Positions 1-64,000 of a stretch of 64,000 nt of DNA are shown in pieces. Numbering within the stretch: the first letter of the stretch is position 1; every line of letters starts with the position of its first letter. Source of the stretch: Olleya sp. Bg11-27 (GTDB lineage: Bacteria; Bacteroidota; Bacteroidia; Flavobacteriales; Flavobacteriaceae); NCBI RefSeq assembly GCF_002831645.1, contig NZ_CP025117.1, positions 310,001 through 374,000 on the forward strand, written 5' to 3'. Position numbers and translations under genes: made by a program. The notes below the pieces were generated by a model. It saw only the letters and a program-made list of their open reading frames with translations. It had not been told where the DNA came from and ran no database searches.

Positions 1-2282
1 ATCTTGCCAAGCTTGGACATTGTAGGAATCAGTTTTGCAATCCTATCCGCATCAAATAAAGGTAAATCTAGGACACGCGCTGTATCTCTAATCGAAGACT
101 TTGCAGCCATCGTACCGTAAGTAATAATCTGGGCTACTTGACTACTTCCATACTTTTCGATAACGTAATCCATTACACGAGATCGTCCTTCGTCATCAAA
201 ATCAATATCAATATCGGGCATACTTACACGATCCGGATTCAGGAAACGCTCAAAAAGTAAGTTATACAATAACGGATCAATATTAGTAATCCATAAACAG
301 TAAGCAACTACAGATCCTGCTGCCGATCCACGTCCTGGACCTACAGAAACGTCCATTTTTCTGGCTTCCCGAATAAAATCCTCTACAATCAAGAAATACC
401 CAGGATACCCAGTTTTCTCAATAACGCTTAGCTCAAAATCTAGTCTTTCAATAACAACATCGGACAACTCTTCTCCGTATCGCTTTTTAGCACCAACATA
501 CGTTAAGTGCCTTAAAAGCGCATTTTCCCCTCGTTTTCCACCATCAATTTTATCCTCTTCACTAGCAAACTGTTCCGGAATATCAAACGCAGGCAATAAT
601 ACATCCCTAGCTAATTGATACCCTTCAATTTTATCGACCACTTCTTGAATATTGGAAATGGATTCCGGCACATCCTTAAACAAGCTTTTCATCTGGTCTC
701 CAGACTTAAAGTAGTATTCTTGGTTAGGTAATCCATAACGGTATCCCCTACCACGACCAATTGGTGTGGCTTGTTTTTCACCATCTTTTACACACAATAA
801 AATATCATGCGCATTGGCATCACCCTGCTTAGCATAATAGGTATTATTCGAAGCTATTAACTTAACATCATGTTGTCTTGCTAATTTTATTAAAACAGGG
901 TTGACACGGTTTTCATCTTCCTGATCGTGTCGCATCAGCTCTACATACAAATCGTCACCAAATGTTTCTTTCCACCAAATCAAGGCTTCTTCAGCTTGAT
1001 TTTCTCCAACATTTAAAATCTTACTTGGGACTTCTCCATATAAATTACCTGTTAAACAGATCAGGTCTTCTTTATATTCTTCAATGAGTTTTTTATCAAT
1101 CCTTGGTATGTAATAAAACCCATTAACATAGGCATGAGACGATAACTTTGCAAGGTTGTGGTATCCATTTTTATTTTTTGCCATTAAGACAATTTGATAC
1201 CCGTTGTCTTTTCTGCTTTTGTCTGTATGATCTTCACACACAAAAAACTCACAACCAATAATTGGTTTTATTTCTTTAACCGTTGTTGTGGTTCCGCTAG
1301 CTGCTGCTTCTTCTATTTTAGATTTTGCGGCTTTATTATATTTATTAGCAGCATTTACAAAATGAAATGCTCCCATCATGTTAGCATGATCCGTTAATGC
1401 TACTGCCGGCATACCATGCTCTGCAGCAACCGTAATAAGATCAGCGACACTCATTGTTGACTGTAATACAGAAAACTGAGAGTGGTTATGTAAATGCACA
1501 AAGTCTACTGCCTGTAGATCCTTGATGTTTTCTTTAATCTCTGCCGTACTAATCTCGTTAGTATCCTGCTTTTGTAATTTTTCTTGAATTTTAGCACTTT
1601 CCCTTTTCAGGTTAATATGCTTTAACCCTATTAACTGTATGGTTTGCGGATTCGCTTTATTAAATTGCTCAAAATATTCTGGAGCAACATCTAACTGTTC
1701 TTTAGTATATTTTTTTAGACGTATTAATTCTAAAAAACAACGTGTTGTAGCCTCTACATCGGCTGTAGCATTGTGCGCTTCCCCAAAGGGTTTGTCAAAC
1801 AAAAACTGATGTAACTCGGTTAAGGTTGGTAATTTAAAACGACCATAACGCCCACCAGGTAACTCACACAAGGCAGCTGTTTGCTCAGTACACGTATCTA
1901 AAACTGGTAATTCTTGTAGTGGATTTTCTACATTTCCACGAACAAACTCGGCACCCATAATATTCAGGTCAAACTTGACGTTCTGACCGACCACAAATTT
2001 GGCTTTACCCAATGCGGTATTAAACTTTTCTAAAACGTCTGCTAAAGGGATTCCTTGTTGTTGTGCTAATTCTGTAGAAATACCATGAATCTTCTCCGCA
2101 TCATATGGAATATTAAATCCGTCTGGCTGCACCAAATAGTCCTCATGCTCCACACAATTACCCATCTCGTCATGCAATTGCCAAGCAATTTGGATACATC
2201 TAGGCCAATTATCGGTATCAGTAATTGGGGCATCCCAACGTTTAGGTAATCCGGTGGTTTCGGTATCAAATATTAAATACAT
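1..2282 (-). CDS. dnaE: DNA polymerase III alpha subunit with fused N-terminal exonuclease (partial)
   Basis: Replicative DNA polymerase subunit; the gene runs off the left edge, so only about 760 N-terminal residues are visible. The protein starts MYLIFDTETTG, which carries the DxE motif of a DnaQ-type 3'-5' exonuclease, followed by VGQNVKFD and HNATADVEAT as exonuclease motifs II and III. From about residue 260 a PHP domain begins (VHLHNHSQFS, then TDHANMMG). The polymerase palm follows, with GPGRGSAAGS near residue 645 and the catalytic PDIDIDFDDEGR near 687. The proofreading domain is therefore in the same chain as the polymerase, an arrangement I know from Bacteroidota homologues of about 1450-1500 residues. 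The start was chosen at the ATG complementary to 2280-2282 because the exonuclease motif lies five residues further on. Identification is firm. Confidence 0.95.
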   Translation of the reverse strand, partial: MYLIFDTETTGLPKRWDAPITDTDNWPRCIQIAWQLHDEMGNCVEHEDYLVQPDGFNIPYDAEKIHGISTELAQQQGIPLADVLEKFNTALGKAKFVVGQNVKFDLNIMGAEFVRGNVENPLQELPVLDTCTEQTAALCELPGGRYGRFKLPTLTELHQFLFDKPFGEAHNATADVEATTRCFLELIRLKKYTKEQLDVAPEYFEQFNKANPQTIQLIGLKHINLKRESAKIQEKLQKQDTNEISTAEIKENIKDLQAVDFVHLHNHSQFSVLQSTMSVADLITVAAEHGMPAVALTDHANMMGAFHFVNAANKYNKAAKSKIEEAAASGTTTTVKEIKPIIGCEFFVCEDHTDKSRKDNGYQIVLMAKNKNGYHNLAKLSSHAYVNGFYYIPRIDKKLIEEYKEDLICLTGNLYGEVPSKILNVGENQAEEALIWWKETFGDDLYVELMRHDQEDENRVNPVLIKLARQHDVKLIASNNTYYAKQGDANAHDILLCVKDGEKQATPIGRGRGYRYGLPNQEYYFKSGDQMKSLFKDVPESISNIQEVVDKIEGYQLARDVLLPAFDIPEQFASEEDKIDGGKRGENALLRHLTYVGAKKRYGEELSDVVIERLDFELSVIEKTGYPGYFLIVEDFIREARKMDVSVGPGRGSAAGSVVAYCLWITNIDPLLYNLLFERFLNPDRVSMPDIDIDFDDEGRSRVMDYVIEKYGSSQVAQIITYGTMAAKSSIRDTARVLDLPLFDADRIAKLIPTMSKLGK

Positions 2283-2380
2283 GTGAATTTTCTTAGAGGG
2301 TTTTGTTCCAAAATACGAGCCTATAAAAGTACGTAGAATTAATTTTTATTTAAAGTGAAATCACAAACAGTTGTAAACAA

Positions 2381-2412
2381 AAAAAGCCAGTGCGTTAACA
2401 CTGGCTTTTTAC
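2381..2412 (-). terminator. Rho-independent terminator after the DUF2383 gene
   Basis: A perfect 7-bp GC-rich stem (GCCAGTG / CACTGGC) with a six-base loop is flanked by A-run and T-run, so it could act in both directions. It sits just past the stop of the gene at 2431-2880 and before dnaE, which is transcribed the same way. Confidence 0.85.
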
Positions 2413-2430
2413 AGTCTCTAAAACACGGTT

Positions 2431-2880
2431 TTAGGACACTAACTCTTCATGTACTCTTTCCGTATTGATGGCCGCTTGAATAGCGTGTCTATGTTTTGCA
2501 ATTAAGCTATCAATGGTTGGTGGCAGATTATTTTCTTTCAATAACGTATCATACTCTTCCAAACTAGCCTCTTCACCTTTGATGGCTTCTTCTATAATCG
2601 CTTCTTGGTTATTTGAAGAAAACACCGCTTTTAAATTCATCCAATTCCTATGCATCGCTCCTTTAAAACTTCCCGAGTCTTCTGGGATTTGTCCATACTG
2701 CAAGATTTCTGTTCTTAACTCTTTAGCAAACTGACTACGTTCAGACGCACGTCTTTTAAAAAATAATTTTAATTCGCTGCTTTCAACATTATCAATTGCA
2801 TTAAGATACCCTTTTTCAGCATCGTAATTTTTAACTAATAATTCGTTTAATTTTTTTGAAATTTCTTCTCTGTAATTCAT
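2431..2880 (-). CDS. PA2169/DUF2383 family four-helix-bundle protein
   Basis: A 149-residue all-helical protein that I recognise as the PA2169/DUF2383 family, predicted to have a ferritin-like bundle. Family hallmarks seen here are the helix ending in YDAEKGYLNAID, a second helix with FFKRRASERSQF, then EEAIKGEEASLEEYD and a C-terminal helix with AKHRHAIQAA. Regularly spaced Glu and His residues would fit a ferritin-like fold, but metal binding is not demonstrated by the sequence. There is no signal peptide, so it is cytoplasmic. It stands alone with its own terminator. The biological role of the family is not known to me; stress-related functions have been suggested by context in other species. 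Confidence 0.8.
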   Translation of the reverse strand: MNYREEISKKLNELLVKNYDAEKGYLNAIDNVESSELKLFFKRRASERSQFAKELRTEILQYGQIPEDSGSFKGAMHRNWMNLKAVFSSNNQEAIIEEAIKGEEASLEEYDTLLKENNLPPTIDSLIAKHRHAIQAAINTERVHEELVS

Positions 2881-3021
2881 TGTATCTCTATCATTTTAAA
2901 TTTCAATACTCTTATTTATAGATGCGTATTGTTTCACATCTGCATTCTCAATATACAACAAACAGTAGCTGTTGTCAAGGGATTTAACAGGGTTTATGAT
3001 AGCCTTAAGAGTATTTAACAT

Positions 3022-3055
3022 AAAAAAAGCCAACACAAATGTGTTGGCTTTTTTT
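3022..3055 (-). terminator. Terminator after the lipoprotein gene
   Basis: Stem GCCAACAC / GTGTTGGC with a four-base loop between an A7 and a T7 run. It lies 18 bp past the stop codon of the lipoprotein gene and is symmetrical enough to work on both strands. Confidence 0.85.
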
Positions 3056-3073
3056 ATTCTATATAAGTAGTGT

Positions 3074-3766
3074 TTAGTTACTACAATCTCCCAATCCGTT
3101 AATTAATGCTTGTATTGCTCCATCTGAATCTCCACAAGCTGTTTTTTTAACTTGAAGTGCTGTTTTATAAGCATCGCAAAACTCAGTGTATTGTGTTCCT
3201 GTTGGATCCACATTATTCAAATTCACTTCAGTTGTGACAACCACCGCAGTCGCATTTTGACAAGCAACATTAACACTCGTACCATTAACGGCAACTATAT
3301 TTAAAATTGGAATATTATGAAAATAACCTTTATTAAAATTCTCGGTTTCTAATCCTGTAGCATCATAAGCTGTAAAAGTAAATGTTCCAGACACTGTTCT
3401 TTCTATTAGATTATAATCGGTTAATACAATGCTTCCCTCCGATGGATATATTTGATCTTCTAAATTTGGAATACTATTAGTACTATAAAGCTCACCTGAT
3501 ATACTTTCGAATACAGCAAACGAGACTGTATTACCAAGAGCATAAGCCTTTTCTAACGTGTTATCTGTCTTAAGATTAACGGTTTCAGCCCCTCTAACCC
3601 CTGTTATTGTAAGATCTCCAAATGTGTCTACATTTGCTCTAAAGCTACTTGCCTCCCAAAGGACATTATTATTATAACCTACAAAGGCAGGGTCATTAAA
3701 CACGAGGTCCTCACTACAACCAGTTAAACCAAAAATAAGTACTAAAAGGAATATTGTTTTTTTCAT
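3074..3766 (-). CDS. Lipoprotein, DUF6252-like
   Basis: A 230-residue exported lipoprotein. It begins with a charged n-region and hydrophobic stretch ending in the lipobox LTGC at residues 14-17, so the mature chain would start at Cys17. The next residues are Ser-Glu-Asp, compatible with surface export signals of Bacteroidota. The body is beta-rich, with an early FRANVDTFGDLTITGVRG segment resembling DUF6252 proteins, and the C-terminus has an odd Cys-containing helical tail (CDAYKTALQVKKTACGDSD) that could form a disulfide. It is a single-gene unit with its own terminator. Function is unknown, and the family assignment is from pattern memory only. Confidence 0.65.
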   Translation of the reverse strand: MKKTIFLLVLIFGLTGCSEDLVFNDPAFVGYNNNVLWEASSFRANVDTFGDLTITGVRGAETVNLKTDNTLEKAYALGNTVSFAVFESISGELYSTNSIPNLEDQIYPSEGSIVLTDYNLIERTVSGTFTFTAYDATGLETENFNKGYFHNIPILNIVAVNGTSVNVACQNATAVVVTTEVNLNNVDPTGTQYTEFCDAYKTALQVKKTACGDSDGAIQALINGLGDCSN

Positions 3767-3832
3767 TATAACAGCGTTTATAACTTCAAAAATAGAATAA
3801 TTTATTTTATTTACCTGATTTACTTTAAAAAC

Positions 3833-3861
3833 TTGAAAATTAAAAAATTATAGTATCTTTG
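3833..3861 (+). promoter_or_regulatory. Bacteroidota-type promoter of rpsP
   Basis: TTG at 3833-3835, an 18-bp gap, then TATCTTTG at 3854-3861, a full match to the TAnnTTTG -7 element. The rpsP ATG is 47 bp downstream, leaving a leader of about 40 nt. Confidence 0.75.
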
Positions 3862-3908
3862 CAATCTTATTAATAATAGAGGTCGCGAACCTCGCAAATT
3901 AATTATTT

Positions 3909-4412
3909 ATGCCAGTAAAAATTAGATTACAAAGACACGGTAAAAAAGGAAAACCTTATTACTGGATCGTAGCAGCTGATGCTAGAGCGAAAAGAGATGG
4001 TAAATACCTAGAGAAATTAGGTGCTTACAATCCAAACACAAACCCTGCAACTATCGAATTAGATATTGACGGTGCAGTACAGTGGTTACAGAATGGTGCA
4101 CAACCAACTGATACAGCAAAAGCTATTTTGTCTTACAAAGGAGCAATGCTTAAAAACCATTTAGCAGGAGGAGTTAGAAAAGGCGCTTTAACAGAAGAGC
4201 AAGCTGAAGCAAAGTTTACTGCTTGGCTTGAAGAAAAAGCAACTAAAGTAGATGCTAAAAAAGATGGTTTATCTAAAGCGGAAGCTGAAGTTAAAACTAA
4301 AGCTTTTGAAGCAGAAAAAGCAGCTAATGAAGCTAGAATTGCAGCTAACGCTCCAGTTGTAGAAGAGGCTCCTGCTGAAGAAGCAAAAGCTTCTAACGAA
4401 GAAGAAGAATAA
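3909..4412 (+). CDS. rpsP: 30S ribosomal protein S16 with C-terminal extension
   Basis: Ribosomal protein of the small subunit. The S16 core is in residues 1-80 (MPVKIRLQRHGKKGKPYYWIV start, YNPNTNP, then the D-TAKAILSYKGA segment). The protein has 167 residues, about twice the usual 80-90. The extra 85 residues are an Ala/Glu/Lys-rich, probably helical and coiled tail ending in a run of acidic residues. Extended S16 tails are common in Bacteroidota. rimM follows after a 68-bp gap that contains a terminator-like hairpin, and trmD, the usual third gene of the enterobacterial operon, is absent here. Confidence 0.97.
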   Translation: MPVKIRLQRHGKKGKPYYWIVAADARAKRDGKYLEKLGAYNPNTNPATIELDIDGAVQWLQNGAQPTDTAKAILSYKGAMLKNHLAGGVRKGALTEEQAEAKFTAWLEEKATKVDAKKDGLSKAEAEVKTKAFEAEKAANEARIAANAPVVEEAPAEEAKASNEEEE

Positions 4413-4431
4413 AAATTATTTTTTATACTTT

Positions 4432-4462
4432 TAAACTCCGATAATTTTTATCGGAGTTTTTT
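4432..4462 (+). terminator. Intra-operon hairpin/terminator between rpsP and rimM
   Basis: Stem AAACTCCGAT / ATCGGAGTTT with a short loop of T and A, followed by TTTTT. The form is that of an intrinsic terminator, yet rimM starts less than 20 bp later, so it probably attenuates rather than ends transcription, lowering rimM relative to the ribosomal protein gene. Confidence 0.75.
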
Positions 4463-4480
4463 ATGCAAAAAACTTTTCTT

Positions 4481-5011
4481 ATGGATATTAAAGACTGTTT
4501 CTTTTTAGGTAAAATTGTTAAAAAATATAGCTTCAAAGGCGAGCTGCTTATTAAGTTAGACACTGACGAACCTGGTTTATACGAAAACCTTGATTCAATG
4601 TTAGTTGATTTAAGAGGATCACTTGTTCCTTTTTTTGTAGAAAGTTCTCAATTACACAAATCAGAATTACTTCGTGTAAAATTTGAAGATGTAGAGACTG
4701 AAGCAGATGCTGATAGTTTAATTAAAAGCAAGATTTACTTACCATTAGCCGCTCTTCCAGAATTAGAGGACGATAAATTTTATTTTCATGAAATTATTGG
4801 TTTTACTGTAGAAGATAAAAACTTTGGAACGGTTGGGATTATAAAAGCTGTAAACGATAGTACGGCACAATCTCTATTTGAAATTGATCGTGATGGTATC
4901 GAAATTTTAATTCCGATGAATGATCAATTTATTTCTAAAGTAGACAAACCCAATAAGACTATTTTTGTTGAAACACCAGAAGGATTAATTGATTTATACC
5001 TAGAAGAGTAA
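4481..5011 (+). CDS. rimM: Ribosome maturation factor RimM
   Basis: 16S rRNA-processing factor that binds S19 and helps mature the 30S head. The N-terminal RimM domain begins DCFFLGKIVKKYSFKGE, and the C-terminal PRC-barrel includes FHEIIGFTVED and ends in LYLEE. An upstream in-frame ATG at 4463 lies inside the T-tract of the preceding hairpin and would add six residues (MQKTFL) not typical of the family, so the ATG at 4481 was chosen, giving 176 residues. A decayed copy of its last codons is found again 138 bp downstream as part of a tandem duplication. Confidence 0.92.
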   Translation: MDIKDCFFLGKIVKKYSFKGELLIKLDTDEPGLYENLDSMLVDLRGSLVPFFVESSQLHKSELLRVKFEDVETEADADSLIKSKIYLPLAALPELEDDKFYFHEIIGFTVEDKNFGTVGIIKAVNDSTAQSLFEIDRDGIEILIPMNDQFISKVDKPNKTIFVETPEGLIDLYLEE

Positions 5012-5224
5012 CCCACGTCATGCTGAATTGATGTCAGCATCACAGCCAAAATAATGAGATCCTGAAACTAGTTCAGGATGACGTAATTGTAGTAAACTAT
5101 ATTTACTGGTGCTCTTGAACCAATAATTGACTTATAACTAGAATAATAACCCACGTCATGCTGAATTCATTTCAGCATCACAGCCCGAAATAATTAAATC
5201 CTGCAATACATTCAGGAGGACACA
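4976..5224 (+). repeat. 138-bp tandem duplication covering the rimM 3' end and a double-hairpin element
   Basis: Copy 1 runs from the last ten codons of rimM through the non-coding element at 5017-5083; copy 2 begins near 5114. In copy 2 the former rimM codons align codon by codon (IIDL-stop-LE-stop versus LIDLYLEE-stop) but contain extra stops. Each copy contains two hairpins (TGCTGAAT..TCAGCA and a CCTGAAACTAGTTCAGG-like one). The outer ends GTCATGCTGAA and TTCAGGATGAC form an imperfect inverted repeat. Copy 2 ends inside the ribosome-binding region of trmN6. Confidence 0.8.
5214..5219 (+). promoter_or_regulatory. Perfect Shine-Dalgarno AGGAGG of trmN6, derived from the repeat
   Basis: AGGAGG ends 7 nt before the trmN6 ATG at 5227. 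In the sister copy of the repeat the same place reads AGGATG, so one base change in the repeat arm produced a canonical ribosome-binding site, in a genome where most genes show none. Confidence 0.7.
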
Positions 5225-5226
5225 CT

Positions 5227-5940
5227 ATGAGTAAGCCTTTTCAATTTAAAGAATTTACCGTCCAACAAGACCAATGTGCCATGAAAATTGGTACAGATAG
5301 TGTTTTGCTTGCTGCTTGGACCCCGCTAGATACTAATCCTTTTTCTGTATTAGATATTGGTGCAGGAACTGGTGTCTTGTCTTTAATGCTAGCGCAACGA
5401 AGTAACGCCGAAATTATTGATGCTTTAGAAATTGACGAATCAGCATACGAACAATGTGTGGATAATTTTGAAACCTCCTCTTGGGCAGACCGCCTGTTTT
5501 GTTATCATGCGGATTTAGCAGAATTTGCAGAAGAAATTGAGGATAAATATGAGCTAATTATTTCTAACCCTCCTTTTTATTCTGAAGACTACAAAACCAA
5601 CAATGACCAACGTGATTTAGCACGTTTTACAGAAGCACTACCCTTTGACCACTTAGTAGATAGTGTTTCCAAACTATTATCTGAAGACGGCATATTTTCT
5701 GTTGTTATTCCTTTTAAAGAAGAAGTTAACTTTATCAAATTAGCTTCAGAAGTCAAGTTATTTCCCAACAATATCTTGCGTGTTAAAGGGTCCGATACTT
5801 CGGAAACCAAAAGAAGTTTACTAACTTTTTCCTTCAGCGAAAGCGAAATAAAAATAGATACTTTGGTTATTGAAACTGCACGACACCAATACACGGACGA
5901 TTACATTAACTTGACCAAAGATTTTTATCTTAAAATGTAG
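5227..5940 (+). CDS. trmN6: tRNA1(Val) (adenine(37)-N6)-methyltransferase
   Basis: SAM-dependent methyltransferase of the YfiC/TrmN6 family, which places m6A at A37 next to the anticodon of tRNA1(Val). The 237 residues include the SAM motif LDIGAGTGVLSLMLAQ at about 42-57, the acidic post-I motif ALEIDE, and the N6-adenine catalytic motif NPPF near residue 117. The N-terminus FQFKEFTVQQDQCAMKIGTDS is typical of the family. The start ATG follows a strong Shine-Dalgarno lying in a repeat. It is cytoplasmic and probably has its own leader, since 215 bp of repeats separate it from rimM. Confidence 0.92.
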   Translation: MSKPFQFKEFTVQQDQCAMKIGTDSVLLAAWTPLDTNPFSVLDIGAGTGVLSLMLAQRSNAEIIDALEIDESAYEQCVDNFETSSWADRLFCYHADLAEFAEEIEDKYELIISNPPFYSEDYKTNNDQRDLARFTEALPFDHLVDSVSKLLSEDGIFSVVIPFKEEVNFIKLASEVKLFPNNILRVKGSDTSETKRSLLTFSFSESEIKIDTLVIETARHQYTDDYINLTKDFYLKM

Positions 5941-5993
5941 TGGATTGCATTGCCTTTAACTAATAAACACTTTGATTCATTTTGTGATGAGCC

Positions 5994-6092
5994 CCTGAAA
6001 CTAGTTCAGGATGACTTGGTGTGGGTAAGTTTTTTTGTTGTTATTGATTTTAATGGTTTGATAGAGACCCTTCGACTGCGCTCAGGGTGACA
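5994..6092. repeat. Paired small palindromes in the trmN6-acyl-CoA dehydrogenase gap
   Basis: A hairpin CCTGAAACTAGTTCAGG followed by ATGAC lies at 5994-6015, and a second hairpin CCCTTCGACTGCGCTCAGGG followed by TGACA at 6068-6092. The same two palindromes, in the same order and orientation, recur at 11934-12040. The 364-bp gap 5941-6304 holds only this pair and the promoter at 6226-6256. Confidence 0.8.
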
Positions 6093-6225
6093 TTGGTTGT
6101 GCTATTGGGTGACAGTTTTGTTGTTATTTGGAGTTATTGGATGTTATTCTAAAATGCTAAATATGTTATTATTCGTTAGTAAATAAAAGGATTCGTAAAA
6201 ATTTGGCTTAATTTTTAATATAATA

Positions 6226-6256
6226 TTGTGTTCTGCAAACGATTTCGTTATTTTTG
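6226..6256 (+). promoter_or_regulatory. Promoter of the acyl-CoA dehydrogenase gene
   Basis: TTG at 6226-6228 and TATTTTTG at 6249-6256 are separated by 20 bp, fitting the Bacteroidota -33/-7 pattern. The ATG follows 48 bp later. Confidence 0.65.
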
Positions 6257-6304
6257 TTTTGAACAATAAGCTACATTAATAGTTTATTTCTAACACAGAC
6301 TAAA

Positions 6305-7483
6305 ATGAAACCAGATTTATTTGAAGCTCCAGATTACTATAATCTTGACGAACTTTTAACTGAAGAACATAAATTAGTGCGTGATGCTGCTCGTGAATGG
6401 GTGAAGCGTGACGTCTCTCCAATTATAGAAGAGTATGCTCAAAGAGCAGAATTCCCAAAACAAATTGTAAAAGGATTAGCAGATATTGGTGCTTTTGGAC
6501 CTTATATTCCTGTGGAATATGGTGGTGCTGGTTTAGACCAAATTGCTTACGGTTTAATCATGCAAGAAATAGAACGTGGCGATTCTGGTGTTCGCAGTAC
6601 AGCATCTGTACAATCCTCTTTAGTGATGTATCCAATTTGGAAATATGGTAACGAGGATCAACGTCAAAAATACTTACCAAAATTAGCTAGTGGTGAATGG
6701 ATTGGTAGTTTTGGTTTAACTGAGCCTGATCATGGAAGTAATCCAAGTGCAATGGTGACTAATTTTAAAGATATGGGTGACCACTATCTTTTAAATGGTG
6801 CAAAAATGTGGATCTCGAATTCGCCTTTTTGTAACATCGCTGTCGTTTGGGCAAAAAATGAAGAAGGTCGTATTCACGGTTTAATTGTAGAACGTGGTAT
6901 GGAAGGATTTACAACACCAGAAACACATAACAAATGGTCACTTCGTGCGTCTGCCACTGGAGAGCTTATTTTTGACAACGTTAAAGTACCAAAAGAAAAT
7001 TTATTACCTAACAAATCTGGATTAGGCGCACCACTAGGTTGCTTAGATTCGGCACGCTTTGGAATTGCTTGGGGTGCAATTGGAGCAGCAATGGATTGCT
7101 ACGATACTGCTTTAAGATACAGTAAAGAACGTTTACAATTCGGGAAGCCAATTGGACAGTTTCAATTACAACAAAAGAAACTAGCTGAAATGATTACCGA
7201 AATTACTAAAGCACAGTTATTAGCTTGGAGACTTGGTGTTATGCGTGAAAACGGTACGGCAACCTCAGCGCAAATTTCTATGGCGAAACGTAATAATGTA
7301 GATATGGCATTAACCATTGCCCGTGATGCTAGACAAATGTTAGGAGGAATGGGAATTAGTGGAGAATACAGCATTATGAGACACATGATGAATTTAGAAA
7401 GTGTAGTCACTTATGAAGGTACACATGACATCCACTTACTAATTACAGGATTAGATGTTACGGGATTAAATGCTTTTAAATAG
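6305..7483 (+). CDS. Acyl-CoA dehydrogenase, glutaryl-CoA dehydrogenase type
   Basis: FAD flavoenzyme oxidising an acyl-CoA thioester, most likely glutaryl-CoA of lysine/tryptophan breakdown. The 392 residues carry the three acyl-CoA dehydrogenase domains: an N-terminal helical part, the middle beta domain with SFGLTEPDHGSNPS and MWISNSP, and the C-terminal helical domain with ARQMLGGMGISGEY. The segment TYEGTHDIH at about residues 370-378 supplies the catalytic Glu in the position used by glutaryl-CoA dehydrogenases. It is monocistronic, with its own promoter and terminator, and no electron-transfer flavoprotein genes are next to it. Family assignment is secure; substrate specificity is inferred from motif similarity. 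Confidence 0.88.
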   Translation: MKPDLFEAPDYYNLDELLTEEHKLVRDAAREWVKRDVSPIIEEYAQRAEFPKQIVKGLADIGAFGPYIPVEYGGAGLDQIAYGLIMQEIERGDSGVRSTASVQSSLVMYPIWKYGNEDQRQKYLPKLASGEWIGSFGLTEPDHGSNPSAMVTNFKDMGDHYLLNGAKMWISNSPFCNIAVVWAKNEEGRIHGLIVERGMEGFTTPETHNKWSLRASATGELIFDNVKVPKENLLPNKSGLGAPLGCLDSARFGIAWGAIGAAMDCYDTALRYSKERLQFGKPIGQFQLQQKKLAEMITEITKAQLLAWRLGVMRENGTATSAQISMAKRNNVDMALTIARDARQMLGGMGISGEYSIMRHMMNLESVVTYEGTHDIHLLITGLDVTGLNAFK

Positions 7484-7504
7484 TATTTATAATTAGATAT
7501 TATT

Positions 7505-7538
7505 AAAATGCACATCTATTTGATGTGCATTTTTTTTT
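7505..7538 (+). terminator. Terminator after the acyl-CoA dehydrogenase gene
   Basis: Stem ATGCACATC / GATGTGCAT with a six-base loop and a T8 tract, 21 bp past the stop codon. Confidence 0.85.
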
Positions 7539-7554
7539 ATAAAACCTATCTCAT

Positions 7555-8976
7555 TTATTTTTTAATAAACTTTAAAGTCTCTTTTTTATTAGAATCAGAT
7601 TCAATAGTAATAAAATAAATGCCGCTTTCTAAATGACTCACATTTATAACATCAATTAAACCTGTACTAATAACGGTTTGTCCTAATGCATTTGTAATTG
7701 AAATTTCTCCCCCTTTTATTGTTACCCCTCTAATGTTTATAATGTCATTTACCGGGTTAGGGTATAATGAGATAGTCTTTTTTAAATAAGTATCAACAGA
7801 TAATGAAACCGTTTCATTTTTATAAATTTTTATCTTTTCATTACCATCATTACCTAAACCAACCAATAGTAGATCTTTATCTCCGTCATCATCAAAATCT
7901 TCCCAATCTGATGAACTTATAGCAACACCTTCAATAACATTACTTATCGCAACATTATGATTAAAGCTTCCTGTTGTATTATTAATATACAAATTTGACA
8001 TATAGGTCGCATTTTCATCTTGTCCAGTGCTAAAAACATCATCAAAGCCATCATTATTAAAATCTACAACATCTAAATCGCCAAAATAAACTTGACTAAA
8101 AATAGACATTCCATTTTCATCTTTAATAAAGTTTCCGTTTCCATCATTAACAAAAACAGCCGTTTCTCCAACATAACTACTATTTACGCCACTAATAATG
8201 ATATCATCGTCACCATCATTATCAACATCCAAAACCCCTGTTCCTGTAAAATAGTAAGGTTCTATTGTTTGATTTTCAGCTTCGAGAAGAAGACCTTCTA
8301 TGTTGATATATAATTTAGAATTGGGTTGATAAGAAGTGTCAAACCCTGTCAATAAAACATCAATATAATTATCATTATTAACATCAATCAAAGTTATATC
8401 TCCAAAATAATTAGCCATAAGAATAACTGAACTTTCATCAAAACCACCTAAGGTATTTTGATAATACAGTTTTGCTCCGTAAACACTTCCTTCCAAACCT
8501 GTGATTATAACATCTACTAAACTATCATTATTTAAATCTACAACCTTAATTTTACCAAAAGTAGTAGCCATCATGGGTAAGATATGCTCCTCAAAACGGC
8601 CTAACCCATCATTAATATATAAGATCGTTTTATCAGTATCGTTATTATTCCCGGTAATAATAAAATCAACAAATCCATCATTATTAAAATCTGCTTTATC
8701 CGAAGCCGAATTAGAAAAAGCTCTTACTATATTATCTGTATCAATTGTAAATCCGTTTTGAATATTCTTCGATAACACTGAGTACTGAGCATTATTTGAA
8801 CTGGCACCTGTAATTAAGAACTCAAAATCACTATCATTTGTGGTGTCTAACCAAATTGCATCTCCATATATAACGCCTTCCAAATTAGAATCACTTAAAT
8901 CTACTTCTGAAATGTTTTGAGAAAAAACATGAATAGTTAAGAATAGTACTTTTATAAAAAATAATTGTTTTAACAT
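7555..8976 (-). CDS. Secreted FG-GAP/VCBS repeat protein with T9SS sorting domain
   Basis: A 473-residue secreted protein. An N-terminal signal peptide ends near VFSQ (residue 20). The body consists of about seven beta-propeller blades with the calcium-binding FG-GAP/VCBS signature, visible as DFNNDGFVDFIITG, DLNNDSLVDVIITG, DVNNDNYIDVLLTG, DVDNDGDDDIIISG, DFNNDGFDDVFSTG and DFDDDGDKDLLLVG. The last 75 residues form a type A T9SS sorting domain (SLYPNPVNDIINI ... GIYFITIES ... KFIKK), so it is exported by the Por machinery and probably attached to the surface. It lies alone between convergent and divergent neighbours. Its ligand is unknown; such propellers often serve in adhesion or polymer binding. 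Confidence 0.85.
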   Translation of the reverse strand: MLKQLFFIKVLFLTIHVFSQNISEVDLSDSNLEGVIYGDAIWLDTTNDSDFEFLITGASSNNAQYSVLSKNIQNGFTIDTDNIVRAFSNSASDKADFNNDGFVDFIITGNNNDTDKTILYINDGLGRFEEHILPMMATTFGKIKVVDLNNDSLVDVIITGLEGSVYGAKLYYQNTLGGFDESSVILMANYFGDITLIDVNNDNYIDVLLTGFDTSYQPNSKLYINIEGLLLEAENQTIEPYYFTGTGVLDVDNDGDDDIIISGVNSSYVGETAVFVNDGNGNFIKDENGMSIFSQVYFGDLDVVDFNNDGFDDVFSTGQDENATYMSNLYINNTTGSFNHNVAISNVIEGVAISSSDWEDFDDDGDKDLLLVGLGNDGNEKIKIYKNETVSLSVDTYLKKTISLYPNPVNDIINIRGVTIKGGEISITNALGQTVISTGLIDVINVSHLESGIYFITIESDSNKKETLKFIKK

Positions 8977-9098
8977 AGTATAAGTTTTAATATTATTAAG
9001 TTTTTACAAACTTAGTTTATTTAGACTAAATAAGAATAAGGAATTGATTTAAAACTTAATGTTAATATTCCATCACTTTTTTATGTAAATTCACCTAT

Positions 9099-9995
9099 AT
9101 GTTTTCAGGAAAAAAGAAATTAGATCGTGCCTACCAACAAGCTAAAGTGATTGCGTTTGACAATACGTCCAAATTTATATTATTTAGCGATTGTCATCGT
9201 GGTGATAATAGTTTTGCTGATGATTTTTCTAATAATAGAAACATCTATTACCATGCTTTAAAACACTACTACGTTAAGGACTTTGATTATGCCGAATTGG
9301 GTGATGGGGATGAACTTTGGGAAAACATATCGTTTAATGCCATATTAAATGCCCATAAAAACGTGTATATGCTTATGAAGCTGTTTCATAAAAAAAAGCG
9401 CTTACATATGATTTGGGGTAATCATGATATGGTCTATCGAAACCCTGAGTATGTAAAGAAAAATCTATCAACCTTTTTTGACACTAAAGAAGGAAAAGAT
9501 GTGGAGTTGTTTAAAGATCTTAATTATAATGAAGCCATTGTACTAAAACACAAAGACAGCAATCAAGAAGTGTTTTTAACACATGGACATCAAGCCGATT
9601 GGTGGAATTACACCTTTTGGAAATGGAGTCGATTTATGGTCCGTGTACTTTGGAAGCCCTTAAATGTTATGGGAATAGCAGATCCGACAAGTCCTGCTAA
9701 AAACTACACCGAACTAATTAAAGTAGAACGTAGAACTAAAAATTGGATCACATCCAACAATAACCTAATTACGATTATTGGCCATACCCATAGACCACGT
9801 TTTCCAGAACCTGGTGATGTGGCCTTTTTTAATGATGGTAGCTGCGTCCACCCACGATGCATTACTGGAATTGAAATTGAAAATGGTGCTATCTCATTAA
9901 TTAAGTGGCAAATTGCAACTAAAGAAGATGGTACTTTGCAAATTGTACGTGTGCTTTTGGAAGGGCCTCGACGTTTGTTGGATTATAAGAAATAG
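9099..9995 (+). CDS. Calcineurin-like metallophosphoesterase
   Basis: A 298-residue cytoplasmic hydrolase with all five blocks of the two-metal phosphoesterase fold: FSDCHRG (about residues 30-36), LGDGDELWE (about 67-75), WGNHD (about 105-109), a histidine in TLTHGHQADWW and GHTHRPRFPE (about 225-235). The GDGDELWE block and length recall UDP-diacylglucosamine hydrolases (LpxH-like), but the substrate cannot be read from the sequence. The gene is monocistronic and is followed by the large repeat block. No signal peptide is seen. Confidence 0.85.
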   Translation: MFSGKKKLDRAYQQAKVIAFDNTSKFILFSDCHRGDNSFADDFSNNRNIYYHALKHYYVKDFDYAELGDGDELWENISFNAILNAHKNVYMLMKLFHKKKRLHMIWGNHDMVYRNPEYVKKNLSTFFDTKEGKDVELFKDLNYNEAIVLKHKDSNQEVFLTHGHQADWWNYTFWKWSRFMVRVLWKPLNVMGIADPTSPAKNYTELIKVERRTKNWITSNNNLITIIGHTHRPRFPEPGDVAFFNDGSCVHPRCITGIEIENGAISLIKWQIATKEDGTLQIVRVLLEGPRRLLDYKK

Positions 9996-10016
9996 TTTTT
10001 TTTGTAGTTAGTTATA

Positions 10017-11386
10017 ACACCCCTCTTTTTTAACGTTTAAAACTGCTTCGTTTTTTAACTAAAGAGATGAGCTACATCACATCGTGATTTGTGTAGCATA
10101 CAACTTTTGTTTTATTAGATATTTCGTTACACGTTAAATGACATGCTAGCTAAAACAATAAAAGACACTTAAATAAAATGACAAACTACTTCGCAACTGT
10201 TCCTCACTTTAGTAAAAGGGAGGTGGTTTTGGTGCAACCAAAATCGAAGGGTTTGCCTTAAACGAGAAGCTGTTTTTAACTGGTTTGAGATCATCCGCTG
10301 TGCTTTGGCTAACAGTCTACTCTAAATAGCGGTTTTAGAAGCTCGTTTTGGCTCTGAACAACAAACAGACTTAGCAACAAATACTCATAAATAAAACGAT
10401 AACCCACTTCGCAAATGTTCCTCACTTTAGTTAAAGGGAGGTGTTTTTGGTGCAACCAAAATCGGAGGGTTTGCCTTAAACGAGAAGCTGTTTTTAACTG
10501 GTTTGAGATCATCCGCTGTGCTTTGGCTAACAGTCTACTCTAAATAGCGGTTTTAGAAGCTCGTTTTGGCTCTGAACAACAAACAGACTTAGCAACAAAT
10601 ACTCATAAATAAAACGATAACCCACTTCGCAAATGTTCCTCACTTTAGTTAAAGGGAGGTGTTTTTGGTGCAACCAAAATCGGAGGGTTTGCCTTAAACG
10701 CGAAGCTGTTTTTAACTGGTTTGAGGTTTGAGGTACTTGACTATGCTATGAATAACAGATTACTTTTAATGAAGGTTTTGGATGCCGGTTTTAGTTTGGG
10801 CACTATGTCTTCTTTGGTAATTAAAACTGCTTCGCGTTTTTAGCAAACTCTACGATTTTTTTCTAAAAAAATCACCTCTCTTTAACTAAAGAGAGGAACT
10901 GTATCACATCATGACTTATAGGGTGATTTACTTATGTTTTGCTAGGTGTTTGGGTTTAGATAGTAGTTACGTTGTGTTATCTTAAAACAGCTTTTTTTAA
11001 TGATGGTTTTGGATGCTAGTTTTACTCTGAATAAAAAAGAGAGATAACAATAAGTACTCTTAAATAAAATGACTACCCACTTCGCAAATATTCCTCACTT
11101 TAGTTAAAGGGAGGTGTTTTTGGTGCAACCAAAATCGGAGGGTTTGCCTTAAACGAGAAGCTGTTTTTAACTGGTTTGAGATGCTCCACTGTGCAATGAT
11201 TAAAAGGCTACTTTTAATGAAGGTTTTGGATGCTGGTTTTAGTTTGGGCACTATGTCTTCTTTGGTAATTAAAACTACTTCGCGTTTTTAGCAAACTCTC
11301 CGATTTTTTTTATAAAAAATCACCTCTCTTTAACTAAAGAGAGAAACTGTATCACATCATGACTTATAGGGTGATTTACTTTTTAT
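10017..11386. repeat. Composite block of MITE-like elements with long terminal inverted repeats
   Basis: The stretch 9996-11490 holds no gene. Two related elements, 10638-10896 and 11093-11344, each open with a near-palindrome beginning CCTCACTTTAG and close with one ending CTAAAGAGAG. The right 75-80 bp, read in reverse complement, match the left 75-80 bp (shared blocks include AAAATCGGAG, GTTTGC, AAACG, GAAG), so each has long imperfect terminal inverted repeats. Upstream the left part is repeated in tandem at a 218-bp period (starts 10171, 10389 and 10607). A truncated right end lies at 10040-10085. Right halves at 10761-10932 and 11209-11380 are nearly identical, 448 bp apart. No transposase is present. 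Confidence 0.75.
10171..10726. repeat. 218-bp direct tandem repeats, about 2.5 copies
   Basis: Units begin at 10171, 10389 and 10607. Units 1 and 2 are almost identical over their whole length, including a 100-bp segment from GAGATCATCCGCTG to the next unit. Unit 3 diverges after about 120 bp, where it becomes the left half of the complete element at 10638-10896. The near identity points to recent duplication. Confidence 0.85.
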
Positions 11387-11490
11387 TGCAAGATATTTTA
11401 GATTCGTTGGTATGGTTATTTTTCCATGAATAAGATCCAAAGTACAACAACAAACACTCCAAAGCTCTACTTCCGCAGGAATTAAATAAT

Positions 11491-11823
11491 TTAGGATTCT
11501 GGCGCCAATTCCACTTCCAAACCTTCCATTTCTGGCGTCATTTGTATTTGACATCCTAAACGTGAATTGTCTTTAACATCAAATGCCTCGCTAAGCATAG
11601 CTTCTTCATCGTCTTGCATTTCTGGTAATGGTGTATCACTTAATACATAACATTGACAAGAGGCACACATAGCCATACCTCCACAGATTCCAATGGTACC
11701 TTCCGGAGCAAGCTCGTAACTACGTACGATTTCCATTAAATTCATAGCCATGTCTGTTGGTGCTACTATTTGGTGTGTTACACCGTCTCTGTCTGTTATT
11801 TTGATATTTATGTCTTGTTCCAT
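11491..11823 (-). CDS. 2Fe-2S ferredoxin, adrenodoxin-like
   Basis: A 110-residue plant/adrenodoxin-type ferredoxin. Cluster ligands appear in the pattern C-x5-C-x2-C (CGGMAMCASC, about residues 47-56), with the fourth cysteine in RLGCQI near residue 91. The acidic surface and the segment LPEMQDDEEAML are typical of the adrenodoxin/Isc-ferredoxin branch. It carries single electrons in the cytoplasm. The ferredoxin-NADP reductase gene lies 356 bp upstream on the same strand, separated by repeats, so a functional pairing is likely but co-transcription is not certain. Confidence 0.9.
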   Translation of the reverse strand: MEQDINIKITDRDGVTHQIVAPTDMAMNLMEIVRSYELAPEGTIGICGGMAMCASCQCYVLSDTPLPEMQDDEEAMLSEAFDVKDNSRLGCQIQMTPEMEGLEVELAPES

Positions 11824-11933
11824 TTTTTTAGCTATTTACGCAAACGGGGGTTGCTTAACTTTAATTTAGTGTGTTGTTTGATTGTGCTACCTTTTTAGGA
11901 TAACGTTACTCAACTTGTTTTTACTTATGTGAC

Positions 11934-12040
11934 CCTGAAACTAGTTCAGGATGACGTAGTGGGTGTTATTGCACTTGATGTTACTGGTATTACTATGTTT
12001 TCGTTTTACCACAAACCCTTCGACTGCGCTCAGGGTGTCA
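11934..12040. repeat. Second copy of the paired palindromes
   Basis: CCTGAAACTAGTTCAGG at 11934-11950 (with ATGAC to 11955) and CCCTTCGACTGCGCTCAGGG near 12016-12035, in the same order and orientation as at 5994-6092. The gap 11824-12179 contains only this pair and the terminator at 12102-12138. Confidence 0.8.
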
Positions 12041-12101
12041 TTTGATTGTTGCTACCACTATATTACCTACTACATATCAAATTTAATGCCTTTTTTGATA
12101 T

Positions 12102-12138
12102 AAAAAAAGACCTCACTGATTTTAAAATCTATGAGGTC
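12102..12138 (-). terminator. Terminator after ferredoxin-NADP reductase gene
   Basis: On the minus strand GACCTCA pairs with TGAGGTC, extended by an inner GATTTT/AAAATC, and is followed by T7. It lies about 40 bp past the stop codon. Confidence 0.85.
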
Positions 12139-12179
12139 CAAGTGTTTATATTTTAGATTTTAAAAATCTTAGCATTACT

Positions 12180-13232
12180 TTAATCAATTGCTTTTACAAC
12201 TGCCTTTGGTGCTTCTTTACGTGTTCCGTCAAATCCATCAACACCACTAACTGTCGTATACTTTAATACGTAGCGCTTTCCTGGATTAATGATTTGATAG
12301 GCTGATTGACACATTAGTGTCGCCTCATGGAATCCACAAAGAATTAATTTTAATTTTCCTGGATAGGTATTTACATCTCCAATGGCGTAAATCCCTGGTA
12401 TATTAGTTTGATAGTCTAAAGCATTATTAACTTTAATGGCATTTTTCTCTATCTCTAATCCCCAGTTTGCAATAGGTCCTAATTTTGGAGATAAACCAAA
12501 TAGCGGCACAAAATGATCACATGGTTTTGTAAACGTCTCGTCACCCTGTTTTACAACAATAGCTTCTAATTTACCATTACCTTCTACTCCAACAACCTCA
12601 GCGGGCGTGATTAGATTAATTTTACCAGCGTTTTTAAGTTCTTGTACTTTTTCTACAGAATCTAAATGACCTCTAAACTCACTACGCCTGTGTATTAACG
12701 TCACTTCTGACGCGATGTCGCTTAGATAAATACTCCAGTCTAAAGCAGAATCACCTCCACCTGCTATGACTACTTTTTTGTCTCTGTAAAACTCAGGTTC
12801 TTTTATAATATACTCGACACCATGATCTTCAAAACTTGCTAGATTTTCAATGACTGGTTTACGAGGTTCAAAACTACCTAAACCACCTGCAATTGCAACT
12901 ACTGGTGCTTGGTGTTGCGTGCCTTTATTAGTGGTCACTATAAATGAACCGTCGTCTTGTTTCTCAATTGTTTCTGCACGCTCTCCCAATGTAAATCCAG
13001 GTTCAAATTGCTTGCATTGCTCCATTAATTTATGCGTTAAATCTCCCGCCAAAATTTCTGGATAGGCAGGAATATCATAAATAGGTTTTTTTGGATATAT
13101 CTCTGAGCATTGCCCACCTGGTTGTGGTAATGCGTCTATTAAATGACATTTAAGTTTTAATAATCCTGCTTCAAACACTGCGAAAAGACCTGTTGGTCCT
13201 GCGCCTATTATTAGTATGTCTGTTTTAATCAT
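12180..13232 (-). CDS. Ferredoxin--NADP+ reductase, thioredoxin-reductase-like (type 2)
   Basis: A 350-residue flavoprotein moving electrons between NADP(H) and ferredoxin. The FAD-binding Rossmann motif GAGPTGLFAVFEAG is at residues 10-23, an NADP-binding motif GGGDSALDW is near 158, and the FAD-closing motif YAIGDVNTYPGKLKL is near 291. The CxxC redox pair of true thioredoxin reductases is missing between the two nucleotide sites, which separates it from TrxB and places it with the YumC-type reductases. It precedes the ferredoxin gene and follows Mrp and the NifU-like scaffold on the same strand, making this an Fe-S/redox neighbourhood. Confidence 0.88.
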   Translation of the reverse strand: MIKTDILIIGAGPTGLFAVFEAGLLKLKCHLIDALPQPGGQCSEIYPKKPIYDIPAYPEILAGDLTHKLMEQCKQFEPGFTLGERAETIEKQDDGSFIVTTNKGTQHQAPVVAIAGGLGSFEPRKPVIENLASFEDHGVEYIIKEPEFYRDKKVVIAGGGDSALDWSIYLSDIASEVTLIHRRSEFRGHLDSVEKVQELKNAGKINLITPAEVVGVEGNGKLEAIVVKQGDETFTKPCDHFVPLFGLSPKLGPIANWGLEIEKNAIKVNNALDYQTNIPGIYAIGDVNTYPGKLKLILCGFHEATLMCQSAYQIINPGKRYVLKYTTVSGVDGFDGTRKEAPKAVVKAID

Positions 13233-13354
13233 TCTGTAACTTTTTCTTAATCGTCTTTAGCTTTTGACTTTTTAAACATGGTTTACTGCTTTGCGCTAAC
13301 AAAGGTAAACTAAGCATTTGTCTAAATTTATGACTTTTGTTAGCTTTTACTCCC

Positions 13355-13453
13355 GCGTTAGGGATGGAATACTTCGACTACGCTCAGTACAAGTTTACTG
13401 TTTGAGCACCTCACAGAGTGTAAGTAGTGAGCGCCCGCCCCTTGTGCTAACGC
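13355..13453. repeat. GCGTTA/TAACGC dispersed element, copy 1 (diverged)
   Basis: Starts GCGTTAGGGATGGAA and ends TTGTGCTAACGCCCAAA; a centre with CTTCGACTACGCTCAG and a CACAGAGTG..AGTAGTGAGCGCC segment resembles copy 4. It lies between the NifU-like gene and the ferredoxin reductase gene. Confidence 0.7.
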
Positions 13454-13467
13454 CCAAACTGTTTTTT

Positions 13468-13704
13468 TTACCCTACGTTAATGACACGCTCTATCTGTGG
13501 CGCGTACTTTTTGATGGTCATTTCTACCCCTGACTTTAACGTCATTTGGTTGACACTACATGAGGTACACGCGCCTTCTAACTGCACTTTTACTTCGTTA
13601 TTTTCTATTGACAATAGGGTGATATCACCGCCATCGTTTTGCAAAAAAGGACGAATTTCTTCTAGTGCTTTTTCTACGTTTAGTCTTAGCTCTTCTGTTG
13701 TCAT
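13468..13704 (-). CDS. NifU C-terminal domain (Nfu-type) Fe-S scaffold protein
   Basis: A 78-residue protein consisting only of the Nfu domain. The CxxC that binds a transient Fe-S cluster is in GACTSCSVNQMTLK at about residues 44-57. The N-terminal helix EKALEEIRPFLQNDGGDI is family-typical. It follows the Mrp gene directly (its ATG abuts the Mrp stop), so the two form an operon and are expected to cooperate in delivering clusters to apo-proteins. Confidence 0.9.
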   Translation of the reverse strand: MTTEELRLNVEKALEEIRPFLQNDGGDITLLSIENNEVKVQLEGACTSCSVNQMTLKSGVEMTIKKYAPQIERVINVG

Positions 13705-14844
13705 TTATTTTTTATTAACTGCAGAACATCCTGCCATAGTGGTTATTTTGATAGCTTCGGTAGCTGGCAAATTATCGTTTCTGTCCACGACTTGCTGCAC
13801 TACATTTTGTGTAATTTTTTCGAACGCTTTCTCTAGTGGTGTTCCAGTTTGCATTGCTGCTGGGCGACCAACATCTCCTGCTTCTCGAATACTTTGTACT
13901 AACGGTAACTCTCCTAACAATGGTACTTGTAAGTCTTCTGCTAAGTGTTTTGCACCTTCTTTACCAAAGATATAATATTTGTTATCTGGTAATTCTGCTG
14001 GTGTAAAGTAAGCCATGTTTTCTATAATTCCTAAAACAGGTACGTTAATACTGTCTTGTTGGAACATTGCAACTCCTTTTTTAGCATCTGCTAAGGCTAC
14101 TGTTTGTGGTGTACTTACAATTACTGCTCCTGTGATTGGTAGTGATTGCATGATACTTAAATGGATATCTCCCGTTCCTGGAGGTAAGTCCAATAATAAG
14201 AAATCTAACTCGCCCCAAGCGGCATCAAAAATCATTTGATTTAATGCTTTGGCTGCCATTGGCCCTCTCCAAACGACTGCTTGATCTGGTTTTGTAAAAA
14301 ACCCGATAGATAATATTTTAACCCCGTAGTTTTCTACAGGTTTCATTTTTGATTTACCGTCTACTGTTGTTGACAATGGACGCTCGGACGCCACATCAAA
14401 CATGATTGGCATTGATGGTCCGTAAATATCGGCATCTAAAACACCAACTTTAAATCCCATTTTGGCTAATGTTACTGCAAGATTTGCTGTTACTGTAGAT
14501 TTACCTACCCCTCCTTTTCCTGAAGCTACAGCTACAATATTTTTGATACCAGGAATGTGTTTGCCTTTGATTACATTAGGTGCTGACTTTTCTGGTGCAT
14601 CTACTGTAACGTTAATTTTAATCTTAGCTTTTTCGTACACGTTTTTATGGATGGCTTGTAGAATTTCTACTTCCGTCTTTTTACGCGCTTGTAAGGCTGG
14701 GTTTTTTATTGTTATGTCCACAATAACCTCGTCTGCAAAAGTGACAACGTTTGTTATTGCTCCGCTTTCGACCATATTTTGACCTTCTCCTGGTACTGTT
14801 ATAGTTTCTAGAGCTTTAAGTATGTCTTGTTTATTTAATTTCAT
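13705..14844 (-). CDS. Mrp/NBP35 family iron-sulfur cluster carrier ATPase
   Basis: A 379-residue P-loop ATPase (ApbC/Mrp) that carries [4Fe-4S] clusters. An N-terminal MIP18-like domain (about residues 1-90, DILKALETITVPG) is followed by the deviant Walker A motif SGKGGVGKST at about 109-118, GVLDADIYGPSMP, and LLDLPPGTGDIHLS with the Walker B. One feature is less usual: the CxxC of many Mrp proteins is not evident, and the only late Cys is in TMAGCSAVNKK at the C-terminus. It is co-transcribed with the Nfu-type gene. The function is inferred from family. Confidence 0.9.
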   Translation of the reverse strand: MKLNKQDILKALETITVPGEGQNMVESGAITNVVTFADEVIVDITIKNPALQARKKTEVEILQAIHKNVYEKAKIKINVTVDAPEKSAPNVIKGKHIPGIKNIVAVASGKGGVGKSTVTANLAVTLAKMGFKVGVLDADIYGPSMPIMFDVASERPLSTTVDGKSKMKPVENYGVKILSIGFFTKPDQAVVWRGPMAAKALNQMIFDAAWGELDFLLLDLPPGTGDIHLSIMQSLPITGAVIVSTPQTVALADAKKGVAMFQQDSINVPVLGIIENMAYFTPAELPDNKYYIFGKEGAKHLAEDLQVPLLGELPLVQSIREAGDVGRPAAMQTGTPLEKAFEKITQNVVQQVVDRNDNLPATEAIKITTMAGCSAVNKK

Positions 14845-15027
14845 AATTATTTAGAAAAAAAGAGTAAATTATAGCTTGAAGACTATGCCTAAAGCTTATA
14901 ATAATCCACTCTGGATAATTGTTAACTAATTCAGAATGATTCTAAAATGCAAAGATACTACATAAACCTTGAAGAATGAAGCGCTTGGTTTGTTGTTTTT
15001 TTATGGTTTGATAAGGAAAATTTATAA

Positions 15028-15903
15028 CTAAAAATCTAAGAATATTAGCTTCTTTTTAATGCTATGGGTTTGATTGGTCGTATCTGAAAACCATGTATCC
15101 ATATCTTTTACAGCTTGAATGGTATCAAATTGAGAATAATTAATTGAACCATTAAATTGGTTAGAATAATACAATTTTTGATCGTTCAGTAATTTGACAC
15201 GCATCTTAGTTTTATAATCGCCTGAGTATTTAAGTATGGACGACACCATAAAATGTTTTGGCTTTAACTGGTAATATTCAAAATCATTAATACAAATCCT
15301 TCCTGGGACATTATTAAATTCAATGGGTTTCCATTGGTTATTTTCATCTAACGCTTCTACTATTAAATATAATTCTCCATTAATAATAGATGGCACTAAC
15401 AACCTATTACTATCCGACTGATTATAAATAAATACTGGAAGGGTATTGTAATGCTTTTTTAACCTTTGCTTATTTTTAATCTTATTTTTTTCCATGACCT
15501 CTAAAAAAATACTGTCACGATATCCCTGATCATATTCTTGAGACTCTGGAAAACAAAATGAAGGAGGAGGTGGTGGTGAGAGCTCCGAAATATTTATTTC
15601 GTGGGTGTGAAAATTAGTATTATCCACGTCCACATACACTATTAAACTGTCGTTTTTAAATCCTTGCTTAGCGTTAATAAAATTATCTTGATTATTATCT
15701 TTTTTAAGCGAAAAATCTAAAGTATCCAAAACATTAATACCATAAATTAGATGATTAGATTCCATCATGGTTTTAGAATCCACCTGAATAATTGTATCGT
15801 AATCTGCAGTTATTAAAAGTGGCTGATTAAATGGTTTACGCTTATTACAAGATGTAACCAACATTATTAGTAGGACCAAATTAAAAAGGCTGCTATACTT
15901 CAT
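15028..15903 (-). CDS. Lipoprotein of unknown function
   Basis: A 291-residue lipoprotein with an N-terminal hydrophobic stretch ending in the lipobox VTSC (Cys19). The body is beta-rich and lacks domains I recognise. A proline run SPPPPPSFCFPES near residue 110 would cause ribosome stalling without EF-P. The gene starts 19 bp after the stop of the ATL gene, so it is the last member of the trmB-LysE-ATL-lipoprotein operon. It has no clear functional link to those genes. Confidence 0.7.
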   Translation of the reverse strand: MKYSSLFNLVLLIMLVTSCNKRKPFNQPLLITADYDTIIQVDSKTMMESNHLIYGINVLDTLDFSLKKDNNQDNFINAKQGFKNDSLIVYVDVDNTNFHTHEINISELSPPPPPSFCFPESQEYDQGYRDSIFLEVMEKNKIKNKQRLKKHYNTLPVFIYNQSDSNRLLVPSIINGELYLIVEALDENNQWKPIEFNNVPGRICINDFEYYQLKPKHFMVSSILKYSGDYKTKMRVKLLNDQKLYYSNQFNGSINYSQFDTIQAVKDMDTWFSDTTNQTHSIKKKLIFLDF

Positions 15904-15922
15904 GGCAAATACGTATCAAAAA

Positions 15923-16258
15923 TTATTCCGAAAGTAACTCTGAAGGATTCCAAAAGTGTGTCTCTAAGTTTTGTATTTGGTTATCGATAACCTCAATGCC
16001 TTCACTTTCTAATAATTGTTGCATTAGATTAGTACCATCAAAATGATGTTTTCCGGTAAGCAAGCCTTTACGATTTACTACGCGGTGTGCGGGAACATCT
16101 TTGTTGTGAGAACCATTCATGGCATACCCAACCATTCTGGCACCACGATTGGCACCTAAATAATTAGCAATAGCACCATAACTAGTTACACGACCATATG
16201 GAATTTGCTTAGCCACTTCGTACACTTTCTCAAAAAAATTAAGCGTTTCTGGCTTCAT
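15923..16258 (-). CDS. Alkyltransferase-like protein (MGMT family, catalytic Cys replaced)
   Basis: A 111-residue protein with the DNA-binding/active-site domain of O6-alkylguanine-DNA methyltransferases, including IPYGRVTSYGAIANYLG and GYAMNGSHNKDVPAHRVVNRKG. The usual PCHRV active-site reads PAHRV, so there is no methyl-accepting cysteine. Proteins of this kind (ATLs) bind O6-alkylguanine and mark it for nucleotide excision repair instead of repairing it. It lies in a tight operon with the LysE gene (4-bp gap). Confidence 0.88.
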   Translation of the reverse strand: MKPETLNFFEKVYEVAKQIPYGRVTSYGAIANYLGANRGARMVGYAMNGSHNKDVPAHRVVNRKGLLTGKHHFDGTNLMQQLLESEGIEVIDNQIQNLETHFWNPSELLSE

Positions 16259-16262
16259 AGAA

Positions 16263-16892
16263 TTAAAAGTCTTTGGCGATGTTTATTAAAGTAATAATTG
16301 CAATCACTCCCGTAATAGAACCAATAATATAGTTCATGTTTTTTTGCGACTTTAGTTTTTCGTTTTTAATTTTCTTCAAGAAAAACACGTACAAATAAAG
16401 CATTATAAATGTTCCTATAGCGGCTCCTGCCACATAAGTTGCGACATTAACATTATCTAATGTTATTAAACCCAAGCTAGCCAATGTAACACTCATATAC
16501 GCCTGATACGGAATAGGAAACACGTTTAAAGCAGATAGAAACATACCATAAAAAAACTGACTTCGTTTGCTTTTTCTTTCGCGTTCTTTTTCTGGTTTAG
16601 CTTCTTTTTTTGCCAAAAGAAAAAAATAAACCGTTATCAAAACAAACAAAACAAAAGCGACCCGCTGTAATATTTGAACAGTCTCCGGATGTTTACTTAA
16701 ATAACGCGCAAAACTAACGGCTATTAGTGTTTGTACAATCACGATGATGCAAACGCCTAAAGAAAATACTAAACCACGACTATAGCCCTCCTTTATACTA
16801 ATTTTTGCAGCAGTCATGTTGAGTAGTCCCGGAGGGATTACTCCGACTAAAGCTATTAGTAGGCTTGTAAAAAAAGTGATTGTTAAATTCAA
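16263..16892 (-). CDS. LysE/RhtB family exporter
   Basis: A 209-residue inner-membrane protein with about six transmembrane helices. The LysE hallmark lies in the first helix (LVGVIPPGLLNMTAAKISI) with the GYSRGLVFSLG loop. A basic cytoplasmic loop (KPEKERERKSKRSQ) separates helices 3 and 4. The family exports amino acids or similar small molecules; the substrate is unknown. It overlaps operonically with trmB (3-bp gap) and the ATL gene. Confidence 0.82.
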   Translation of the reverse strand: MNLTITFFTSLLIALVGVIPPGLLNMTAAKISIKEGYSRGLVFSLGVCIIVIVQTLIAVSFARYLSKHPETVQILQRVAFVLFVLITVYFFLLAKKEAKPEKERERKSKRSQFFYGMFLSALNVFPIPYQAYMSVTLASLGLITLDNVNVATYVAGAAIGTFIMLYLYVFFLKKIKNEKLKSQKNMNYIIGSITGVIAIITLINIAKDF

Positions 16893-16895
16893 TAG

Positions 16896-17570
16896 TTAGT
16901 TAATTTTGAATCGAATATACGTAATTGGTTTGTTTTGTTCCAAATAGATACTCTCGTAATGTGTTTGGATAGCTGTAACTTCTTCTGGACTTCCTTCTTG
17001 TCTATACACGTCATTATTAGAATGTAAAACCTCGTGACCTTCACCATGCAATAACCCTAAGGTATACCCATGCATAAACTCGGAATCAGTTTTAAGGTTC
17101 ATGATTCCATCAGGTTTTAAAATATTTTTATAACGTTTTAAAAACGTAGTATTTGTCATTCTATGTTTGGTACGCTTGTATTTTATTTGTGGATCTGGAA
17201 ATGTTATCCAGATTTCGTCAACTTCATTTTCTGAAAAAACAGATTCTACCAACTCAATTTGAGTACGGATAAAAGCAACGTTTGGCATATCATCCTCTGT
17301 TGCAGTTTTGGCTCCTCTCCAAAAACGCGCCCCTTTAATATCTATACCTATAAAATTTTTATTCGGATATTTTTTACCCAAAGCAACACTATACTCTCCT
17401 TTACCACAACCTAGCTCTAATACTAATGGGTTGTCGTTTTTAAAGACGTTTTTATTCCAATTCCCTTTATGCTCGTAAACCTCGTCCACTAATTGGCTTC
17501 TAGATGGCTGAAACACATTGTCAAAGGTTTCATTCTCTCTAAATCTTTTTTGCTTATTCTTGCTCCCCAC
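16896..17570 (-). CDS. trmB: tRNA (guanine(46)-N7)-methyltransferase
   Basis: SAM-dependent enzyme making m7G46 in the tRNA variable loop. The 224 residues include the SAM motif LELGCGKGEYSVAL near 52-65, GIDIKGARFWRGAK, and the family signature WITFPDPQIKYKRTKHRMT near 140, with the catalytic Asp in the FPDP segment. The C-terminal YESIYLEQNKPITYIRF is typical. First gene of the four-gene minus-strand operon ending at 15028. Confidence 0.95.
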   Translation of the reverse strand: MGSKNKQKRFRENETFDNVFQPSRSQLVDEVYEHKGNWNKNVFKNDNPLVLELGCGKGEYSVALGKKYPNKNFIGIDIKGARFWRGAKTATEDDMPNVAFIRTQIELVESVFSENEVDEIWITFPDPQIKYKRTKHRMTNTTFLKRYKNILKPDGIMNLKTDSEFMHGYTLGLLHGEGHEVLHSNNDVYRQEGSPEEVTAIQTHYESIYLEQNKPITYIRFKIN

Positions 17571-17657
17571 TTTCTTAACTATTTGTTGTTTCTGGCGTAA
17601 AATTAAGGAAATATAGTTAAGTAGGTTTATGATTACCTTTGATTTTGATATTTTACT

Positions 17658-17744
17658 GCGTTAAGGATGGAAATGGCATCCTTTTTTTGCTGCCATATAT
17701 GGCAAAAAAAGATATAACGGACAGCCTGACCTTTTAGGTAACGC
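17658..17744. repeat. GCGTTA/TAACGC dispersed element, copy 2
   Basis: Begins GCGTTAAGGATGGAAATGG and contains a hairpin made of TTTTTTTGC..GGCAAAAAAA, GATATAACGGACAGCCTGACC, and the end GGTAACGCCCAAA. It sits between trmB and the glycosyltransferase, which are divergently transcribed. Confidence 0.8.
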
Positions 17745-17757
17745 CCAAATTACTATA

Positions 17758-18813
17758 ATGAAAAAAAGAATTCTTGTTGCGCCTTTAAATTGGGGAATTG
17801 GTCATGCCACGCGTTGCATACCGATAATTAATGCTTTGATTACTGAAGGCTTTGAACCAATTATAGCTAGCGATGGTCAAGCATTACGCTTACTTGAAAA
17901 AGAATTTGACACCCTTACGTTTATAAAATTACCATCTTACAATATTAAATATGCAAAATCTAAACAATGGTTTAAATGGCATATGTTGTTACAATTACCA
18001 AAAATTAAAAAAGCAATAAAAAGAGAACGCAACGCTATTAAGAAAATAGTTGTCGATTATAATATACAAGGCATCATCTCTGATAATCGGATGGGTGTGA
18101 TTTCTAAACACGTCCCTTCTGTTTTTATTACACATCAATTAAATGTTTTAAGCGGAAATACAACTAGATTAAGTACGTACTTCCATGATCGTTATTTAAA
18201 AGCTTTTGATGTATGCTGGATTCCTGATTTTGAAAACACGCCTAATTTAAGCGGATTACTAGGTCATAATTTTAGTAACAAAGGGTTAGAATTAAAATAT
18301 ATTGGTCCTTTAAGTCGATTAGAAAAGGTGGCTTTAAAGCCGAAATACAATATAATGGTTTTATTGTCTGGTCCAGAACCACAGCGCACCATACTGGAAG
18401 AACAGCTACTATCATCTTTAATTAATTACAATGGAAAAGTGATTTTTGTTAGAGGAAAAATTGAAACAGAACAGACCGTTATGCTTGAAACACCTTTTAC
18501 TATTTATAATTTTATGCAAACCGAAGAGTTACAAAATGCGATTAATAAAAGTGATCTTATTATTTCGCGTTCTGGCTATACAACCATTATGGATTTAGCA
18601 AAATTAGGTAAACAGGCCTTTTTTATACCAACGCCTGGGCAGTTTGAACAAGAGTATTTGGCTGATTATTTAGATAAAAATGGGACGATTGCTAGTTGTA
18701 ATCAAACCGAATTTACTTTAGATGAATTAAACCGAATCACGGGCTACTCAGGTTTTGACAGTTTTAAAAACGAGATTGATTTTAAAGTATTATTTACGCT
18801 TTTTCAAGGGTAA
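17758..18813 (+). CDS. Glycosyltransferase, GT28-like (MurG-fold)
   Basis: A 351-residue cytoplasmic or membrane-associated glycosyltransferase. The N-terminus ILVAPLNWGIGHATRC matches the acceptor-binding glycine motif of this family. The C-terminal half has the donor-binding Rossmann part with FMQTEELQNAINKSDLIISRSGYTTIMDLAKLGK, the GT28 C-terminal signature, then FIPTPGQFEQEYLA. The substrate is unknown. Its last 20 bp overlap the 3' end of the convergent histidine kinase gene. Confidence 0.8.
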   Translation: MKKRILVAPLNWGIGHATRCIPIINALITEGFEPIIASDGQALRLLEKEFDTLTFIKLPSYNIKYAKSKQWFKWHMLLQLPKIKKAIKRERNAIKKIVVDYNIQGIISDNRMGVISKHVPSVFITHQLNVLSGNTTRLSTYFHDRYLKAFDVCWIPDFENTPNLSGLLGHNFSNKGLELKYIGPLSRLEKVALKPKYNIMVLLSGPEPQRTILEEQLLSSLINYNGKVIFVRGKIETEQTVMLETPFTIYNFMQTEELQNAINKSDLIISRSGYTTIMDLAKLGKQAFFIPTPGQFEQEYLADYLDKNGTIASCNQTEFTLDELNRITGYSGFDSFKNEIDFKVLFTLFQG

Positions 18814-19828
18814 AAGAAAACTCGCTTCCAATATTAATTTCGCTTTCGACATAAATTTTTTCATCATGCGCTTCTACAATATGCTTAACTATTGCAAGTC
18901 CCAATCCTGAACCTCCTTCTTTACGCGAACCACTTTTGTCAACTCTATAAAAACGCTCGAATAATCTCGGGATATTTTTTTTCTCAATCCCTTCTCCATT
19001 ATCGGTTACTCTAACAATAACTTTGTTTTTTATTAATTTTTCTATACTAACTTCTGTCGTTCCTTTTTCCCTACCGTATTTAATAGAGTTTACCACCAAA
19101 TTAGTTAACACTTGCTGTATTCGTTCTTCATCGCCTTTTACCATTATTGGCTCTTTATAATGCATATCAAAAGTTAACGTGATTTTCTTTTTAGCTGCTT
19201 TCATTTCCAACAATTCAAAAACACTTTGTACTAATTGCACAATGTCAAAAGTAGCAATGTCTAAACGTAAATCACCAACCTCTAATTTGGTAATCATATC
19301 CAAATCTTTGACTATGTATATTAATCGTTCCACACCTTTATTAGCTCTTTCTAGATACTTACTAGAAACTTTCTCGTCATGGATAGCACCATCAAGTAAC
19401 GTCTCTAAATACCCCTGTACTGTAAATAATGGCGTTTTAAGCTCGTGCGAAACATTTCCCATAAATTCCTTACGGTATTCTTCTCTGACTTTAAGCGTTT
19501 CGATCTCTAGCTTTTTATTTTTAGCATATTGATCTATCTGCTTTGTTAACGTTGCCATATCTGTCGTAATACTGTTTTTTCTAAAACTGACAGACTCCAA
19601 AAGCGTTAAGTCTTTATAGATTTTATTAATACGTTTGTAAATAAATTTTTCTACTCTATATTGTATTATCAAAAAAGACACGCTATAGGTTGCAAATGCA
19701 AATACCGCTAACTGGAATGCGCTTCCGACATGATACAAATACAAAAAAACGCCCATTAAGAGCGTTAAAAAAACAGTGATTAAAAACGAGGTTTTTAATG
19801 CGAATTTATAAGTCTTTTTTAATTTCAA
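18794..19828 (-). CDS. Sensor histidine kinase, PhoR type
   Basis: A 344-residue membrane kinase. Two N-terminal transmembrane helices (about residues 10-30 and 35-55) have almost no periplasmic loop between them. They are followed by a signalling linker, the HisKA dimerisation domain with the phospho-accepting His in FMGNVSHELKTPL near 129, and the HATPase domain with NLVVNSIKYG, DNGEGIEKKN and GSGLGLAIVKHIVE. Lack of a periplasmic domain suggests membrane or cytoplasmic sensing or a partner protein. It follows the regulator gene after one base, so they form an operon. Confidence 0.9.
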   Translation of the reverse strand: MKLKKTYKFALKTSFLITVFLTLLMGVFLYLYHVGSAFQLAVFAFATYSVSFLIIQYRVEKFIYKRINKIYKDLTLLESVSFRKNSITTDMATLTKQIDQYAKNKKLEIETLKVREEYRKEFMGNVSHELKTPLFTVQGYLETLLDGAIHDEKVSSKYLERANKGVERLIYIVKDLDMITKLEVGDLRLDIATFDIVQLVQSVFELLEMKAAKKKITLTFDMHYKEPIMVKGDEERIQQVLTNLVVNSIKYGREKGTTEVSIEKLIKNKVIVRVTDNGEGIEKKNIPRLFERFYRVDKSGSRKEGGSGLGLAIVKHIVEAHDEKIYVESEINIGSEFSFTLEKA

Positions 19829-19829
19829 T

Positions 19830-20513
19830 TTATTCTACAAATTTATATCCAACACCTTTGACTGTTTTAAAACTGTCGTCTCCAATTTTTTCACGTAGTT
19901 TACGGATATGCACATCTATAGTACGCCCCCCAACAACAACCTCGTTACCCCAAACGCGATCTAAAATATCTTCTCTTTTAAAAACCTTACCAGGCTTAGA
20001 CGCTAGTAAAGACAACAATTCGAATTCTTTACGTGGTAATACAATCTCTTTTCCTGCTAAAACAATTTTATACTCTTCTCTATTAATAACTAAGTTTCCG
20101 ATAGTGATCAATGACCCAGCTACTTCTTCCGTTTTTAAGCGTCTTAGTAAAGCTTTTACTTTGCTTACCAAAACTTTTGGTTTTATCGGCTTGGTAATAT
20201 AGTCATCAGCACCTGCATCAAATCCTGCGACTTGAGAATAGTCTTCTCCTCTTGCTGTTAAAAATGTAATAAGCGTAGTACTTAATTCTGGTATCTTACG
20301 AATAGCCTCACAAGCTTCGATTCCATCCATTTCTGGCATCATTACATCTAGAATAATAAGTTGTGGTTTTTCTTTTTTTGCTTTCTTAACAGCTTCTAAT
20401 CCGTTTTTAGCAGTTACCACCTGATAACCCTCATTGGTAAGATTGTAACCAACAATTTCTAAAATATCTGGCTCATCATCGACTAAAAGAATTTTTATAT
20501 CTTTTTTATTCAT
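19830..20513 (-). CDS. OmpR/PhoB-type response regulator
   Basis: A 227-residue transcription factor. The receiver domain begins DIKILLVDDEPDILEI, has the phosphorylated Asp in LIILDVMMPEMDG near residue 55 and the Lys of ITKPIKPK. A winged-helix DNA-binding domain (about 135-227) contains LLSLLASKPGKVFKREDILDRVWG and DVHIRKLREKIG. It is partnered with the adjacent PhoR-type kinase. The combination and lengths resemble PhoB/PhoR, but the regulon is not shown by this window. Confidence 0.92.
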   Translation of the reverse strand: MNKKDIKILLVDDEPDILEIVGYNLTNEGYQVVTAKNGLEAVKKAKKEKPQLIILDVMMPEMDGIEACEAIRKIPELSTTLITFLTARGEDYSQVAGFDAGADDYITKPIKPKVLVSKVKALLRRLKTEEVAGSLITIGNLVINREEYKIVLAGKEIVLPRKEFELLSLLASKPGKVFKREDILDRVWGNEVVVGGRTIDVHIRKLREKIGDDSFKTVKGVGYKFVE

Positions 20514-20792
20514 AGACTTGAAACTTGAATTTATTTTTTAAGTTATATTAAGGTAAAGATAAAGTTATTAGCAAAACTATTTGTTCTTAAATGATTAATA
20601 ACATTAACATAACATCCAATTTACATTTATCTTTTGATAATTTACTCAAAATCAGACACCAACTACCCATCTGACAATCAAATCGTTAAAAGCATGTTAT
20701 TAAAATGTAAAGTTGTAGAGTAGTCTTTATAATGACACCAATTAGATCAAAAATCTGTATATCTTTATTACCTAATTTTATAATAATCAACT

Positions 20793-21557
20793 ATGAAAAA
20801 ACTTTACTTTTTACTATCTATTTTAATAGGCTTAACCTCTGTTAACAACATATTAGCACAAGGGGCAGAAACGTTTAACAATCTAACCTTATCCGGAAAC
20901 TCATATACAGACGGGTCTTTTACTGGTGACAACGGAGTGATATGGAATTACACACAATGTAGAGATGAGAATGGTGATAATAATAGTTCTGGGATAAATG
21001 GAAAAGCCATTATGTTAAGACGTATTTCTGACAACAGCGCTATATCTACACAATCAGGCGCAAATGGTGTCGGAGGACTTACCCTAAAACTTTACAAAGG
21101 ATTTACAGGAGGAGGCGACAGACAAGTAGAGTTATTTGTTAACGGAACGTCTTATGGCACTTCTACTGCTTTTGACGACTTTACTGAACATATTTTTACT
21201 GTTCCTAATATTAACATAATGGGAGATGTCTTGATTGAAATTAAAAATAACACCGGTAAGCAAGTTATCATTGATGATGTTACTTGGTCTGCTTCTGGAC
21301 AAACATTATCTACTGATAAATTTGAAACTACAGCTTTTTCGATATTTCCTAATCCGACGACTCAAAATTTTGTTACCATTAAAACCACAAAAAACCAACC
21401 TACAACTGTTATTGCTTTCGATATTCTAGGTAAGCAAGTCTTAAAAACGGTTTTAAAAACTAACCGACTAGATATTTCTGAATTAAACGCGGGAGTCTAT
21501 ATTATACAACTAACACAAAACGAAACTACAACGACTAAAAAATTAGTGATTCAATAA
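20793..21557 (+). CDS. Secreted protein with T9SS sorting domain
   Basis: A 254-residue secreted protein. A signal peptide ends near NILAQG (residue 23). The central part, with ETFNNL, GVIWNYTQCRDENGD and VLIEIKNNTGKQVIIDDVTWSA, resembles jelly-roll modules found beside nucleases or lectins in Bacteroidota. The end is a type A T9SS sorting domain (FSIFPNPTTQNFVTI ... GVYIIQLTQN ... KKLVIQ). No catalytic motif is visible. It has its own terminator and is divergent from the two-component genes. Confidence 0.8.
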   Translation: MKKLYFLLSILIGLTSVNNILAQGAETFNNLTLSGNSYTDGSFTGDNGVIWNYTQCRDENGDNNSSGINGKAIMLRRISDNSAISTQSGANGVGGLTLKLYKGFTGGGDRQVELFVNGTSYGTSTAFDDFTEHIFTVPNINIMGDVLIEIKNNTGKQVIIDDVTWSASGQTLSTDKFETTAFSIFPNPTTQNFVTIKTTKNQPTTVIAFDILGKQVLKTVLKTNRLDISELNAGVYIIQLTQNETTTTKKLVIQ

Positions 21558-21577
21558 TCGTTAAACCTTAACATTTT

Positions 21578-21606
21578 AAAGCGTTGCTAATAGCAACGCT
21601 TTTTTT
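21578..21606 (+). terminator. Terminator after the small T9SS protein gene
   Basis: Stem AAAGCGTTGCTA / TAGCAACGCTTT with a two-to-four-base loop followed by T7. Confidence 0.85.
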
Positions 21607-21614
21607 ATTTTCAA

Positions 21615-21622
21615 TACTTTTG
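21615..21622 (+). promoter_or_regulatory. -7 element before the LuxE-like gene
   Basis: TACTTTTG fits TAnnTTTG. A clear -33 TTG at the right distance is not visible because the preceding terminator occupies the space. The element ends on an in-frame GTG at 21622 and therefore argues for the ATG at 21637 as the real start. Confidence 0.5.
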
Positions 21623-21636
21623 TGTTTTATAATAGC

Positions 21637-22617
21637 ATGACCCTTACAAACGACATATTTAACATCACTTCGGACACCCAATTTAAAGCTGTAGCTTTAG
21701 AGGTGTTCCGCTTTCAGTTTGAAAACAACACTATTTATCGCTCATTTTGTGATTTACTTTATATTAACCCGAGTGATGTTTCAGAACTACATCAAATACC
21801 TTATTTACCGATTCAGTTTTTTAAATCGCATCAAGTTTTAAGTTCTAGACATTCTATTCAAACAACCTTTACTAGCAGTGGCACAACGGGACAAATGACA
21901 AGTAAACATCATGTCACCGACTTAAGTGTTTATGAGACTAGTTTCAAAAAAGGGTTTAATCATTTTTATGGCAACATAGAAGATTACACCGTTTTAGCGT
22001 TATTACCTAATTACCTAGAACGTGAAGGCTCCTCTTTAGTGTATATGGTTGATCATCTAATTAAAGATTCTAACAAACCCAAAAGCGGATTTTATCTTAA
22101 TAATTTAGAGGAATTAAAGGATACTTTAATAGCACTAGATACCGCTGGAGAAAAAGTATTACTAATAGGCGTGTCTTTTGCGCTTTTAGATTTAATTGAA
22201 ACTCATACATTTAACCTGAGCAACACCATTATAATGGAAACTGGTGGGATGAAAGGACGACGCAAAGAACTAATACGACAAGAACTACATACTATTTTAA
22301 AGCAAGGTTTTGGTGTCGATGCTATCCATAGCGAATATGGTATGACCGAGTTACTAAGTCAAGCTTACTCCAAAGGACATGGTGTTTTTAACTGTCCGCC
22401 ATGGATGAAACTACTAACTAGAGATACAGAAGACGCCTTAACCGTTTTTGATAGCCCAAAAACAGGCGGTATTAATGTTATTGATTTAGCAAATATTAAT
22501 TCTTGTAGTTTTATTGCCACTCAAGATTTAGGAAAAACTTACACCAATGCAGACTTCGAAATTATTGGTCGCTTTGACAATAGTGATATTAGAGGCTGTA
22601 ATTTAATGGTCTTGTAA
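21637..22617 (+). CDS. LuxE/PaaK-like acyl-protein synthetase (acyl transferase)
   Basis: A 326-residue member of the acyl-protein synthetase family, which activates a fatty acid or other carboxylate with ATP and hands it on as an acyl-enzyme. Visible features are the LPIQFFKSHQV element, the Ser/Thr/Gly-rich phosphate-binding TFTSSGTTGQMTSKH near residue 82, and the later HSEYGMTELLSQAY block corresponding to the adenylate motif. An upstream GTG at 21622 lies within the promoter, so the ATG at 21637 was chosen. No lux reductase or luciferase genes are nearby. In Bacteroidota, homologues are often single genes; the acceptor is unknown. Confidence 0.8.
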   Translation: MTLTNDIFNITSDTQFKAVALEVFRFQFENNTIYRSFCDLLYINPSDVSELHQIPYLPIQFFKSHQVLSSRHSIQTTFTSSGTTGQMTSKHHVTDLSVYETSFKKGFNHFYGNIEDYTVLALLPNYLEREGSSLVYMVDHLIKDSNKPKSGFYLNNLEELKDTLIALDTAGEKVLLIGVSFALLDLIETHTFNLSNTIIMETGGMKGRRKELIRQELHTILKQGFGVDAIHSEYGMTELLSQAYSKGHGVFNCPPWMKLLTRDTEDALTVFDSPKTGGINVIDLANINSCSFIATQDLGKTYTNADFEIIGRFDNSDIRGCNLMVL

Positions 22618-22689
22618 GTTTTGTAAAAAAGACACGACCAACTATATATGAAAAAGAGGAATTAGTTTTTAGTTGGTTAACTAATTTCA

Positions 22690-22726
22690 AAAAAAAAGCC
22701 TGCTTAAATTTAAGCAGGCTTTTTTT
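22690..22726. terminator. Bidirectional terminator between the LuxE-like gene and tyrS
   Basis: Stem AGCCTGCTTAAA / TTTAAGCAGGCT with A8 on the left and T7 on the right, suited to both convergent genes. Confidence 0.9.
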
Positions 22727-22740
22727 GTTTAAAAATATAA

Positions 22741-24051
22741 TTAAATCGCTTTAATTATAAATGTGCTTTTCTTACCTCTATTAATAACGATATACTTATC
22801 ATTAATTAAATCCTCGGTAGTTATTGTATAAGCATCTGTTACTTTATCTTTATTAACAGATACTGAGTTTTCTTTTAATGCACGACGTGCTTCTCCATTA
22901 CTTCCTAAAAAGTCAGTCTCAGCAGATAATGCCGCAATCATATCTAATCCAGCTTCAATTTTATCCATAGAGACTTCTGCCTGTGGGACACCTTCAAAAA
23001 CGTCTAAAAATAAACGCTCATCAAGTTCTCTAATTTCATTTTTAAAATCTTTACTAAATAATATACCCGATGCTTTTATCGCGTTATCTAATGCCTCTTT
23101 AGAATGTACAAAAGTAGTCACTTCTTCTGCTAATCTTTTTTGCAATGCTCTAAACCCAGGGTTTTCTTTATGTTCTGTTACCAAAGCATCAATAGTTTCT
23201 TTATCTAAAAAAGTAAAGATCTTGATGTACTTTTCTGCATCTTCATCAGAACTGTTCAACCAAAATTGGTAAAATTTATAAACACTAGTTTTATCTATAT
23301 CTAACCAAACATTACCGCCTTCACTTTTACCAAATTTACTACCGTCAGCTTTTGTAATTAACGGACAAGTCATAGCATAAGCCTTAGCTTTGTCATCACC
23401 TACATTCATACGTCTTACCAACTCTGTACCCGTAGTAATGTTTCCCCATTGGTCACTTCCCCCCATTTGCAATTTGCAATTCATGGTTTTGTGTAAATGG
23501 TAAAAATCGTATCCTTGGATTAATTGGTAAGTAAACTCTGTAAAACTCATTCCTACATTACCTTCTTCTCCAGACAAACGTTTTTTAACGCTATCCTTAG
23601 CCATCATATAATTTACCGTAATACGTTTACCAACATCACGCGCAAAGTCAATAAACGAGAAGGTTTTCATCCAGTCATAATTATTAACTAAAACTGGTGC
23701 GTTTTTAGCGGTAGAGTTAAAATCTAAAAATCTTGATAATACACTTTTAATCCCTGCTACGTTATGGTTTAAGGTTGCTTCATCTAATAAGTTACGTTCA
23801 TCACTTTTTCCAGACGGGTCACCAATCATTCCTGTGGCACCACCAATTAAAGCAACTGGCCTGTGCCCCGCTTTCTCTAGGTGAACTAATAATATAATTG
23901 GCACTAAACTACCAATGTGTAACGAGTCTGAAGTTGGATCAAAACCAATATAGGCCGAAGTCATCTCTTTATCAAGTTGCTCTTCAGTTCCGGGCATGAT
24001 ATCGTGTACCATCCCTCTCCATCTTAATTCTTCTACAAATGCATTAGCCAT
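22741..24051 (-). CDS. tyrS: Tyrosyl-tRNA synthetase
   Basis: Class I aminoacyl-tRNA synthetase charging tRNA(Tyr). The 436 residues carry the HIGH motif in [14 protein letters not shown] near 45, the tyrosine-binding [12 protein letters not shown] and [13 protein letters not shown], the KMSKS equivalent in [12 protein letters not shown] near 236-247, and a C-terminal S4-like RNA-binding domain ending [14 protein letters not shown]. It has its own promoter and terminator. Full length compared with bacterial TyrS. Confidence 0.97.
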
Positions 24052-24078
24052 TTTAGTGTGATTTTATTATTGAATTGG

Positions 24079-24112
24079 CAAAGATAAAAATCGTGTTATA
24101 AACTACATACAA
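24079..24112 (-). promoter_or_regulatory. Promoter of tyrS
   Basis: On the minus strand TTG (24112-24110) precedes TATCTTTG (24086-24079) by 23 bp. The ATG follows 27 bp after the -7 element. Confidence 0.6.
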
Positions 24113-24138
24113 TATCTAATATTTATTACCTTCGGGAT

Positions 24139-25143
24139 ATGATTTTAGTCACAGGAGGAACTGGTATGGTTGGCGCACATTTATTGTTTCATTTATTAAA
24201 TGATCAACAATCTGTACGTGCCATTTATAGAAATAAAAAAAAGTTTGAAACCGTTAAGCGTATTTTTGGTTATTATACTGATACTTCAGAACAACTATTT
24301 AATCAAATTGAATGGGTTGCTGCCGACTTAAATGATATCCCATCATTAACTGAAGCCTTTATTGATATTGAATACGTTTATCATTGTGCTGCATTTGTAT
24401 CCTTTGAGCCCAACAAGTTTGAATTATTACGGAAAACCAATATTGAAGGCACAGCTAATATCGTAAATTTTTGTATTGCACAACACGTTAAAAAACTTTG
24501 CTATGTAAGCTCAATAGCAGCCATAGGCACACCTGCAATTGAAACCAACTTAATTACTGAAGATACAGAATGGAATACCGAATTTGATAATAGTGTTTAT
24601 GCTATTACTAAATATGGTGCTGAGTTGGAAGTTTGGCGTGGAACACAAGAAGGTTTGGATGCTGTAATTGTAAATCCAGGCATTATTATTGGACCCGGTA
24701 TTTGGAATTATGGTAGTGGCTCATTAATTACTATGGTTAGCAAAGGTATGTCGTATTATACCACAGGAAGCACGGGCTATGTTGATGTCGAAGATGTTGT
24801 TAATTGCATGGTGCAATTATTAAAAAGTGACATTAAAAATGAACGTTTTATTCTAATATCTGAAAATCTAACGTTTAAAGATTTTATATACAATACTGCA
24901 GAACACCTCGGAGTCAAAGCTCCTAAAAAGAAAGCGTCTGCATTATTATTAGCCATTGGATGGCGTTTAGATTGGCTTAAACACAAACTAACAGGCAAAC
25001 GTCGCCTATTATCTAAACAAACAGCGCAATCAGCATTATCTACTAGTCAATTTAGCAATGCTAAAATACGAACTGCTTTAGACTATAAATTTAAAACTAT
25101 AGATCGAAGTTTAAGGGACACCACAACCTACTTTAAAAATTAA
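24139..25143 (+). CDS. NAD(P)-dependent epimerase/dehydratase (extended SDR)
   Basis: A 334-residue extended short-chain dehydrogenase. The nucleotide-binding motif GGTGMVGAHLL is at residues 6-16, the catalytic Ser in YVSSIAAIG near 123 and the YxxxK pair in YAITKYGAE near 152. The C-terminal part, including GIIIGPGIWNYGSG, resembles dihydroflavonol-reductase-like members. The substrate is not determined. It is divergent from tyrS and convergent with the DUF4296 gene, with only 5 bp between the stops and no terminator. Confidence 0.85.
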   Translation: MILVTGGTGMVGAHLLFHLLNDQQSVRAIYRNKKKFETVKRIFGYYTDTSEQLFNQIEWVAADLNDIPSLTEAFIDIEYVYHCAAFVSFEPNKFELLRKTNIEGTANIVNFCIAQHVKKLCYVSSIAAIGTPAIETNLITEDTEWNTEFDNSVYAITKYGAELEVWRGTQEGLDAVIVNPGIIIGPGIWNYGSGSLITMVSKGMSYYTTGSTGYVDVEDVVNCMVQLLKSDIKNERFILISENLTFKDFIYNTAEHLGVKAPKKKASALLLAIGWRLDWLKHKLTGKRRLLSKQTAQSALSTSQFSNAKIRTALDYKFKTIDRSLRDTTTYFKN

Positions 25144-25148
25144 TGACA

Positions 25149-25571
25149 TTACTTTTTAATAGGCCCTTTTAATTTACTTTTTGAAAGTTTTAATTTTTCT
25201 TTCTTTTGTTTTTCTTCTCTCTTTTTTTCTTCAGCCTTATAGAACGTCCTTAAATCCTCTAATTTAGTCTTAACTTTAACATACATCTCATTATATTTCT
25301 CAATATCATGAGCATAGTAATCATTACTACTAACAAACTGAGCACTATCTATTTTATGCTTAGCATAGATAAAGCTATCAGGCATAATCCCTCTATTTTC
25401 TAACTCTCTTTTATTAATCCCTTTAGCTGAAGACATTATAGTCAAATCAACTAACACATCAACCATTTTATTTTCACTTAATAAATTATCTGGCTTATCT
25501 GGCTTTTGCACACCATAACAAGACACAAACAACAACACTATTAATAAGTAAATTAGAGGATTCTGTTTCAA
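25149..25571 (-). CDS. DUF4296 lipoprotein
   Basis: A 140-residue lipoprotein with lipobox FVSC (Cys18). The DUF4296 core is recognisable as KPDNLLSENKMVDVLVDLTIMSSA followed by the short predicted helix with DSFIYAKHKIDSAQF. The C-terminal third is a highly charged Lys/Glu helix (EEKKREEKQKKEKLKLSK). It starts 5 bp after the dihydroorotase stop and ends the GT2-pyrC-DUF4296 operon, an order I recall as conserved in this family of bacteria. Function unknown. Confidence 0.8.
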   Translation of the reverse strand: MKQNPLIYLLIVLLFVSCYGVQKPDKPDNLLSENKMVDVLVDLTIMSSAKGINKRELENRGIMPDSFIYAKHKIDSAQFVSSNDYYAHDIEKYNEMYVKVKTKLEDLRTFYKAEEKKREEKQKKEKLKLSKSKLKGPIKK

Positions 25572-25576
25572 AATAA

Positions 25577-26923
25577 TTATCTATTAAAAGTTAATCGTTT
25601 AGCGTATTTAGTATCATAAAACTTAAAATTCTCATAAGCTAAACCACCATTTATAAACGTGTGTGTAATTCTGGACTTAAACGTTGTTCCTTCAAAAGGA
25701 GACCAACCACATTTATATAAAATATTATCTTTATTCACTGTCCAAGGGTTGTTCACGTCCACAACTACTAAATCTGCATAATACCCTTCTTTTATATAGC
25801 CCCGTTTTTCTACTTCAAATAATATCGCAGGATTATGGCAAAACTTTTCTACAATTTTCTCTATAGAAATGTCATCATTATGATACATTTCCAACAAAGC
25901 AGGCAATGCATGTTGCACTAAAGGACCACCAGAAGGCGCAGCGGTATACACATTCGATTTTTCTTCAAAAGTATGTGGCGCATGATCTGTTGCAATAACA
26001 TCTATTTTATCGTCCAACAATGCTTTTAGCAATTGTTTTCTATCGTTTTCTGTTTTAACTGCAGGATTCCATTTGATAAGCGTGCCTTTTTCGTCATAAT
26101 CTTTATCACTAAACCACAAGTGGTGGATACAAACTTCTGCAGTAATTTTTTTGTCTTTTAAAGGTGTTTTATTATCAAACAATTCGATTTCCTTAGCTGT
26201 AGACAAATGAAACACATGTAAGCGCGCTCCTGTCTTTTTAGCTAATTCTATTGCTTTTGAAGATGAGATATAACATGCTTCTTCACTTCTAATTATAGGA
26301 TGAAAATTAACAGGAATATCATCTCCATAACGTTCTTTATAAATGTCTAGATTTTTTTTAATTGTTGCTTCGTCTTCACAATGCACCGAAATCAATAAAT
26401 CTGTACTCTTAAATATCTTTTCTAAAACCTCAGGATTATCGACTAGCATATTACCCGTAGACGATCCTAAAAATAGTTTTAAACCAGCAACGTCTCTTTT
26501 ATCGACTTTTAAAATTTCATCTAAATTATCATTAGTCCCACCAAACATAAACGAATAGTTGGCCCATGCTTTTTTAGAAGCGATCTCAAATTTATTGTTT
26601 AATTTTTCAATTGTTGTAGTTTGTGGATTGGTATTTGGCATCTCAATAAAAGACGTAATACCACCTGCAATTGCAGCTCTAGATTCTGTTTCAATATTGG
26701 CTTTATGTGTTAAGCCTGGTTCTCTAAAATGCACTTGGTCATCAATTGCACCAGGGATAACATACTTCCCCTCGGCATCAAAGACATTTACATCCGCAGA
26801 TTTTGCGCTAATAGAAGGCCCTATTTTAGTAATAAACTCGCCTTCAATTAAAATGTCCCCATTAAAAACGGTGCCTTCATTAACAATTTTAGCATTTTTA
26901 ATAAGTGTTTTCTTGTTATGCAT
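25577..26923 (-). CDS. pyrC: Dihydroorotase
   Basis: Zinc amidohydrolase of pyrimidine biosynthesis that interconverts carbamoyl-aspartate and dihydroorotate. The 448 residues fit the long class I dihydroorotase/DHOase-allantoinase type. Visible are the metal-binding pair in DQVHFREPG near 62-70, [11 protein letters not shown], a block with [17 protein letters not shown], and the catalytic Asp in [14 protein letters not shown] near 308. It is placed between a dolichol-phosphate-mannose-like synthase and DUF4296 with gaps of 3 and 5 bp. Confidence 0.92.
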
Positions 26924-26926
26924 CTT

Positions 26927-27655
26927 CTACTTGGATTTGAATAAACTTTTAAATTTCATACTAATAACTCCAAAAATAGCTTCGGATATTATACTAGAAC
27001 TTAATTTGGACTCTCCCTTTGTTCTGTCGGTAAAAACAACTGGGACTTCCACTATTTTAAATTTTTTAAGGTGAGCGTTAAATTTCATTTCGATTTGAAA
27101 CGCATACCCCACAAATTTTATTTTATCTAGATTAAGTTGCTCTAACACCTGCCTTTTATAACATATAAAACCAGCTGTAGCATCCTTAACCCGCATACCT
27201 GTTATCACTCTAACATACATAGATGCACCATAAGACAAAATAACGCGTCCTATTGGCCAATTTACGACATTTACGCCTTTTACATAGCGAGATCCAATGG
27301 ATATATCTGCATTATCTTTATGACAAGTATCATATAAACGCATCAAATCCTGAGGGTTATGGGAAAAATCGGCATCCATTTCAAAAACATATTGATACGT
27401 TTTTTGCAAACACCATTTAAAGCCATGGATGTAAGCAGTACCAAGACCAGCTTTTTCTTGCCTAACTTCTAAAAACAAACGATTAGGGAATTCCTTTTGT
27501 AATGCTTCCACCTTTTTGGCAGTGAGATCCGGAGAATTATCATCTACCACCAAAATATCAAATGCTTTTGGGAGCGCAAAAACCGCTCTTACAATAGCCT
27601 CTATATTTTCAATTTCATTGTATGTTGGTATAATAACAACAGCGTCCTGCATCAA
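26927..27655 (-). CDS. Polyprenol monophosphomannose synthase-like GT2
   Basis: A 242-residue family 2 glycosyltransferase that most likely transfers a sugar, typically mannose, from a nucleotide sugar to undecaprenyl or dolichyl phosphate. The N-terminal fold has VVIIPTYNEIENIEAIV, ILVVDDNSPDLTAKKV and the DxD-like motif in YVFEMDADFSHNPQD. The motif IGSRYVKG and the acceptor-site segment TAGFICYKRQVL are typical of DPM1-type synthases. No transmembrane helices follow the catalytic domain. It is the first gene of the pyrC operon. Confidence 0.88.
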   Translation of the reverse strand: MMQDAVVIIPTYNEIENIEAIVRAVFALPKAFDILVVDDNSPDLTAKKVEALQKEFPNRLFLEVRQEKAGLGTAYIHGFKWCLQKTYQYVFEMDADFSHNPQDLMRLYDTCHKDNADISIGSRYVKGVNVVNWPIGRVILSYGASMYVRVITGMRVKDATAGFICYKRQVLEQLNLDKIKFVGYAFQIEMKFNAHLKKFKIVEVPVVFTDRTKGESKLSSSIISEAIFGVISMKFKSLFKSK

Positions 27656-27760
27656 TACTTTTTAAAATTTAGGCAAATGTACATTTTTATAAAATTACTT
27701 AATTATAAAAATTACTTAATTATTAATCGTTTTCCTGTTTAAAAATAATAATTTTGAACC

Positions 27761-28411
27761 ATGCTTAGAGATATTAACAATCTAGATATTTTAACATTAA
27801 CTATAATGGGGTGCTTGTTTTTGGTCGCTCTGTCTAAATTGTTATTCCCTAAACGTTTTAACGAGTTTGTAACCTTGCTATTTAACTCTAGATATTCTAG
27901 TTACTACGTCAAAGAGCAACGTTTCTTAGATGTTTTTGAAGGGCTTCTCTTTCTAAACTTTAGTTTAAACTTAGGCCTACTACTTTACCTTTTCTTAAGC
28001 TATAGTAGCTTAGAAATAATTACCCAATCAGATGTATTTATCTACGCATTATTAATCGGTATATTTATCATTTTAAAAGTACTTCTGGAACGCCTATTAT
28101 CTAGTGTCTTAGATATTGAACCATTAATAGATCGTTATCTTTTTCAAAAGATTAGTATCCGAAATTTTACAGGTTTACTTTTAATACCAATAAATGCCTT
28201 TTTAATTTACACTATAAAACCTAACCAACCGCTTCTATTAATAGTGCTTACCCTATTACTTTCTATTATTATTTACAGCTCCTTTTTATTTCTAAAAAAC
28301 AATCTTAATACCTTTAAAAAGAGCTTCTTTTATTTTATTTTGTATCTTTGCACTCTCGAAATTGCACCTTACGTTGTTTTATATAAAATTATTACAACCA
28401 ATCAGGTCTAA
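27761..28411 (+). CDS. DUF4271 multi-pass membrane protein
   Basis: A 216-residue integral membrane protein with about six hydrophobic helices. The motif GLLFLNFSLNLGLLLYL in the third segment and a basic loop with KLLFPKRFNEF after the first helix match DUF4271 as I know it. The gene ends 17 bp before the uroporphyrinogen-III synthase gene, a pairing that recurs in Flavobacteriaceae. A TAATTTTG element lies only 4 bp before the ATG. Function unknown. Confidence 0.78.
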   Translation: MLRDINNLDILTLTIMGCLFLVALSKLLFPKRFNEFVTLLFNSRYSSYYVKEQRFLDVFEGLLFLNFSLNLGLLLYLFLSYSSLEIITQSDVFIYALLIGIFIILKVLLERLLSSVLDIEPLIDRYLFQKISIRNFTGLLLIPINAFLIYTIKPNQPLLLIVLTLLLSIIIYSSFLFLKNNLNTFKKSFFYFILYLCTLEIAPYVVLYKIITTNQV

Positions 28412-28428
28412 ATTAAACAATACACCAT

Positions 28429-29178
28429 ATGAAAGTGAAAACCATTTTAGTCTCACAACCAGAACCTAAAATTGAAAATTCGCCTTATTTTGATCTTTCT
28501 GAAAAGCAGAAAGTTAAAATTGATTTCAGACCCTTTATACACGTAGAAGGTGTACCTTCAAAAGATATCAGACAACAAAAAGTAGATTTAAACAACTACA
28601 CCGCTATTATTTTAACAAGTAGAAATGCCGTAGATCACTTTTTTAGAGTTGCTGAAGAAATGCGATTTAAAGTGCCAGATTCAATGAAGTATTTTTGTCA
28701 GTCTGAAGCAGTTGCTTATTACTTACAAAAATATGTAGTCTATAGAAAACGTAAAATCTATGTTGGTAAACGTAATTTTGCCGACTTATCGCCTTTGATT
28801 AAAAAGTACAAAGACGAAAAGTTTTTATTGCCTACTACGGACAAATTAAAACCTGAGGTTCCAGAAATATTAAACGCCTTAAACATCAACTGGAAAGAAG
28901 CTGTTTTTTATAAAACTGTAATCAGTGATTTATCTGACTTAGAAAATGTGACTTATGATATATTAGTGTTTTTTAGCCCAAGCGGCATAGAATCATTATT
29001 TCATAACTTTCCAGAATTTAAGCAAAACGAAACTAGAATTGCGGTATTTGGCAACACAACGATCAAAGCTGTCGAAGAAAAAGGTTTACGTGTAGATATT
29101 GCTGCACCGACACCAGAAACACCATCAATGACTATGGCGCTTCAAAAATATATTGACAAAGCAAATAAGGGTAAATAA
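28429..29178 (+). CDS. hemD: Uroporphyrinogen-III synthase-like protein
   Basis: A 249-residue member of the HemD family, which cyclises hydroxymethylbilane to uroporphyrinogen III in haem and sirohaem synthesis. The two-lobed fold is suggested by ILTSRNAVDHFF and the later FFSPSGIESLFHNFPEFK followed by IAVFGNTTIKAVEE and a final PTPETPSMTMAL. Family sequences are poorly conserved, so the assignment rests on these segments and the length. It is followed by a strong terminator. Confidence 0.85.
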   Translation: MKVKTILVSQPEPKIENSPYFDLSEKQKVKIDFRPFIHVEGVPSKDIRQQKVDLNNYTAIILTSRNAVDHFFRVAEEMRFKVPDSMKYFCQSEAVAYYLQKYVVYRKRKIYVGKRNFADLSPLIKKYKDEKFLLPTTDKLKPEVPEILNALNINWKEAVFYKTVISDLSDLENVTYDILVFFSPSGIESLFHNFPEFKQNETRIAVFGNTTIKAVEEKGLRVDIAAPTPETPSMTMALQKYIDKANKGK

Positions 29179-29200
29179 ACCTTAACTGTTTATACAAAGT

Positions 29201-29238
29201 AAAAGCGCTAATTGAAAATTTCAATTAGCGCTTTTTTT
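29201..29238 (+). terminator. Terminator after hemD
   Basis: Long stem GCGCTAATTGAAA / TTTCAATTAGCGC ending in T8. Together with about 12 bp upstream (TATACAAAGTAAAA) it is a near copy of the hairpin at 29407-29442. Confidence 0.9.
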
Positions 29239-29406
29239 TATTTAGATACATACTTTTAACTTTTAGACAAACCCAAAAACCTTAAAAAACCAAGCTAATA
29301 CTAAGTTGTAACAGCAATAACAGGAGACGCTCAAAAAGTATAAACATTACTACGCTGACTAAAACTGAACTTTACGGACATAAACATTAAAGATGTTATA
29401 CAAAGT

Positions 29407-29442
29407 AAAAGCGCCAATTGAAATTTTCAATTGGCGCTTTTG
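29407..29442. terminator. Terminator after pckA, sister copy of the hemD terminator
   Basis: Stem GCGCCAATTGAAA / TTTCAATTGGCGC; read on the minus strand it is followed by TTTTAC, fitting the pckA transcript. Compared with the hairpin at 29201-29238 one base pair is changed from T-A to C-G on both sides of the stem, so pairing is kept. Confidence 0.8.
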
Positions 29443-29462
29443 TATTAACACTTTATCTATTA

Positions 29463-31079
29463 TTATTCAGCGTAACGTTGTGGTCCACCACGTCTTATTT
29501 CTTCGCTTGCATAAGATTCAAACTGTTCAAAGTTTACTCTAAAAGCATTAGCTAGTTTAAAAGCTGTCTTGTAATATTCTTTACTATCACTCCAAGTAGA
29601 TCTTGGGCTTAACACCTCATCTGGCACACCTGGACAACTTCTAGGTTGCGCTACACCAAATACAGAGTGGATATGGTAATCTTTATAATTATAAAGTCCT
29701 AAATCTCCATTAAGTACTGCGCTAATCATAGCTCTAGTATACTTTAATTTAATTCTGCTTCCTACACCGTAAGACCCTCCGGTCCAACCTGTATTTATCA
29801 ACCAAACGTTTACGTTTGCATCCTTCATTTTCTTGCTTAACATCTCAGCATATTTTGTTGGATGTAAAGGCATAAAAGGCGCTCCGAAACAAGCTGAAAA
29901 ACTTGGTACAGGTTCAGTAATTCCAGCTTCCGTACCTGCTACCTTTGCAGTATAACCAGATATAAAGTGAAATGCTGCCTGCGCAGGTGTTAATTTAGAG
30001 ATTGGAGGTAATACTCCAAAAGCATCAGCAGTTAAAAAGAAAATATTCTTAGGATTTTCTCCTGTAGATGGTACTCTAATATTTTCAATATGGTTTATTG
30101 GGTAACTTACACGTGTGTTTTGTGTAATAGACGTATCTTCAAAATCGACTTCCCCTTTGTCATTCATGATAACATTTTCAAGGATAGCCCCCTTCTTGAT
30201 TGCTCCAAAAATTTCTGGTTCTTGTTCTCCTGATAAGTTAATTACTTTAGCGTAACATCCTCCTTCAAAGTTAAAAACAGTATTTTCTGCAGTCCAACCA
30301 TGCTCATCATCTCCGATTAAACTTCTGTCAGGATCTGTAGATAACGTTGTTTTTCCTGTTCCAGATAATCCAAAGAAAATAGCTGTATCTCCATCTTTAC
30401 CAACATTAGCACTACAGTGCATTGGTAACGTATTTTTATATACCGGTAAGATAAAGTTAAGCGCAGAAAAGATTCCTTTTTTAATTTCACCAGTATAACC
30501 AGTTCCACCAATTAAAGCTATTTTTCTAGTAAAGTCTAAAATCGCAAAATTATGTTGACGCGTTCCATCAACTGCAGGGTCTGCCATAAAACCTGGCGCG
30601 TTAACAACGGTCCATTCTGGATCAAACCCTTTAAGCTCTTCTTCTGTTGGTCTTAAAAACATGTTATAAGCAAACATGTTACTCCATGGATACTCATTAA
30701 TCACACGAATGTTTAATTTGTAGTCTTCATCAGCACAAGCGTAACTGTCTCTAACAAAAACTTCTTTATTAGATAAGTAATCTGTTACCTTATCATAAAG
30801 TTTTTGAAACTTATCAGAATCAAAAGGGATATTAATATCTCCCCACCAAACTTTATCTTCCGTAACACTATCTTTTACAATAAAACGATCCTTTGGAGAA
30901 CGTCCTGTAAACTCGCCAGTATTTACCGCAATGGCTCCTGAAGACGCTACTTTACCTTGTCCTTTTTCTAAGACACTAGCTTGTAACTCCTCTGGTGACA
31001 ATTGGTATTTTACTTGGGCATTTTTGATTCCGTATTGTTCCAACGAAATCGTTTTCGTAAATTGGGTATGGTTTACCAT
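29463..31079 (-). CDS. pckA: Phosphoenolpyruvate carboxykinase (ATP)
   Basis: Gluconeogenic enzyme turning oxaloacetate and ATP into phosphoenolpyruvate and CO2. The 538 residues carry the substrate block TGRSPKDRFIV near 54-64, the kinase-1a P-loop GLSGTGKTTLSTD near 240, the metal-binding IGDDEHGW, and the ATP-type signature further on (TRVSYPINHI, INTGWTGGSYGVG). No internal interruption is present. It has its own promoter and terminator. Confidence 0.97.
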   Translation of the reverse strand: MVNHTQFTKTISLEQYGIKNAQVKYQLSPEELQASVLEKGQGKVASSGAIAVNTGEFTGRSPKDRFIVKDSVTEDKVWWGDINIPFDSDKFQKLYDKVTDYLSNKEVFVRDSYACADEDYKLNIRVINEYPWSNMFAYNMFLRPTEEELKGFDPEWTVVNAPGFMADPAVDGTRQHNFAILDFTRKIALIGGTGYTGEIKKGIFSALNFILPVYKNTLPMHCSANVGKDGDTAIFFGLSGTGKTTLSTDPDRSLIGDDEHGWTAENTVFNFEGGCYAKVINLSGEQEPEIFGAIKKGAILENVIMNDKGEVDFEDTSITQNTRVSYPINHIENIRVPSTGENPKNIFFLTADAFGVLPPISKLTPAQAAFHFISGYTAKVAGTEAGITEPVPSFSACFGAPFMPLHPTKYAEMLSKKMKDANVNVWLINTGWTGGSYGVGSRIKLKYTRAMISAVLNGDLGLYNYKDYHIHSVFGVAQPRSCPGVPDEVLSPRSTWSDSKEYYKTAFKLANAFRVNFEQFESYASEEIRRGGPQRYAE

Positions 31080-31114
31080 AATTTGTATATGTTGTGTATG
31101 TGTTGTTTGAGTTG

Positions 31115-31147
31115 CAAAGTTAAAATTAATAACAGATAAACGTCAAA
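31115..31147 (-). promoter_or_regulatory. Promoter of pckA
   Basis: On the minus strand TTTG (31147-31144) and TAACTTTG (31122-31115) are 21 bp apart. The ATG is 35 bp further on. Confidence 0.65.
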
Positions 31148-31153
31148 TAAAAC

Positions 31154-31546
31154 TTAATTATTATGTTTTTGCTTTAAAATATTTGTCAACATAACACCCC
31201 ATGACACTATTAAAAACAAGCCTCCGAGAGGAGTTACGAATGCAATTGATTTAAAATCAAAAGCGGACAAGTTATTTGTTGCCAATCCATAAATGGAACC
31301 TGAAAAAAGAATAGTTCCAACCAATATTAAATAAAACATAACAGTTTTACCCTTCTGACTAACAAAACCTTGACCACCTACAATCAAAAGCAAAAAAGCA
31401 TGATACATTTGATACTTCACCCCTGTTTCATAACTTACAATAGACTCTGGGGATACCAAATCCTTCAAGCCATGTGCGCCAAACGCACCTAAAATGACAC
31501 TCAACAATCCAAGGATGGTTCCTAACATTAACATTTTCTTATTCAT
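31154..31546 (-). CDS. DUF423 small membrane protein
   Basis: A 130-residue membrane protein with four predicted helices. The signature GAFGAHGLKD near residues 21-30 and the conserved YQMYHAFLLL segment define the DUF423 (YgdD/YwdK) family. Role unknown. The gene stops 7 bp upstream of the predicted pckA -33 element, and so lies upstream of pckA on the same strand. Confidence 0.88.
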   Translation of the reverse strand: MNKKMLMLGTILGLLSVILGAFGAHGLKDLVSPESIVSYETGVKYQMYHAFLLLIVGGQGFVSQKGKTVMFYLILVGTILFSGSIYGLATNNLSAFDFKSIAFVTPLGGLFLIVSWGVMLTNILKQKHNN

Positions 31547-31624
31547 AATAAATTATATAATTCGCAATTAACCACGTATAAATTTTCTACATTCGTAATT
31601 CAAAAATACTCAACAAATCTCATT

Positions 31625-32989
31625 ATGCGAAAGATTTTAGTCATAGGTTCAGGAAAATCCACTTCATATTTAATTAAATATTTATTAGATAAATCAACCA
31701 CAGAAAATTTACAAATTACCGTTGGTGATTTAAACATAGAAAGTGCTAAAAAAATGATTGGCACTCATGCCAACGCTTCAGCAATCACTTTAGATGTCTT
31801 TGATGCCAATTCTAGAGAAACAGCAGTTAAAAACGCCGATATCGTTATCTCTATGTTACCGGCACGTTTCCATATAGAAGTTGCAAAAGACTGTGTTACT
31901 TTTGGAAAAAGCATGGTTACCGCGTCTTATGTTAGTGACGAGATGCAAGCACTTGACCAAGCTGCAAAAGATAAAGGCTTAGTCTTTATGAATGAGATTG
32001 GTGTTGATCCAGGATTGGACCACATGAGTGCTATGCAAGTTATTGATGGCATACGCGAAAAAGGTGGTAAAATAATCCTGTTCGAATCCTTTACAGGAGG
32101 TCTAGTAGCACCAGAAAGCGACAACAACTTATGGAATTATAAATTTACGTGGAATCCTAGAAACGTAGTTACTGCAGGACAAGGTGGTGCTGCTAAATTT
32201 CTTCAAGAAAACACATACAAATACATCCCTTACAACCGTTTATTTAGACGTACCGAGTTTTTAGACGTCGATGGTTTTGGACGTTTTGAAGCCTACGCCA
32301 ACCGTGACTCTTTAAAATACCAAAGTGTTTACGATCTAAATAATGTCAAAACATTATACAGAGGAACCATGCGTCGTGTTGGTTTTTCTAGAGCATGGCA
32401 AGTTTTTGTAGCCTTAGGGATGACCGATGACAGTTACACCATAGATGATAGCAAAAACATGAGCTACCGTGATTTTGTAAATGCCTTTTTACCATACAGC
32501 CCAACGGACTCTGTAGAGCTTAAATTTAGACACGCTTTAAAAATAGATCAAGATGACATTATTTGGGACAAGTTTTTAGAATTAGATATTTTTAGTAAAA
32601 CAAAAATGGTCGCATTAGACAAAGCAACACCTGCTCAAATTTTACAAAAAATACTATTGGACAGTTGGACCTTAGACCCTGAAGATAAAGACATGATTGT
32701 AATGTACCATAAGTTTGGATATGAGTTAAATGGCAAACAATATCAAATTGATGCTACTATGGTTACCCTTGGAGAAGACCAAACGTATACCGCAATGGCA
32801 AAAACCGTTGGGCTACCTGTAGCCATGGCTACTTTAGCCATATTAAACGGTAAGATTACAACACCAGGTGTACAAATTCCGATTTCAAAAGAAGTATATA
32901 CACCAATATTAAAAGAACTTGAAGACTACGGCATTACATTTAAAGAAACCGAAGTCCCTTATTTAGGCTACAACCCTTTAAATGTTTAA
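31625..32989 (+). CDS. Saccharopine dehydrogenase-like oxidoreductase
   Basis: A 454-residue NAD(P)-dependent enzyme of the saccharopine dehydrogenase/reductase family. The Rossmann motif ILVIGSGKSTSYLIKYL is at residues 3-19, the segment ADIVISMLPARFH near 76, and the substrate-domain block NEIGVDPGLDHMSAMQ near 121-136 with FTGGLVAPESDNN. It probably acts in lysine metabolism (saccharopine or a related imino acid). An Lrp-type regulator gene follows on the same strand, which agrees with amino-acid-responsive control. The related glutaryl-CoA route gene is at 6305, far away. Confidence 0.85.
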   Translation: MRKILVIGSGKSTSYLIKYLLDKSTTENLQITVGDLNIESAKKMIGTHANASAITLDVFDANSRETAVKNADIVISMLPARFHIEVAKDCVTFGKSMVTASYVSDEMQALDQAAKDKGLVFMNEIGVDPGLDHMSAMQVIDGIREKGGKIILFESFTGGLVAPESDNNLWNYKFTWNPRNVVTAGQGGAAKFLQENTYKYIPYNRLFRRTEFLDVDGFGRFEAYANRDSLKYQSVYDLNNVKTLYRGTMRRVGFSRAWQVFVALGMTDDSYTIDDSKNMSYRDFVNAFLPYSPTDSVELKFRHALKIDQDDIIWDKFLELDIFSKTKMVALDKATPAQILQKILLDSWTLDPEDKDMIVMYHKFGYELNGKQYQIDATMVTLGEDQTYTAMAKTVGLPVAMATLAILNGKITTPGVQIPISKEVYTPILKELEDYGITFKETEVPYLGYNPLNV

Positions 32990-32991
32990 TT

Positions 32992-33117
32992 TTTGGGCGT
33001 TACCACACAAAACTTACAAGGTTCCAAACCCCTTGTAAGTTTTATTTAGGTCAGGCTATCCGTTATATCTTTTTTGCTTCTAATGGCAAAAAAGGATGCC
33101 ACTTCTATCCTTAACGC
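32992..33117. repeat. GCGTTA/TAACGC dispersed element, copy 3 (inverted)
   Basis: Reads TTTGGGCGTTACC at the left and TATCCTTAACGC at the right, i.e. the opposite orientation to copies 1, 2 and 4. It shares GGTCAGGCT, CCGTTATATC and the GGCAAAAAAGGAT hairpin with copy 2 and contains an extra internal hairpin AACTTACAAGG / CCTTGTAAGTT. Confidence 0.8.
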
Positions 33118-33209
33118 ATCCAACCAAAGGACATGCAAAAATCAAAGTTTTACTTTCAGTTTAAAATAGTTTACTTAAATTTATCTTTTAAACTGAAACT
33201 TAAACAACT

Positions 33210-33680
33210 TTGAAAACCACAAACAATAACATTACTATAGACGGTATCGACAAAAAGATACTTCGTGCTTTAATGCAAGATGCCCGTACACCTGTTTTAG
33301 AAATTGCACGACAAGTTGGTATCTCAGGCGCTGCCATACACCAACGGTTACGTAAATTAGAAAAGTCAAAACTTATTGCAGGATCTAAATTTGTTATAAA
33401 CCCAAAAGTATTAGGCTATACAACTATGGCATTTGTTGGTATTTATTTGGACAAAGCTATGAGTAACCCAGAAGCTGTAAAACACTTAAAAAAAATACCT
33501 GAAGTTCTAGAATGCCATTACACTACAGGAAATTGGAGTATCCTTATCAAAATACTATGCAAGGATAACGAGCATTTAATGCACTTACTAAATAATGATA
33601 TTCAATCTATTGCTGGTGTTTCAAGAACAGAAACTTTCATTTCACTAGATCAGCAAATTGAACGTCAGATTAAAATTTAA
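33210..33680 (+). CDS. Lrp/AsnC family transcriptional regulator (TTG start)
   Basis: A 156-residue regulator with an N-terminal helix-turn-helix (IDGIDKKILRALMQDARTP, then IARQVGISGAAIHQRLRKLE) and a C-terminal ligand-sensing RAM domain (FVGIYLDKAM, LECHYTTGNWSILIK, GVSRTETFISL). A stop codon at 33201-33203 lies three codons in front of the first possible start, and the first ATG in frame would remove half of the helix-turn-helix, so the TTG at 33210 is the likely start. It follows the saccharopine-dehydrogenase-like gene and is expected to respond to an amino acid. Confidence 0.87.
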   Translation: MKTTNNNITIDGIDKKILRALMQDARTPVLEIARQVGISGAAIHQRLRKLEKSKLIAGSKFVINPKVLGYTTMAFVGIYLDKAMSNPEAVKHLKKIPEVLECHYTTGNWSILIKILCKDNEHLMHLLNNDIQSIAGVSRTETFISLDQQIERQIKI

Positions 33681-33808
33681 AAATAGCTGCTAGAGGTCTT
33701 TCTAAGTAATTCTATGTATTCCCTATTTATTTAGCAAACATTTATGGCCACCCATATTTCTCAAAAAAACTATAAACCAACACAATAAACAACTATATAT
33801 TAAAAAGT

Positions 33809-33846
33809 AAAAGCGGGAATTCTATAAAGAATCCCCGCTTTTTTTT
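33809..33846. terminator. Bidirectional terminator between lrp-like and giant repeat protein genes
   Basis: Stem AAAGCGGGGATTCT-type (right arm AGAATCCCCGCTTT, left arm with one mismatch) and T8 at the right, with AAAA at the left, lying between two convergent genes. Confidence 0.85.
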
Positions 33847-33866
33847 ATGAAAAAAGTATTTTGAAT

Positions 33867-36800
33867 TTACTTTTTTATAATTAATTTTTTAGAAATTATA
33901 TTTGAACGATCTCTAGCTTTAACAAGATACATACCTTCACTTAAATCCCCAATATATAAATCCGTTACTATATTAGCCTTTATTTTAAATGCCTTGACGG
34001 TCTGACCTAATAAATTAACTATTTCAAAGTCTCCACTAATAGCAGACTTAAAACTAACATTGTTACTACTAGGGTTTGGATACATAGAAAATTTAACTTC
34101 ATTTTCAAACGTATCTATACCTAATGTAGATATTGTAACACAAAGTGATTCAACAACACACCCTCCAGAAGTAACAACCACTTTATAATCACCATTTGTT
34201 AAAGGTGTAAAATCTTGCGCGGTCTCTCCTGTCAACAAAGTACTAGGGCATTGATACCATTGATATGTTGCTCCAGCTTCATTCGCTGTTAACACAACAC
34301 CTACCTGAGTGATTGTATTGTCTACACTTAATACCTCTACAGTATCACTAGCAGAATTCGTGCAGCCATTAGCATTTGTAAAGGCGTAAGTAATTGTATG
34401 TGTTCCAACACCAGCTGCTGCTGGGTCAAAAGAATACGTCATGCCGTTACCATCGTCTGTAACTCCTGCTCCAGAATACACACCGCCAGTAGCTATTCCT
34501 CCACCTAAACCAGTTTGTTCACCTGCATCAATACATAAATCTGCTGGTGCCGTAAAGGCTACTGTTGGTAAAGCGAATACTTCTATAGCGTCAGAAGCTG
34601 CGTTTGTGCAACCATTAGCGTTTGTAAAGGCGTAACTAATTGTATGTGTTCCAACACCAGCTGCTGCTGGGTCAAAAGAATACGTCATTCCGTTACCATC
34701 GTCTGTAACTCCTGCTCCAGAATACACACCGCCAGTAGCGGTTCCTCCTCCTAAACCAGTTTGTACACCTGCATCAATACATAAATCTGCTGGTGCCGTA
34801 AAGGTTACTGTTGGTAAAACGAATACTTCTATAGTGTCAGAAGCTGCGTTTGTGCAACCATTAGCATTTGTATAGGTGTAAGTAATTGTATGTATTCCAA
34901 TACCAGCTCCTGCTGGGTCAAAAGAATACGTCATGCCGTCACCATCGTCTGTAACTCCTGCTCCAGAATATACTCCTCCTGTTGCAGTTCCTCCACCTAA
35001 ACCAGTTTGTACACCTGCATCAATACATAAATCTGCTGGTGCCGTAAAGGCTACTGTTGGTAAAGCGAATACTTCTATAGTGTCAGAAGCTGCGTTTGTG
35101 CAACCATTAGCATTTGTATAGGTGTAAGTAATTGTATGTATTCCAATACCAGCTCCTGCTGGGTCAAAAGAATACGTCATGCCGTCACCATCGTCTGTAA
35201 CTCCTGCTCCAGAATATACTCCTCCTGTTGCAGTTCCTCCACCTAAACCAGTTTGTACACCTGCATCAATACATAAATCTGCTGGTGCCGTAAAGGCTAC
35301 TGTTGGTAAAGCGAATACTTCTATAGTGTCAGAAGCTGCGTTTGTGCAACCATTAGCATTTGTATAGGTGTAAGTAATTGTATGTATTCCAATACCAGCT
35401 CCTGCTGGGTCAAAAGAATACGTCATGCCGTCACCATCGTCTGTAACTCCTGCTCCAGAATACACACCGCCAGTAGCTATTCCTCCACCTAAACCAGTTT
35501 GTTCACCTGCATCAATACATAGATCTGCTGGTGCCGTAAAGGCTACTGTTGGTATCGCGAATACTTCCATAGTATCACTAGCAGAATTCGTGCAACCATT
35601 AGCATTTGTAAAGGCGTAAGTAATTGTATGTGTTCCAACACCAGCTGCTGCTGGGTCAAAAGAATACGTCATGCCGTCACCATCGTCTGTAACTCCTGCT
35701 CCAGAATACACACCGCCAGTAGCGGTTCCTCCACCTAAACCAGTTTGTTCACCTGCATCAATACATAAATCTGCTGGTGCCGTAAAGGCTACTGTTGGTA
35801 AAGCGAATACTTCTATAGCGTCAGAAGCTGCGTTTGTGCAACCATTAGCGTTTGTAAAGGCGTAACTAATTGTATGTGTTCCAACACCAGCTGCTGATGG
35901 GTCAAAAGAATATGTCATGCCGTTACCATCGTCTGTAACTCCTGCTCCAGAATACACACCGCCAGTAGCGGTTCCTCCACCTAAACCAGCTTGCACACCT
36001 GCATCAATACATAAATCTGCTGGTGCCGTAAAGGCTACTGTTGGTAAAGCGAATACTTCTATAGTGTCAGAAGCTGCGTTTGTGCAACCATTAGCGTTTG
36101 TATAAGTGTAAGTAATAGTATGTGTTCCAACACCAGCTCCTGCTGGGTCAAAAGAATATGTCATGCCGTTACCATCGTCTGTAACTCCTGTTCCAGAATA
36201 TACACCGCCAGTAGCTGTTCCTCCACCTAAACTAGCCTGTACACCAGCATCAATACATAAATCTGCTGGTGCTGTAAAGGTTACTGTTGGTAAAGCGAAT
36301 ACTTCTATAGCGTCAGAAGCTGCGTTTGTGCAACCATTAGCGTTTGTATAAGTGTAAGTAATAGTATGTGTTCCAATACCTGCTACCGCAGGATCAAAAG
36401 AATACGACGTTCCGTTGCCATCATCGGCAACTCCTGTTCCAGAATACACACCGCCAGTAGCGGTTCCTCCACCTAAACCAGTTTGTTCACCTGCATCAAT
36501 ACATAAATCTGCTGGTGCCGTAAAGGCTACTGTTGGTAAAGCGAATACTTCTATAGTATCAGAAGCTGCGTTTGTGCAACCATTAGCGTTTGTATAAGTG
36601 TAAGTAATAGTATGTGTTCCAATACCTGCTACCGCAGGATCAAAAGAATACGACGTTCCGTTACCATCGTCTGTAACTCCTGTTCCAGAATATACTCCTC
36701 CTGTTGCGGTTCCTCCACCTAAACTAGCCTGTACACCAGCATCAATACATAAATCTGCTGGTGCCGTAAAGGCTACTGTTGGTAATGCGAATACTTCTAT

Positions 36801-38420
36801 AGCATCAGAAGCTGCGTTTGTGCAGCCATTAGCGTTTGTAAAGGTGTAAGTAATAGTATGTGTTCCAACACCAGCCCCTGCTGGGTCAAAAGAATACGAC
36901 GTTCCGTTACCATCATCGGTAACTCCTGTTCCAGAATACACACCGCCAGTAGCTATTCCTCCTCCTAAACTAGCCTGTACACCAGCATCAATACATAAAT
37001 CTGCAGGTGCTGTAAAGGTTACTGTTGGTAAAGCATTAATAGTTACACTTACACTTGAACTATTTGGGCAACTTCCTGCAGTTGTATACATAATAGTATA
37101 GGTGTTTGGTACTGTAGCAGACACATCAATTTCTCCTGTACTTGCATTAATACTAATACCAACTGTAGAACTAAATGTTCCACCAGTTACACCTGTAATA
37201 GTTGGTGTTGGATCACTAGCATCAGCACAATAAGAAGCTGCGCTGTAGCTAAAGCTTGCATCATCTAAACCATTAATAGTAACACTAACGGCTTCTGTAC
37301 CATCACACAAACCAGGCGAATTATACTCAACAGTATAAGTATTAGGTGTTGAAGCTGAAACATCAATAGTACCAGTATTAGAGTTTATAGACAATCCTCC
37401 TGAAGCTGAAAAATAACCTCCAGAAACTCCGGTAATAGTGGGTGTTGGATCAGCACCATCAATACAATAAGCCGATGCATCATAATTAAAAGAAGCATCC
37501 TCTTTAGCTGTTGTATTTATAGTTATGGTTCCGCAAGCCCCAGGAGTTACACAGCCACCTTCACCTCGAATATAATAGGTTGTACTTGGTGGCGTAGGTG
37601 TTACAATAACAGATGATCCAGTTGTTGTCGTCACTAAAGTCCCTCCGCATGAGCCTGTATAAACAGACCATTGCGTTGCATCATTTTTATTTCCAGAAAT
37701 AGAAATAAGAGCAGAATTTCCATCACATATTACTGGAGGACCAAATCCTGCTGTTGGTATATCTGGCGCTGTACAGGTAGGAGCCACACCCCAAGTAAAA
37801 GCATCCAAAGCTAAATAATCTGCATCGTTAGTAGCAGATATTAAAATTTCGTCTACGTTAGTATTTGAATTATCTGAACCACCTTCGGTAGAAAAATTAA
37901 TAAAAGTAAAACCATTGTTAGGTGTTAAGGAAGGAGCATTAACAATCCCAGAACTTTTTATAATTGAAAATACAGTTATACCGTCTTTTTTCCCAGTAAA
38001 GGTTAATGTAGTTGTTGGAGGATTAGGATCAGAAAGGTTTCTTCTAGAAACAAATAAATAAAAACTTTTAAGAGTAATATCGGTACCATCAGTAGTTTTA
38101 ATAGTAAAAGAAGACCCATCACCTAATGCAGGACTTCCGGCTGAGTTATCAATAAAAATATTATCAGCAAAAGTTCCATTCCAACCTCCTCCAGCGTAGG
38201 TTTCAATGTCATAGCTGATTTCACCAGAACCATTTTCAATGGTAAAACTCTGTCCATTATCACTAAAAGTAGTTGCATTAACACTTTCATCTTCGAATGC
38301 CTCTGTCGTTTGGGCGGAAGCTTTTAAGCTCAGACAGCTTAAAAAAAGAAATACCACAAAAAATTGTAAGTATTTAAAGGGTAAACATTGAGTAGTTTTT
38401 TGTTTCATTTTTTTTTGCAT
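33867..38420 (-). CDS. Giant T9SS-exported protein with eleven 82-residue repeats
   Basis: A 1517-residue secreted protein. The order is: signal peptide ending near KASAQ (residue 37); an N-terminal jelly-roll-like region (about 38-215) with ADYLALDAFTWG; a short Cys-rich Ig-like region; two repeats with YCIDGADPTPTITGV and YCADASDPTPTITGV; then eleven repeats of exactly 82 residues running from about 463 to 1364; a unique module; and a type A T9SS sorting domain (FSMYPNPSSNNVSF ... GMYLVKARD ... KKLIIKK). Each long repeat opens LPTVAFTAPADLCIDAG and closes GCTNAASDTIEVFA, with two cysteines each that may form a disulfide. The form suggests a surface fibre or adhesin; no ligand is indicated. 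It stands alone. Confidence 0.88.
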   Translation of the reverse strand: MQKKMKQKTTQCLPFKYLQFFVVFLFLSCLSLKASAQTTEAFEDESVNATTFSDNGQSFTIENGSGEISYDIETYAGGGWNGTFADNIFIDNSAGSPALGDGSSFTIKTTDGTDITLKSFYLFVSRRNLSDPNPPTTTLTFTGKKDGITVFSIIKSSGIVNAPSLTPNNGFTFINFSTEGGSDNSNTNVDEILISATNDADYLALDAFTWGVAPTCTAPDIPTAGFGPPVICDGNSALISISGNKNDATQWSVYTGSCGGTLVTTTTGSSVIVTPTPPSTTYYIRGEGGCVTPGACGTITINTTAKEDASFNYDASAYCIDGADPTPTITGVSGGYFSASGGLSINSNTGTIDVSASTPNTYTVEYNSPGLCDGTEAVSVTINGLDDASFSYSAASYCADASDPTPTITGVTGGTFSSTVGISINASTGEIDVSATVPNTYTIMYTTAGSCPNSSSVSVTINALPTVTFTAPADLCIDAGVQASLGGGIATGGVYSGTGVTDDGNGTSYSFDPAGAGVGTHTITYTFTNANGCTNAASDAIEVFALPTVAFTAPADLCIDAGVQASLGGGTATGGVYSGTGVTDDGNGTSYSFDPAVAGIGTHTITYTYTNANGCTNAASDTIEVFALPTVAFTAPADLCIDAGEQTGLGGGTATGGVYSGTGVADDGNGTSYSFDPAVAGIGTHTITYTYTNANGCTNAASDAIEVFALPTVTFTAPADLCIDAGVQASLGGGTATGGVYSGTGVTDDGNGMTYSFDPAGAGVGTHTITYTYTNANGCTNAASDTIEVFALPTVAFTAPADLCIDAGVQAGLGGGTATGGVYSGAGVTDDGNGMTYSFDPSAAGVGTHTISYAFTNANGCTNAASDAIEVFALPTVAFTAPADLCIDAGEQTGLGGGTATGGVYSGAGVTDDGDGMTYSFDPAAAGVGTHTITYAFTNANGCTNSASDTMEVFAIPTVAFTAPADLCIDAGEQTGLGGGIATGGVYSGAGVTDDGDGMTYSFDPAGAGIGIHTITYTYTNANGCTNAASDTIEVFALPTVAFTAPADLCIDAGVQTGLGGGTATGGVYSGAGVTDDGDGMTYSFDPAGAGIGIHTITYTYTNANGCTNAASDTIEVFALPTVAFTAPADLCIDAGVQTGLGGGTATGGVYSGAGVTDDGDGMTYSFDPAGAGIGIHTITYTYTNANGCTNAASDTIEVFVLPTVTFTAPADLCIDAGVQTGLGGGTATGGVYSGAGVTDDGNGMTYSFDPAAAGVGTHTISYAFTNANGCTNAASDAIEVFALPTVAFTAPADLCIDAGEQTGLGGGIATGGVYSGAGVTDDGNGMTYSFDPAAAGVGTHTITYAFTNANGCTNSASDTVEVLSVDNTITQVGVVLTANEAGATYQWYQCPSTLLTGETAQDFTPLTNGDYKVVVTSGGCVVESLCVTISTLGIDTFENEVKFSMYPNPSSNNVSFKSAISGDFEIVNLLGQTVKAFKIKANIVTDLYIGDLSEGMYLVKARDRSNIISKKLIIKK
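34326..37031 (-). repeat. Eleven 246-bp tandem repeats in the giant protein gene
   Basis: 2706 bp in exact 246-bp units without any indel. Units 7, 8 and 9 are almost identical at the protein level (8 and 9 differ only in the last residue). Variable residues are confined to a few positions: V/E and ASL/TGL/AGL after CIDAG, T/A in SGTGV/SGAGV, and the TYTYT/TYAFT/SYAFT segment. They occur in mosaic combinations, as expected from recombination between repeats. Confidence 0.95.
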
Positions 38421-38520
38421 TTACAGTTCAGTTACAAATATATTTTTTTTTTGTAATTCAACATCAATCATAACTATAATGTTTTAAAAAACAAGTACTT
38501 ATACACATTAAAAAAACACG

Positions 38521-38582
38521 TATTTATACGTATAGGATAAATAACTATTTATACGTACAGGATAAATAACTATTTATACACC
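38521..38582. repeat. 25-bp direct repeats upstream of the methyltransferase-like gene
   Basis: TATTTATACGTAnAGGATAAATAAC occurs at 38521-38545 and, directly joined, 38546-38570 with one substitution. A third partial copy (TATTTATACACC) follows at 38571. They lie in the gap between two divergent genes, about 75-135 bp before the ATG at 38658, and could be protein-binding iterons. Confidence 0.85.
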
Positions 38583-38657
38583 CTCAATTAACAGATATTT
38601 ATAGACGCGATACTATTTGAGAAACACTAATTATTAAGACGTATTTTTCTAAATAAT

Positions 38658-39686
38658 TTGTTTAATTTTAATGACATTTTAAACATCATAAAAAGCACTA
38701 TGTTCTCTGAATTGCATTTAAAAGAAATAGCTAAACTGTTAATTCATTCACAAACAGAGAAAGAAGAAATTAAGGCTGTTAATTTATTATCAAATTTTTA
38801 CGCTAAAATTTTAGAAGTCGTCCCATTTGAGGATTTTATTGTAACTGGCACAGAGGTAAGTGGCGGCCTAGCGTTATCTCCCATACATGCTAAAGACTGT
38901 TTAGAAGACTATGTAAGAACTGCTCGTTTTACTAAAGGAACATACAAAGCAATACAAAAGGCAATACAAATTTTCAAAAACAAAAAAATTGAAATCGTTT
39001 ATGCCGGGACGGGGCCATTAGGCACATTACTAGTCCCATTACTACCTTTATTTAGTAGTGATGATATTGCCATTACATTTATTGATATTCATGAAGACTC
39101 TATTTTAAATTTAAAACAAATAATTAATCATTTAGGTTATAAAGATTATGTAAAAGCGTATTTAATAGAAGATGCAACAACCTTTAAATTTAAAGAAGGA
39201 GCGCATATACATGTTGCTATTACAGAAACAATGGATAAAGGACTTACAAAAGAACCACAAGTTTCAATAACTCAAAATTTAGTAATGCAACTATGTGAAA
39301 AAGGAATTTTAGTTCCAGAAGACATAGAAATAAGTTCTAGAAAATCATTTCATGTTAAAGAAAAAGCATTTAAGTCAAATACAAACTATAAAGACTATAT
39401 CAACTTAGAAGAAAAAGACGTTTTATTTTCAATCAATAAAAATATAAAGTCTTTGAAAACTAAATTTAGTTTTGAATCTGATTGGTTCTTTTTTAATCAA
39501 GACTTTGAAACCACTCCAGATATTTGTGTTTATACAAAAATTAAAGTATTTGAAGATGTTTTTATCAATGACGGGGAATCTTTGATAACCAATCCTTATT
39601 GTGTTAAATCGTTATATGCTTTGAAAAAAAACAAATACAAGCTACACTATTCAATAACAAATACGCCTAATTGGTATGTAAAATAA
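38658..39686 (+). CDS. PRMT-like SAM-dependent methyltransferase of unknown target
   Basis: A 342-residue protein not previously familiar to me by name. Residues about 113-127 read IEIVYAGTGPLGTLL, fitting SAM motif I, followed by ITFIDIHEDSI as the acidic motif after strand 2, and VAITETMDKGLTKEPQ near 187, which resembles the double-E segment of protein arginine methyltransferases. GILVPEDIEIS matches the strand after it. An N-terminal helical region with TGTEVSGGLALSPIHAKDCLEDYVR precedes the core. A methyltransferase role is an inference from these motifs. It has iterons upstream and shares a terminator region with the convergent collar protein. Confidence 0.6.
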   Translation: MFNFNDILNIIKSTMFSELHLKEIAKLLIHSQTEKEEIKAVNLLSNFYAKILEVVPFEDFIVTGTEVSGGLALSPIHAKDCLEDYVRTARFTKGTYKAIQKAIQIFKNKKIEIVYAGTGPLGTLLVPLLPLFSSDDIAITFIDIHEDSILNLKQIINHLGYKDYVKAYLIEDATTFKFKEGAHIHVAITETMDKGLTKEPQVSITQNLVMQLCEKGILVPEDIEISSRKSFHVKEKAFKSNTNYKDYINLEEKDVLFSINKNIKSLKTKFSFESDWFFFNQDFETTPDICVYTKIKVFEDVFINDGESLITNPYCVKSLYALKKNKYKLHYSITNTPNWYVK

Positions 39687-39725
39687 ACAATGCTCTATAG
39701 AAAGATTAATAGAGCATTGTTTTTA
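39687..39725. terminator. Terminator between the methyltransferase-like and collar genes
   Basis: Stem ACAATGCTCTAT / ATAGAGCATTGT with a loop of about ten bases and T5. It begins directly after the methyltransferase stop and can serve both convergent genes. Confidence 0.85.
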
Positions 39726-39728
39726 ATA

Positions 39729-40322
39729 TTAGCTTCTTGAAGGAAATATCCCTACTACAGCGATAATAAAATTAACCGCTAAATATGGTTGCATGTTGTT
39801 GTGCGGTTGATTTCCACCACTATTTTGTGTTTGTACAGAATTTGAATTAGCGTTTAAGGTAATATCGGGCGTGGCTTCATTAAAACCGTACGTTGCATCA
39901 AAATTTCTACCTCCTGGAGACCCAGGTGTAGCAATTGTAGAGTTGTTAGTTGCTGATTGCAAAGTAGCATTACCGGAACTGACCTTTATTTCTCCTTGAG
40001 CAAGATGGTTGTGACTAGGCATTTCAACCGTAGTTAAGGTATGATATTCGTCTCCTTGTTTTTGACCTATAGGCCTAGGAGCAAGCCCTGGACCTGCACT
40101 ACCTCCCGAACCGCCACCAGAGTGAATTGGAGCTCTACCTCTTAAATCTGGTAATGCAAAAGTAGTTCTTCCATCACCACCGTAAATGGTGCCTAGAAGA
40201 GAAAATAAAGCTGTGTTTTGTGAAATTTGTACTAATTGTCCGTTGCAAAACTCCCACCCTCTTGGGGCAAAATTTCCTGCGAACATACTGATCGATCCTA
40301 ATAGTGGGTCTGCTGATGCCAT
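39729..40322 (-). CDS. Phage tail collar domain protein (microcystin-dependent-protein type)
   Basis: A 197-residue protein with the tail collar domain in residues 8-68: GSISMFAGNFAPRGWEFCNG, LLGTIYGGDGRTTFALPDLRGRAPIH. A Gly/Ser-rich middle part and a conserved end (MPSHNHLAQ ... NNMQPYLAVNFIIAVVGIFP) complete it. This is the pattern of MdpB-like proteins found in bacterial genomes apart from complete phages. No other phage structural genes are near, so it is probably a domesticated surface or secreted protein rather than part of a prophage. No signal peptide is present. Confidence 0.85.
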   Translation of the reverse strand: MASADPLLGSISMFAGNFAPRGWEFCNGQLVQISQNTALFSLLGTIYGGDGRTTFALPDLRGRAPIHSGGGSGGSAGPGLAPRPIGQKQGDEYHTLTTVEMPSHNHLAQGEIKVSSGNATLQSATNNSTIATPGSPGGRNFDATYGFNEATPDITLNANSNSVQTQNSGGNQPHNNMQPYLAVNFIIAVVGIFPSRS

Positions 40323-40538
40323 AATAATAAAATTTAAAAATTAGTTTAAAATAAGTTCTAGATGTAAGAAATATGTATAATAACAATCCCAAAGCTATAC
40401 CTACCAATCATTTTACATAAGCGTATAATCACGGAGTATTAAAACCACGTAAAAACACCTGTTTTTGGTAAAACTATTTTTTATGTGAATTAGTATGACT
40501 AGATTTATATTATAATTAAAACCAAAATATAAAAAACC

Positions 40539-40973
40539 ATGAGTAAAAATGAAGTAACACTAGAAAACGCAAAAATTTGGGCAAAAAAATGGCAAACTGA
40601 AAATCCAAAGCATTGCAAAGCTTTTTTAATGCCTGCAATAGATTTAATAGAAACCCTTTTAGAAATGAACGTTCTAGTAAAACAAGAAGACGGCAACTAC
40701 AGCCTTCAAAATGTCGAATCTAGCGGTGTTCGTGCCTATATGGCAATTGATCAAGAAGTTGAAGAAGGTTTTGGAGAAAAGTTGCTACTTGTTGGTACTA
40801 AAGTAGACTGTAAAGATATTCATCGCGATATTATTGAAGACGAAAAACCTTCTGGTTGTGACAACAGTGATGTAGATACAGCTGTAAATAAATTAAATGG
40901 AAGCGGTGTTTTTGATTTTACGTCACCTTGTCCAAGTGATTGCGATATAAATAGTCCCTTATCCAATTCATAA
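40539..40973 (+). CDS. Small conserved protein heading a two-component operon
   Basis: A 144-residue soluble protein with no signal peptide. The first 70 residues are helical (VTLENAKIWAKKWQ, FLMPAIDLIETLLEM). The centre SSGVRAYMAIDQEVEEG followed by KLLLVGTKVDCKD is a beta-rich block that recalls a widespread but uncharacterised Bacteroidota family. The C-terminal part is Asp/Ser-rich with cysteines in a CxxDC pattern (FTSPCPSDCDINSP). It is followed after 6 bp by the membrane protein gene, then kinase and regulator, so it is probably the input or the output partner of that system. No function is known. Confidence 0.75.
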   Translation: MSKNEVTLENAKIWAKKWQTENPKHCKAFLMPAIDLIETLLEMNVLVKQEDGNYSLQNVESSGVRAYMAIDQEVEEGFGEKLLLVGTKVDCKDIHRDIIEDEKPSGCDNSDVDTAVNKLNGSGVFDFTSPCPSDCDINSPLSNS

Positions 40974-40979
40974 AATTTA

Positions 40980-41618
40980 ATGAAATTAATTAGTTCCCTT
41001 TTTGAATACTTAGGAATAGCTATACTTTTTATTAATGCTTTGTTGTTTTTTAAAAGCTATACTTCAAAAAAAAGTATGGCTTTTAAATATTTTAGCTTTT
41101 ATTTAGGGACTTCTTTAATTATTGTGGTAATAACATCTACGTTATCGTATTTTACAAAAGACAATCTTTACTTATCACATTTTTATTTTATTGGACAATT
41201 TATTCTATTATCCTTATTTTACCGAGAATTACTAAATACGAATCAAAAAAAGATAGTCAATACTATTTTAGCGCTTGTTTTATTTACTTTATCGTTACAA
41301 TATGCAAATACTCCTGATCTTTTCTTTAAATTTTTCGTTTTTGAAATTTTTATAACCTCTTTTCCTATTGTCGTATATTCCATTATTCATCTCTATAATT
41401 CAATAAGTAAAAAAGGGGCGTATATTTATATAAATGCAGGAATCCTAATTTATCTAACAACTAGCACTTTAATATTTATTCTAGGAGATTATTTATCTGA
41501 ATATAATAACACTACGATTAAGAAAATTTGGTTAGTTAATAAAATATTATATCTAATATATTTAATATTAATTTTTATAGAATGGACGAAAACATTATCG
41601 ATGGACAAGAACAAGTAA
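40980..41618 (+). CDS. Multi-pass membrane protein of the two-component operon (candidate sensor)
   Basis: A 212-residue integral membrane protein with about six to seven helices and short loops, for example FEYLGIAILFINALLFF at the start, FYFIGQFILLSLFYREL in the third and YINAGILIYLTTSTLIFIL near the end. No soluble domain and no motif that I recognise. Its last 37 bp overlap the kinase gene, implying translational coupling. It may be the membrane sensor serving the kinase, which itself has only one helix; this is inference. Confidence 0.75.
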   Translation: MKLISSLFEYLGIAILFINALLFFKSYTSKKSMAFKYFSFYLGTSLIIVVITSTLSYFTKDNLYLSHFYFIGQFILLSLFYRELLNTNQKKIVNTILALVLFTLSLQYANTPDLFFKFFVFEIFITSFPIVVYSIIHLYNSISKKGAYIYINAGILIYLTTSTLIFILGDYLSEYNNTTIKKIWLVNKILYLIYLILIFIEWTKTLSMDKNK

Positions 41619-42385
41619 TAATAGCTTTAGTCTATGGACTTATTTTTTTAGTATTACTTACGACTGGACTGATTTTATTTTTTCATTATTCAAGACGAAA
41701 AATCATTCAAAAAGAGCTTGAAAAAGCTGCTTTAAAACTTGAAAATCAGCAAAAAATATTACAAACCTCCATCGCTATTCAAGAGAGAGAACGCAAACGT
41801 ATTGCTCAAGATTTACACGATGCTATCAGCTCTAAATTAAACATTATAAGTTTAACCACTAATGTTTTACTAATAGATCAAACCATTAGTGAAAAACAGA
41901 AAATAGCTTTAGAACAAATATTAAATATTACTACGGGTACTTTAGAAAGCGCACGTAAAATTGCACACGATTTATTACCTCCTATTTTAAATGAATTTGG
42001 TCTTAAAGCTGCCTTACAAGAATTATTTGAAGACTTTTCTAAACACACTAAAATAGAGATTGAAGATAACGTTGAAGCACTAACTAGACTATCAAAAAAC
42101 GATCAACTACATGTCTTTAGGATCGTTCAAGAACTGATTAACAACTCCATTAGACATGGTAAGGCTAACGAGTTAGTGGTTTACATGGAGCAAAATGAGA
42201 CCGATTTTGTAATACGCTATCAAGACAATGGACAAGGGTTTGATGTTAAAAAAATACACGAAAAATCAGGAATAGGCCTTCAAAATATAAAAAGTAGAGT
42301 TAAGATTTTAAAAGGGATACTAAAAATAGAAAGCACACCCAATAACGGAAGTCAATTTATTATACGTTGTAGTTATGAAAGATAA
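41582..42385 (+). CDS. HisKA_3 family sensor histidine kinase
   Basis: A 267-residue NarX/DesK-type kinase. One transmembrane helix (about residues 11-33) has only ten residues outside, followed by a coiled linker, the HisKA_3 domain with the phospho-accepting His in ERKRIAQDLHDAISS near 80, and the HATPase domain with VQELINNSIRHG near 180, YQDNGQGFD and GIGLQNIKSRV. It has no sensor domain of its own. It overlaps the membrane-protein gene by 37 bp and the regulator gene by 11 bp. Confidence 0.9.
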   Translation: MDENIIDGQEQVIIALVYGLIFLVLLTTGLILFFHYSRRKIIQKELEKAALKLENQQKILQTSIAIQERERKRIAQDLHDAISSKLNIISLTTNVLLIDQTISEKQKIALEQILNITTGTLESARKIAHDLLPPILNEFGLKAALQELFEDFSKHTKIEIEDNVEALTRLSKNDQLHVFRIVQELINNSIRHGKANELVVYMEQNETDFVIRYQDNGQGFDVKKIHEKSGIGLQNIKSRVKILKGILKIESTPNNGSQFIIRCSYER

Positions 42386-43055
42386 AATAAAAATTGCATT
42401 AGCAGATGACGAACTTTTATTTAGACAAGGTCTAAAAGCTATTTTAGAAACTAATGAAGCTATAGATGTCCTTTTTGATGTTGAAAATGGAGAGTACTTA
42501 ATACAAGAATTAAGAACCGCTAAAACTTTACCTGAAATAGTAATTACCGACCTTAAAATGCCCGAACTTAACGGTGTTGAAGTAACTAAACTTATTAAAA
42601 AAGAGTTTCCCGATATTAAAGTTATTGCGTTGACTAGCTATTTTAGCAAACCCTTTATTTTAAATATGATATCTATAGGCGCTGTCGCTTATTTAGCAAA
42701 AAATAGCACACCCGCCTTAATGATTAAAACCATAGAAGAAGTGGCAGCTAAAGGTTTTCACTACGACACACAAGTCATGCAATACATTCATGAAAGCATT
42801 GTAAATCCCGCAGATAAAAAAGTAAAGTCTAGTTTTGATACTAATTACTTTACTAAACGTGAAATAGAAATTTTAGAGCTTATTTGTCAGCAACTAACGA
42901 CGGGTGATATTGCCGAAACCCTATTTATAAGTCCTAGAACTGTTGAAGGGCATCGTAATAATCTACTACTTAAGACAGAGTCCAAAAATGTTGCTGGCCT
43001 AGTTATCTATGCTTTAAAAAACAAATTAGTATCCCTAGATAATGATACGTTTTAG
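42375..43055 (+). CDS. NarL/FixJ-type response regulator
   Basis: A 226-residue regulator. The receiver domain has IKIALADDELLFRQGL at the start, the phospho-accepting Asp in IVITDLKMPELNG near 58, and the Lys in YLAKNSTP. The C-terminal LuxR-type helix-turn-helix reads LTTGDIAETLFISPRTVEGHRNNLLLKT. It is translationally coupled to the kinase. Targets unknown; autoregulation of the operon is plausible. A terminator-like hairpin follows at 43157. Confidence 0.92.
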   Translation: MKDKIKIALADDELLFRQGLKAILETNEAIDVLFDVENGEYLIQELRTAKTLPEIVITDLKMPELNGVEVTKLIKKEFPDIKVIALTSYFSKPFILNMISIGAVAYLAKNSTPALMIKTIEEVAAKGFHYDTQVMQYIHESIVNPADKKVKSSFDTNYFTKREIEILELICQQLTTGDIAETLFISPRTVEGHRNNLLLKTESKNVAGLVIYALKNKLVSLDNDTF

Positions 43056-43156
43056 TAACCAAGGAACATCTATAAAAAACTATTTTAAAAGGTTCTTTTT
43101 TTCTTAATCCTTCATTTTGTTTAGCAATGAGCTAGATTAAAACAAGTCAATAGATC

Positions 43157-43197
43157 AAAAAAAAAACACCTCAACATTTTTTATGTTGAGGTGTTTT
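43157..43197. terminator. Terminator between the two-component operon and the Bax-inhibitor-like gene
   Basis: Stem AACACCTCAACAT / ATGTTGAGGTGTT preceded by A8-A10 and followed by TTTT. It directly abuts the GCGTTA element. Confidence 0.85.
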
Positions 43198-43294
43198 GCG
43201 TTAAGGATTGAACGGTCTGTCTGAGCTCCTCGCAGAGAGCGAGTAGTGAAAGCCTGACCTTTTTTTAGCTATTAAAAGCTAAAACAGGTAACGC
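43198..43294. repeat. GCGTTA/TAACGC dispersed element, copy 4
   Basis: Begins GCGTTAAGGATTGAACGG and ends CAGGTAACGCCCAAA. The centre has GAGCTCCTCGCAGAGAGCGAGTAGTGA-like sequence shared with copy 1, and AGCCTGACC shared with copies 2 and 3. It lies just past a terminator, before the Bax-inhibitor-like gene. Confidence 0.8.
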
Positions 43295-43305
43295 CCAAAT
43301 CGTGT

Positions 43306-44022
43306 TTAGTCTCTTGACATAAAGATTCTAAGTACATACCAGAATAATAACATTAACGAAGCAAATAAACCTAATGCTGCTGGGATGTAATCTTCAGTGG
43401 TATACTTGTCTTTTATTTGTGAGGTTTGATATAGTATTGATCCTGCAGCTAATAAACACATAGCTCCAGAAAACCATAATCCTAGGTCAAAACCAAAGAT
43501 TGTCCCTGCAATAATCAATCCTAAGGCGATAAAGAACCCGATAGTTAATCCTGCTTTTAAAAACGAAAAATCTTTATTAGTCAACATAACTACTGCTGTT
43601 AAACCTGTAAATAAAGCAAGCGTTACTAATCCTGCTTGTTGCAGTATCTCTCCTCCAGACTCCATATAATAAGCAGCGATATAAATCATAGGCACAAAAA
43701 TTACGGCTTGTGCCAAAATGTAAATACCATAAGCTAAATATTGCTTGTTTTTATCCGCCGTTTTCATTGCTGTACTCTCCGCATAGGTTGTTACTAACAT
43801 AAAACCACCTAGTAGCAATAACCATTTGTAGCCTTCCGTCATAGACAACATAAACTTTACAAGTGTAGTACTTTGTAATAGTAAATATTCAAATAAAACA
43901 AATGCTAAAACCCCTCCAGCCACATGGCCATACGTTTTTTTGTAAAATGCAGTTCTGTCTGCATCAGAAACAAGACTTAAATGTGTACTTGCCCCTTGAT
44001 AATTGTCATGATTATTTTCCAT
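43306..44022 (-). CDS. Bax inhibitor-1/YccA family membrane protein
   Basis: A 238-residue membrane protein with seven predicted helices after a short cytosolic N-terminus. The family pattern is visible in RTAFYKKTYGHVAGGVLAFVLFE and in the later TGLTAVVMLTNKDFSF and YQTSQIKDKY segments. The charged end IFMSRD is typical. Homologues are membrane proteins, some acting as calcium leak channels, others linked to FtsH; the role here is not known. A TACATTTG -7 element lies about 30 bp before the start on the minus strand. Confidence 0.87.
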   Translation of the reverse strand: MENNHDNYQGASTHLSLVSDADRTAFYKKTYGHVAGGVLAFVLFEYLLLQSTTLVKFMLSMTEGYKWLLLLGGFMLVTTYAESTAMKTADKNKQYLAYGIYILAQAVIFVPMIYIAAYYMESGGEILQQAGLVTLALFTGLTAVVMLTNKDFSFLKAGLTIGFFIALGLIIAGTIFGFDLGLWFSGAMCLLAAGSILYQTSQIKDKYTTEDYIPAALGLFASLMLLFWYVLRIFMSRD

Positions 44023-44102
44023 AAAATTTTAATAGTATTAATTGGTTATTCAAATGTAAAAAAAGAAACCGAATTTTAATTATGTTGTTGTCTAATTATC
44101 TT

Positions 44103-44813
44103 TTAATCGCGTCTTCCTAAAATTTGCATGGCCCAATATAACAATGAGGCTAATGCACCAATAGCTGCTACCAAATAGGTTCTGGCTGCCCATTTAAGGG
44201 CATCTTCAGAACCTTTATATTCTTCTGACGTCACCATGTTTTTTGCTTTTAACCAAGCTAATGCACGGTTACTTGCATCATACTCTACCGGTAATGTTAC
44301 AAAACTAAATAAGGTGGCAAACCCCATCATTACTAGACCTGCAATGGCTACATATTGTCCTGCTGCTCCCATAGCTTGACTTGCCATTAAGACCAATCCG
44401 CCCATAATAACCCATTGTGACATTTTTGAAGTGACTTGTACCACTGGCACTAATTTAGAACGCATGGTTAAATAACTATAAGCTGTGGCATGTTGTACCG
44501 CATGACCAACCTCATGAGCTGCTACTGCTGCGGCAGCTGCATTGGCATGTCCATAAACGACCTCACTTAAATTAACTGTTTTATTTGTCGGGTTGTAGTG
44601 ATCTGTTAATTGTCCTTTTACAGAAATAACTTCCACATCTCTAATACCATTATCTGCTAACATTTTTCTTGCAATTTCCGCTCCGGTCATTCCGTTGCGC
44701 AAATGTACTTTAGAGTAAAACGCAAACTTACTTTTAAGTTTTCCGCTTACTAAAGAACTAATTAAACCTATAGCTCCGATTAGGATAAAATACCCCATTT
44801 GTCCTGAAAACAT
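44103..44813 (-). CDS. Neutral zinc metallopeptidase, YugP family
   Basis: A 236-residue membrane protease. An N-terminal helix precedes the soluble part; the zinc motif HEVGHAVQHA is at about residues 99-108, with the upstream block GMTGAEIARKMLADNGI and NLSEVVYGHANAAA. Three more transmembrane segments follow, and a conserved VEYDASNRALAWL segment provides the third zinc ligand region. No partner gene is evident. Substrate unknown. Confidence 0.88.
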   Translation of the reverse strand: MFSGQMGYFILIGAIGLISSLVSGKLKSKFAFYSKVHLRNGMTGAEIARKMLADNGIRDVEVISVKGQLTDHYNPTNKTVNLSEVVYGHANAAAAAVAAHEVGHAVQHATAYSYLTMRSKLVPVVQVTSKMSQWVIMGGLVLMASQAMGAAGQYVAIAGLVMMGFATLFSFVTLPVEYDASNRALAWLKAKNMVTSEEYKGSEDALKWAARTYLVAAIGALASLLYWAMQILGRRD

Positions 44814-44895
44814 ATTCTTTTAATTTTAAAGTTGATACTATAAAGATAGCAAAAAGTAAGCCAATGTTATGTGCAGTAAAATTGTCAGTACATAA

Positions 44896-45255
44896 CTAAA
44901 AATGATAGAACGCATTTTCTAAATGCTCGATATTAAATTGATTCTTTTGTTTTACAATCGCAATAATATCAAAACGAACCTCGACATCTAATCCATTTGA
45001 AGTCACATACGCATCTACAGCTTTTACTAAACGTTGGATCTGTTTTGGTTTTACAAAATCTTGAGGATTACCAAAACCTGTCGTCGATCTTGTTTTAACT
45101 TCTATTATAGCCAAAACATCTTCTTTTTGTGCGATAATATCGACTTCGGCTTTATCAAAACGGTAATTACGCTCTATAATGACGTAGTTGTTTTCAACTA
45201 AAAAATCGACTGCTAGTTGTTCTCCTTTCTTACCAAGTTCATTATGACTAGCCAT
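44896..45255 (-). CDS. YraN family (UPF0102) endonuclease-like protein
   Basis: A 119-residue protein of the YraN family, which has a restriction-endonuclease-like fold. Seen are NELGKKGEQLAVDFLVENNY, NYRFDKAEVDIIAQKED and the active-site-like AIIEVKTRSTTGFGNP, then the C-terminal block with RFDIIAI. Its start codon abuts the stop codon of the LD-carboxypeptidase gene, so the two are co-transcribed. Its cellular function is not established. Confidence 0.9.
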   Translation of the reverse strand: MASHNELGKKGEQLAVDFLVENNYVIIERNYRFDKAEVDIIAQKEDVLAIIEVKTRSTTGFGNPQDFVKPKQIQRLVKAVDAYVTSNGLDVEVRFDIIAIVKQKNQFNIEHLENAFYHF

Positions 45256-46263
45256 TTATTCGTCAAAGACTAAAGTTGATTTTGACTTTCCTACTTTTAT
45301 GGATACTTCCCGACCTAAGAGTAACGCTCGGTTATCTTTTTCATGTCCAGCAGGCATATTAAAGACTATCGGAAAATCATATTCTGATAACGCATCTAAA
45401 ATTAGTTCTTCTATTGAAGTCCCCCAAAGTGTGGTGTTTTTTCGCATCCTACTCATCCCCCCGACAACGACACCTTTGCAGTTATCGAAGTAACCCGCTC
45501 GCTTTAAACTTTGTAGCATACGGTCTATATGGTATTTATATTCCCCTATTTCTTCAATAAACAATATTTTTCCTGACGTATCCAAGCTTTCTTTTGAGCC
45601 CAACATGGCATGTAATATGGTTAAATTACCGCCAATCAAAGCCCCTTTAGCCTCTCCTTCTCTATTAAAAGGAGATCCTTTTAAAGTGTAACTTAAGGGG
45701 TTACCAAGAAGTGTGTTTTTAAAGGTTGTAATACTTGCCTCAATATCTGATAAATTTTCAGGTAAACTCACCCCCATTATTGCATGCAACGTTTGCACAC
45801 CTAAATTATGTATTTGATTGTGTAATGCTGTAATATCACTATAACCAATAACCCATTTAGGATGCTGTAAAAATTTGGTGTAATCTAATTTATCCAAAAT
45901 CCTAACTGTCCCATAACCCCCACGTGCAGACCAAATGGCTTTAATTTTAGGGTCGTCTAATGCTATCTGAAAATCTTCGCAACGCTCTTGATCTGTACCT
46001 GCAAAATGATCGGCTTGACTGTAAACATGTTTACCAATAACCACATGAAGCTTCCAGCTTTCTAATAGTTTTTTAGCACGATTAACTTCTTCTGTTCTAT
46101 TTCGTAAAACACCAGAAGGCGCTACAATAGCAACAGTATCTCCTGCTTTTAAATAGGCTGGCTGTATCAATTTAGTTTCGGTTTTATCTTGTGCTAACAC
46201 GGTATTATTTCCGAAGAAAAAAATAGTGCAACACATAATCAGTAATATTCTCTTTTTTGACAT
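45256..46263 (-). CDS. LD-carboxypeptidase (peptidase S66) with signal peptide
   Basis: A 335-residue serine peptidase that cleaves the terminal D-Ala from murein tetrapeptides. The core begins [14 protein letters not shown], includes [13 protein letters not shown], the nucleophile Ser in [11 protein letters not shown] near 143, a Glu in [16 protein letters not shown] near 240 and the His in [13 protein letters not shown] near 312. Unlike the cytoplasmic E. coli LdcA it starts with a clear signal peptide (hydrophobic stretch to about LAQ at 25), implying periplasmic action. It is co-transcribed with yraN. Confidence 0.88.
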
Positions 46264-46335
46264 ACCGTAAAATTACATTTTTTTTCTCAATCCCTATCAA
46301 AATGCGTATTTTTACGCCTTCAAAAGAAAACAAAG

Positions 46336-48384
46336 ATGTCAAAAAGATATACAATTACTGCTGCCTTACCTTACACTAATGGACCAATACATATTGGTCA
46401 TTTAGCTGGGGTGTATGTCCCTGCAGATATTTACGCAAGATATAAACGATTAACAGGTAACGATGTTGCTTTTATTTGCGGAAGTGATGAACATGGTGTG
46501 CCCATTACTATCAAAGCAAAAAAAGAAGGCGTAACTCCGCAACAAATTGTAGACAGATATCATAAAATCATAAAGGATTCTTTTGAAGAATTCGGAATTA
46601 CTTTTGACAATTACTCTCGTACTTCTGCCAAAATACATCACGATACTGCCTCTGAGTTTTTTACAACATTGAATGACAAAAAGGAATTTATTGAAGAAGT
46701 CTCAGAACAATTATATGATGCAGAAGCTAATCAATTTTTAGCCGATCGTTTTGTAATTGGTACGTGCCCAAAATGTGGTAACGAAGAAAGTTATGGTGAT
46801 CAATGTGAAAAGTGTGGAACCTCTCACAACGCGACAGATTTAATTAATCCAAAATCTGCTATCACAGGGAATGTTCCGAGTTTAAAAGAAACAAAACACT
46901 GGTTTTTACCTTTAGATAAACATGAAGCGTTTTTAAGAGAGTGGATATTAGAAGACCATAAAAAAGACTGGAAACCTAATGTTTACGGACAATGTAAATC
47001 TTGGCTAGATGACGGTTTAAGACCAAGAGCAGTAACTAGAGATTTAGATTGGGGAATCCCAGTTCCAGCACCTGGAGGTGAAGGAAAAGTACTTTATGTT
47101 TGGTTTGATGCTCCTATTGGTTACATCTCATCTACCAAAGAATGGGCTGCTAGAGAAGGAAAAGATTGGGAGCCATACTGGAAAGATAAAGACACTAAGC
47201 TAGTACACTTTATTGGTAAGGATAACATTGTTTTTCACTGTATAATTTTCCCTGCAATGTTAAAAGCAGAAGGGAGCTACATCCTACCGGATAATGTCCC
47301 TGCTAACGAGTTTTTAAACTTAGAAGGAAATAAGTTATCGACATCCAAAAACTGGGCGGTTTGGTTACCTGAGTATTTAATAGATTTTCCAAATCAGCAA
47401 GATGTCTTGCGTTATGCGTTAACTGCAAACGCACCAGAATCTAAAGACAACGATTTTACATGGAAAGATTTTCAAGCAAGAAATAATAATGAGTTAGTAG
47501 CTATTTTCGGAAACTTTATCAATCGTGTGGTCGTTTTAACTAACAAATACTATAATGGTGTTGTACCAGCACCTTCTGAATTTTCTAAAATAGACGAAGA
47601 CACTTTAGCAACAATAAAAGCTTATCCGTCCGTTATAGAAAGCTCTTTAGAACGTTACCGTTTTAGAGAAGCCGGACAAGAATTAATGAATTTAGCCAGA
47701 CTTGGAAACAAGTATTTAGCAGATGAAGAACCTTGGAAACTAATAAAAACCGACGAAGTACGTACACAAACCATCATGTATGTTGCCCTTCAAATAGCAA
47801 GTGCTTTAGCAACGTTATCAGAACCGTTTTTACCGTTTACTTCGACTAAATTAAAAACAATACTTAACACCACCGAAAACACTTGGAGTGATATTTCTTC
47901 TAAAGACATACTACTTCCTGAGGGACATACCATTGGTAAAGGTGAGTTATTGTTTAGCAAAATAGAAGACGATCAAATACAAATTCAGCTTGATAAATTA
48001 GAAGCTAGCAAAAAAGCAAATGAAGCTGCTAATAAGGTCCTAGAGCCACAAAAAGAAGAAATTAATTTTGACGATTTCACTAAATTAGACCTACGCGTAG
48101 GAACTATTTTAGAAGCAGAAAAAATGCCGAAAGCTAAAAAACTTTTAGTCTTAAAAGTTGACACAGGTATTGATGTAAGAACTATAGTGTCTGGTATTGC
48201 AGAGCACTTTACGGCTGAAGAAGTGATTGGTAAAAAAGTAACCGTTTTGGTTAATTTAGCACCAAGAGCACTACGCGGTGTTGAAAGTCAAGGTATGATT
48301 TTAATGACTGAGAATGCTGATGGAAAATTAGTCTTTGTAAATCCCGACGATGCTTCTGTTAACAATGGATTACACATAAGTTAA
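46336..48384 (+). CDS. metG: Methionyl-tRNA synthetase
   Basis: Class I synthetase charging initiator and elongator tRNA(Met). The 682 residues include the HIGH motif in [14 protein letters not shown] near 12-25, the zinc knuckle [18 protein letters not shown] near 144-161, [10 protein letters not shown], the KMSKS counterpart NKLSTSKN near 335-342, an anticodon-binding helical domain, and a C-terminal tRNA-binding OB domain ([20 protein letters not shown]) as in dimeric MetG. Complete and monocistronic. Confidence 0.97.
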
Positions 48385-48421
48385 TACTTATTAATATCAT
48401 TTTTTACAATTTAAAAATTAT

Positions 48422-48477
48422 AAAAAAACCTATTGATTATAGTCTAGCCTTGGACTTAATATCAATAGGTTTTTTTC
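48422..48477 (+). terminator. Terminator after metG
   Basis: Stem AAAAAAACCTATTGAT / ATCAATAGGTTTTTTT with a loop of about 22 bases. Confidence 0.8.
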
Positions 48478-48914
48478 TTTTATTGTTATTTTCTTTAAAG
48501 ACACTTAAGGTAACACAAAAATAGGACATCTTACAAAACAGAGCTTAACCAAACAAGGTTATAGAAAACTTGAAAAGCAAATTTTTAAGATAAATTACAC
48601 GATGAATAATTAGCGTTATGGCTGAATATAAAAATCAATAATCTTGCTGAAGTTAGTTTTCCATTGGCTAAAAAGACTACTATACAACTTACTTATAAAT
48701 AATTTTAATAAAATTTAAAATAAATAAACCTTATAAATTCATTACTCTAAAGATAATATTAAACCACTAAATTATAGTAAAAAATACAGACGCTCCAACT
48801 TTATAATTATCCTATTTTATCAGAAGTGGCAATTATATAACTGATACTAATAATATTATAATAATTGATTAAATTATTGTTGCACCTTTGTAATATAAAT
48901 TCAATAATTAACAT
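48478..48914. other. AT-rich gap without recognisable gene
   Basis: About 440 bp with frequent stops in all frames. Apart from weak promoter-like sequence before the lipoprotein gene (TTGATT at 48864 and CACCTTTG at 48883) I see no repeat, RNA or coding signal. Confidence 0.5.
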
Positions 48915-49385
48915 ATGAAACAAGTTATAACCATTTTGTTTTTAAGTCTACTATTTAGTTGTGGTACTTCAAAAACAGTAAAAGAATCTAGAAAAACAAT
49001 TAAAGGAGAATGGGTAATAAACACTATAAGTTACAGCGAAGCTGGGACCTATAAAGTATCCCTTTTTAACGATGTCTCTAAAACGTGCTTTGAGCAAAGT
49101 ACATGGAAATTTATACCTAATAATAATTCAGGAGTTTACACTATAAATGATTCCAATTGTAATACAGGTGAAAGAAATTTCAACTTTACCATTCAGGAAA
49201 TAGACTCAACTACTGGATTGTATAATTTTCTTCTAAAGCCGACAGATGCAAAAGGTAACAGTGAGAACAATCAAGGTTTTAGATTGACATTAGCTCAACT
49301 TTCTGAAACTAACATGAGATGGGAACAAACACTTACTGTGGATGGAAAACCTTTTACAATTAACATGAACTTTACAAAATTATAA
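48915..49385 (+). CDS. Lipocalin-like lipoprotein
   Basis: A 156-residue lipoprotein with lipobox LFSC (Cys16). After KTIKGEWVINTISYSEAGTYKV the chain shows the strand pattern of small lipocalin-like proteins: a GxW motif near residue 32-34, alternating strands, and a final block MRWEQTLTVDGKPFTINMNFTKL. It is 5 bp upstream of the OmpA gene, so an outer-membrane or periplasmic partner role is plausible. No ligand known. Confidence 0.7.
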   Translation: MKQVITILFLSLLFSCGTSKTVKESRKTIKGEWVINTISYSEAGTYKVSLFNDVSKTCFEQSTWKFIPNNNSGVYTINDSNCNTGERNFNFTIQEIDSTTGLYNFLLKPTDAKGNSENNQGFRLTLAQLSETNMRWEQTLTVDGKPFTINMNFTKL

Positions 49386-49390
49386 AAACT

Positions 49391-50098
49391 ATGAAAACTA
49401 TATTTAATAAAATATCAATTAGCGCTTTAACTGTTCTTTTAGCGATTAGCTTTACAAATTGCAGCAGTGTAAAAAATGCTAATAACAAACAAAAAGGTGG
49501 TGTTATCGGCGCTACAGGCGGTGCTCTTTTAGGCGCCATTATTGGAAACAACATTGGAAAAGGTGGTAACGGAGAACTTGGAGCTGTCATTGGAGGGGTT
49601 GTTGGTGGAGGTGCAGGAGTTTTAATTGGAAACAAAATGGACAAGCAAGCACAACAAATTGAAGAAGAAATCCCTGGAGCTGTTGTAGAGCGTGTTGACG
49701 AAGGTATTGTAATTACTTTTGACGAAAATAGTGGTGTTTATTTTGATACTGCTAAATACGGTGTTAATGCAAAGTCACAAGAATCGTTAAATAAACTTGT
49801 TGGTATTTTCAAAGAATACCCAGATACTAACATATTAGTTGTTGGTCATACAGACAGTGTCGGTAGCGAAGAAAACAACCTGATTTTATCTAAAAACAGA
49901 GCTAATGCTGTCACTAACTACTTGACAAACCAAGGATTGATAAGTAGTCGTTTTACTACCAACTGGTTTGGAGAAACGCAGCCAATGTATGACAACACAA
50001 CTGCTGAAGGTAGAGCAAAAAACAGACGTGTAAATGTGGCTATTTTACCAAATGATAAAATGATTAACGATGCTAAAGTACAGTCTGGCGAAAACTAG
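49391..50098 (+). CDS. OmpA-family lipoprotein with glycine zipper
   Basis: A 235-residue lipoprotein (lipobox TNC near residue 25). Residues about 37-80 are a glycine-zipper segment (GGVIGATGGALLGAIIGNNIG, then GAVIGGVVGGGAGVLIGNK, with period-4 glycines), able to pack in or against a membrane. The C-terminal OmpA domain (about 105-222) has VVGHTDSVGSEENNLILSKNRA and AKNRRVNVAI, which bind peptidoglycan. The architecture is like YiaD. It forms an operon with the preceding lipocalin-like lipoprotein. Confidence 0.88.
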   Translation: MKTIFNKISISALTVLLAISFTNCSSVKNANNKQKGGVIGATGGALLGAIIGNNIGKGGNGELGAVIGGVVGGGAGVLIGNKMDKQAQQIEEEIPGAVVERVDEGIVITFDENSGVYFDTAKYGVNAKSQESLNKLVGIFKEYPDTNILVVGHTDSVGSEENNLILSKNRANAVTNYLTNQGLISSRFTTNWFGETQPMYDNTTAEGRAKNRRVNVAILPNDKMINDAKVQSGEN

Positions 50099-50147
50099 AA
50101 TTAGTTTCGATTTTATTCGGAAAATTACACAGAGTTAAATATATTAC

Positions 50148-50184
50148 AAGACCTTATTAAAAACACTTAATAGGGTCTTTTTTT
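50148..50184 (+). terminator. Terminator after the OmpA/glycine-zipper gene
   Basis: Stem AAGACC-TATTAA / TTAATA-GGGTCTT with one mismatch and T7. Confidence 0.7.
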
Positions 50185-50213
50185 ATGCGTATAAAACATC
50201 GCATTCTGAATAA

Positions 50214-50372
50214 AACAAGAACAACATAGAGCTTATACAAAATACTATAAAATTAAAAACAGATCAAAAAACAGGAACGGCACTTATTACTGTTAAAGCA
50301 GAAAACAAATCTGACAGCGTTAAAAATCATAATATTACAATAACGCAACATTCAGATAAAGATATGCAATAG
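50214..50372 (+). pseudogene. Remnant of a secreted-protein domain (no start codon)
   Basis: An open frame of 52 codons from a stop at 50211 to a TAG at 50370 with no usable start. It encodes KLKTDQKTGTALITVKAENK and HNITITQHSDKDMQ, a beta-strand pattern recalling bacterial Ig-like (BACON-type) domains. It may be the 3' relic of a decayed gene; a chance frame cannot be excluded. The rest of the gap 50099-50474 holds only the terminator. Confidence 0.35.
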
Positions 50373-50474
50373 CCCATCTAACTACTTTGAAAGCTAGATA
50401 CCGAACAGTTAATCTGTTATTTATAAAAGTATAAAGTCCGTTTTCTAATCACCATCTAAAGCAAAAATCAAAAC

Positions 50475-52592
50475 ATGTTAAACTACATAATTTCCAAAAC
50501 CAATCTACCCGAAAAATCGGTTAAAAACACGATTGATTTACTAAATCAAGATGCAACTATTCCTTTTATTTCCAGATACAGAAAAGAAGCTACGGGGAAT
50601 TTAGATGAAGTACAAATTGGAGATATTGTTAAATATAAAGATGAATTTGAAGCTTTAGAAAAACGTAAGACTGCTATTTTAAAAGCTTTAGAAGAGCAAG
50701 CTGTTTTAACGGATGATTTAAAAACTAAAGTTAATACATGTAAAGATTTAACAAGTCTTGAAGATTTATATTTACCCTTTAAAAAAAGCAGAAAAACGAA
50801 AGCGGAAACGGCTCGTAAAAACGGATTAGAACCATTGGCTAAAATTATCATGAGCCAAAATGCAAATGATATCGAATCTATAGCCATTACATATGTAAAA
50901 GGCGATATTAAAACAGTCGAAGATGCTTTAGAAGGCGCTAGGCATATTATTGCAGAATGGATTAATGAACGAACCGACATCCGTAATAATTTACGAAATC
51001 AACTGGAGCGTCATGCTATGATTTCCACGAAAGTGGTAAAAACAAAAAAAGAAGATGAGAATGCTCAAAAATTCAGAGATTATTTTGAATGGGAAGAAGC
51101 ATTAAGTCGCATTCCCTCTCACCGATTATTAGCCATTTTAAGAGCAGAAAAAGAAGGGTTTATTCGCGTTAAAATTGAAATAGATAAGATAAAAGCATTA
51201 GAAAACATTGATAGACGCATTATCAAAAGCGAAAATGCCTGCGCAGACCAAATAGAACTAGCCATTAGCGACGCTTACAAACGTTTATTATTCCCGTCTT
51301 TAAGTAACGAAGCTTTACAAAAAGCGAAAGAGAAGGCTGATGAATCTGCTATTTCGGTATTTGCAAAAAATTTAAAACAATTACTATTAGGTTCGCCTTT
51401 AGGTGAAAAACGTGTATTAGCAATTGACCCTGGCTTTAGATCAGGCTGTAAAATAGTCTGCTTAGATGCGCAAGGGGCTTTATTACATAACGAAAACATA
51501 TACCCGCATCCTCCAAAAAGTGATAGTATTGGTGCTATGAACAAGCTATCGACTTTAACGGAAACGTACAATATCGAAGCTATTGCTATTGGTAATGGAA
51601 CAGCATCCAGAGAAACGGAAGCGTTGGTTAAAAAAATTCAATTTAAAAATGATATACAAGTCTTTGTGGTTAGCGAAGCGGGCGCTAGTATTTATTCCGC
51701 ATCCAAAATTGCGAGAGACGAATTTCCTAATTACGATGTTACTGTTAGAGGCTCAGTCTCTATTGGGCGACGTCTGCAAGACCCTTTAGCAGAATTAGTA
51801 AAAATTGACGCTAAGTCAATTGGTGTTGGGCAATACCAGCATGATGTGGATCAAAGCAAACTACAGAAACAATTAGATGTTGTGGTAGAAAACTGTGTCA
51901 ATAGTGTTGGTGTAAACATCAATACCGCAAGCACCTCTTTACTTAGTTATGTCTCTGGAATTGGTCCAAAACTAGCAGAAAACATCTTTAACTATAGAAA
52001 CGAAAACGGTGTTTTTACTAGCAGAAATACGATAAAAAAAGTACCCCGTTTAGGCGGAAAAGCATTTGAACAAGGCGCTGCATTTTTAAGAATTAGAGAG
52101 GCAAAAAACCCATTAGACGATTCTGCGGTACACCCTGAGAGCTATAAAATAGTCGAGAAAATGGCTAAAGATTTAAAAGTCACTTTAAATACTTTAATTG
52201 GCAATCAAGAGTTGCTTAAAAAAATAGAATTAAAAAATTACTGTACTGACACTGTTGGTTTATTAACCTTAGAAGATATTATTAAAGAACTAGAAAAACC
52301 AGGCCTAGACATTAGAGAAGAGGCTAAAGTATTTACTTTTAATCAAAATATTAAAACAATAAACGATTTAGTTGCTGGTCAACTATTACCAGGAATAGTC
52401 AATAACATTACTAATTTTGGGTGTTTTGTAGATGTCGGAATTAAAGAAAGTGGCTTAATACACGTCTCTAACTTATCTGATAGTTTTGTAAAAGATGTTA
52501 ACGAGCATGTGCATCTACATCAACAGGTTATCGTTAAGGTTTTAGAAGTTGATGTGCCACGTAAGCGTATACAGTTAAAACTACATAAATAA
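50475..52592 (+). CDS. tex: Tex family transcription accessory protein
   Basis: A 705-residue RNA-binding protein of the Tex/Spt6 type. Domains in order are an N-terminal helical region (PFISRYRKEATGNLDEVQI near 22), a YqgF/RNase-H-like domain with VLAIDPGFRSGCKIVCLD near 315 and VSEAGASIYSASKIA, a helix-hairpin-helix part (NVGVNINTASTSLLSYVSGIGPKLAENI type), and a C-terminal S1 domain (QLLPGIVNNITNFGCFVDVG ... LIHVSNLSD). Full length; a terminator follows directly. Confidence 0.95.
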   Translation: MLNYIISKTNLPEKSVKNTIDLLNQDATIPFISRYRKEATGNLDEVQIGDIVKYKDEFEALEKRKTAILKALEEQAVLTDDLKTKVNTCKDLTSLEDLYLPFKKSRKTKAETARKNGLEPLAKIIMSQNANDIESIAITYVKGDIKTVEDALEGARHIIAEWINERTDIRNNLRNQLERHAMISTKVVKTKKEDENAQKFRDYFEWEEALSRIPSHRLLAILRAEKEGFIRVKIEIDKIKALENIDRRIIKSENACADQIELAISDAYKRLLFPSLSNEALQKAKEKADESAISVFAKNLKQLLLGSPLGEKRVLAIDPGFRSGCKIVCLDAQGALLHNENIYPHPPKSDSIGAMNKLSTLTETYNIEAIAIGNGTASRETEALVKKIQFKNDIQVFVVSEAGASIYSASKIARDEFPNYDVTVRGSVSIGRRLQDPLAELVKIDAKSIGVGQYQHDVDQSKLQKQLDVVVENCVNSVGVNINTASTSLLSYVSGIGPKLAENIFNYRNENGVFTSRNTIKKVPRLGGKAFEQGAAFLRIREAKNPLDDSAVHPESYKIVEKMAKDLKVTLNTLIGNQELLKKIELKNYCTDTVGLLTLEDIIKELEKPGLDIREEAKVFTFNQNIKTINDLVAGQLLPGIVNNITNFGCFVDVGIKESGLIHVSNLSDSFVKDVNEHVHLHQQVIVKVLEVDVPRKRIQLKLHK

Positions 52593-52593
52593 T

Positions 52594-52633
52594 AAAAAAG
52601 CATCAATCTAAATAATAGGTTGATGCTTTTTTT
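52594..52633. terminator. Terminator after tex
   Basis: Stem AAAAAAGCATCAA / TTGATGCTTTTTT with a loop of about 14 bases. It is symmetrical, so it can also serve the convergent gene at 52652. Confidence 0.85.
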
Positions 52634-52651
52634 ATCCTTAATTTCATAAGA

Positions 52652-53152
52652 TTAAGATGCCATTTTAGCGTTGACTGTAACCTTTAAGTTATTATCAATA
52701 ATGTCTTTCCAGTTTTCTATTCTTCGTGCCTCATAATCTTCTGTAAAGGCTTCATCTGTATCAAAAAAGCTAATAACTACAGCCTCTTTATTAGGTGTGT
52801 AAAACCAGATTTTTAAATCTAAATGCTTTAATCTAGTCACTTTATCTATGTCTTTTTTATAATCAGAAATGACTTCGCAAGACTTGATTTCAGACAGCTC
52901 TAAATTAAGCACTTGGTTTTCGTCTGGCTTAAAAGCAACATAAGATAATACTTTTTTATCTTCGGTTAAACCGATAAATTTATTGTTCCAAACTTCTTTT
53001 AAATTGTACTTAAATCCATTTAATTTTAATAGATTCTCTGCTTTATGTTTTGTTTTTGTAGTGTTATTTAAACCTTTAAAAATGAATATAAAAAAAGGCA
53101 CGAATACGCTTAATGTTACTAGTATAGCTAGTAATGAGAATGAAATTTTCAT
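52652..53152 (-). CDS. Hypothetical membrane-anchored protein
   Basis: 166 residues from the ATG at 53152. One N-terminal transmembrane helix (ISFSLLAILVTLSVFVPFFIFIF) is followed by a soluble alpha/beta domain (FKYNLKEVWNNKFIGLTEDKK, LDLKIWFYTPNKEAVVISFFD, ENWKDIIDNNLKVTV) of unknown family, reminiscent of PH-like folds in length only. A more upstream ATG at 53191 would put 13 polar residues before the hydrophobic segment and is less likely. No function can be given. Confidence 0.65.
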   Translation of the reverse strand: MKISFSLLAILVTLSVFVPFFIFIFKGLNNTTKTKHKAENLLKLNGFKYNLKEVWNNKFIGLTEDKKVLSYVAFKPDENQVLNLELSEIKSCEVISDYKKDIDKVTRLKHLDLKIWFYTPNKEAVVISFFDTDEAFTEDYEARRIENWKDIIDNNLKVTVNAKMAS

Positions 53153-53245
53153 TGTTTTAATATTTTGATTTAATGTATAAGAAATCAACACGTTATCTTT
53201 ACGTAAAAGACAAGCGTTGCAATAGTTAATAAAAACGTATTGCGC

Positions 53246-53590
53246 TTATGTAAACCAATGAAAAGGGTAAATAATCTGTGTTTTAGACAATCCAACATCA
53301 ATAGACCCACTACTTTTTTGATACACCAAGAAATTTTCTTGCTGCTCCTTACTAATTGCATTTACAAAAGCAAGTTGCTTAAAAAAAGTAATGCCGTCTT
53401 CTACCTGTACGTTAACTGTAAGATCAATTTGAGAATTTACAATTATACCTTGAGAATTTAAGGCCGCACTTGCTTGAACTGTATGCTGTGGAAAAGTATT
53501 TTGCACGACAGAAGCAACCTCAACTTCAGAAGTGAAGAAGGTAGACAGCCCTATTAAAAGAGAAATAACCAAAAAGTTAAATCTTACCAT
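53246..53590 (-). CDS. Hypothetical exported protein
   Basis: 114 residues from the ATG at 53590, with an N-terminal hydrophobic signal-like segment (FNFLVISLLIGLSTFF) and a soluble rest with LDLTVNVQVEDGITFFKQ. An earlier ATG at 53614 lies within the predicted promoter, so it was not used. No family recognised; it might be periplasmic. Confidence 0.55.
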   Translation of the reverse strand: MVRFNFLVISLLIGLSTFFTSEVEVASVVQNTFPQHTVQASAALNSQGIIVNSQIDLTVNVQVEDGITFFKQLAFVNAISKEQQENFLVYQKSSGSIDVGLSKTQIIYPFHWFT

Positions 53591-53611
53591 GTTATACTTT
53601 AATTTAAAGTA

Positions 53612-53619
53612 CAAAGGTA
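53612..53619 (-). promoter_or_regulatory. -7 element before the exported protein gene
   Basis: TACCTTTG on the minus strand matches TAnnTTTG, 21 bp before the ATG at 53590. No TTG at the -33 position is evident. Confidence 0.45.
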
Positions 53620-53720
53620 TATGATAAGTTGTTAAGAAGATGCTAAATTTTAAAAACGTACTTAATTTTTTTTTGAACCTACTAAAGCCTAAATTTAAAA
53701 CTTAAACTGTCAATTTACTT

Positions 53721-54626
53721 ATGCTAAAAATAGCTTATCATCCTATTTACTGTCATCCATTACCTGAGGGACATCGTTTTCCTATGCTAAAATACGAGTT
53801 GCTTCCTGCACAATTAAAACACGAAGGCACTTGTACTGAGGATAATTTTTTCGAGCCTAATAAAATGCTAAACGAAGCACCAATACTGGCAGTCCATGAT
53901 CCGGAGTATTTTTACGACTTGCTTAATATTACATTGGATCCACGTGCTGCGCGTAAAATTGGGTTTCCGCTGAGTGAGGTTTTAATTGAACGTGAAATAG
54001 TTATTGCAGACGGCACCATAAAAGCTAGTGAATTTGCTCTAAAACATGGTATTGCTATGAATATTGCTGGCGGAACACATCATGCATATACTAATCACGG
54101 AGAAGCCTTTTGCATGTTAAATGATCAAGCCATTGGCGCTCGATTTCTTCAGAAAAAAGGATTGGCTAAACGTATTTTAATCGTAGATCTAGACGTACAT
54201 CAAGGCAACGGGACTGCCCAAATATTTAAGGATGATCCTTCCGTGTTTACTTTTTCTATGCACGGAAAACATAATTACCCGTTTAAAAAAGAACAAAGTG
54301 ATTTGGATATTGCTTTAGAAAACAATGTCGGAGACACAGAATATCTTTCTGTTTTACAGGACACATTACCCAAACTAATTAAAGACTTTATACCCGACTT
54401 TATCTATTATTTATGTGGTGTAGACGTTATTGCCACAGATAAACTGGGTAAATTAGGACTAACCGTGACAGGCTGTAAAGCACGTGATCAATTTGTTTTA
54501 GAAACCTGTAAAGCTAATAACATACCAGTCATGTGTAGTATGGGCGGCGGTTATAGTCCAGACATTAAAACCATTGTCGAAGCGCATGCCAATACGTTTA
54601 GATTAGCTCAAAAAATCTATTTCTAA
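53721..54626 (+). CDS. Histone deacetylase-family hydrolase
   Basis: A 301-residue zinc hydrolase of the HDAC/acetoin-utilisation/acetylpolyamine amidohydrolase superfamily. Visible are the paired histidines in AGGTHHAYTNHGEAFCMLND near 114-133, zinc-binding Asp and His in ILIVDLDVHQGNGTAQIF near 149-166, and the second zinc Asp in YLCGVDVIATDKLGKLGLT near 232-249. The substrate in bacteria can be an acetylated polyamine, protein or small molecule; the sequence does not say. It is 36 bp upstream of the AraC-type regulator, on the same strand. Confidence 0.9.
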   Translation: MLKIAYHPIYCHPLPEGHRFPMLKYELLPAQLKHEGTCTEDNFFEPNKMLNEAPILAVHDPEYFYDLLNITLDPRAARKIGFPLSEVLIEREIVIADGTIKASEFALKHGIAMNIAGGTHHAYTNHGEAFCMLNDQAIGARFLQKKGLAKRILIVDLDVHQGNGTAQIFKDDPSVFTFSMHGKHNYPFKKEQSDLDIALENNVGDTEYLSVLQDTLPKLIKDFIPDFIYYLCGVDVIATDKLGKLGLTVTGCKARDQFVLETCKANNIPVMCSMGGGYSPDIKTIVEAHANTFRLAQKIYF

Positions 54627-54662
54627 ATGTAATGTAACCCTCGGTTATCAGACTATATAGTT

Positions 54663-55490
54663 ATGCTAAAAACATTTACAGAGTTTTCCACAAATGGGAC
54701 ATTAAAAATCTCTGACCAAAGTCTTTTAAAACAGTTTACAACCTCAAAGCAAATTGGGCTGTACACCTTTATTCTTACTGGTAGTAGTACCATTACTGCG
54801 GAAGTGGATGGCGTCCCTTTGGTTTTAAAACCGCATCAAATATTATCCTTAACGCCTATTCAAAATTTTAAATACATTGATGGGGACGATAGCGTAGTCT
54901 ATCAATTTAACCAAGAGTTTTATTGCATAAAAGACCATGATAAAGAGGTGGGTTGTGCCGGTGTTTTATTTTTTGGGAATGATACTATTCCGGTGGTTTC
55001 TTTAAACGAAAATGAGCAGCACAAATTTAATGTGCTCCATGATATGTTTTTAGATGAAATAGAAACAGAAGATACTATTCAGGCCGAAATGCTTAGAATG
55101 TTATTAGCGCGATTTATAATTAAGACCACACGTTTACTTAAAAACGAAACACCATCTGCACCACTTAATAAAGCTACTGACGAAACATTAAGACAGTATA
55201 ACTTATTAGTAGAAACCCATTTTAAAGAAGCCCATCAAGTTAGTTTTTACGCAGAAAAATTATTTAAGTCTCCAAAAACACTATCCAATAGCTTTGCCAA
55301 ATCGGGACAAAGTCCTTTAAAGATTATTCATGAGCGTTTAGTATTAGAAACCAAACGTCAATTAATGTATACTGACAAAACTGCTAAACAAATTGCTTTC
55401 GATATTGGTTTTGAGGATGCTTCACACTTAAGCAGATTGTTTAAAAAACAAACTAGCATTACACTTTCTGACTTTAAAAAGAGTTTATAA
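54663..55490 (+). CDS. AraC family transcriptional regulator
   Basis: A 275-residue regulator. The N-terminal half is a cupin-like sensor domain (GLYTFILTGSSTITAEVDG, LKPHQILSLTPIQNF). The C-terminal 100 residues contain two helix-turn-helix motifs typical of AraC (VSFYAEKLFKSPKTLSNSFAK, then AKQIAFDIGFEDASHLSRLF). The downstream small ORF, AhpD-like and cupredoxin-like genes on the same strand are its likely targets by position. Confidence 0.9.
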   Translation: MLKTFTEFSTNGTLKISDQSLLKQFTTSKQIGLYTFILTGSSTITAEVDGVPLVLKPHQILSLTPIQNFKYIDGDDSVVYQFNQEFYCIKDHDKEVGCAGVLFFGNDTIPVVSLNENEQHKFNVLHDMFLDEIETEDTIQAEMLRMLLARFIIKTTRLLKNETPSAPLNKATDETLRQYNLLVETHFKEAHQVSFYAEKLFKSPKTLSNSFAKSGQSPLKIIHERLVLETKRQLMYTDKTAKQIAFDIGFEDASHLSRLFKKQTSITLSDFKKSL

Positions 55491-55623
55491 ACCACATTTA
55501 AAGCCTTTATTTCTTCACAAAAACCATTTTTGGGAAAAATCGACAACTACTAAGGTAATATCGTCGTTTTAAAACCCGCTTTCGCGTCGCATCTTTGCAC
55601 TGTAATATAAAAACAACAGCATT

Positions 55624-55791
55624 ATGAAAACGACCATATCTATATTCAACTTAATTGAAATCTTTACAAAAGCAAAAAGAAAGTTAACCAAATCTATCAA
55701 TCCACAAGAACATTGTGAGCATAAACAATTACACGATTACTATTGTGATGCAGAAATAAACAAAGGAATTATTGACAATTCAATTATATAA
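55624..55791 (+). CDS. Small 55-residue protein before the AhpD-like gene
   Basis: An ATG-to-TAA frame of 55 codons, MKTTISIFNLIEIFTKAKRK at the start. The first half is an amphipathic basic helix; the second has a Cys/His group (EHCEHKQLHDYYCDAE) that could bind metal. It is preceded by a promoter-like CATCTTTG 30 bp upstream and followed after 26 bp by the AhpD-like gene. Coding status is supported by its position and start spacing but not proven. Confidence 0.5.
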   Translation: MKTTISIFNLIEIFTKAKRKLTKSINPQEHCEHKQLHDYYCDAEINKGIIDNSII

Positions 55792-55817
55792 AAACACAAC
55801 ATTTAAAACATAAGATT

Positions 55818-56366
55818 ATGACACCCATTAAAGCACTTAAAAGAAACGAAGTAAACGCAACCAATCAAGCTATTTTTGACCAATTAGAAAAAGCTGTAGG
55901 ATTTGTACCAAATTTATATGCCACGTATGCTAATAGCGAAACTGCTTTAGAAAACTACTTGAATTTTGCAAATGCAAAGACTTCTTTAAAAGCTAAAGAA
56001 AAAGAAGTAGTAAATCTTGCTGTAAGTGAAGTAAACAGCTGTATCTACTGTTTATCGGCACACACTGCTATTGGTAAAATGAATGGCTTTACAGACGACC
56101 AAATTTTAGAACTAAGAGCAGGAAAAGCCTCTTTTGACACTAAGTTTAATGCTTTAGCTGCTTTAGCTAAAAACATTACAGAAACTAGAGGAAAAACAGA
56201 CGCTACAATCTTAAACAACTTTTTAGACGCTGGTTATAACCACGGAAACTTAATTGATGTTATTGCTTTAGTTGGAGATAAAACAATCTCTAATTACATC
56301 CATAATACAACACAAGTCCCTGTAGATTTCCCAGTAGCACAACCATTAGAAACAGTAATATCTTAA
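55818..56366 (+). CDS. Carboxymuconolactone decarboxylase/AhpD-like protein
   Basis: A 182-residue all-helical protein of the alkylhydroperoxidase-D fold. The redox motif is EVNSCIYCLSAHTAIG near residues 69-84, with CxxC followed three residues later by His, as in AhpD-type peroxidase cofactors. It is likely to detoxify peroxides or reactive electrophiles in the cytoplasm. It lies between the small ORF and the cupredoxin-like gene, with 28 bp to the latter, and is probably controlled by the AraC-type gene upstream. Confidence 0.87.
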   Translation: MTPIKALKRNEVNATNQAIFDQLEKAVGFVPNLYATYANSETALENYLNFANAKTSLKAKEKEVVNLAVSEVNSCIYCLSAHTAIGKMNGFTDDQILELRAGKASFDTKFNALAALAKNITETRGKTDATILNNFLDAGYNHGNLIDVIALVGDKTISNYIHNTTQVPVDFPVAQPLETVIS

Positions 56367-56394
56367 TTAATTATAACCTAAAAAATAAATAACA

Positions 56395-56784
56395 ATGAAA
56401 AAATTAATCGCAACTTTAGTAATGACATTAACACTTTTAGTATCTGTTAATGCACAAGACAAAATGATGAAACATGATGCTGTAAAAACAGTCGCATTAG
56501 AACAAACTACAGGTGAGTTTACTCAAAAAGGATTAACGATAAGTGAAGGGACTTATATTTTTGAAATAGCTAACAACGCTGTTGGAACAGATGTTGGCTT
56601 TGTACTAATTAAAAAAGGTGCTGATGCTTCTAACCCAGAAAACCACATTAAAACTGCTTACGTAACTAGTGTTGTTAAGGGTGGAGAAACGCAAACGTCT
56701 AGCGCAACAACATTAGCAAAAGGAGAATACACATACTTTTGTCCATTAAATAAAACACCACAGTACACATTAACTGTACAGTAA
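56395..56784 (+). CDS. Exported cupredoxin-like protein with reduced copper site
   Basis: A 129-residue protein with a signal peptide ending near VNAQ (residue 20). The strand pattern (GLTISEGTYIFEIANNAVG, then GEYTYFCPLNKTPQYTLTV at the end) is that of single-domain cupredoxins. Of the usual His-Cys-His-Met ligands only the Cys (CPLNK) is at its expected place; the His and Met after it are replaced. Copper binding is thus doubtful, or other residues such as the His of ENHIKTAY take part. It forms an operon with the AhpD-like gene. Confidence 0.7.
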   Translation: MKKLIATLVMTLTLLVSVNAQDKMMKHDAVKTVALEQTTGEFTQKGLTISEGTYIFEIANNAVGTDVGFVLIKKGADASNPENHIKTAYVTSVVKGGETQTSSATTLAKGEYTYFCPLNKTPQYTLTVQ

Positions 56785-56800
56785 CATTAGCTTTTAAGTT

Positions 56801-56843
56801 AAAAAAAAATCCTGCCTACGATTACGTTAGACAGGATTTTTTG
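56801..56843 (+). terminator. Terminator after the cupredoxin-like gene
   Basis: Stem AAATCCTG-CTA / TAG-CAGGATTT with single mismatches, a loop of about ten bases and T5-T6. Confidence 0.75.
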
Positions 56844-56888
56844 TATTTACATGAAAGCCACAATTGTAATGACCACATAAAACAAATA

Positions 56889-56924
56889 AAAACTCAAAGT
56901 CATCGTTACAACAACCTTGAGTTT
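56889..56924 (-). terminator. Terminator after the Cys-rich lipoprotein gene
   Basis: On the minus strand AAACTCAAGG pairs with the ACTTTGAGTTT arm with a mismatch, followed by TTTATTT. It lies 7 bp past the stop. Confidence 0.55.
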
Positions 56925-56930
56925 AATATT

Positions 56931-58139
56931 TTAATTATTACAACTATAAAACTCTACAATTTCCACTGAATTACTTACTACTGTAACAGACTCCGTTGTC
57001 ACAGTTTGTGTCCATCCTGTTTGGTTTACAATTTCAACTGTATACGTTCCATCAGGTATACCTGAAAAGAAAATATTACCATTTACATCTGTTGTTTCCG
57101 TTCTAATAATTGTATTCGAAGCATCTTTTAAATTAAACATCCAACCCGCTCCTAATACATCTGTCGTATTATTAAACATTCTATCACAATCTTCTTCTAA
57201 AATATTTAAGACACTAATGACATTGTTTTCACAACACCCTTCTACATTATTAGAGATTGCCTGCTCACCATTACTTGTAACCATATTTCCTAAAAATGAA
57301 AACCCTAAAGTTACAGAGCCCGTATTTACTAATCGTGCTCTAACACTATAACTCCCAGAACTTAAAGACAATCCAGTTGCTGACCATGTTAAAATGGGAT
57401 CTATAGACCACACATAGGTAGCACTTGTATTTAAAACCGTATTTGTTGCGTTATCTATTAACACAAAAGAGACTTGATCATCTCCTTTATAGGTAAAACT
57501 AAAATCTACACTTGTATCTTCCAACACACAAAATGAACGTTCAAAAACGTATGGCACTCTATCTCCATCAGCATTAGAAGCATTATTACAACCAAAATTC
57601 CCATTTGCCCCTAAGTCAAAAGGAGCAATAGTTGATGCCCCTGGCTGATTAACCCATTGTGTATTATTAAAGTTATTATAATTCATGACATAAGTATCAC
57701 CTGAAAATGTTCCTATCGCAGGACTTGTACACGGATTATCTGGCGAAAATTGAAAAATAGGAGGTTGATTTATAATTTTCCAAAACGGATCTACAGCTCC
57801 AAAAGCTGGCGTAATTACATCTCCGTTAGCATCTATACCTGTCGATAAATTTAAATCTGATTGAAGATCACATCCTTCAGGAATTGAATTTACTGGCATA
57901 CATTCGCAAAATTCATTTACAATTCCGTCATTGATACCATTTGCATTTGAATCACAACGGTCACCAATATTTAACTCAAGATCGGCACAATCTAAATCAT
58001 TAAGATTTATGTAGTCACAATCTTCTTCACTACACGAAAACACCAAAAACAAAATAATAATTAGTGCTAAATATTTTATTGTTGCAAAAAACCAAGAGTC
58101 TAAATCAGTATTTTTTTTATTTATATATCTATTTTTCAT
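56931..58139 (-). CDS. Cys-rich lipoprotein with SdrD-B-like domain
   Basis: 402 residues from the ATG at 58139 (an ATG at 58166 would add nine residues before the charged start MKNRYINKK). A hydrophobic segment ends in the lipobox FSCS near Cys36. It is followed by CDYINLNDLDCADLELNIGD and several Cys pairs (CDSNANGIND, CECMP). The middle has a PA14/GLUG-like beta domain with SFTYKGDDQVSFVLIDN. The C-terminal part (ILEEDCDRMFNNTTDVLGAG, then GTYTVEIVNQTGWTQTVT) is a SdrD-B/Cna-B-like module. It is next to the large OmpA protein gene and probably part of the same cell-surface complex. Confidence 0.7.
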   Translation of the reverse strand: MKNRYINKKNTDLDSWFFATIKYLALIIILFLVFSCSEEDCDYINLNDLDCADLELNIGDRCDSNANGINDGIVNEFCECMPVNSIPEGCDLQSDLNLSTGIDANGDVITPAFGAVDPFWKIINQPPIFQFSPDNPCTSPAIGTFSGDTYVMNYNNFNNTQWVNQPGASTIAPFDLGANGNFGCNNASNADGDRVPYVFERSFCVLEDTSVDFSFTYKGDDQVSFVLIDNATNTVLNTSATYVWSIDPILTWSATGLSLSSGSYSVRARLVNTGSVTLGFSFLGNMVTSNGEQAISNNVEGCCENNVISVLNILEEDCDRMFNNTTDVLGAGWMFNLKDASNTIIRTETTDVNGNIFFSGIPDGTYTVEIVNQTGWTQTVTTESVTVVSNSVEIVEFYSCNN

Positions 58140-58163
58140 AATTTCTAAATTTTTAAAACAAGC

Positions 58164-58196
58164 CAAGGCAGCCAGTTATCTATAATTACTGCCTTG
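58164..58196 (-). other. Intercistronic hairpin between the large OmpA and Cys-rich lipoprotein genes
   Basis: CAAGGCAG / CTGCCTTG arms around a 17-base loop, without a good T-run. It may stabilise the 3' end of the OmpA message or weakly terminate it. Confidence 0.45.
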
Positions 58197-58235
58197 ACTC
58201 TATATTAATTAATAGCCTTATTTAAATGGTTTCAT

Positions 58236-60005
58236 TTATTCTGAACAAACGACCTTAAACTCCGTTCTACGATTAATTGTATGCTCACTTTCTAAACATT
58301 TTACTCCATCTGCACAACGGTTAAGTAGTTCTGACTCTCCTGCTCCTCGAGCAATCAAACGACCTCTTAAAACTCCTTTAGTCATTAAATAGTCTACTGT
58401 AGACTGGGCACGTTTTTGAGATAACTCTTGATTATATTTATTACTACCTCTAGAGTCCGTATGTGATGACATTTCAACTTTAATAGATGGATTATCCTGC
58501 ATTAGTTTTACAACATACTCCAAATCCGGGCCTGCTGCAGGTAAAATATCCCATTTATCAAGATTAAAAATGATATTATCCAATTTAATAGCCTGACCAC
58601 ACGGATTAACACACATTTCAAAATCTATAAACAAGGACTTATTTCTATCCATATCTGTTGTAGAAACATGTACTTCATTCGAAAAATAACCATTCTTTCT
58701 ACCATTTAATGCGTAAGTCGATGCTTGCTTTAAATGAAAAATAAAATCTCCTTCTACATCAGACAATGTATTTTTTTGTCCAGCTTGAAGCTTATCTTTT
58801 AAGATAATATCCACGCCTTGAATACCTATAGCTGTATTACACTCAACTACATCTCCTTTTAAAATAAAATTAAGATCTCCATATTTAATTTCTTTTTGAA
58901 TGCTATTACCCTCTTTCTTACAGGCAATAAATTCATTTATAGAAATCGAGGTTTCATCTAAGTCTACATTGTACAATCTACCCGTAACGATATAATCGTT
59001 TTGTGCTACGTCATTAAAAACAACCACTCCATAAGAATTTGTTGTACCTGCCTGCACTATATTTTCGTGTAAATCCGTTAATATCACATCTGTATCCGGT
59101 AAGATTTCTCCTGTAAATTTATCTAAAGCAGTAACGGTTACACTACAACCACAAGTTGCACAACATCTAGGCATATGGTCTTCTCCGCAAACCTCACAAA
59201 CCTCAACTTTTTCTTTTTTATTAAATTTAAAAGTTACACCAGCAAATAACCCAACAGAAGAAATATCACAATCACATGGTTCTTCTCTTAACAAAGGACC
59301 ATTTGGATCTTGTCCATTACCTGTAGCTCCTGCAGCCCCAGTAATATCTACTAGAGGATAATACCCAGTCGACACAGCTAGCGGCGTATCGTATAATTCG
59401 GTAGCACCAAGATGGCGCATATAATAAGCACCTGCATTAATTCCAAAATTGTCATTTAAATAGTAAGTAAACCTCATTTGCCCTTTAAAAGTAAGGACTC
59501 CTGAATCATCATAACCTGCATGAAAGTTTAATGGTTGAGTAGTAGGCATTGTACTTTGCAAATAAGTACGCCCCCCTTCTATTGATGCTAATCCAACGCG
59601 TGTACTAAATTCTGCAGTAAATTTTCTAGACAAGCTTCTAAATTGAAAGTTTGGCCCTATACCAAAAAATAGTCTAGATATATTATCCTCTACTAAATTA
59701 AAATTAGTGACTAATGCCCCAGTTGTATCGTACAAATTATCTGTTGGGTATTGACTTTCGGATTGATTTTTTATATAATCAAAGTCCATCCCCAGACCAA
59801 ACCAATTCCAATAATAATCTAAAGATAACCCCAAGTCTAAACCGCCTTTATAATCTATATAAGGTGTATTGTTATTATAACTTGGAAAGTCATAACCAAT
59901 TCTTGGTGACAACTGAAAATAATTAGTATCTCCTTGTTGGGCATTTGCAATAAATGCCGAAGCAAATAAAAATATGATTAATAAAAAATTGAATAGCTTT
60001 TTCAT
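58236..60005 (-). CDS. Large OmpA-family outer membrane protein with Cys cluster
   Basis: A 589-residue outer-membrane protein. A signal peptide ends near FIANAQ (residue 23). Residues 24-265 form a beta-barrel-like domain (PRIGYDFPSYNN, GLSLDYYWNWFG, MRFTYYLNDNFGINAGAYY). Next comes a short linker with seven Cys in about 20 residues (VCEVCGEDHMPRCCATCGC, near 268-286), then two carboxypeptidase-regulatory-like beta modules (VTALDKFTGEILPDTDVILTD; GIQGVDIILKDK), and a C-terminal OmpA peptidoglycan-binding domain (MSSHTDSRGSNKYNQELSQKRA). The Cys cluster is unusual for an exported protein. Confidence 0.85.
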   Translation of the reverse strand: MKKLFNFLLIIFLFASAFIANAQQGDTNYFQLSPRIGYDFPSYNNNTPYIDYKGGLDLGLSLDYYWNWFGLGMDFDYIKNQSESQYPTDNLYDTTGALVTNFNLVEDNISRLFFGIGPNFQFRSLSRKFTAEFSTRVGLASIEGGRTYLQSTMPTTQPLNFHAGYDDSGVLTFKGQMRFTYYLNDNFGINAGAYYMRHLGATELYDTPLAVSTGYYPLVDITGAAGATGNGQDPNGPLLREEPCDCDISSVGLFAGVTFKFNKKEKVEVCEVCGEDHMPRCCATCGCSVTVTALDKFTGEILPDTDVILTDLHENIVQAGTTNSYGVVVFNDVAQNDYIVTGRLYNVDLDETSISINEFIACKKEGNSIQKEIKYGDLNFILKGDVVECNTAIGIQGVDIILKDKLQAGQKNTLSDVEGDFIFHLKQASTYALNGRKNGYFSNEVHVSTTDMDRNKSLFIDFEMCVNPCGQAIKLDNIIFNLDKWDILPAAGPDLEYVVKLMQDNPSIKVEMSSHTDSRGSNKYNQELSQKRAQSTVDYLMTKGVLRGRLIARGAGESELLNRCADGVKCLESEHTINRRTEFKVVCSE

Positions 60006-60194
60006 GATTAACAGTTTTAAATTTTAGTTATACATATTTATATAAAGAAGGGATCGCTTTTGTTACCCTTCTTATAAAACCGTGTTAATCCAGAGAGTTA
60101 ATACACAACCAAATTTGGCCACGAAAAATCATTTATTATAGCAACAAGTAACCTGTAATTATTTTCAACCTATGCCATGCTAACTGTTATGGAC

Positions 60195-60225
60195 AAAAAA
60201 AAGCCCACTATAAATAGTAGGCTTT
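60195..60225 (-). terminator. Terminator after the small membrane protein gene
   Basis: On the minus strand GCCTACTATTTATAGTGGGC folds into a hairpin with one mismatch and is followed by T8. Confidence 0.75.
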
Positions 60226-60249
60226 GCAATTGTAATAAAAAATTTAAAA

Positions 60250-60633
60250 CTACAAACTTTGAAGAAGTATCAATCCAAGTACTAAGCAGACAAAAGGTAA
60301 GCTAAACAACATCATTAAATTATGCTTCTTTGCTTTACTTTTATTAAACTTAGCATTTAAAACTTTTCTAGTTTTTCCATTATATTTTAGCCAATTTTTA
60401 AAATGAATAGCGATAGCAGATAATACAAATAGTGTCCAAGCTTTTTCGCTTGATATCGTCGATGCATTCATCTTAGTTAAAAAAGTAGCTACAAATACAC
60501 CCAACAAAAAGCATAGAGCTATTTGCAAAGTAGAAATATAAAATAAAGCTATAGTATTCGCCTTTTGCTTAAACTTTGTTTTAAACGCTGTAAATACGGT
60601 AAAGAAAAACTGATCAAATGTATTATTATTCAT
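60250..60633 (-). CDS. Small multi-pass membrane protein
   Basis: A 127-residue membrane protein with three to four hydrophobic segments (TIALFYISTLQIALCFLLGV, AWTLFVLSAIAIHF, LMMLFSLPFVCLVLGLILL) and strongly basic loops (KTRKVLNAKFNKSKAKKH). No family recognised. It sits between the DUF5689 lipoprotein and the large OmpA gene, all on the minus strand. Function unknown. Confidence 0.65.
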   Translation of the reverse strand: MNNNTFDQFFFTVFTAFKTKFKQKANTIALFYISTLQIALCFLLGVFVATFLTKMNASTISSEKAWTLFVLSAIAIHFKNWLKYNGKTRKVLNAKFNKSKAKKHNLMMLFSLPFVCLVLGLILLQSL

Positions 60634-60696
60634 AAATTATTAAAATGGGTCGCCCGCTTCACTTCAAGTGGTTCTCTTTTAAGATTGAAAATTAAA

Positions 60697-62067
60697 TTAT
60701 TGTACTGTTACAAATACATTATCCAAATGCACCGTTGAGTTTAAATTATTAGTATCACTCCCTGTGTACACAAAAGCGATGTAACCTTGTCCAGAAAATG
60801 TTGACAAATCAATATCTCCAGAACCTGTCCAAGTATACCAATTATCAAAATTAGCCTCTAAACTTGACGTAAACTCTAATGTTTGCCAAGTTGCATTTAA
60901 AATACCCACTGGTGTCCCATCAAAATTTGTGGAAATATAAACTTTTATTGCGTCATGTCCTACATCTGGATATGCATGTTCTGTTTGAAAAGTTAATATT
61001 TCTCCATCTCCTTGGTCTAAATCCAATACAGGAGAAATAAGCCACCCTGTATTATTACTATCTCCTGATGATAAAGCAGAAAACTCAGCAAATCCATTGC
61101 CTTGATATACTTGCTCTGTCCAAGATTCGCTACCCTCCTCAGTACTATTCAACCAACCCTCAAAATTAAAATTAGTATTATCTGAAGCTTCCGTAAAATA
61201 AGCGGTTAATAAAGCTTCAGAACAAGGCTCAAGATTATTAAAGTGTAGTGCTTCTGGTGTATTTATATAGAGAGTATAAAAGTCGTCATAAAAATCTCTA
61301 GTTAAAACCCCATCACTACTGCCTCGGTTTTCAGGTAAAGTCACACTTTTAAAATCAGAAAAGGTACTTGTACTTAAAATAACACTATTTCCTAAGCAAT
61401 TAAGCATGACACGCTCGCCATTAAAACTATCATTATTTTCTGAAGCAAAAGTCTGCCCCATATGATCATCAGCAAATGTCATATTATTCAATCTAATATA
61501 TTGACTTTCTAATCCGTCTGAAAAATCGACAATAGAAACTTCTTTTGCAATTACTGCAGCAACCTCGTCAGTCCTTTTAATATATTCTGTCACTTGTGTG
61601 CTGGGAATCCGCGCTATCTGACCACCTTCTAACCGCCCTAACTGAATCACACCATTACTTTCTCCTACTGCCAAACCGTTTAGTTTGACATATACTTTAC
61701 GTCCAAACTCATACTGAGTAAACATAGGATTTTTATCTACTTGAATGACAATAGCTGCTGTTGGGTTTTCCGGAGCATCCTGTATAACTAACTGTTTATA
61801 AAAATTTCCGCCCTCATCACTTGAAACAACATAACCTTCGGTATATTTTTCCAAAACACCTTCTGCTACTGCTTCATAAGTAACTGGATCTCCGGTACCT
61901 GTTCCAAAGTTTCCTAAAACAGCGTTAATCGAATTAAACTGAGCTTGGTCATTTGGATATGCCGTAATCCCTGAAAGGCTCATAGGTATATCAAAATTAT
62001 CATCTTCTACGCAACTAATACAAACAAATAAACTTACTATTAGCCACGCTACTTTGTAAGTCTTCAT
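60697..62067 (-). CDS. DUF5689 / choice-of-anchor J lipoprotein
   Basis: 456 residues from the ATG at 62067 (the ATG at 62097 lies 3 bp before the receptor stop and would add ten polar residues). Lipobox CISC (Cys19). The first 280 residues are the DUF5689 domain, which has an OB-like pattern (YVVSSDEGGNFYKQLVIQD, FGRKVYVKLNGLAVGE, NNMTFADDHMGQTF). The remainder is a jelly-roll choice-of-anchor J-like domain (GWLISPVLDLDQGDGEILTF, WYTWTGSGDIDLS, HLDNVFVTV). It follows the TonB-dependent receptor, a pairing common in Bacteroidota, and probably binds a substrate on the surface. Substrate unknown. Confidence 0.8.
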   Translation of the reverse strand: MKTYKVAWLIVSLFVCISCVEDDNFDIPMSLSGITAYPNDQAQFNSINAVLGNFGTGTGDPVTYEAVAEGVLEKYTEGYVVSSDEGGNFYKQLVIQDAPENPTAAIVIQVDKNPMFTQYEFGRKVYVKLNGLAVGESNGVIQLGRLEGGQIARIPSTQVTEYIKRTDEVAAVIAKEVSIVDFSDGLESQYIRLNNMTFADDHMGQTFASENNDSFNGERVMLNCLGNSVILSTSTFSDFKSVTLPENRGSSDGVLTRDFYDDFYTLYINTPEALHFNNLEPCSEALLTAYFTEASDNTNFNFEGWLNSTEEGSESWTEQVYQGNGFAEFSALSSGDSNNTGWLISPVLDLDQGDGEILTFQTEHAYPDVGHDAIKVYISTNFDGTPVGILNATWQTLEFTSSLEANFDNWYTWTGSGDIDLSTFSGQGYIAFVYTGSDTNNLNSTVHLDNVFVTVQ

Positions 62068-62099
62068 TTTTCTTGAATTTATTTTTTCTTTATACATAA

Positions 62100-64000
62100 T
62101 TAAAATCTTACATAAACATTTAAATAATAAGTAGTCCCATTTCCAAAAAAATAACGATTCCCAAAAACAGGTCCATTAGCATTAGTTTGTTCTACTAATT
62201 GGCTTCGGTAGTCGACGCGTCTAGATTGCTCAAATCCACCAGTTTTGTACTCTTGATTAAGTACATTATTAATTGTTGCAAAAAAACCAGCAAAATAATC
62301 CCCCATTCGCCAGGACTTACCACCAATTATATTGACGAGCATATAAGAGTCAAACTGTTCTTGGTGCAATAATTGTTTAGCAATATCTGGATCTATATTA
62401 TTAATCTCACCGCCAGTTAAAACATAAACAGCTCCATCCGCCGTACCTTCCTGAAACTGCGTTTCTGAATATAATTCTGGATCCGTTACAAAAGCCGCAC
62501 TTCTTTTTATTGCACTTGTATTGACATAAGCGTTAGAAAAGTGGTTAGCAGTAACACCAACATTCCAGTATCCCGGATCACGATACTCAAAACCTAATTG
62601 TAATGCTTGTTCTGGTCCTCCAGAAACATGTAAATTCTTAAGGTTTGTTGTTCCGTTTCCAAAGACTGCACGACCCACACCAAATTCTTGACTATAAAAA
62701 GTTAAATTAGGGTTATTGTTATAAGTATATTGCCCAACAGAAACGGCGCCTTTAAACTTAACCGTAGGGGTCACCTGAGCTTCTATACCAAATTCAGCTC
62801 CAATGCGTTGTGTCTCTATACCCGTGACTGCTTCTTGCACTAAATTATTACCTACACCTTCACTATAATAAAAACCCGTTTCTGTCCCTTTTTTAAAATT
62901 AGAATAAAACCCTGTTAATCGTGCTTTTACAATTGTAGATCTAAAAATATAACTGGCATCTATACTTGTAATAATTTGACTATCCGCATCTTCAATAAGC
63001 ATATTGGACTGTCTAACATTAGCAAACGTATTTCTAATATTAGGCGCCTTAGTGAAGTATGCCCCATTAAAATCCAATATATGCCGACCAGACACTTTAT
63101 AAGTTGCGCCTGCTTTTGCTCCAAAATTTTTAAATTGAACTTTTTCTCCCTTACCAAAAGAATGACCGGTAAAATAGCCGTTTTCAAAAAGTCCGTCCCG
63201 TTGATAATTTGTTGTTGAAACATTACCCGCTAAATAAAAGTCTACTTTACTATAATTAAATACAGATTGCGCAAAAGCACTATACACACTAGCATTAATA
63301 TTATAATTGTATTTATAACGTCCCCCTTCTGTAACTATCCTATTAGGATTTCTTATATCTGATTGTGCTGTTGTTAATGTCCCATCGGTAGACTCTGTAG
63401 TTTCATCAGAAAAAAAATCAACATCCAAATAACCTGTTCCTCCTAATAAATCTGAAACCAATGCGAAGTTTTCGCTTTTTAAATCCCTATAATTCACTGC
63501 TGCGTTTAAACGAATATTATCACTTAACTCTGTATCAAAAATAACATTAGCCATTAACTGCTTATCGTCTACTCTATCTTCTTGAATAGCATAAATTGAA
63601 TTAAACCCTTGATTTGCTGAAATTGTATTAGCAATATAAAGGTCGTTCCAATTAAACTGACCATCATTTTTAAACGTTTGTTGTGCTATATAAGCTTGTT
63701 CATAATTATAAGCTGTTGGCCCTCCGTCAACATTCAAAAAATAACTTGGTAAGTTTTGGTAATACGTAGGATCTGTATTACGCGCACCTCCAATGTAACT
63801 ATCTTGTCCTTGAAAATTTACTAAACGCGTCCCACCATTATCTACCCTTGTATTTCCAGAGGTCCCGAATTGGTAGCCAATATTTGTATTAATTTCTGTT
63901 TTTTCAGAAATATCCCAATAATGATTCAACATGATAATAGGCTCTTCTATGTTACGTATTCTAGAATTTCTCACTTCACCATTCTGCGTTCCCCAAAAAG
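62100..64000 (-). CDS. TonB-dependent receptor (C-terminal part, cut by window edge)
   Basis: Outer-membrane active-transport receptor; the reading frame stays open to the right edge, so the plug and N-terminus are missing. A GTG at 63974 is an internal codon (WGTQNGEVRNSRIRN continues to its left). The visible 633 residues are beta-barrel strands with NHYWDISEKTEINTNIGYQF, YSAFAQSVFNYSKVDFYLAGNVS and a proper C-terminal aromatic end (YFFGNGTTYYLNVYVRF). It lies 32 bp upstream of the DUF5689 gene. The substrate cannot be told from the visible part. Confidence 0.88.
   Translation of the reverse strand, partial: FWGTQNGEVRNSRIRNIEEPIIMLNHYWDISEKTEINTNIGYQFGTSGNTRVDNGGTRLVNFQGQDSYIGGARNTDPTYYQNLPSYFLNVDGGPTAYNYEQAYIAQQTFKNDGQFNWNDLYIANTISANQGFNSIYAIQEDRVDDKQLMANVIFDTELSDNIRLNAAVNYRDLKSENFALVSDLLGGTGYLDVDFFSDETTESTDGTLTTAQSDIRNPNRIVTEGGRYKYNYNINASVYSAFAQSVFNYSKVDFYLAGNVSTTNYQRDGLFENGYFTGHSFGKGEKVQFKNFGAKAGATYKVSGRHILDFNGAYFTKAPNIRNTFANVRQSNMLIEDADSQIITSIDASYIFRSTIVKARLTGFYSNFKKGTETGFYYSEGVGNNLVQEAVTGIETQRIGAEFGIEAQVTPTVKFKGAVSVGQYTYNNNPNLTFYSQEFGVGRAVFGNGTTNLKNLHVSGGPEQALQLGFEYRDPGYWNVGVTANHFSNAYVNTSAIKRSAAFVTDPELYSETQFQEGTADGAVYVLTGGEINNIDPDIAKQLLHQEQFDSYMLVNIIGGKSWRMGDYFAGFFATINNVLNQEYKTGGFEQSRRVDYRSQLVEQTNANGPVFGNRYFFGNGTTYYLNVYVRF

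Follow-up and report, generated by a model that had tools for sequence, protein, structure and literature searches.

How does a histidine kinase with a single transmembrane helix and no sensor domain receive its signal? The question is raised by four consecutive forward-strand genes in the window (the whole 64,000-nucleotide stretch of Olleya sp. Bg11-27 DNA that was analysed). They encode a small soluble protein of 144 residues with the tail SPCPSDCDINSPL (SMALL; 40539..40973), a membrane protein of 212 residues with seven predicted transmembrane segments (TM; 40980..41618), a HisKA_3 histidine kinase of 267 residues (HK; 41582..42385) and a NarL/LuxR-type response regulator of 226 residues (RR; 42375..43055). 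By their ORF coordinates, SMALL and TM are separated by 6 bp, TM and HK overlap by 37 bp, and HK and RR by 11 bp. An earlier note on this DNA had given the overall span and these spacings exactly, and the SSGVRAYMAID segment and CxxDC tail (here CPSDC) that it reported for SMALL are both present. Its description of the kinase also holds: HK has one N-terminal hydrophobic segment and, beyond HisKA_3 and HATPase_c, no further domain above the Pfam cut-offs. RR matched Response_reg and GerE, likewise above cut-off. HK contains DLHD, QELINN, DNGQGF and GIGLQN, which we take to be the phospho-acceptor histidine and the ATP boxes; as read from the sequence, the motifs of both proteins are intact. 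The pair shares its domains, gene order and overlap with HisKA_3/NarL two-component systems, but differs from them in that the kinase lacks a sensor domain and is preceded by two extra conserved genes.

The earlier note had proposed that conserved co-occurrence of the four genes would favour its interpretation, and it was sought by requiring successive recognised genes to share a strand and to be at most 700 bp apart, each gene being labelled by a profile match or, for TM, by at least four hydrophobic segments. The TM gene follows the SMALL gene in all 51 family genomes that hold SMALL, and the complete order SMALL-TM-HK-RR is found in 47 of them (in two of the remaining four the locus is cut by a contig end), counts that are non-independent since they were taken over related genomes. 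In the phylum survey, SMALL is followed by TM at 45/46 loci, representing 42 genomes, the sole miss being a contig end; all four genes are present at 33/46, and eight of the other 13 are 3-kb stretches that do not reach RR. Both the SMALL-TM order and the full set were found at 27/27 GTDB loci. The arrangement is beyond chance and, as judged by homology, the layout is conserved across families and classes of Bacteroidota, scattered through the phylum. With start codons set mechanically, the median spacing is 7 bp between SMALL and TM (60 bp or less in 114/127) and -20.5 bp between TM and HK. SMALL and TM are also repeated as a pair, giving SMALL-TM-SMALL-TM-HK at L191 and L197 and a similar order at L106. 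Among the Flavobacteriaceae, Olleya, Lacinutrix and Psychroserpens are examples of genera with the operon.

Neither SMALL nor TM has a convincing family match in Pfam, NCBIfam, PHROG(s) or PADLOC, or a credible sequence match in the PDB. Membership of a known enzyme family, which according to the earlier note would have spoken against its interpretation, did not emerge for either protein from the profile and PDB searches. By fold, the best PDB matches of SMALL (Foldseek E 0.32; Z 2.5) assign no known fold, which is no proof of a new one. The four-gene signalling unit is apparently uncharacterised: neither an operon of such make-up nor any described member was found among the open-licence papers that the searches returned, as judged by the starts of their abstracts.

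The TM protein was modelled with a pLDDT of 88.9 as seven long helices. Loops 1, 3 and 5 and the C-terminal end are basic, and the topology is therefore probably N-out/C-in; the model predicts a 7TM bundle that is rhodopsin/GPCR-like in arrangement. The first Foldseek match was sensory rhodopsin II (3qap; E 0.12, TM-score 0.52), and all E-values were 0.12 or worse. Superposition on 7xp6 gave a Z of 12.6 with an rmsd of 4.0 over 204 residues, which is below the caution level of about 13 and within the range expected by chance for helical bundles. The polar positions that are well kept in the family (62, 66, 67, 119, 170 and 187) map to the outer ends of the helices or towards them; in the window protein, residue 119 is F and residue 170 is D.

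Sensory rhodopsin II pairs with a separate transducer, HtrII, and a 7TM protein beside a separate transducer helix is the likeness to the present system. However, no sequence relation of TM to sensory rhodopsin II emerged, and the absence of a conserved helix 7 lysine column before the cytoplasmic end led to the rejection of a retinal protein. A second parallel is offered by the 7TMR-DISM receptors (PF07695), which join an outer module, a 7TM core and a kinase module. The module concept is the same, but here the modules are on separate polypeptides. Although PF07695 was matched by three of 26 TM members (best E 0.0011), the window TM matched no family and PF07695 had no match in genome G000; alignment of the TM family to 16 PF07695 domains with hhalign gave probabilities of 15% (alignment A8) and 9% (A7), against 0.3% and 4.5% for an unrelated, shallow 7TM control of five rows. 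The third parallel is LiaF, an accessory membrane protein beside a short-sensor HisKA_3 kinase and a NarL-type regulator, a combination that the present operon resembles. It differs from LiaFSR in the modelled 7TM bundle, in the extra small protein, in the absence of a LiaF-type Pfam domain among the matches of the 26 TM members at E 0.1, and in the kinase, which scored 112.3 bits against the Strep_LiaS model, for which the equivalog cut-off is 450.

The preferred reading, to which a probability of about 0.5 is assigned, is that a receptor histidine kinase has been split over three polypeptides and drives a NarL-type regulator that acts on its own operon and on surface proteins. SMALL would be the ligand-binding part, or the ligand, and would contact the 7TM protein on its outer face; the 7TM protein would pass the signal sideways in the membrane to the single helix of HK, and HK would then phosphorylate RR. 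The gene order is conserved and the putative receptor is divided among separate polypeptides; we infer the sensing role, the ligand, the membrane side and the targets. The earlier note had suggested that SMALL or TM carries the sensing function that the kinase lacks. The receptor-like 7TM model, its N-out/C-in topology and the export signals of some SMALL forms make this more likely, with sensing itself still a matter of interpretation. Its term ‘split membrane receptor’ also fits the absence of a TM-HK fusion among the matches listed (65 of 395 genomes), every one of which lies in a frame of 290 residues or fewer; a fusion that could serve as a Rosetta stone was rejected on the same grounds. 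Against the preferred reading, TM-HK-RR and a collar-like neighbour are kept in one genome (L137) with no SMALL seen, and TM homologues without a kinase occur at L029, L143, L145 and L147.

The location of SMALL bears on this reading. The protein is modelled as a folded domain, of about 100-150 residues in the family. Using a simple hydrophobicity score and judgement by eye, an export signal was scored in 9/125 SMALL ORFs, five of them two-domain forms; the window SMALL and most of its relatives have none, so a cytoplasmic role is possible for those, which counts against the preferred reading. It may be, by analogy with LiaF and LiaS, that SMALL is a cytoplasmic accessory factor (a modulator or anti-kinase) acting on the inner face of TM or on the kinase, and that sensing, of a small molecule or of the state of the membrane, is left to TM alone. 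Three-component LiaFSR-type systems (PMC7191749) are an established case of a kinase-regulator pair accompanied by an accessory membrane protein. The distances between SMALL proteins also co-vary more with those of HK (partial r 0.32) than, weakly, with those of TM (0.15), in a sample of 84 loci at which every gene is present as a single copy, or 73 after removal of near-duplicates; this, too, is unfavourable to the preferred reading. However, lipoprotein-like or signal-anchor-like SMALL forms occupy the same gene position at L190, L207, L208, L136, L148, L252, L261 and L262, which makes SMALL extracytoplasmic in those lineages, and a cytoplasmic factor is considered rather unlikely. The kinship of the L261 and L262 forms to SMALL rests on position (and, for L261, also on the tail), and the 14 TM loci inspected for small proteins were hand-picked.

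The anchored forms also bear on a different comparison. Agr-type peptide systems consist of a small gene product, a small membrane protein, a histidine kinase and a response regulator, and AgrB has a catalytic histidine and cysteine. By analogy with Agr/Com, SMALL could be an output or pheromone-like product with a processed or exported tail. TM would then export it, cleave it or confer immunity to it, with HK-RR acting as a quorum-type switch. The set of genes is the same, SMALL heads the operon and is repeated in pairs with TM, and its C-terminal tail is recognisable (about DFTxPCPxxCDxxSPL in the family) and modelled with lower confidence (block means of 75-83 at residues 121-144). In contrast to Agr peptides, SMALL is a folded domain, and anchored or lipoprotein-like forms would not diffuse. 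Nor does TM have an AgrB-like catalytic set: no alignment column has Cys in more than 35% or His, Asp or Glu in more than 77% of members (His67 is present in 77%), which led to the rejection of an AgrB-like protease. The pheromone interpretation is rated very unlikely.

The same tail might make SMALL a redox or metal sensor, as a Cys pair spaced 3-5 residues apart is found within the last 45 residues of 108/125 SMALL ORFs. The pair as scored is missing from the other 17. Six loci (L097, L100, L102, L103, L109 and L186) have neither tail Cys yet retain SPL, and three (L181, L182 and L185) retain a single Cys. This loss weakens redox or metal sensing as a general mechanism, which is regarded as highly improbable.

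The divergent neighbour of the operon points to what RR may control. A tail-collar-domain protein of 197 residues (39729..40322, reverse strand), the only PF07484 match in the genome (G000, checked apart from the collar survey described below), lies upstream of SMALL. The intergenic region contains a candidate operator, the imperfect palindrome CACGTA-N4-CACCTG (40443..40464), whose distance to the start codon of SMALL is 74 bp; the motif reads by eye as about ACA[CG]GTA-N4-[TC]AC[CG]TGT. Under the preferred reading, RR would bind this palindrome and, in collar-linked lineages, the system would control itself and at least one tail-fibre-like or other secreted surface protein. A PF07484 gene lies within 1.5 kb at 44/116 SMALL loci, a redundant set that counts some genomes twice (e.g. 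L010/L213, L012/L220 and L113/L226), and the nearest is always upstream and divergent. The palindromic motif was found upstream of 26/34 collar-linked and 8/71 other loci, after removal of similar upstream regions and of those shorter than 200 bases had reduced the set from 118 to 105; Fisher values for the association were computed without regard to relatedness. In a separate motif comparison, the 649 control ORFs were called mechanically, and collar genes, themselves bearers of the motif, are among them.

These data could also mean that the collar link is inherited synteny only and that the palindrome is a collar promoter element unrelated to RR. Many collar-linked loci share their outer neighbours and belong to related genera, few loci without a collar gene have the motif, and the genome is rich in palindromes of similar form (TACGTA-N4-TACGTA). 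The 63/71 non-collar regions that lack the motif run counter to the preferred reading, as do the 12/26 collar-bearing operon genomes with collar genes elsewhere. The latter figure comes from a survey that set 40 genomes with the operon (G004, G005 and 38 from the set of 51) against 40 without a SMALL match, from which 12/51 genomes with already inspected neighbourhoods were excluded by hand, including one, G127, with adjacent collar genes. However, the collar-SMALL pair persists beside other outer neighbours in other genera (L180, L183, L188, L101 and L130) and in another family (L190), and motif-like sites are present at some non-collar loci, among them L125 inside the family and four (L016, L028, L205 and L239) that are, or are labelled as, from outside it. 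Synteny alone is a credible but somewhat improbable explanation.

Two more motif-like palindromes, with 3 and 2-3 mismatches, lie at 38488..38535. They are 68 and 93 bp before the gene for a secreted, repetitive protein of 1517 residues that carries a type IX sorting tail (33867..38420, reverse strand), a candidate target only, and 150 and 125 bp before a divergent gene for a 342-residue protein. A genome scan with the first pattern, allowing up to three mismatches, gave 83 matches against 59 for the reversed control; single distant sites are therefore not trusted, and defining a regulon by the motif was rejected. The palindromic pattern gave 51 against 14 matches per strand, and most of those listed belong to a repeated TACGTA-GAAC-TACGTA element.

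Were the preferred reading true, two groups of hypothetical proteins would gain a function, the system would be a tractable model of how a 7TM protein can signal to a kinase encoded separately, and the tail-collar and other surface proteins adjoining the operon would be its predicted outputs. A broader and more doubtful extension is a phylum-wide receptor class in which a folded extra-membrane protein partner acts on a GPCR-like 7TM protein driving a separate kinase, and which in some lineages controls phage-tail-derived surface proteins.

The operon has a second, diverged copy in the genome, likewise near a tail-fibre-like gene; this copy, the divergent collar gene and the palindromic motif were absent from the earlier note. 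Downstream of the operon in the window, a terminator-like hairpin of 15 pairs is found on the reverse strand (43163..43197; one found, against a shuffle mean of 0.3).

The four genes at 40539-43055 were found exactly as an earlier note had drawn them, on one strand and with a 6-bp gap followed by overlaps of 37 and 11 bp: a 144-residue protein (SMALL, 40539-40973), a 212-residue membrane protein (TM, 40980-41618, forward strand), a kinase (HK, 41582-42385) and a NarL-type regulator (RR, 42375-43055). Its naming of the last two was also borne out, with HisKA_3 and HATPase_c in HK, and Response_reg and GerE in RR, all above Pfam cut-offs. By itself this pair is ordinary. Neither SMALL nor TM had a convincing Pfam, NCBIfam, PHROG or PADLOC family, nor did their relatives in family-library searches. 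A terminator-like hairpin lies 3' of the RR gene. The contig is 4.31 Mb long, and the closest SMALL among titled GTDB loci is from Olleya sediminilitoris (Flavobacteriaceae; 85% identity).

The most likely interpretation is that a kinase has been divided among several polypeptides, with SMALL and the seven-helix protein TM making up its sensing half. The partners would bind one another, and the signal would pass from the TM bundle to the helix of HK. Comparison of sequences shows the linkage, the split into separate genes, the intact domains of HK and RR and a predicted 7TM topology; binding between partners, membrane side, signal direction, operator and targets are inferred. The unit would resemble accessory-protein systems such as LiaFSR in its working, and in concept a 7TMR-DISM receptor with its modules divided, but it fails or falls short of the tests for membership of both classes. 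Partial correlations with SMALL suggested weak co-variation for HK (0.32) and TM (0.15) and none for RR (-0.04). No description of the four-gene unit was found in the titles and abstract openings of open-licence papers.

The SMALL and TM profiles were present in 51 and 60 of 349 Flavobacteriaceae genomes, and broader profiles in 42 and 65 of 395 Bacteroidota genomes; the unit is therefore scattered rather than universal. Judged from sequence, it is conserved in these scattered members of the phylum with a putative signalling function. When family neighbourhoods were read and counted, SMALL was followed by TM in 51/51 genomes. Co-occurrence of all four genes, which the earlier note had proposed as its check, was seen in 47 of the 51; two exceptions are at contig edges (loci L114, L094) and two have no recognised RR (L107, L136). 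In the phylum survey TM was present at 45/46 loci, the sole miss being at a contig end (L184), and all four genes at 33/46; of the remaining 13, eight are on 3-kb stretches ending short of RR, and L197, L200, L208 and L211 either truly depart from the layout or have unrecognised parts. The GTDB loci had all four genes in 27/27 cases. One of them, L239, is a complete operon on a contig labelled as a Verrucomicrobia MAG, which may reflect real transfer or a binning error.

With start codons set mechanically, median spacings were +7 bp for SMALL-TM (n = 127), -20.5 bp for TM-HK (n = 118) and -4 bp for HK-RR (n = 105). By eye, a gap/gpi-like gene group precedes the block at many loci, and others have saccharopine-dehydrogenase-like and Lrp-like genes close by. 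As these outer neighbours vary by clade, the conserved unit is the four-gene block itself.

Variants of the block include two or three consecutive TM genes (L097, L100, L117, L109, L200, L253) and repeated SMALL-TM pairs (L106, L191, L197). No TM-kinase fusion was seen among the TM homologues listed, every frame being of 290 aa or less. Fourteen TM loci without an earlier SMALL-search match (L250, L252-L264) were also read. Some ORF occupied the SMALL position in all 14; seven weakly matched the SMALL profile, and nine had a CPxxC- or CPPxC-like tail (L250, L252, L253, L254, L258, L259, L261, L263, L264), the tail being partial in L256, L257 and L260, looser in L255 and absent from L262. True exceptions are the TM-HK loci without SMALL (L139, L140, L144), a TM-HK-RR locus with a divergent collar-like gene and no detectable SMALL in between (L137, 3922-7197), and lone TM homologues beside genes of 419-425 and 139-140 aa (L029, L143, L145, L147). 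The last four represent a separate conserved context without a kinase.

The TM model contains seven long helices (mean pLDDT 88.9). Foldseek placed sensory rhodopsin II first, together with GPCR-like folds (probabilities reaching 0.99, E 0.12 or worse), and VIA-align matched a class T GPCR (Z 12.6, 204 residues, 4.0 Å), a range that helical bundles may reach. Among 119 homologues, loops 1, 3 and 5 and the C-terminus were the most basic, which argues for an N-out/C-in orientation. Well-kept residues include N62 (96%), N119 (87%), Y158 (95%), S162 (86%), N170 (74%) and N187 (85%), several at or near outer helix ends; the window protein departs with F at 119 and D at 170. No catalytic-looking residue set was kept across the 119. 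PF07695 (7TMR-DISM_7TM) was weakly matched by 3/26 homologues, and profile-profile comparison gave 15% and 9%, where a 7TM control without relation to it gave 0.3% and 4.5%.

The AlphaFold model of SMALL is a compact domain of alpha+beta type (mean pLDDT 87.6), less certain towards the C-terminus, and no clear relative among PDB folds came out of Foldseek or VIA-align. Its most recognisable feature is the C-terminal tail, about DFTxPCPxxCDxxSPL. The cysteine pair was scored in 108/125 homologues; both cysteines are lost and SPL kept in L097, L100, L102, L103, L109 and L186. An export signal is absent from the window protein and was scored in only 9/125 ORFs. Some single-domain forms have lipoprotein-like (L190, and L148 of the family survey, which ends DFTHPCPTAC) or signal-anchor-like N-termini (L207, L208, L136, L252), as do ORFs in the same gene position in L262 (lipoprotein-like) and L261 (anchor-like). 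Five forms of 252-271 residues combine lipoprotein-like signals with the SMALL domain and tail, inside the operon (L188, 5122-5880), upstream (L114, 1619-2434) or downstream of it (L224, 8737-9510; L225, 8759-9535; L226, 8775-9560). From these sequence features, some lineages probably have the domain outside the cytoplasm, and the window protein may be placed likewise. In L094 (4896-5939), the domain sits C-terminally in a 347-aa protein.

Divergent from SMALL, at 39729-40322 (reverse strand), lies the gene for a phage-tail-collar-domain protein, the sole PF07484 match in the genome (G000), which matched 19 PHROG families, mostly tail proteins. A collar gene lies within 1.5 kb at 44/116 SMALL loci (a redundant set), the nearest always upstream and divergent, in several genera and one other family (L190). 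Collar genes occurred in 25/40 operon-bearing and 8/40 other genomes (Fisher 2e-4, relatedness ignored); in the 26 collar-bearing operon genomes, including G000, they were beside the operon in 14 and elsewhere in 12. G000 also has a second, diverged operon copy (259, 207, 250 and 222 aa; 2378-5187 of L250, G000:C1 2753500-2762000), followed by a 235-aa gene and a 339-aa tail-fibre-like gene (398-1417) that matched tail families of PHROG (best E 4e-7). In L180, L182, L183 and L188, what may be a surface cassette lies beyond the collar genes: a gene of ~383 aa similar to the L010 Peripla_BP_6 protein, a gene of formyltransferase type (checked against Pfam in L180) and one for a large secreted protein.

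Between the collar and SMALL genes is an imperfect palindrome, CACGTAAAAACACCTG, at 40446, whose shape fits a NarL-type site; it is a candidate operator that RR may bind. The pattern GTA-N4-YACC, on either strand 60-130 bp upstream, occurred in 26/105 SMALL upstream regions, versus 25/649 for other mechanical ORFs of the same loci (collar genes included); 200 shuffles averaged 0.9 (highest 5). At 60-200 bp it was found in 26/34 collar-linked and 8/71 other SMALL regions; being mostly tied to collar loci, the palindrome may instead belong to the collar promoter. The closest G000 palindromes without the repeated TACGTA-GAAC-TACGTA element were at 1896772, 460559, the operon itself and 979416, the first flanked, at distances of 442 and 676 bp, by genes for two small proteins that carry type IX sorting tails. 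A weaker pair (38488-38535) precedes a 1517-aa secreted protein (33867-38420, reverse strand) that has a type IX sorting tail and consists mostly of near-identical repeats.

A repeated palindrome, AAATACGTAGAACTACGTATTT, forms one array of nine copies spaced by ~138-140 bp (G000:C1 1238919-1240051). Single or near copies are also scattered over many other places, among them one upstream of the L250 operon; the palindrome may be a repeat element or the site of a different regulator. Near 2244.7 kb in G000, a probable modified-peptide cluster (L282, 4219-7025) lies 78 bp after a motif-like site and comprises a putative 104-aa precursor peptide rich in Cys, a gene of 362 aa and a YcaO cyclodehydratase.
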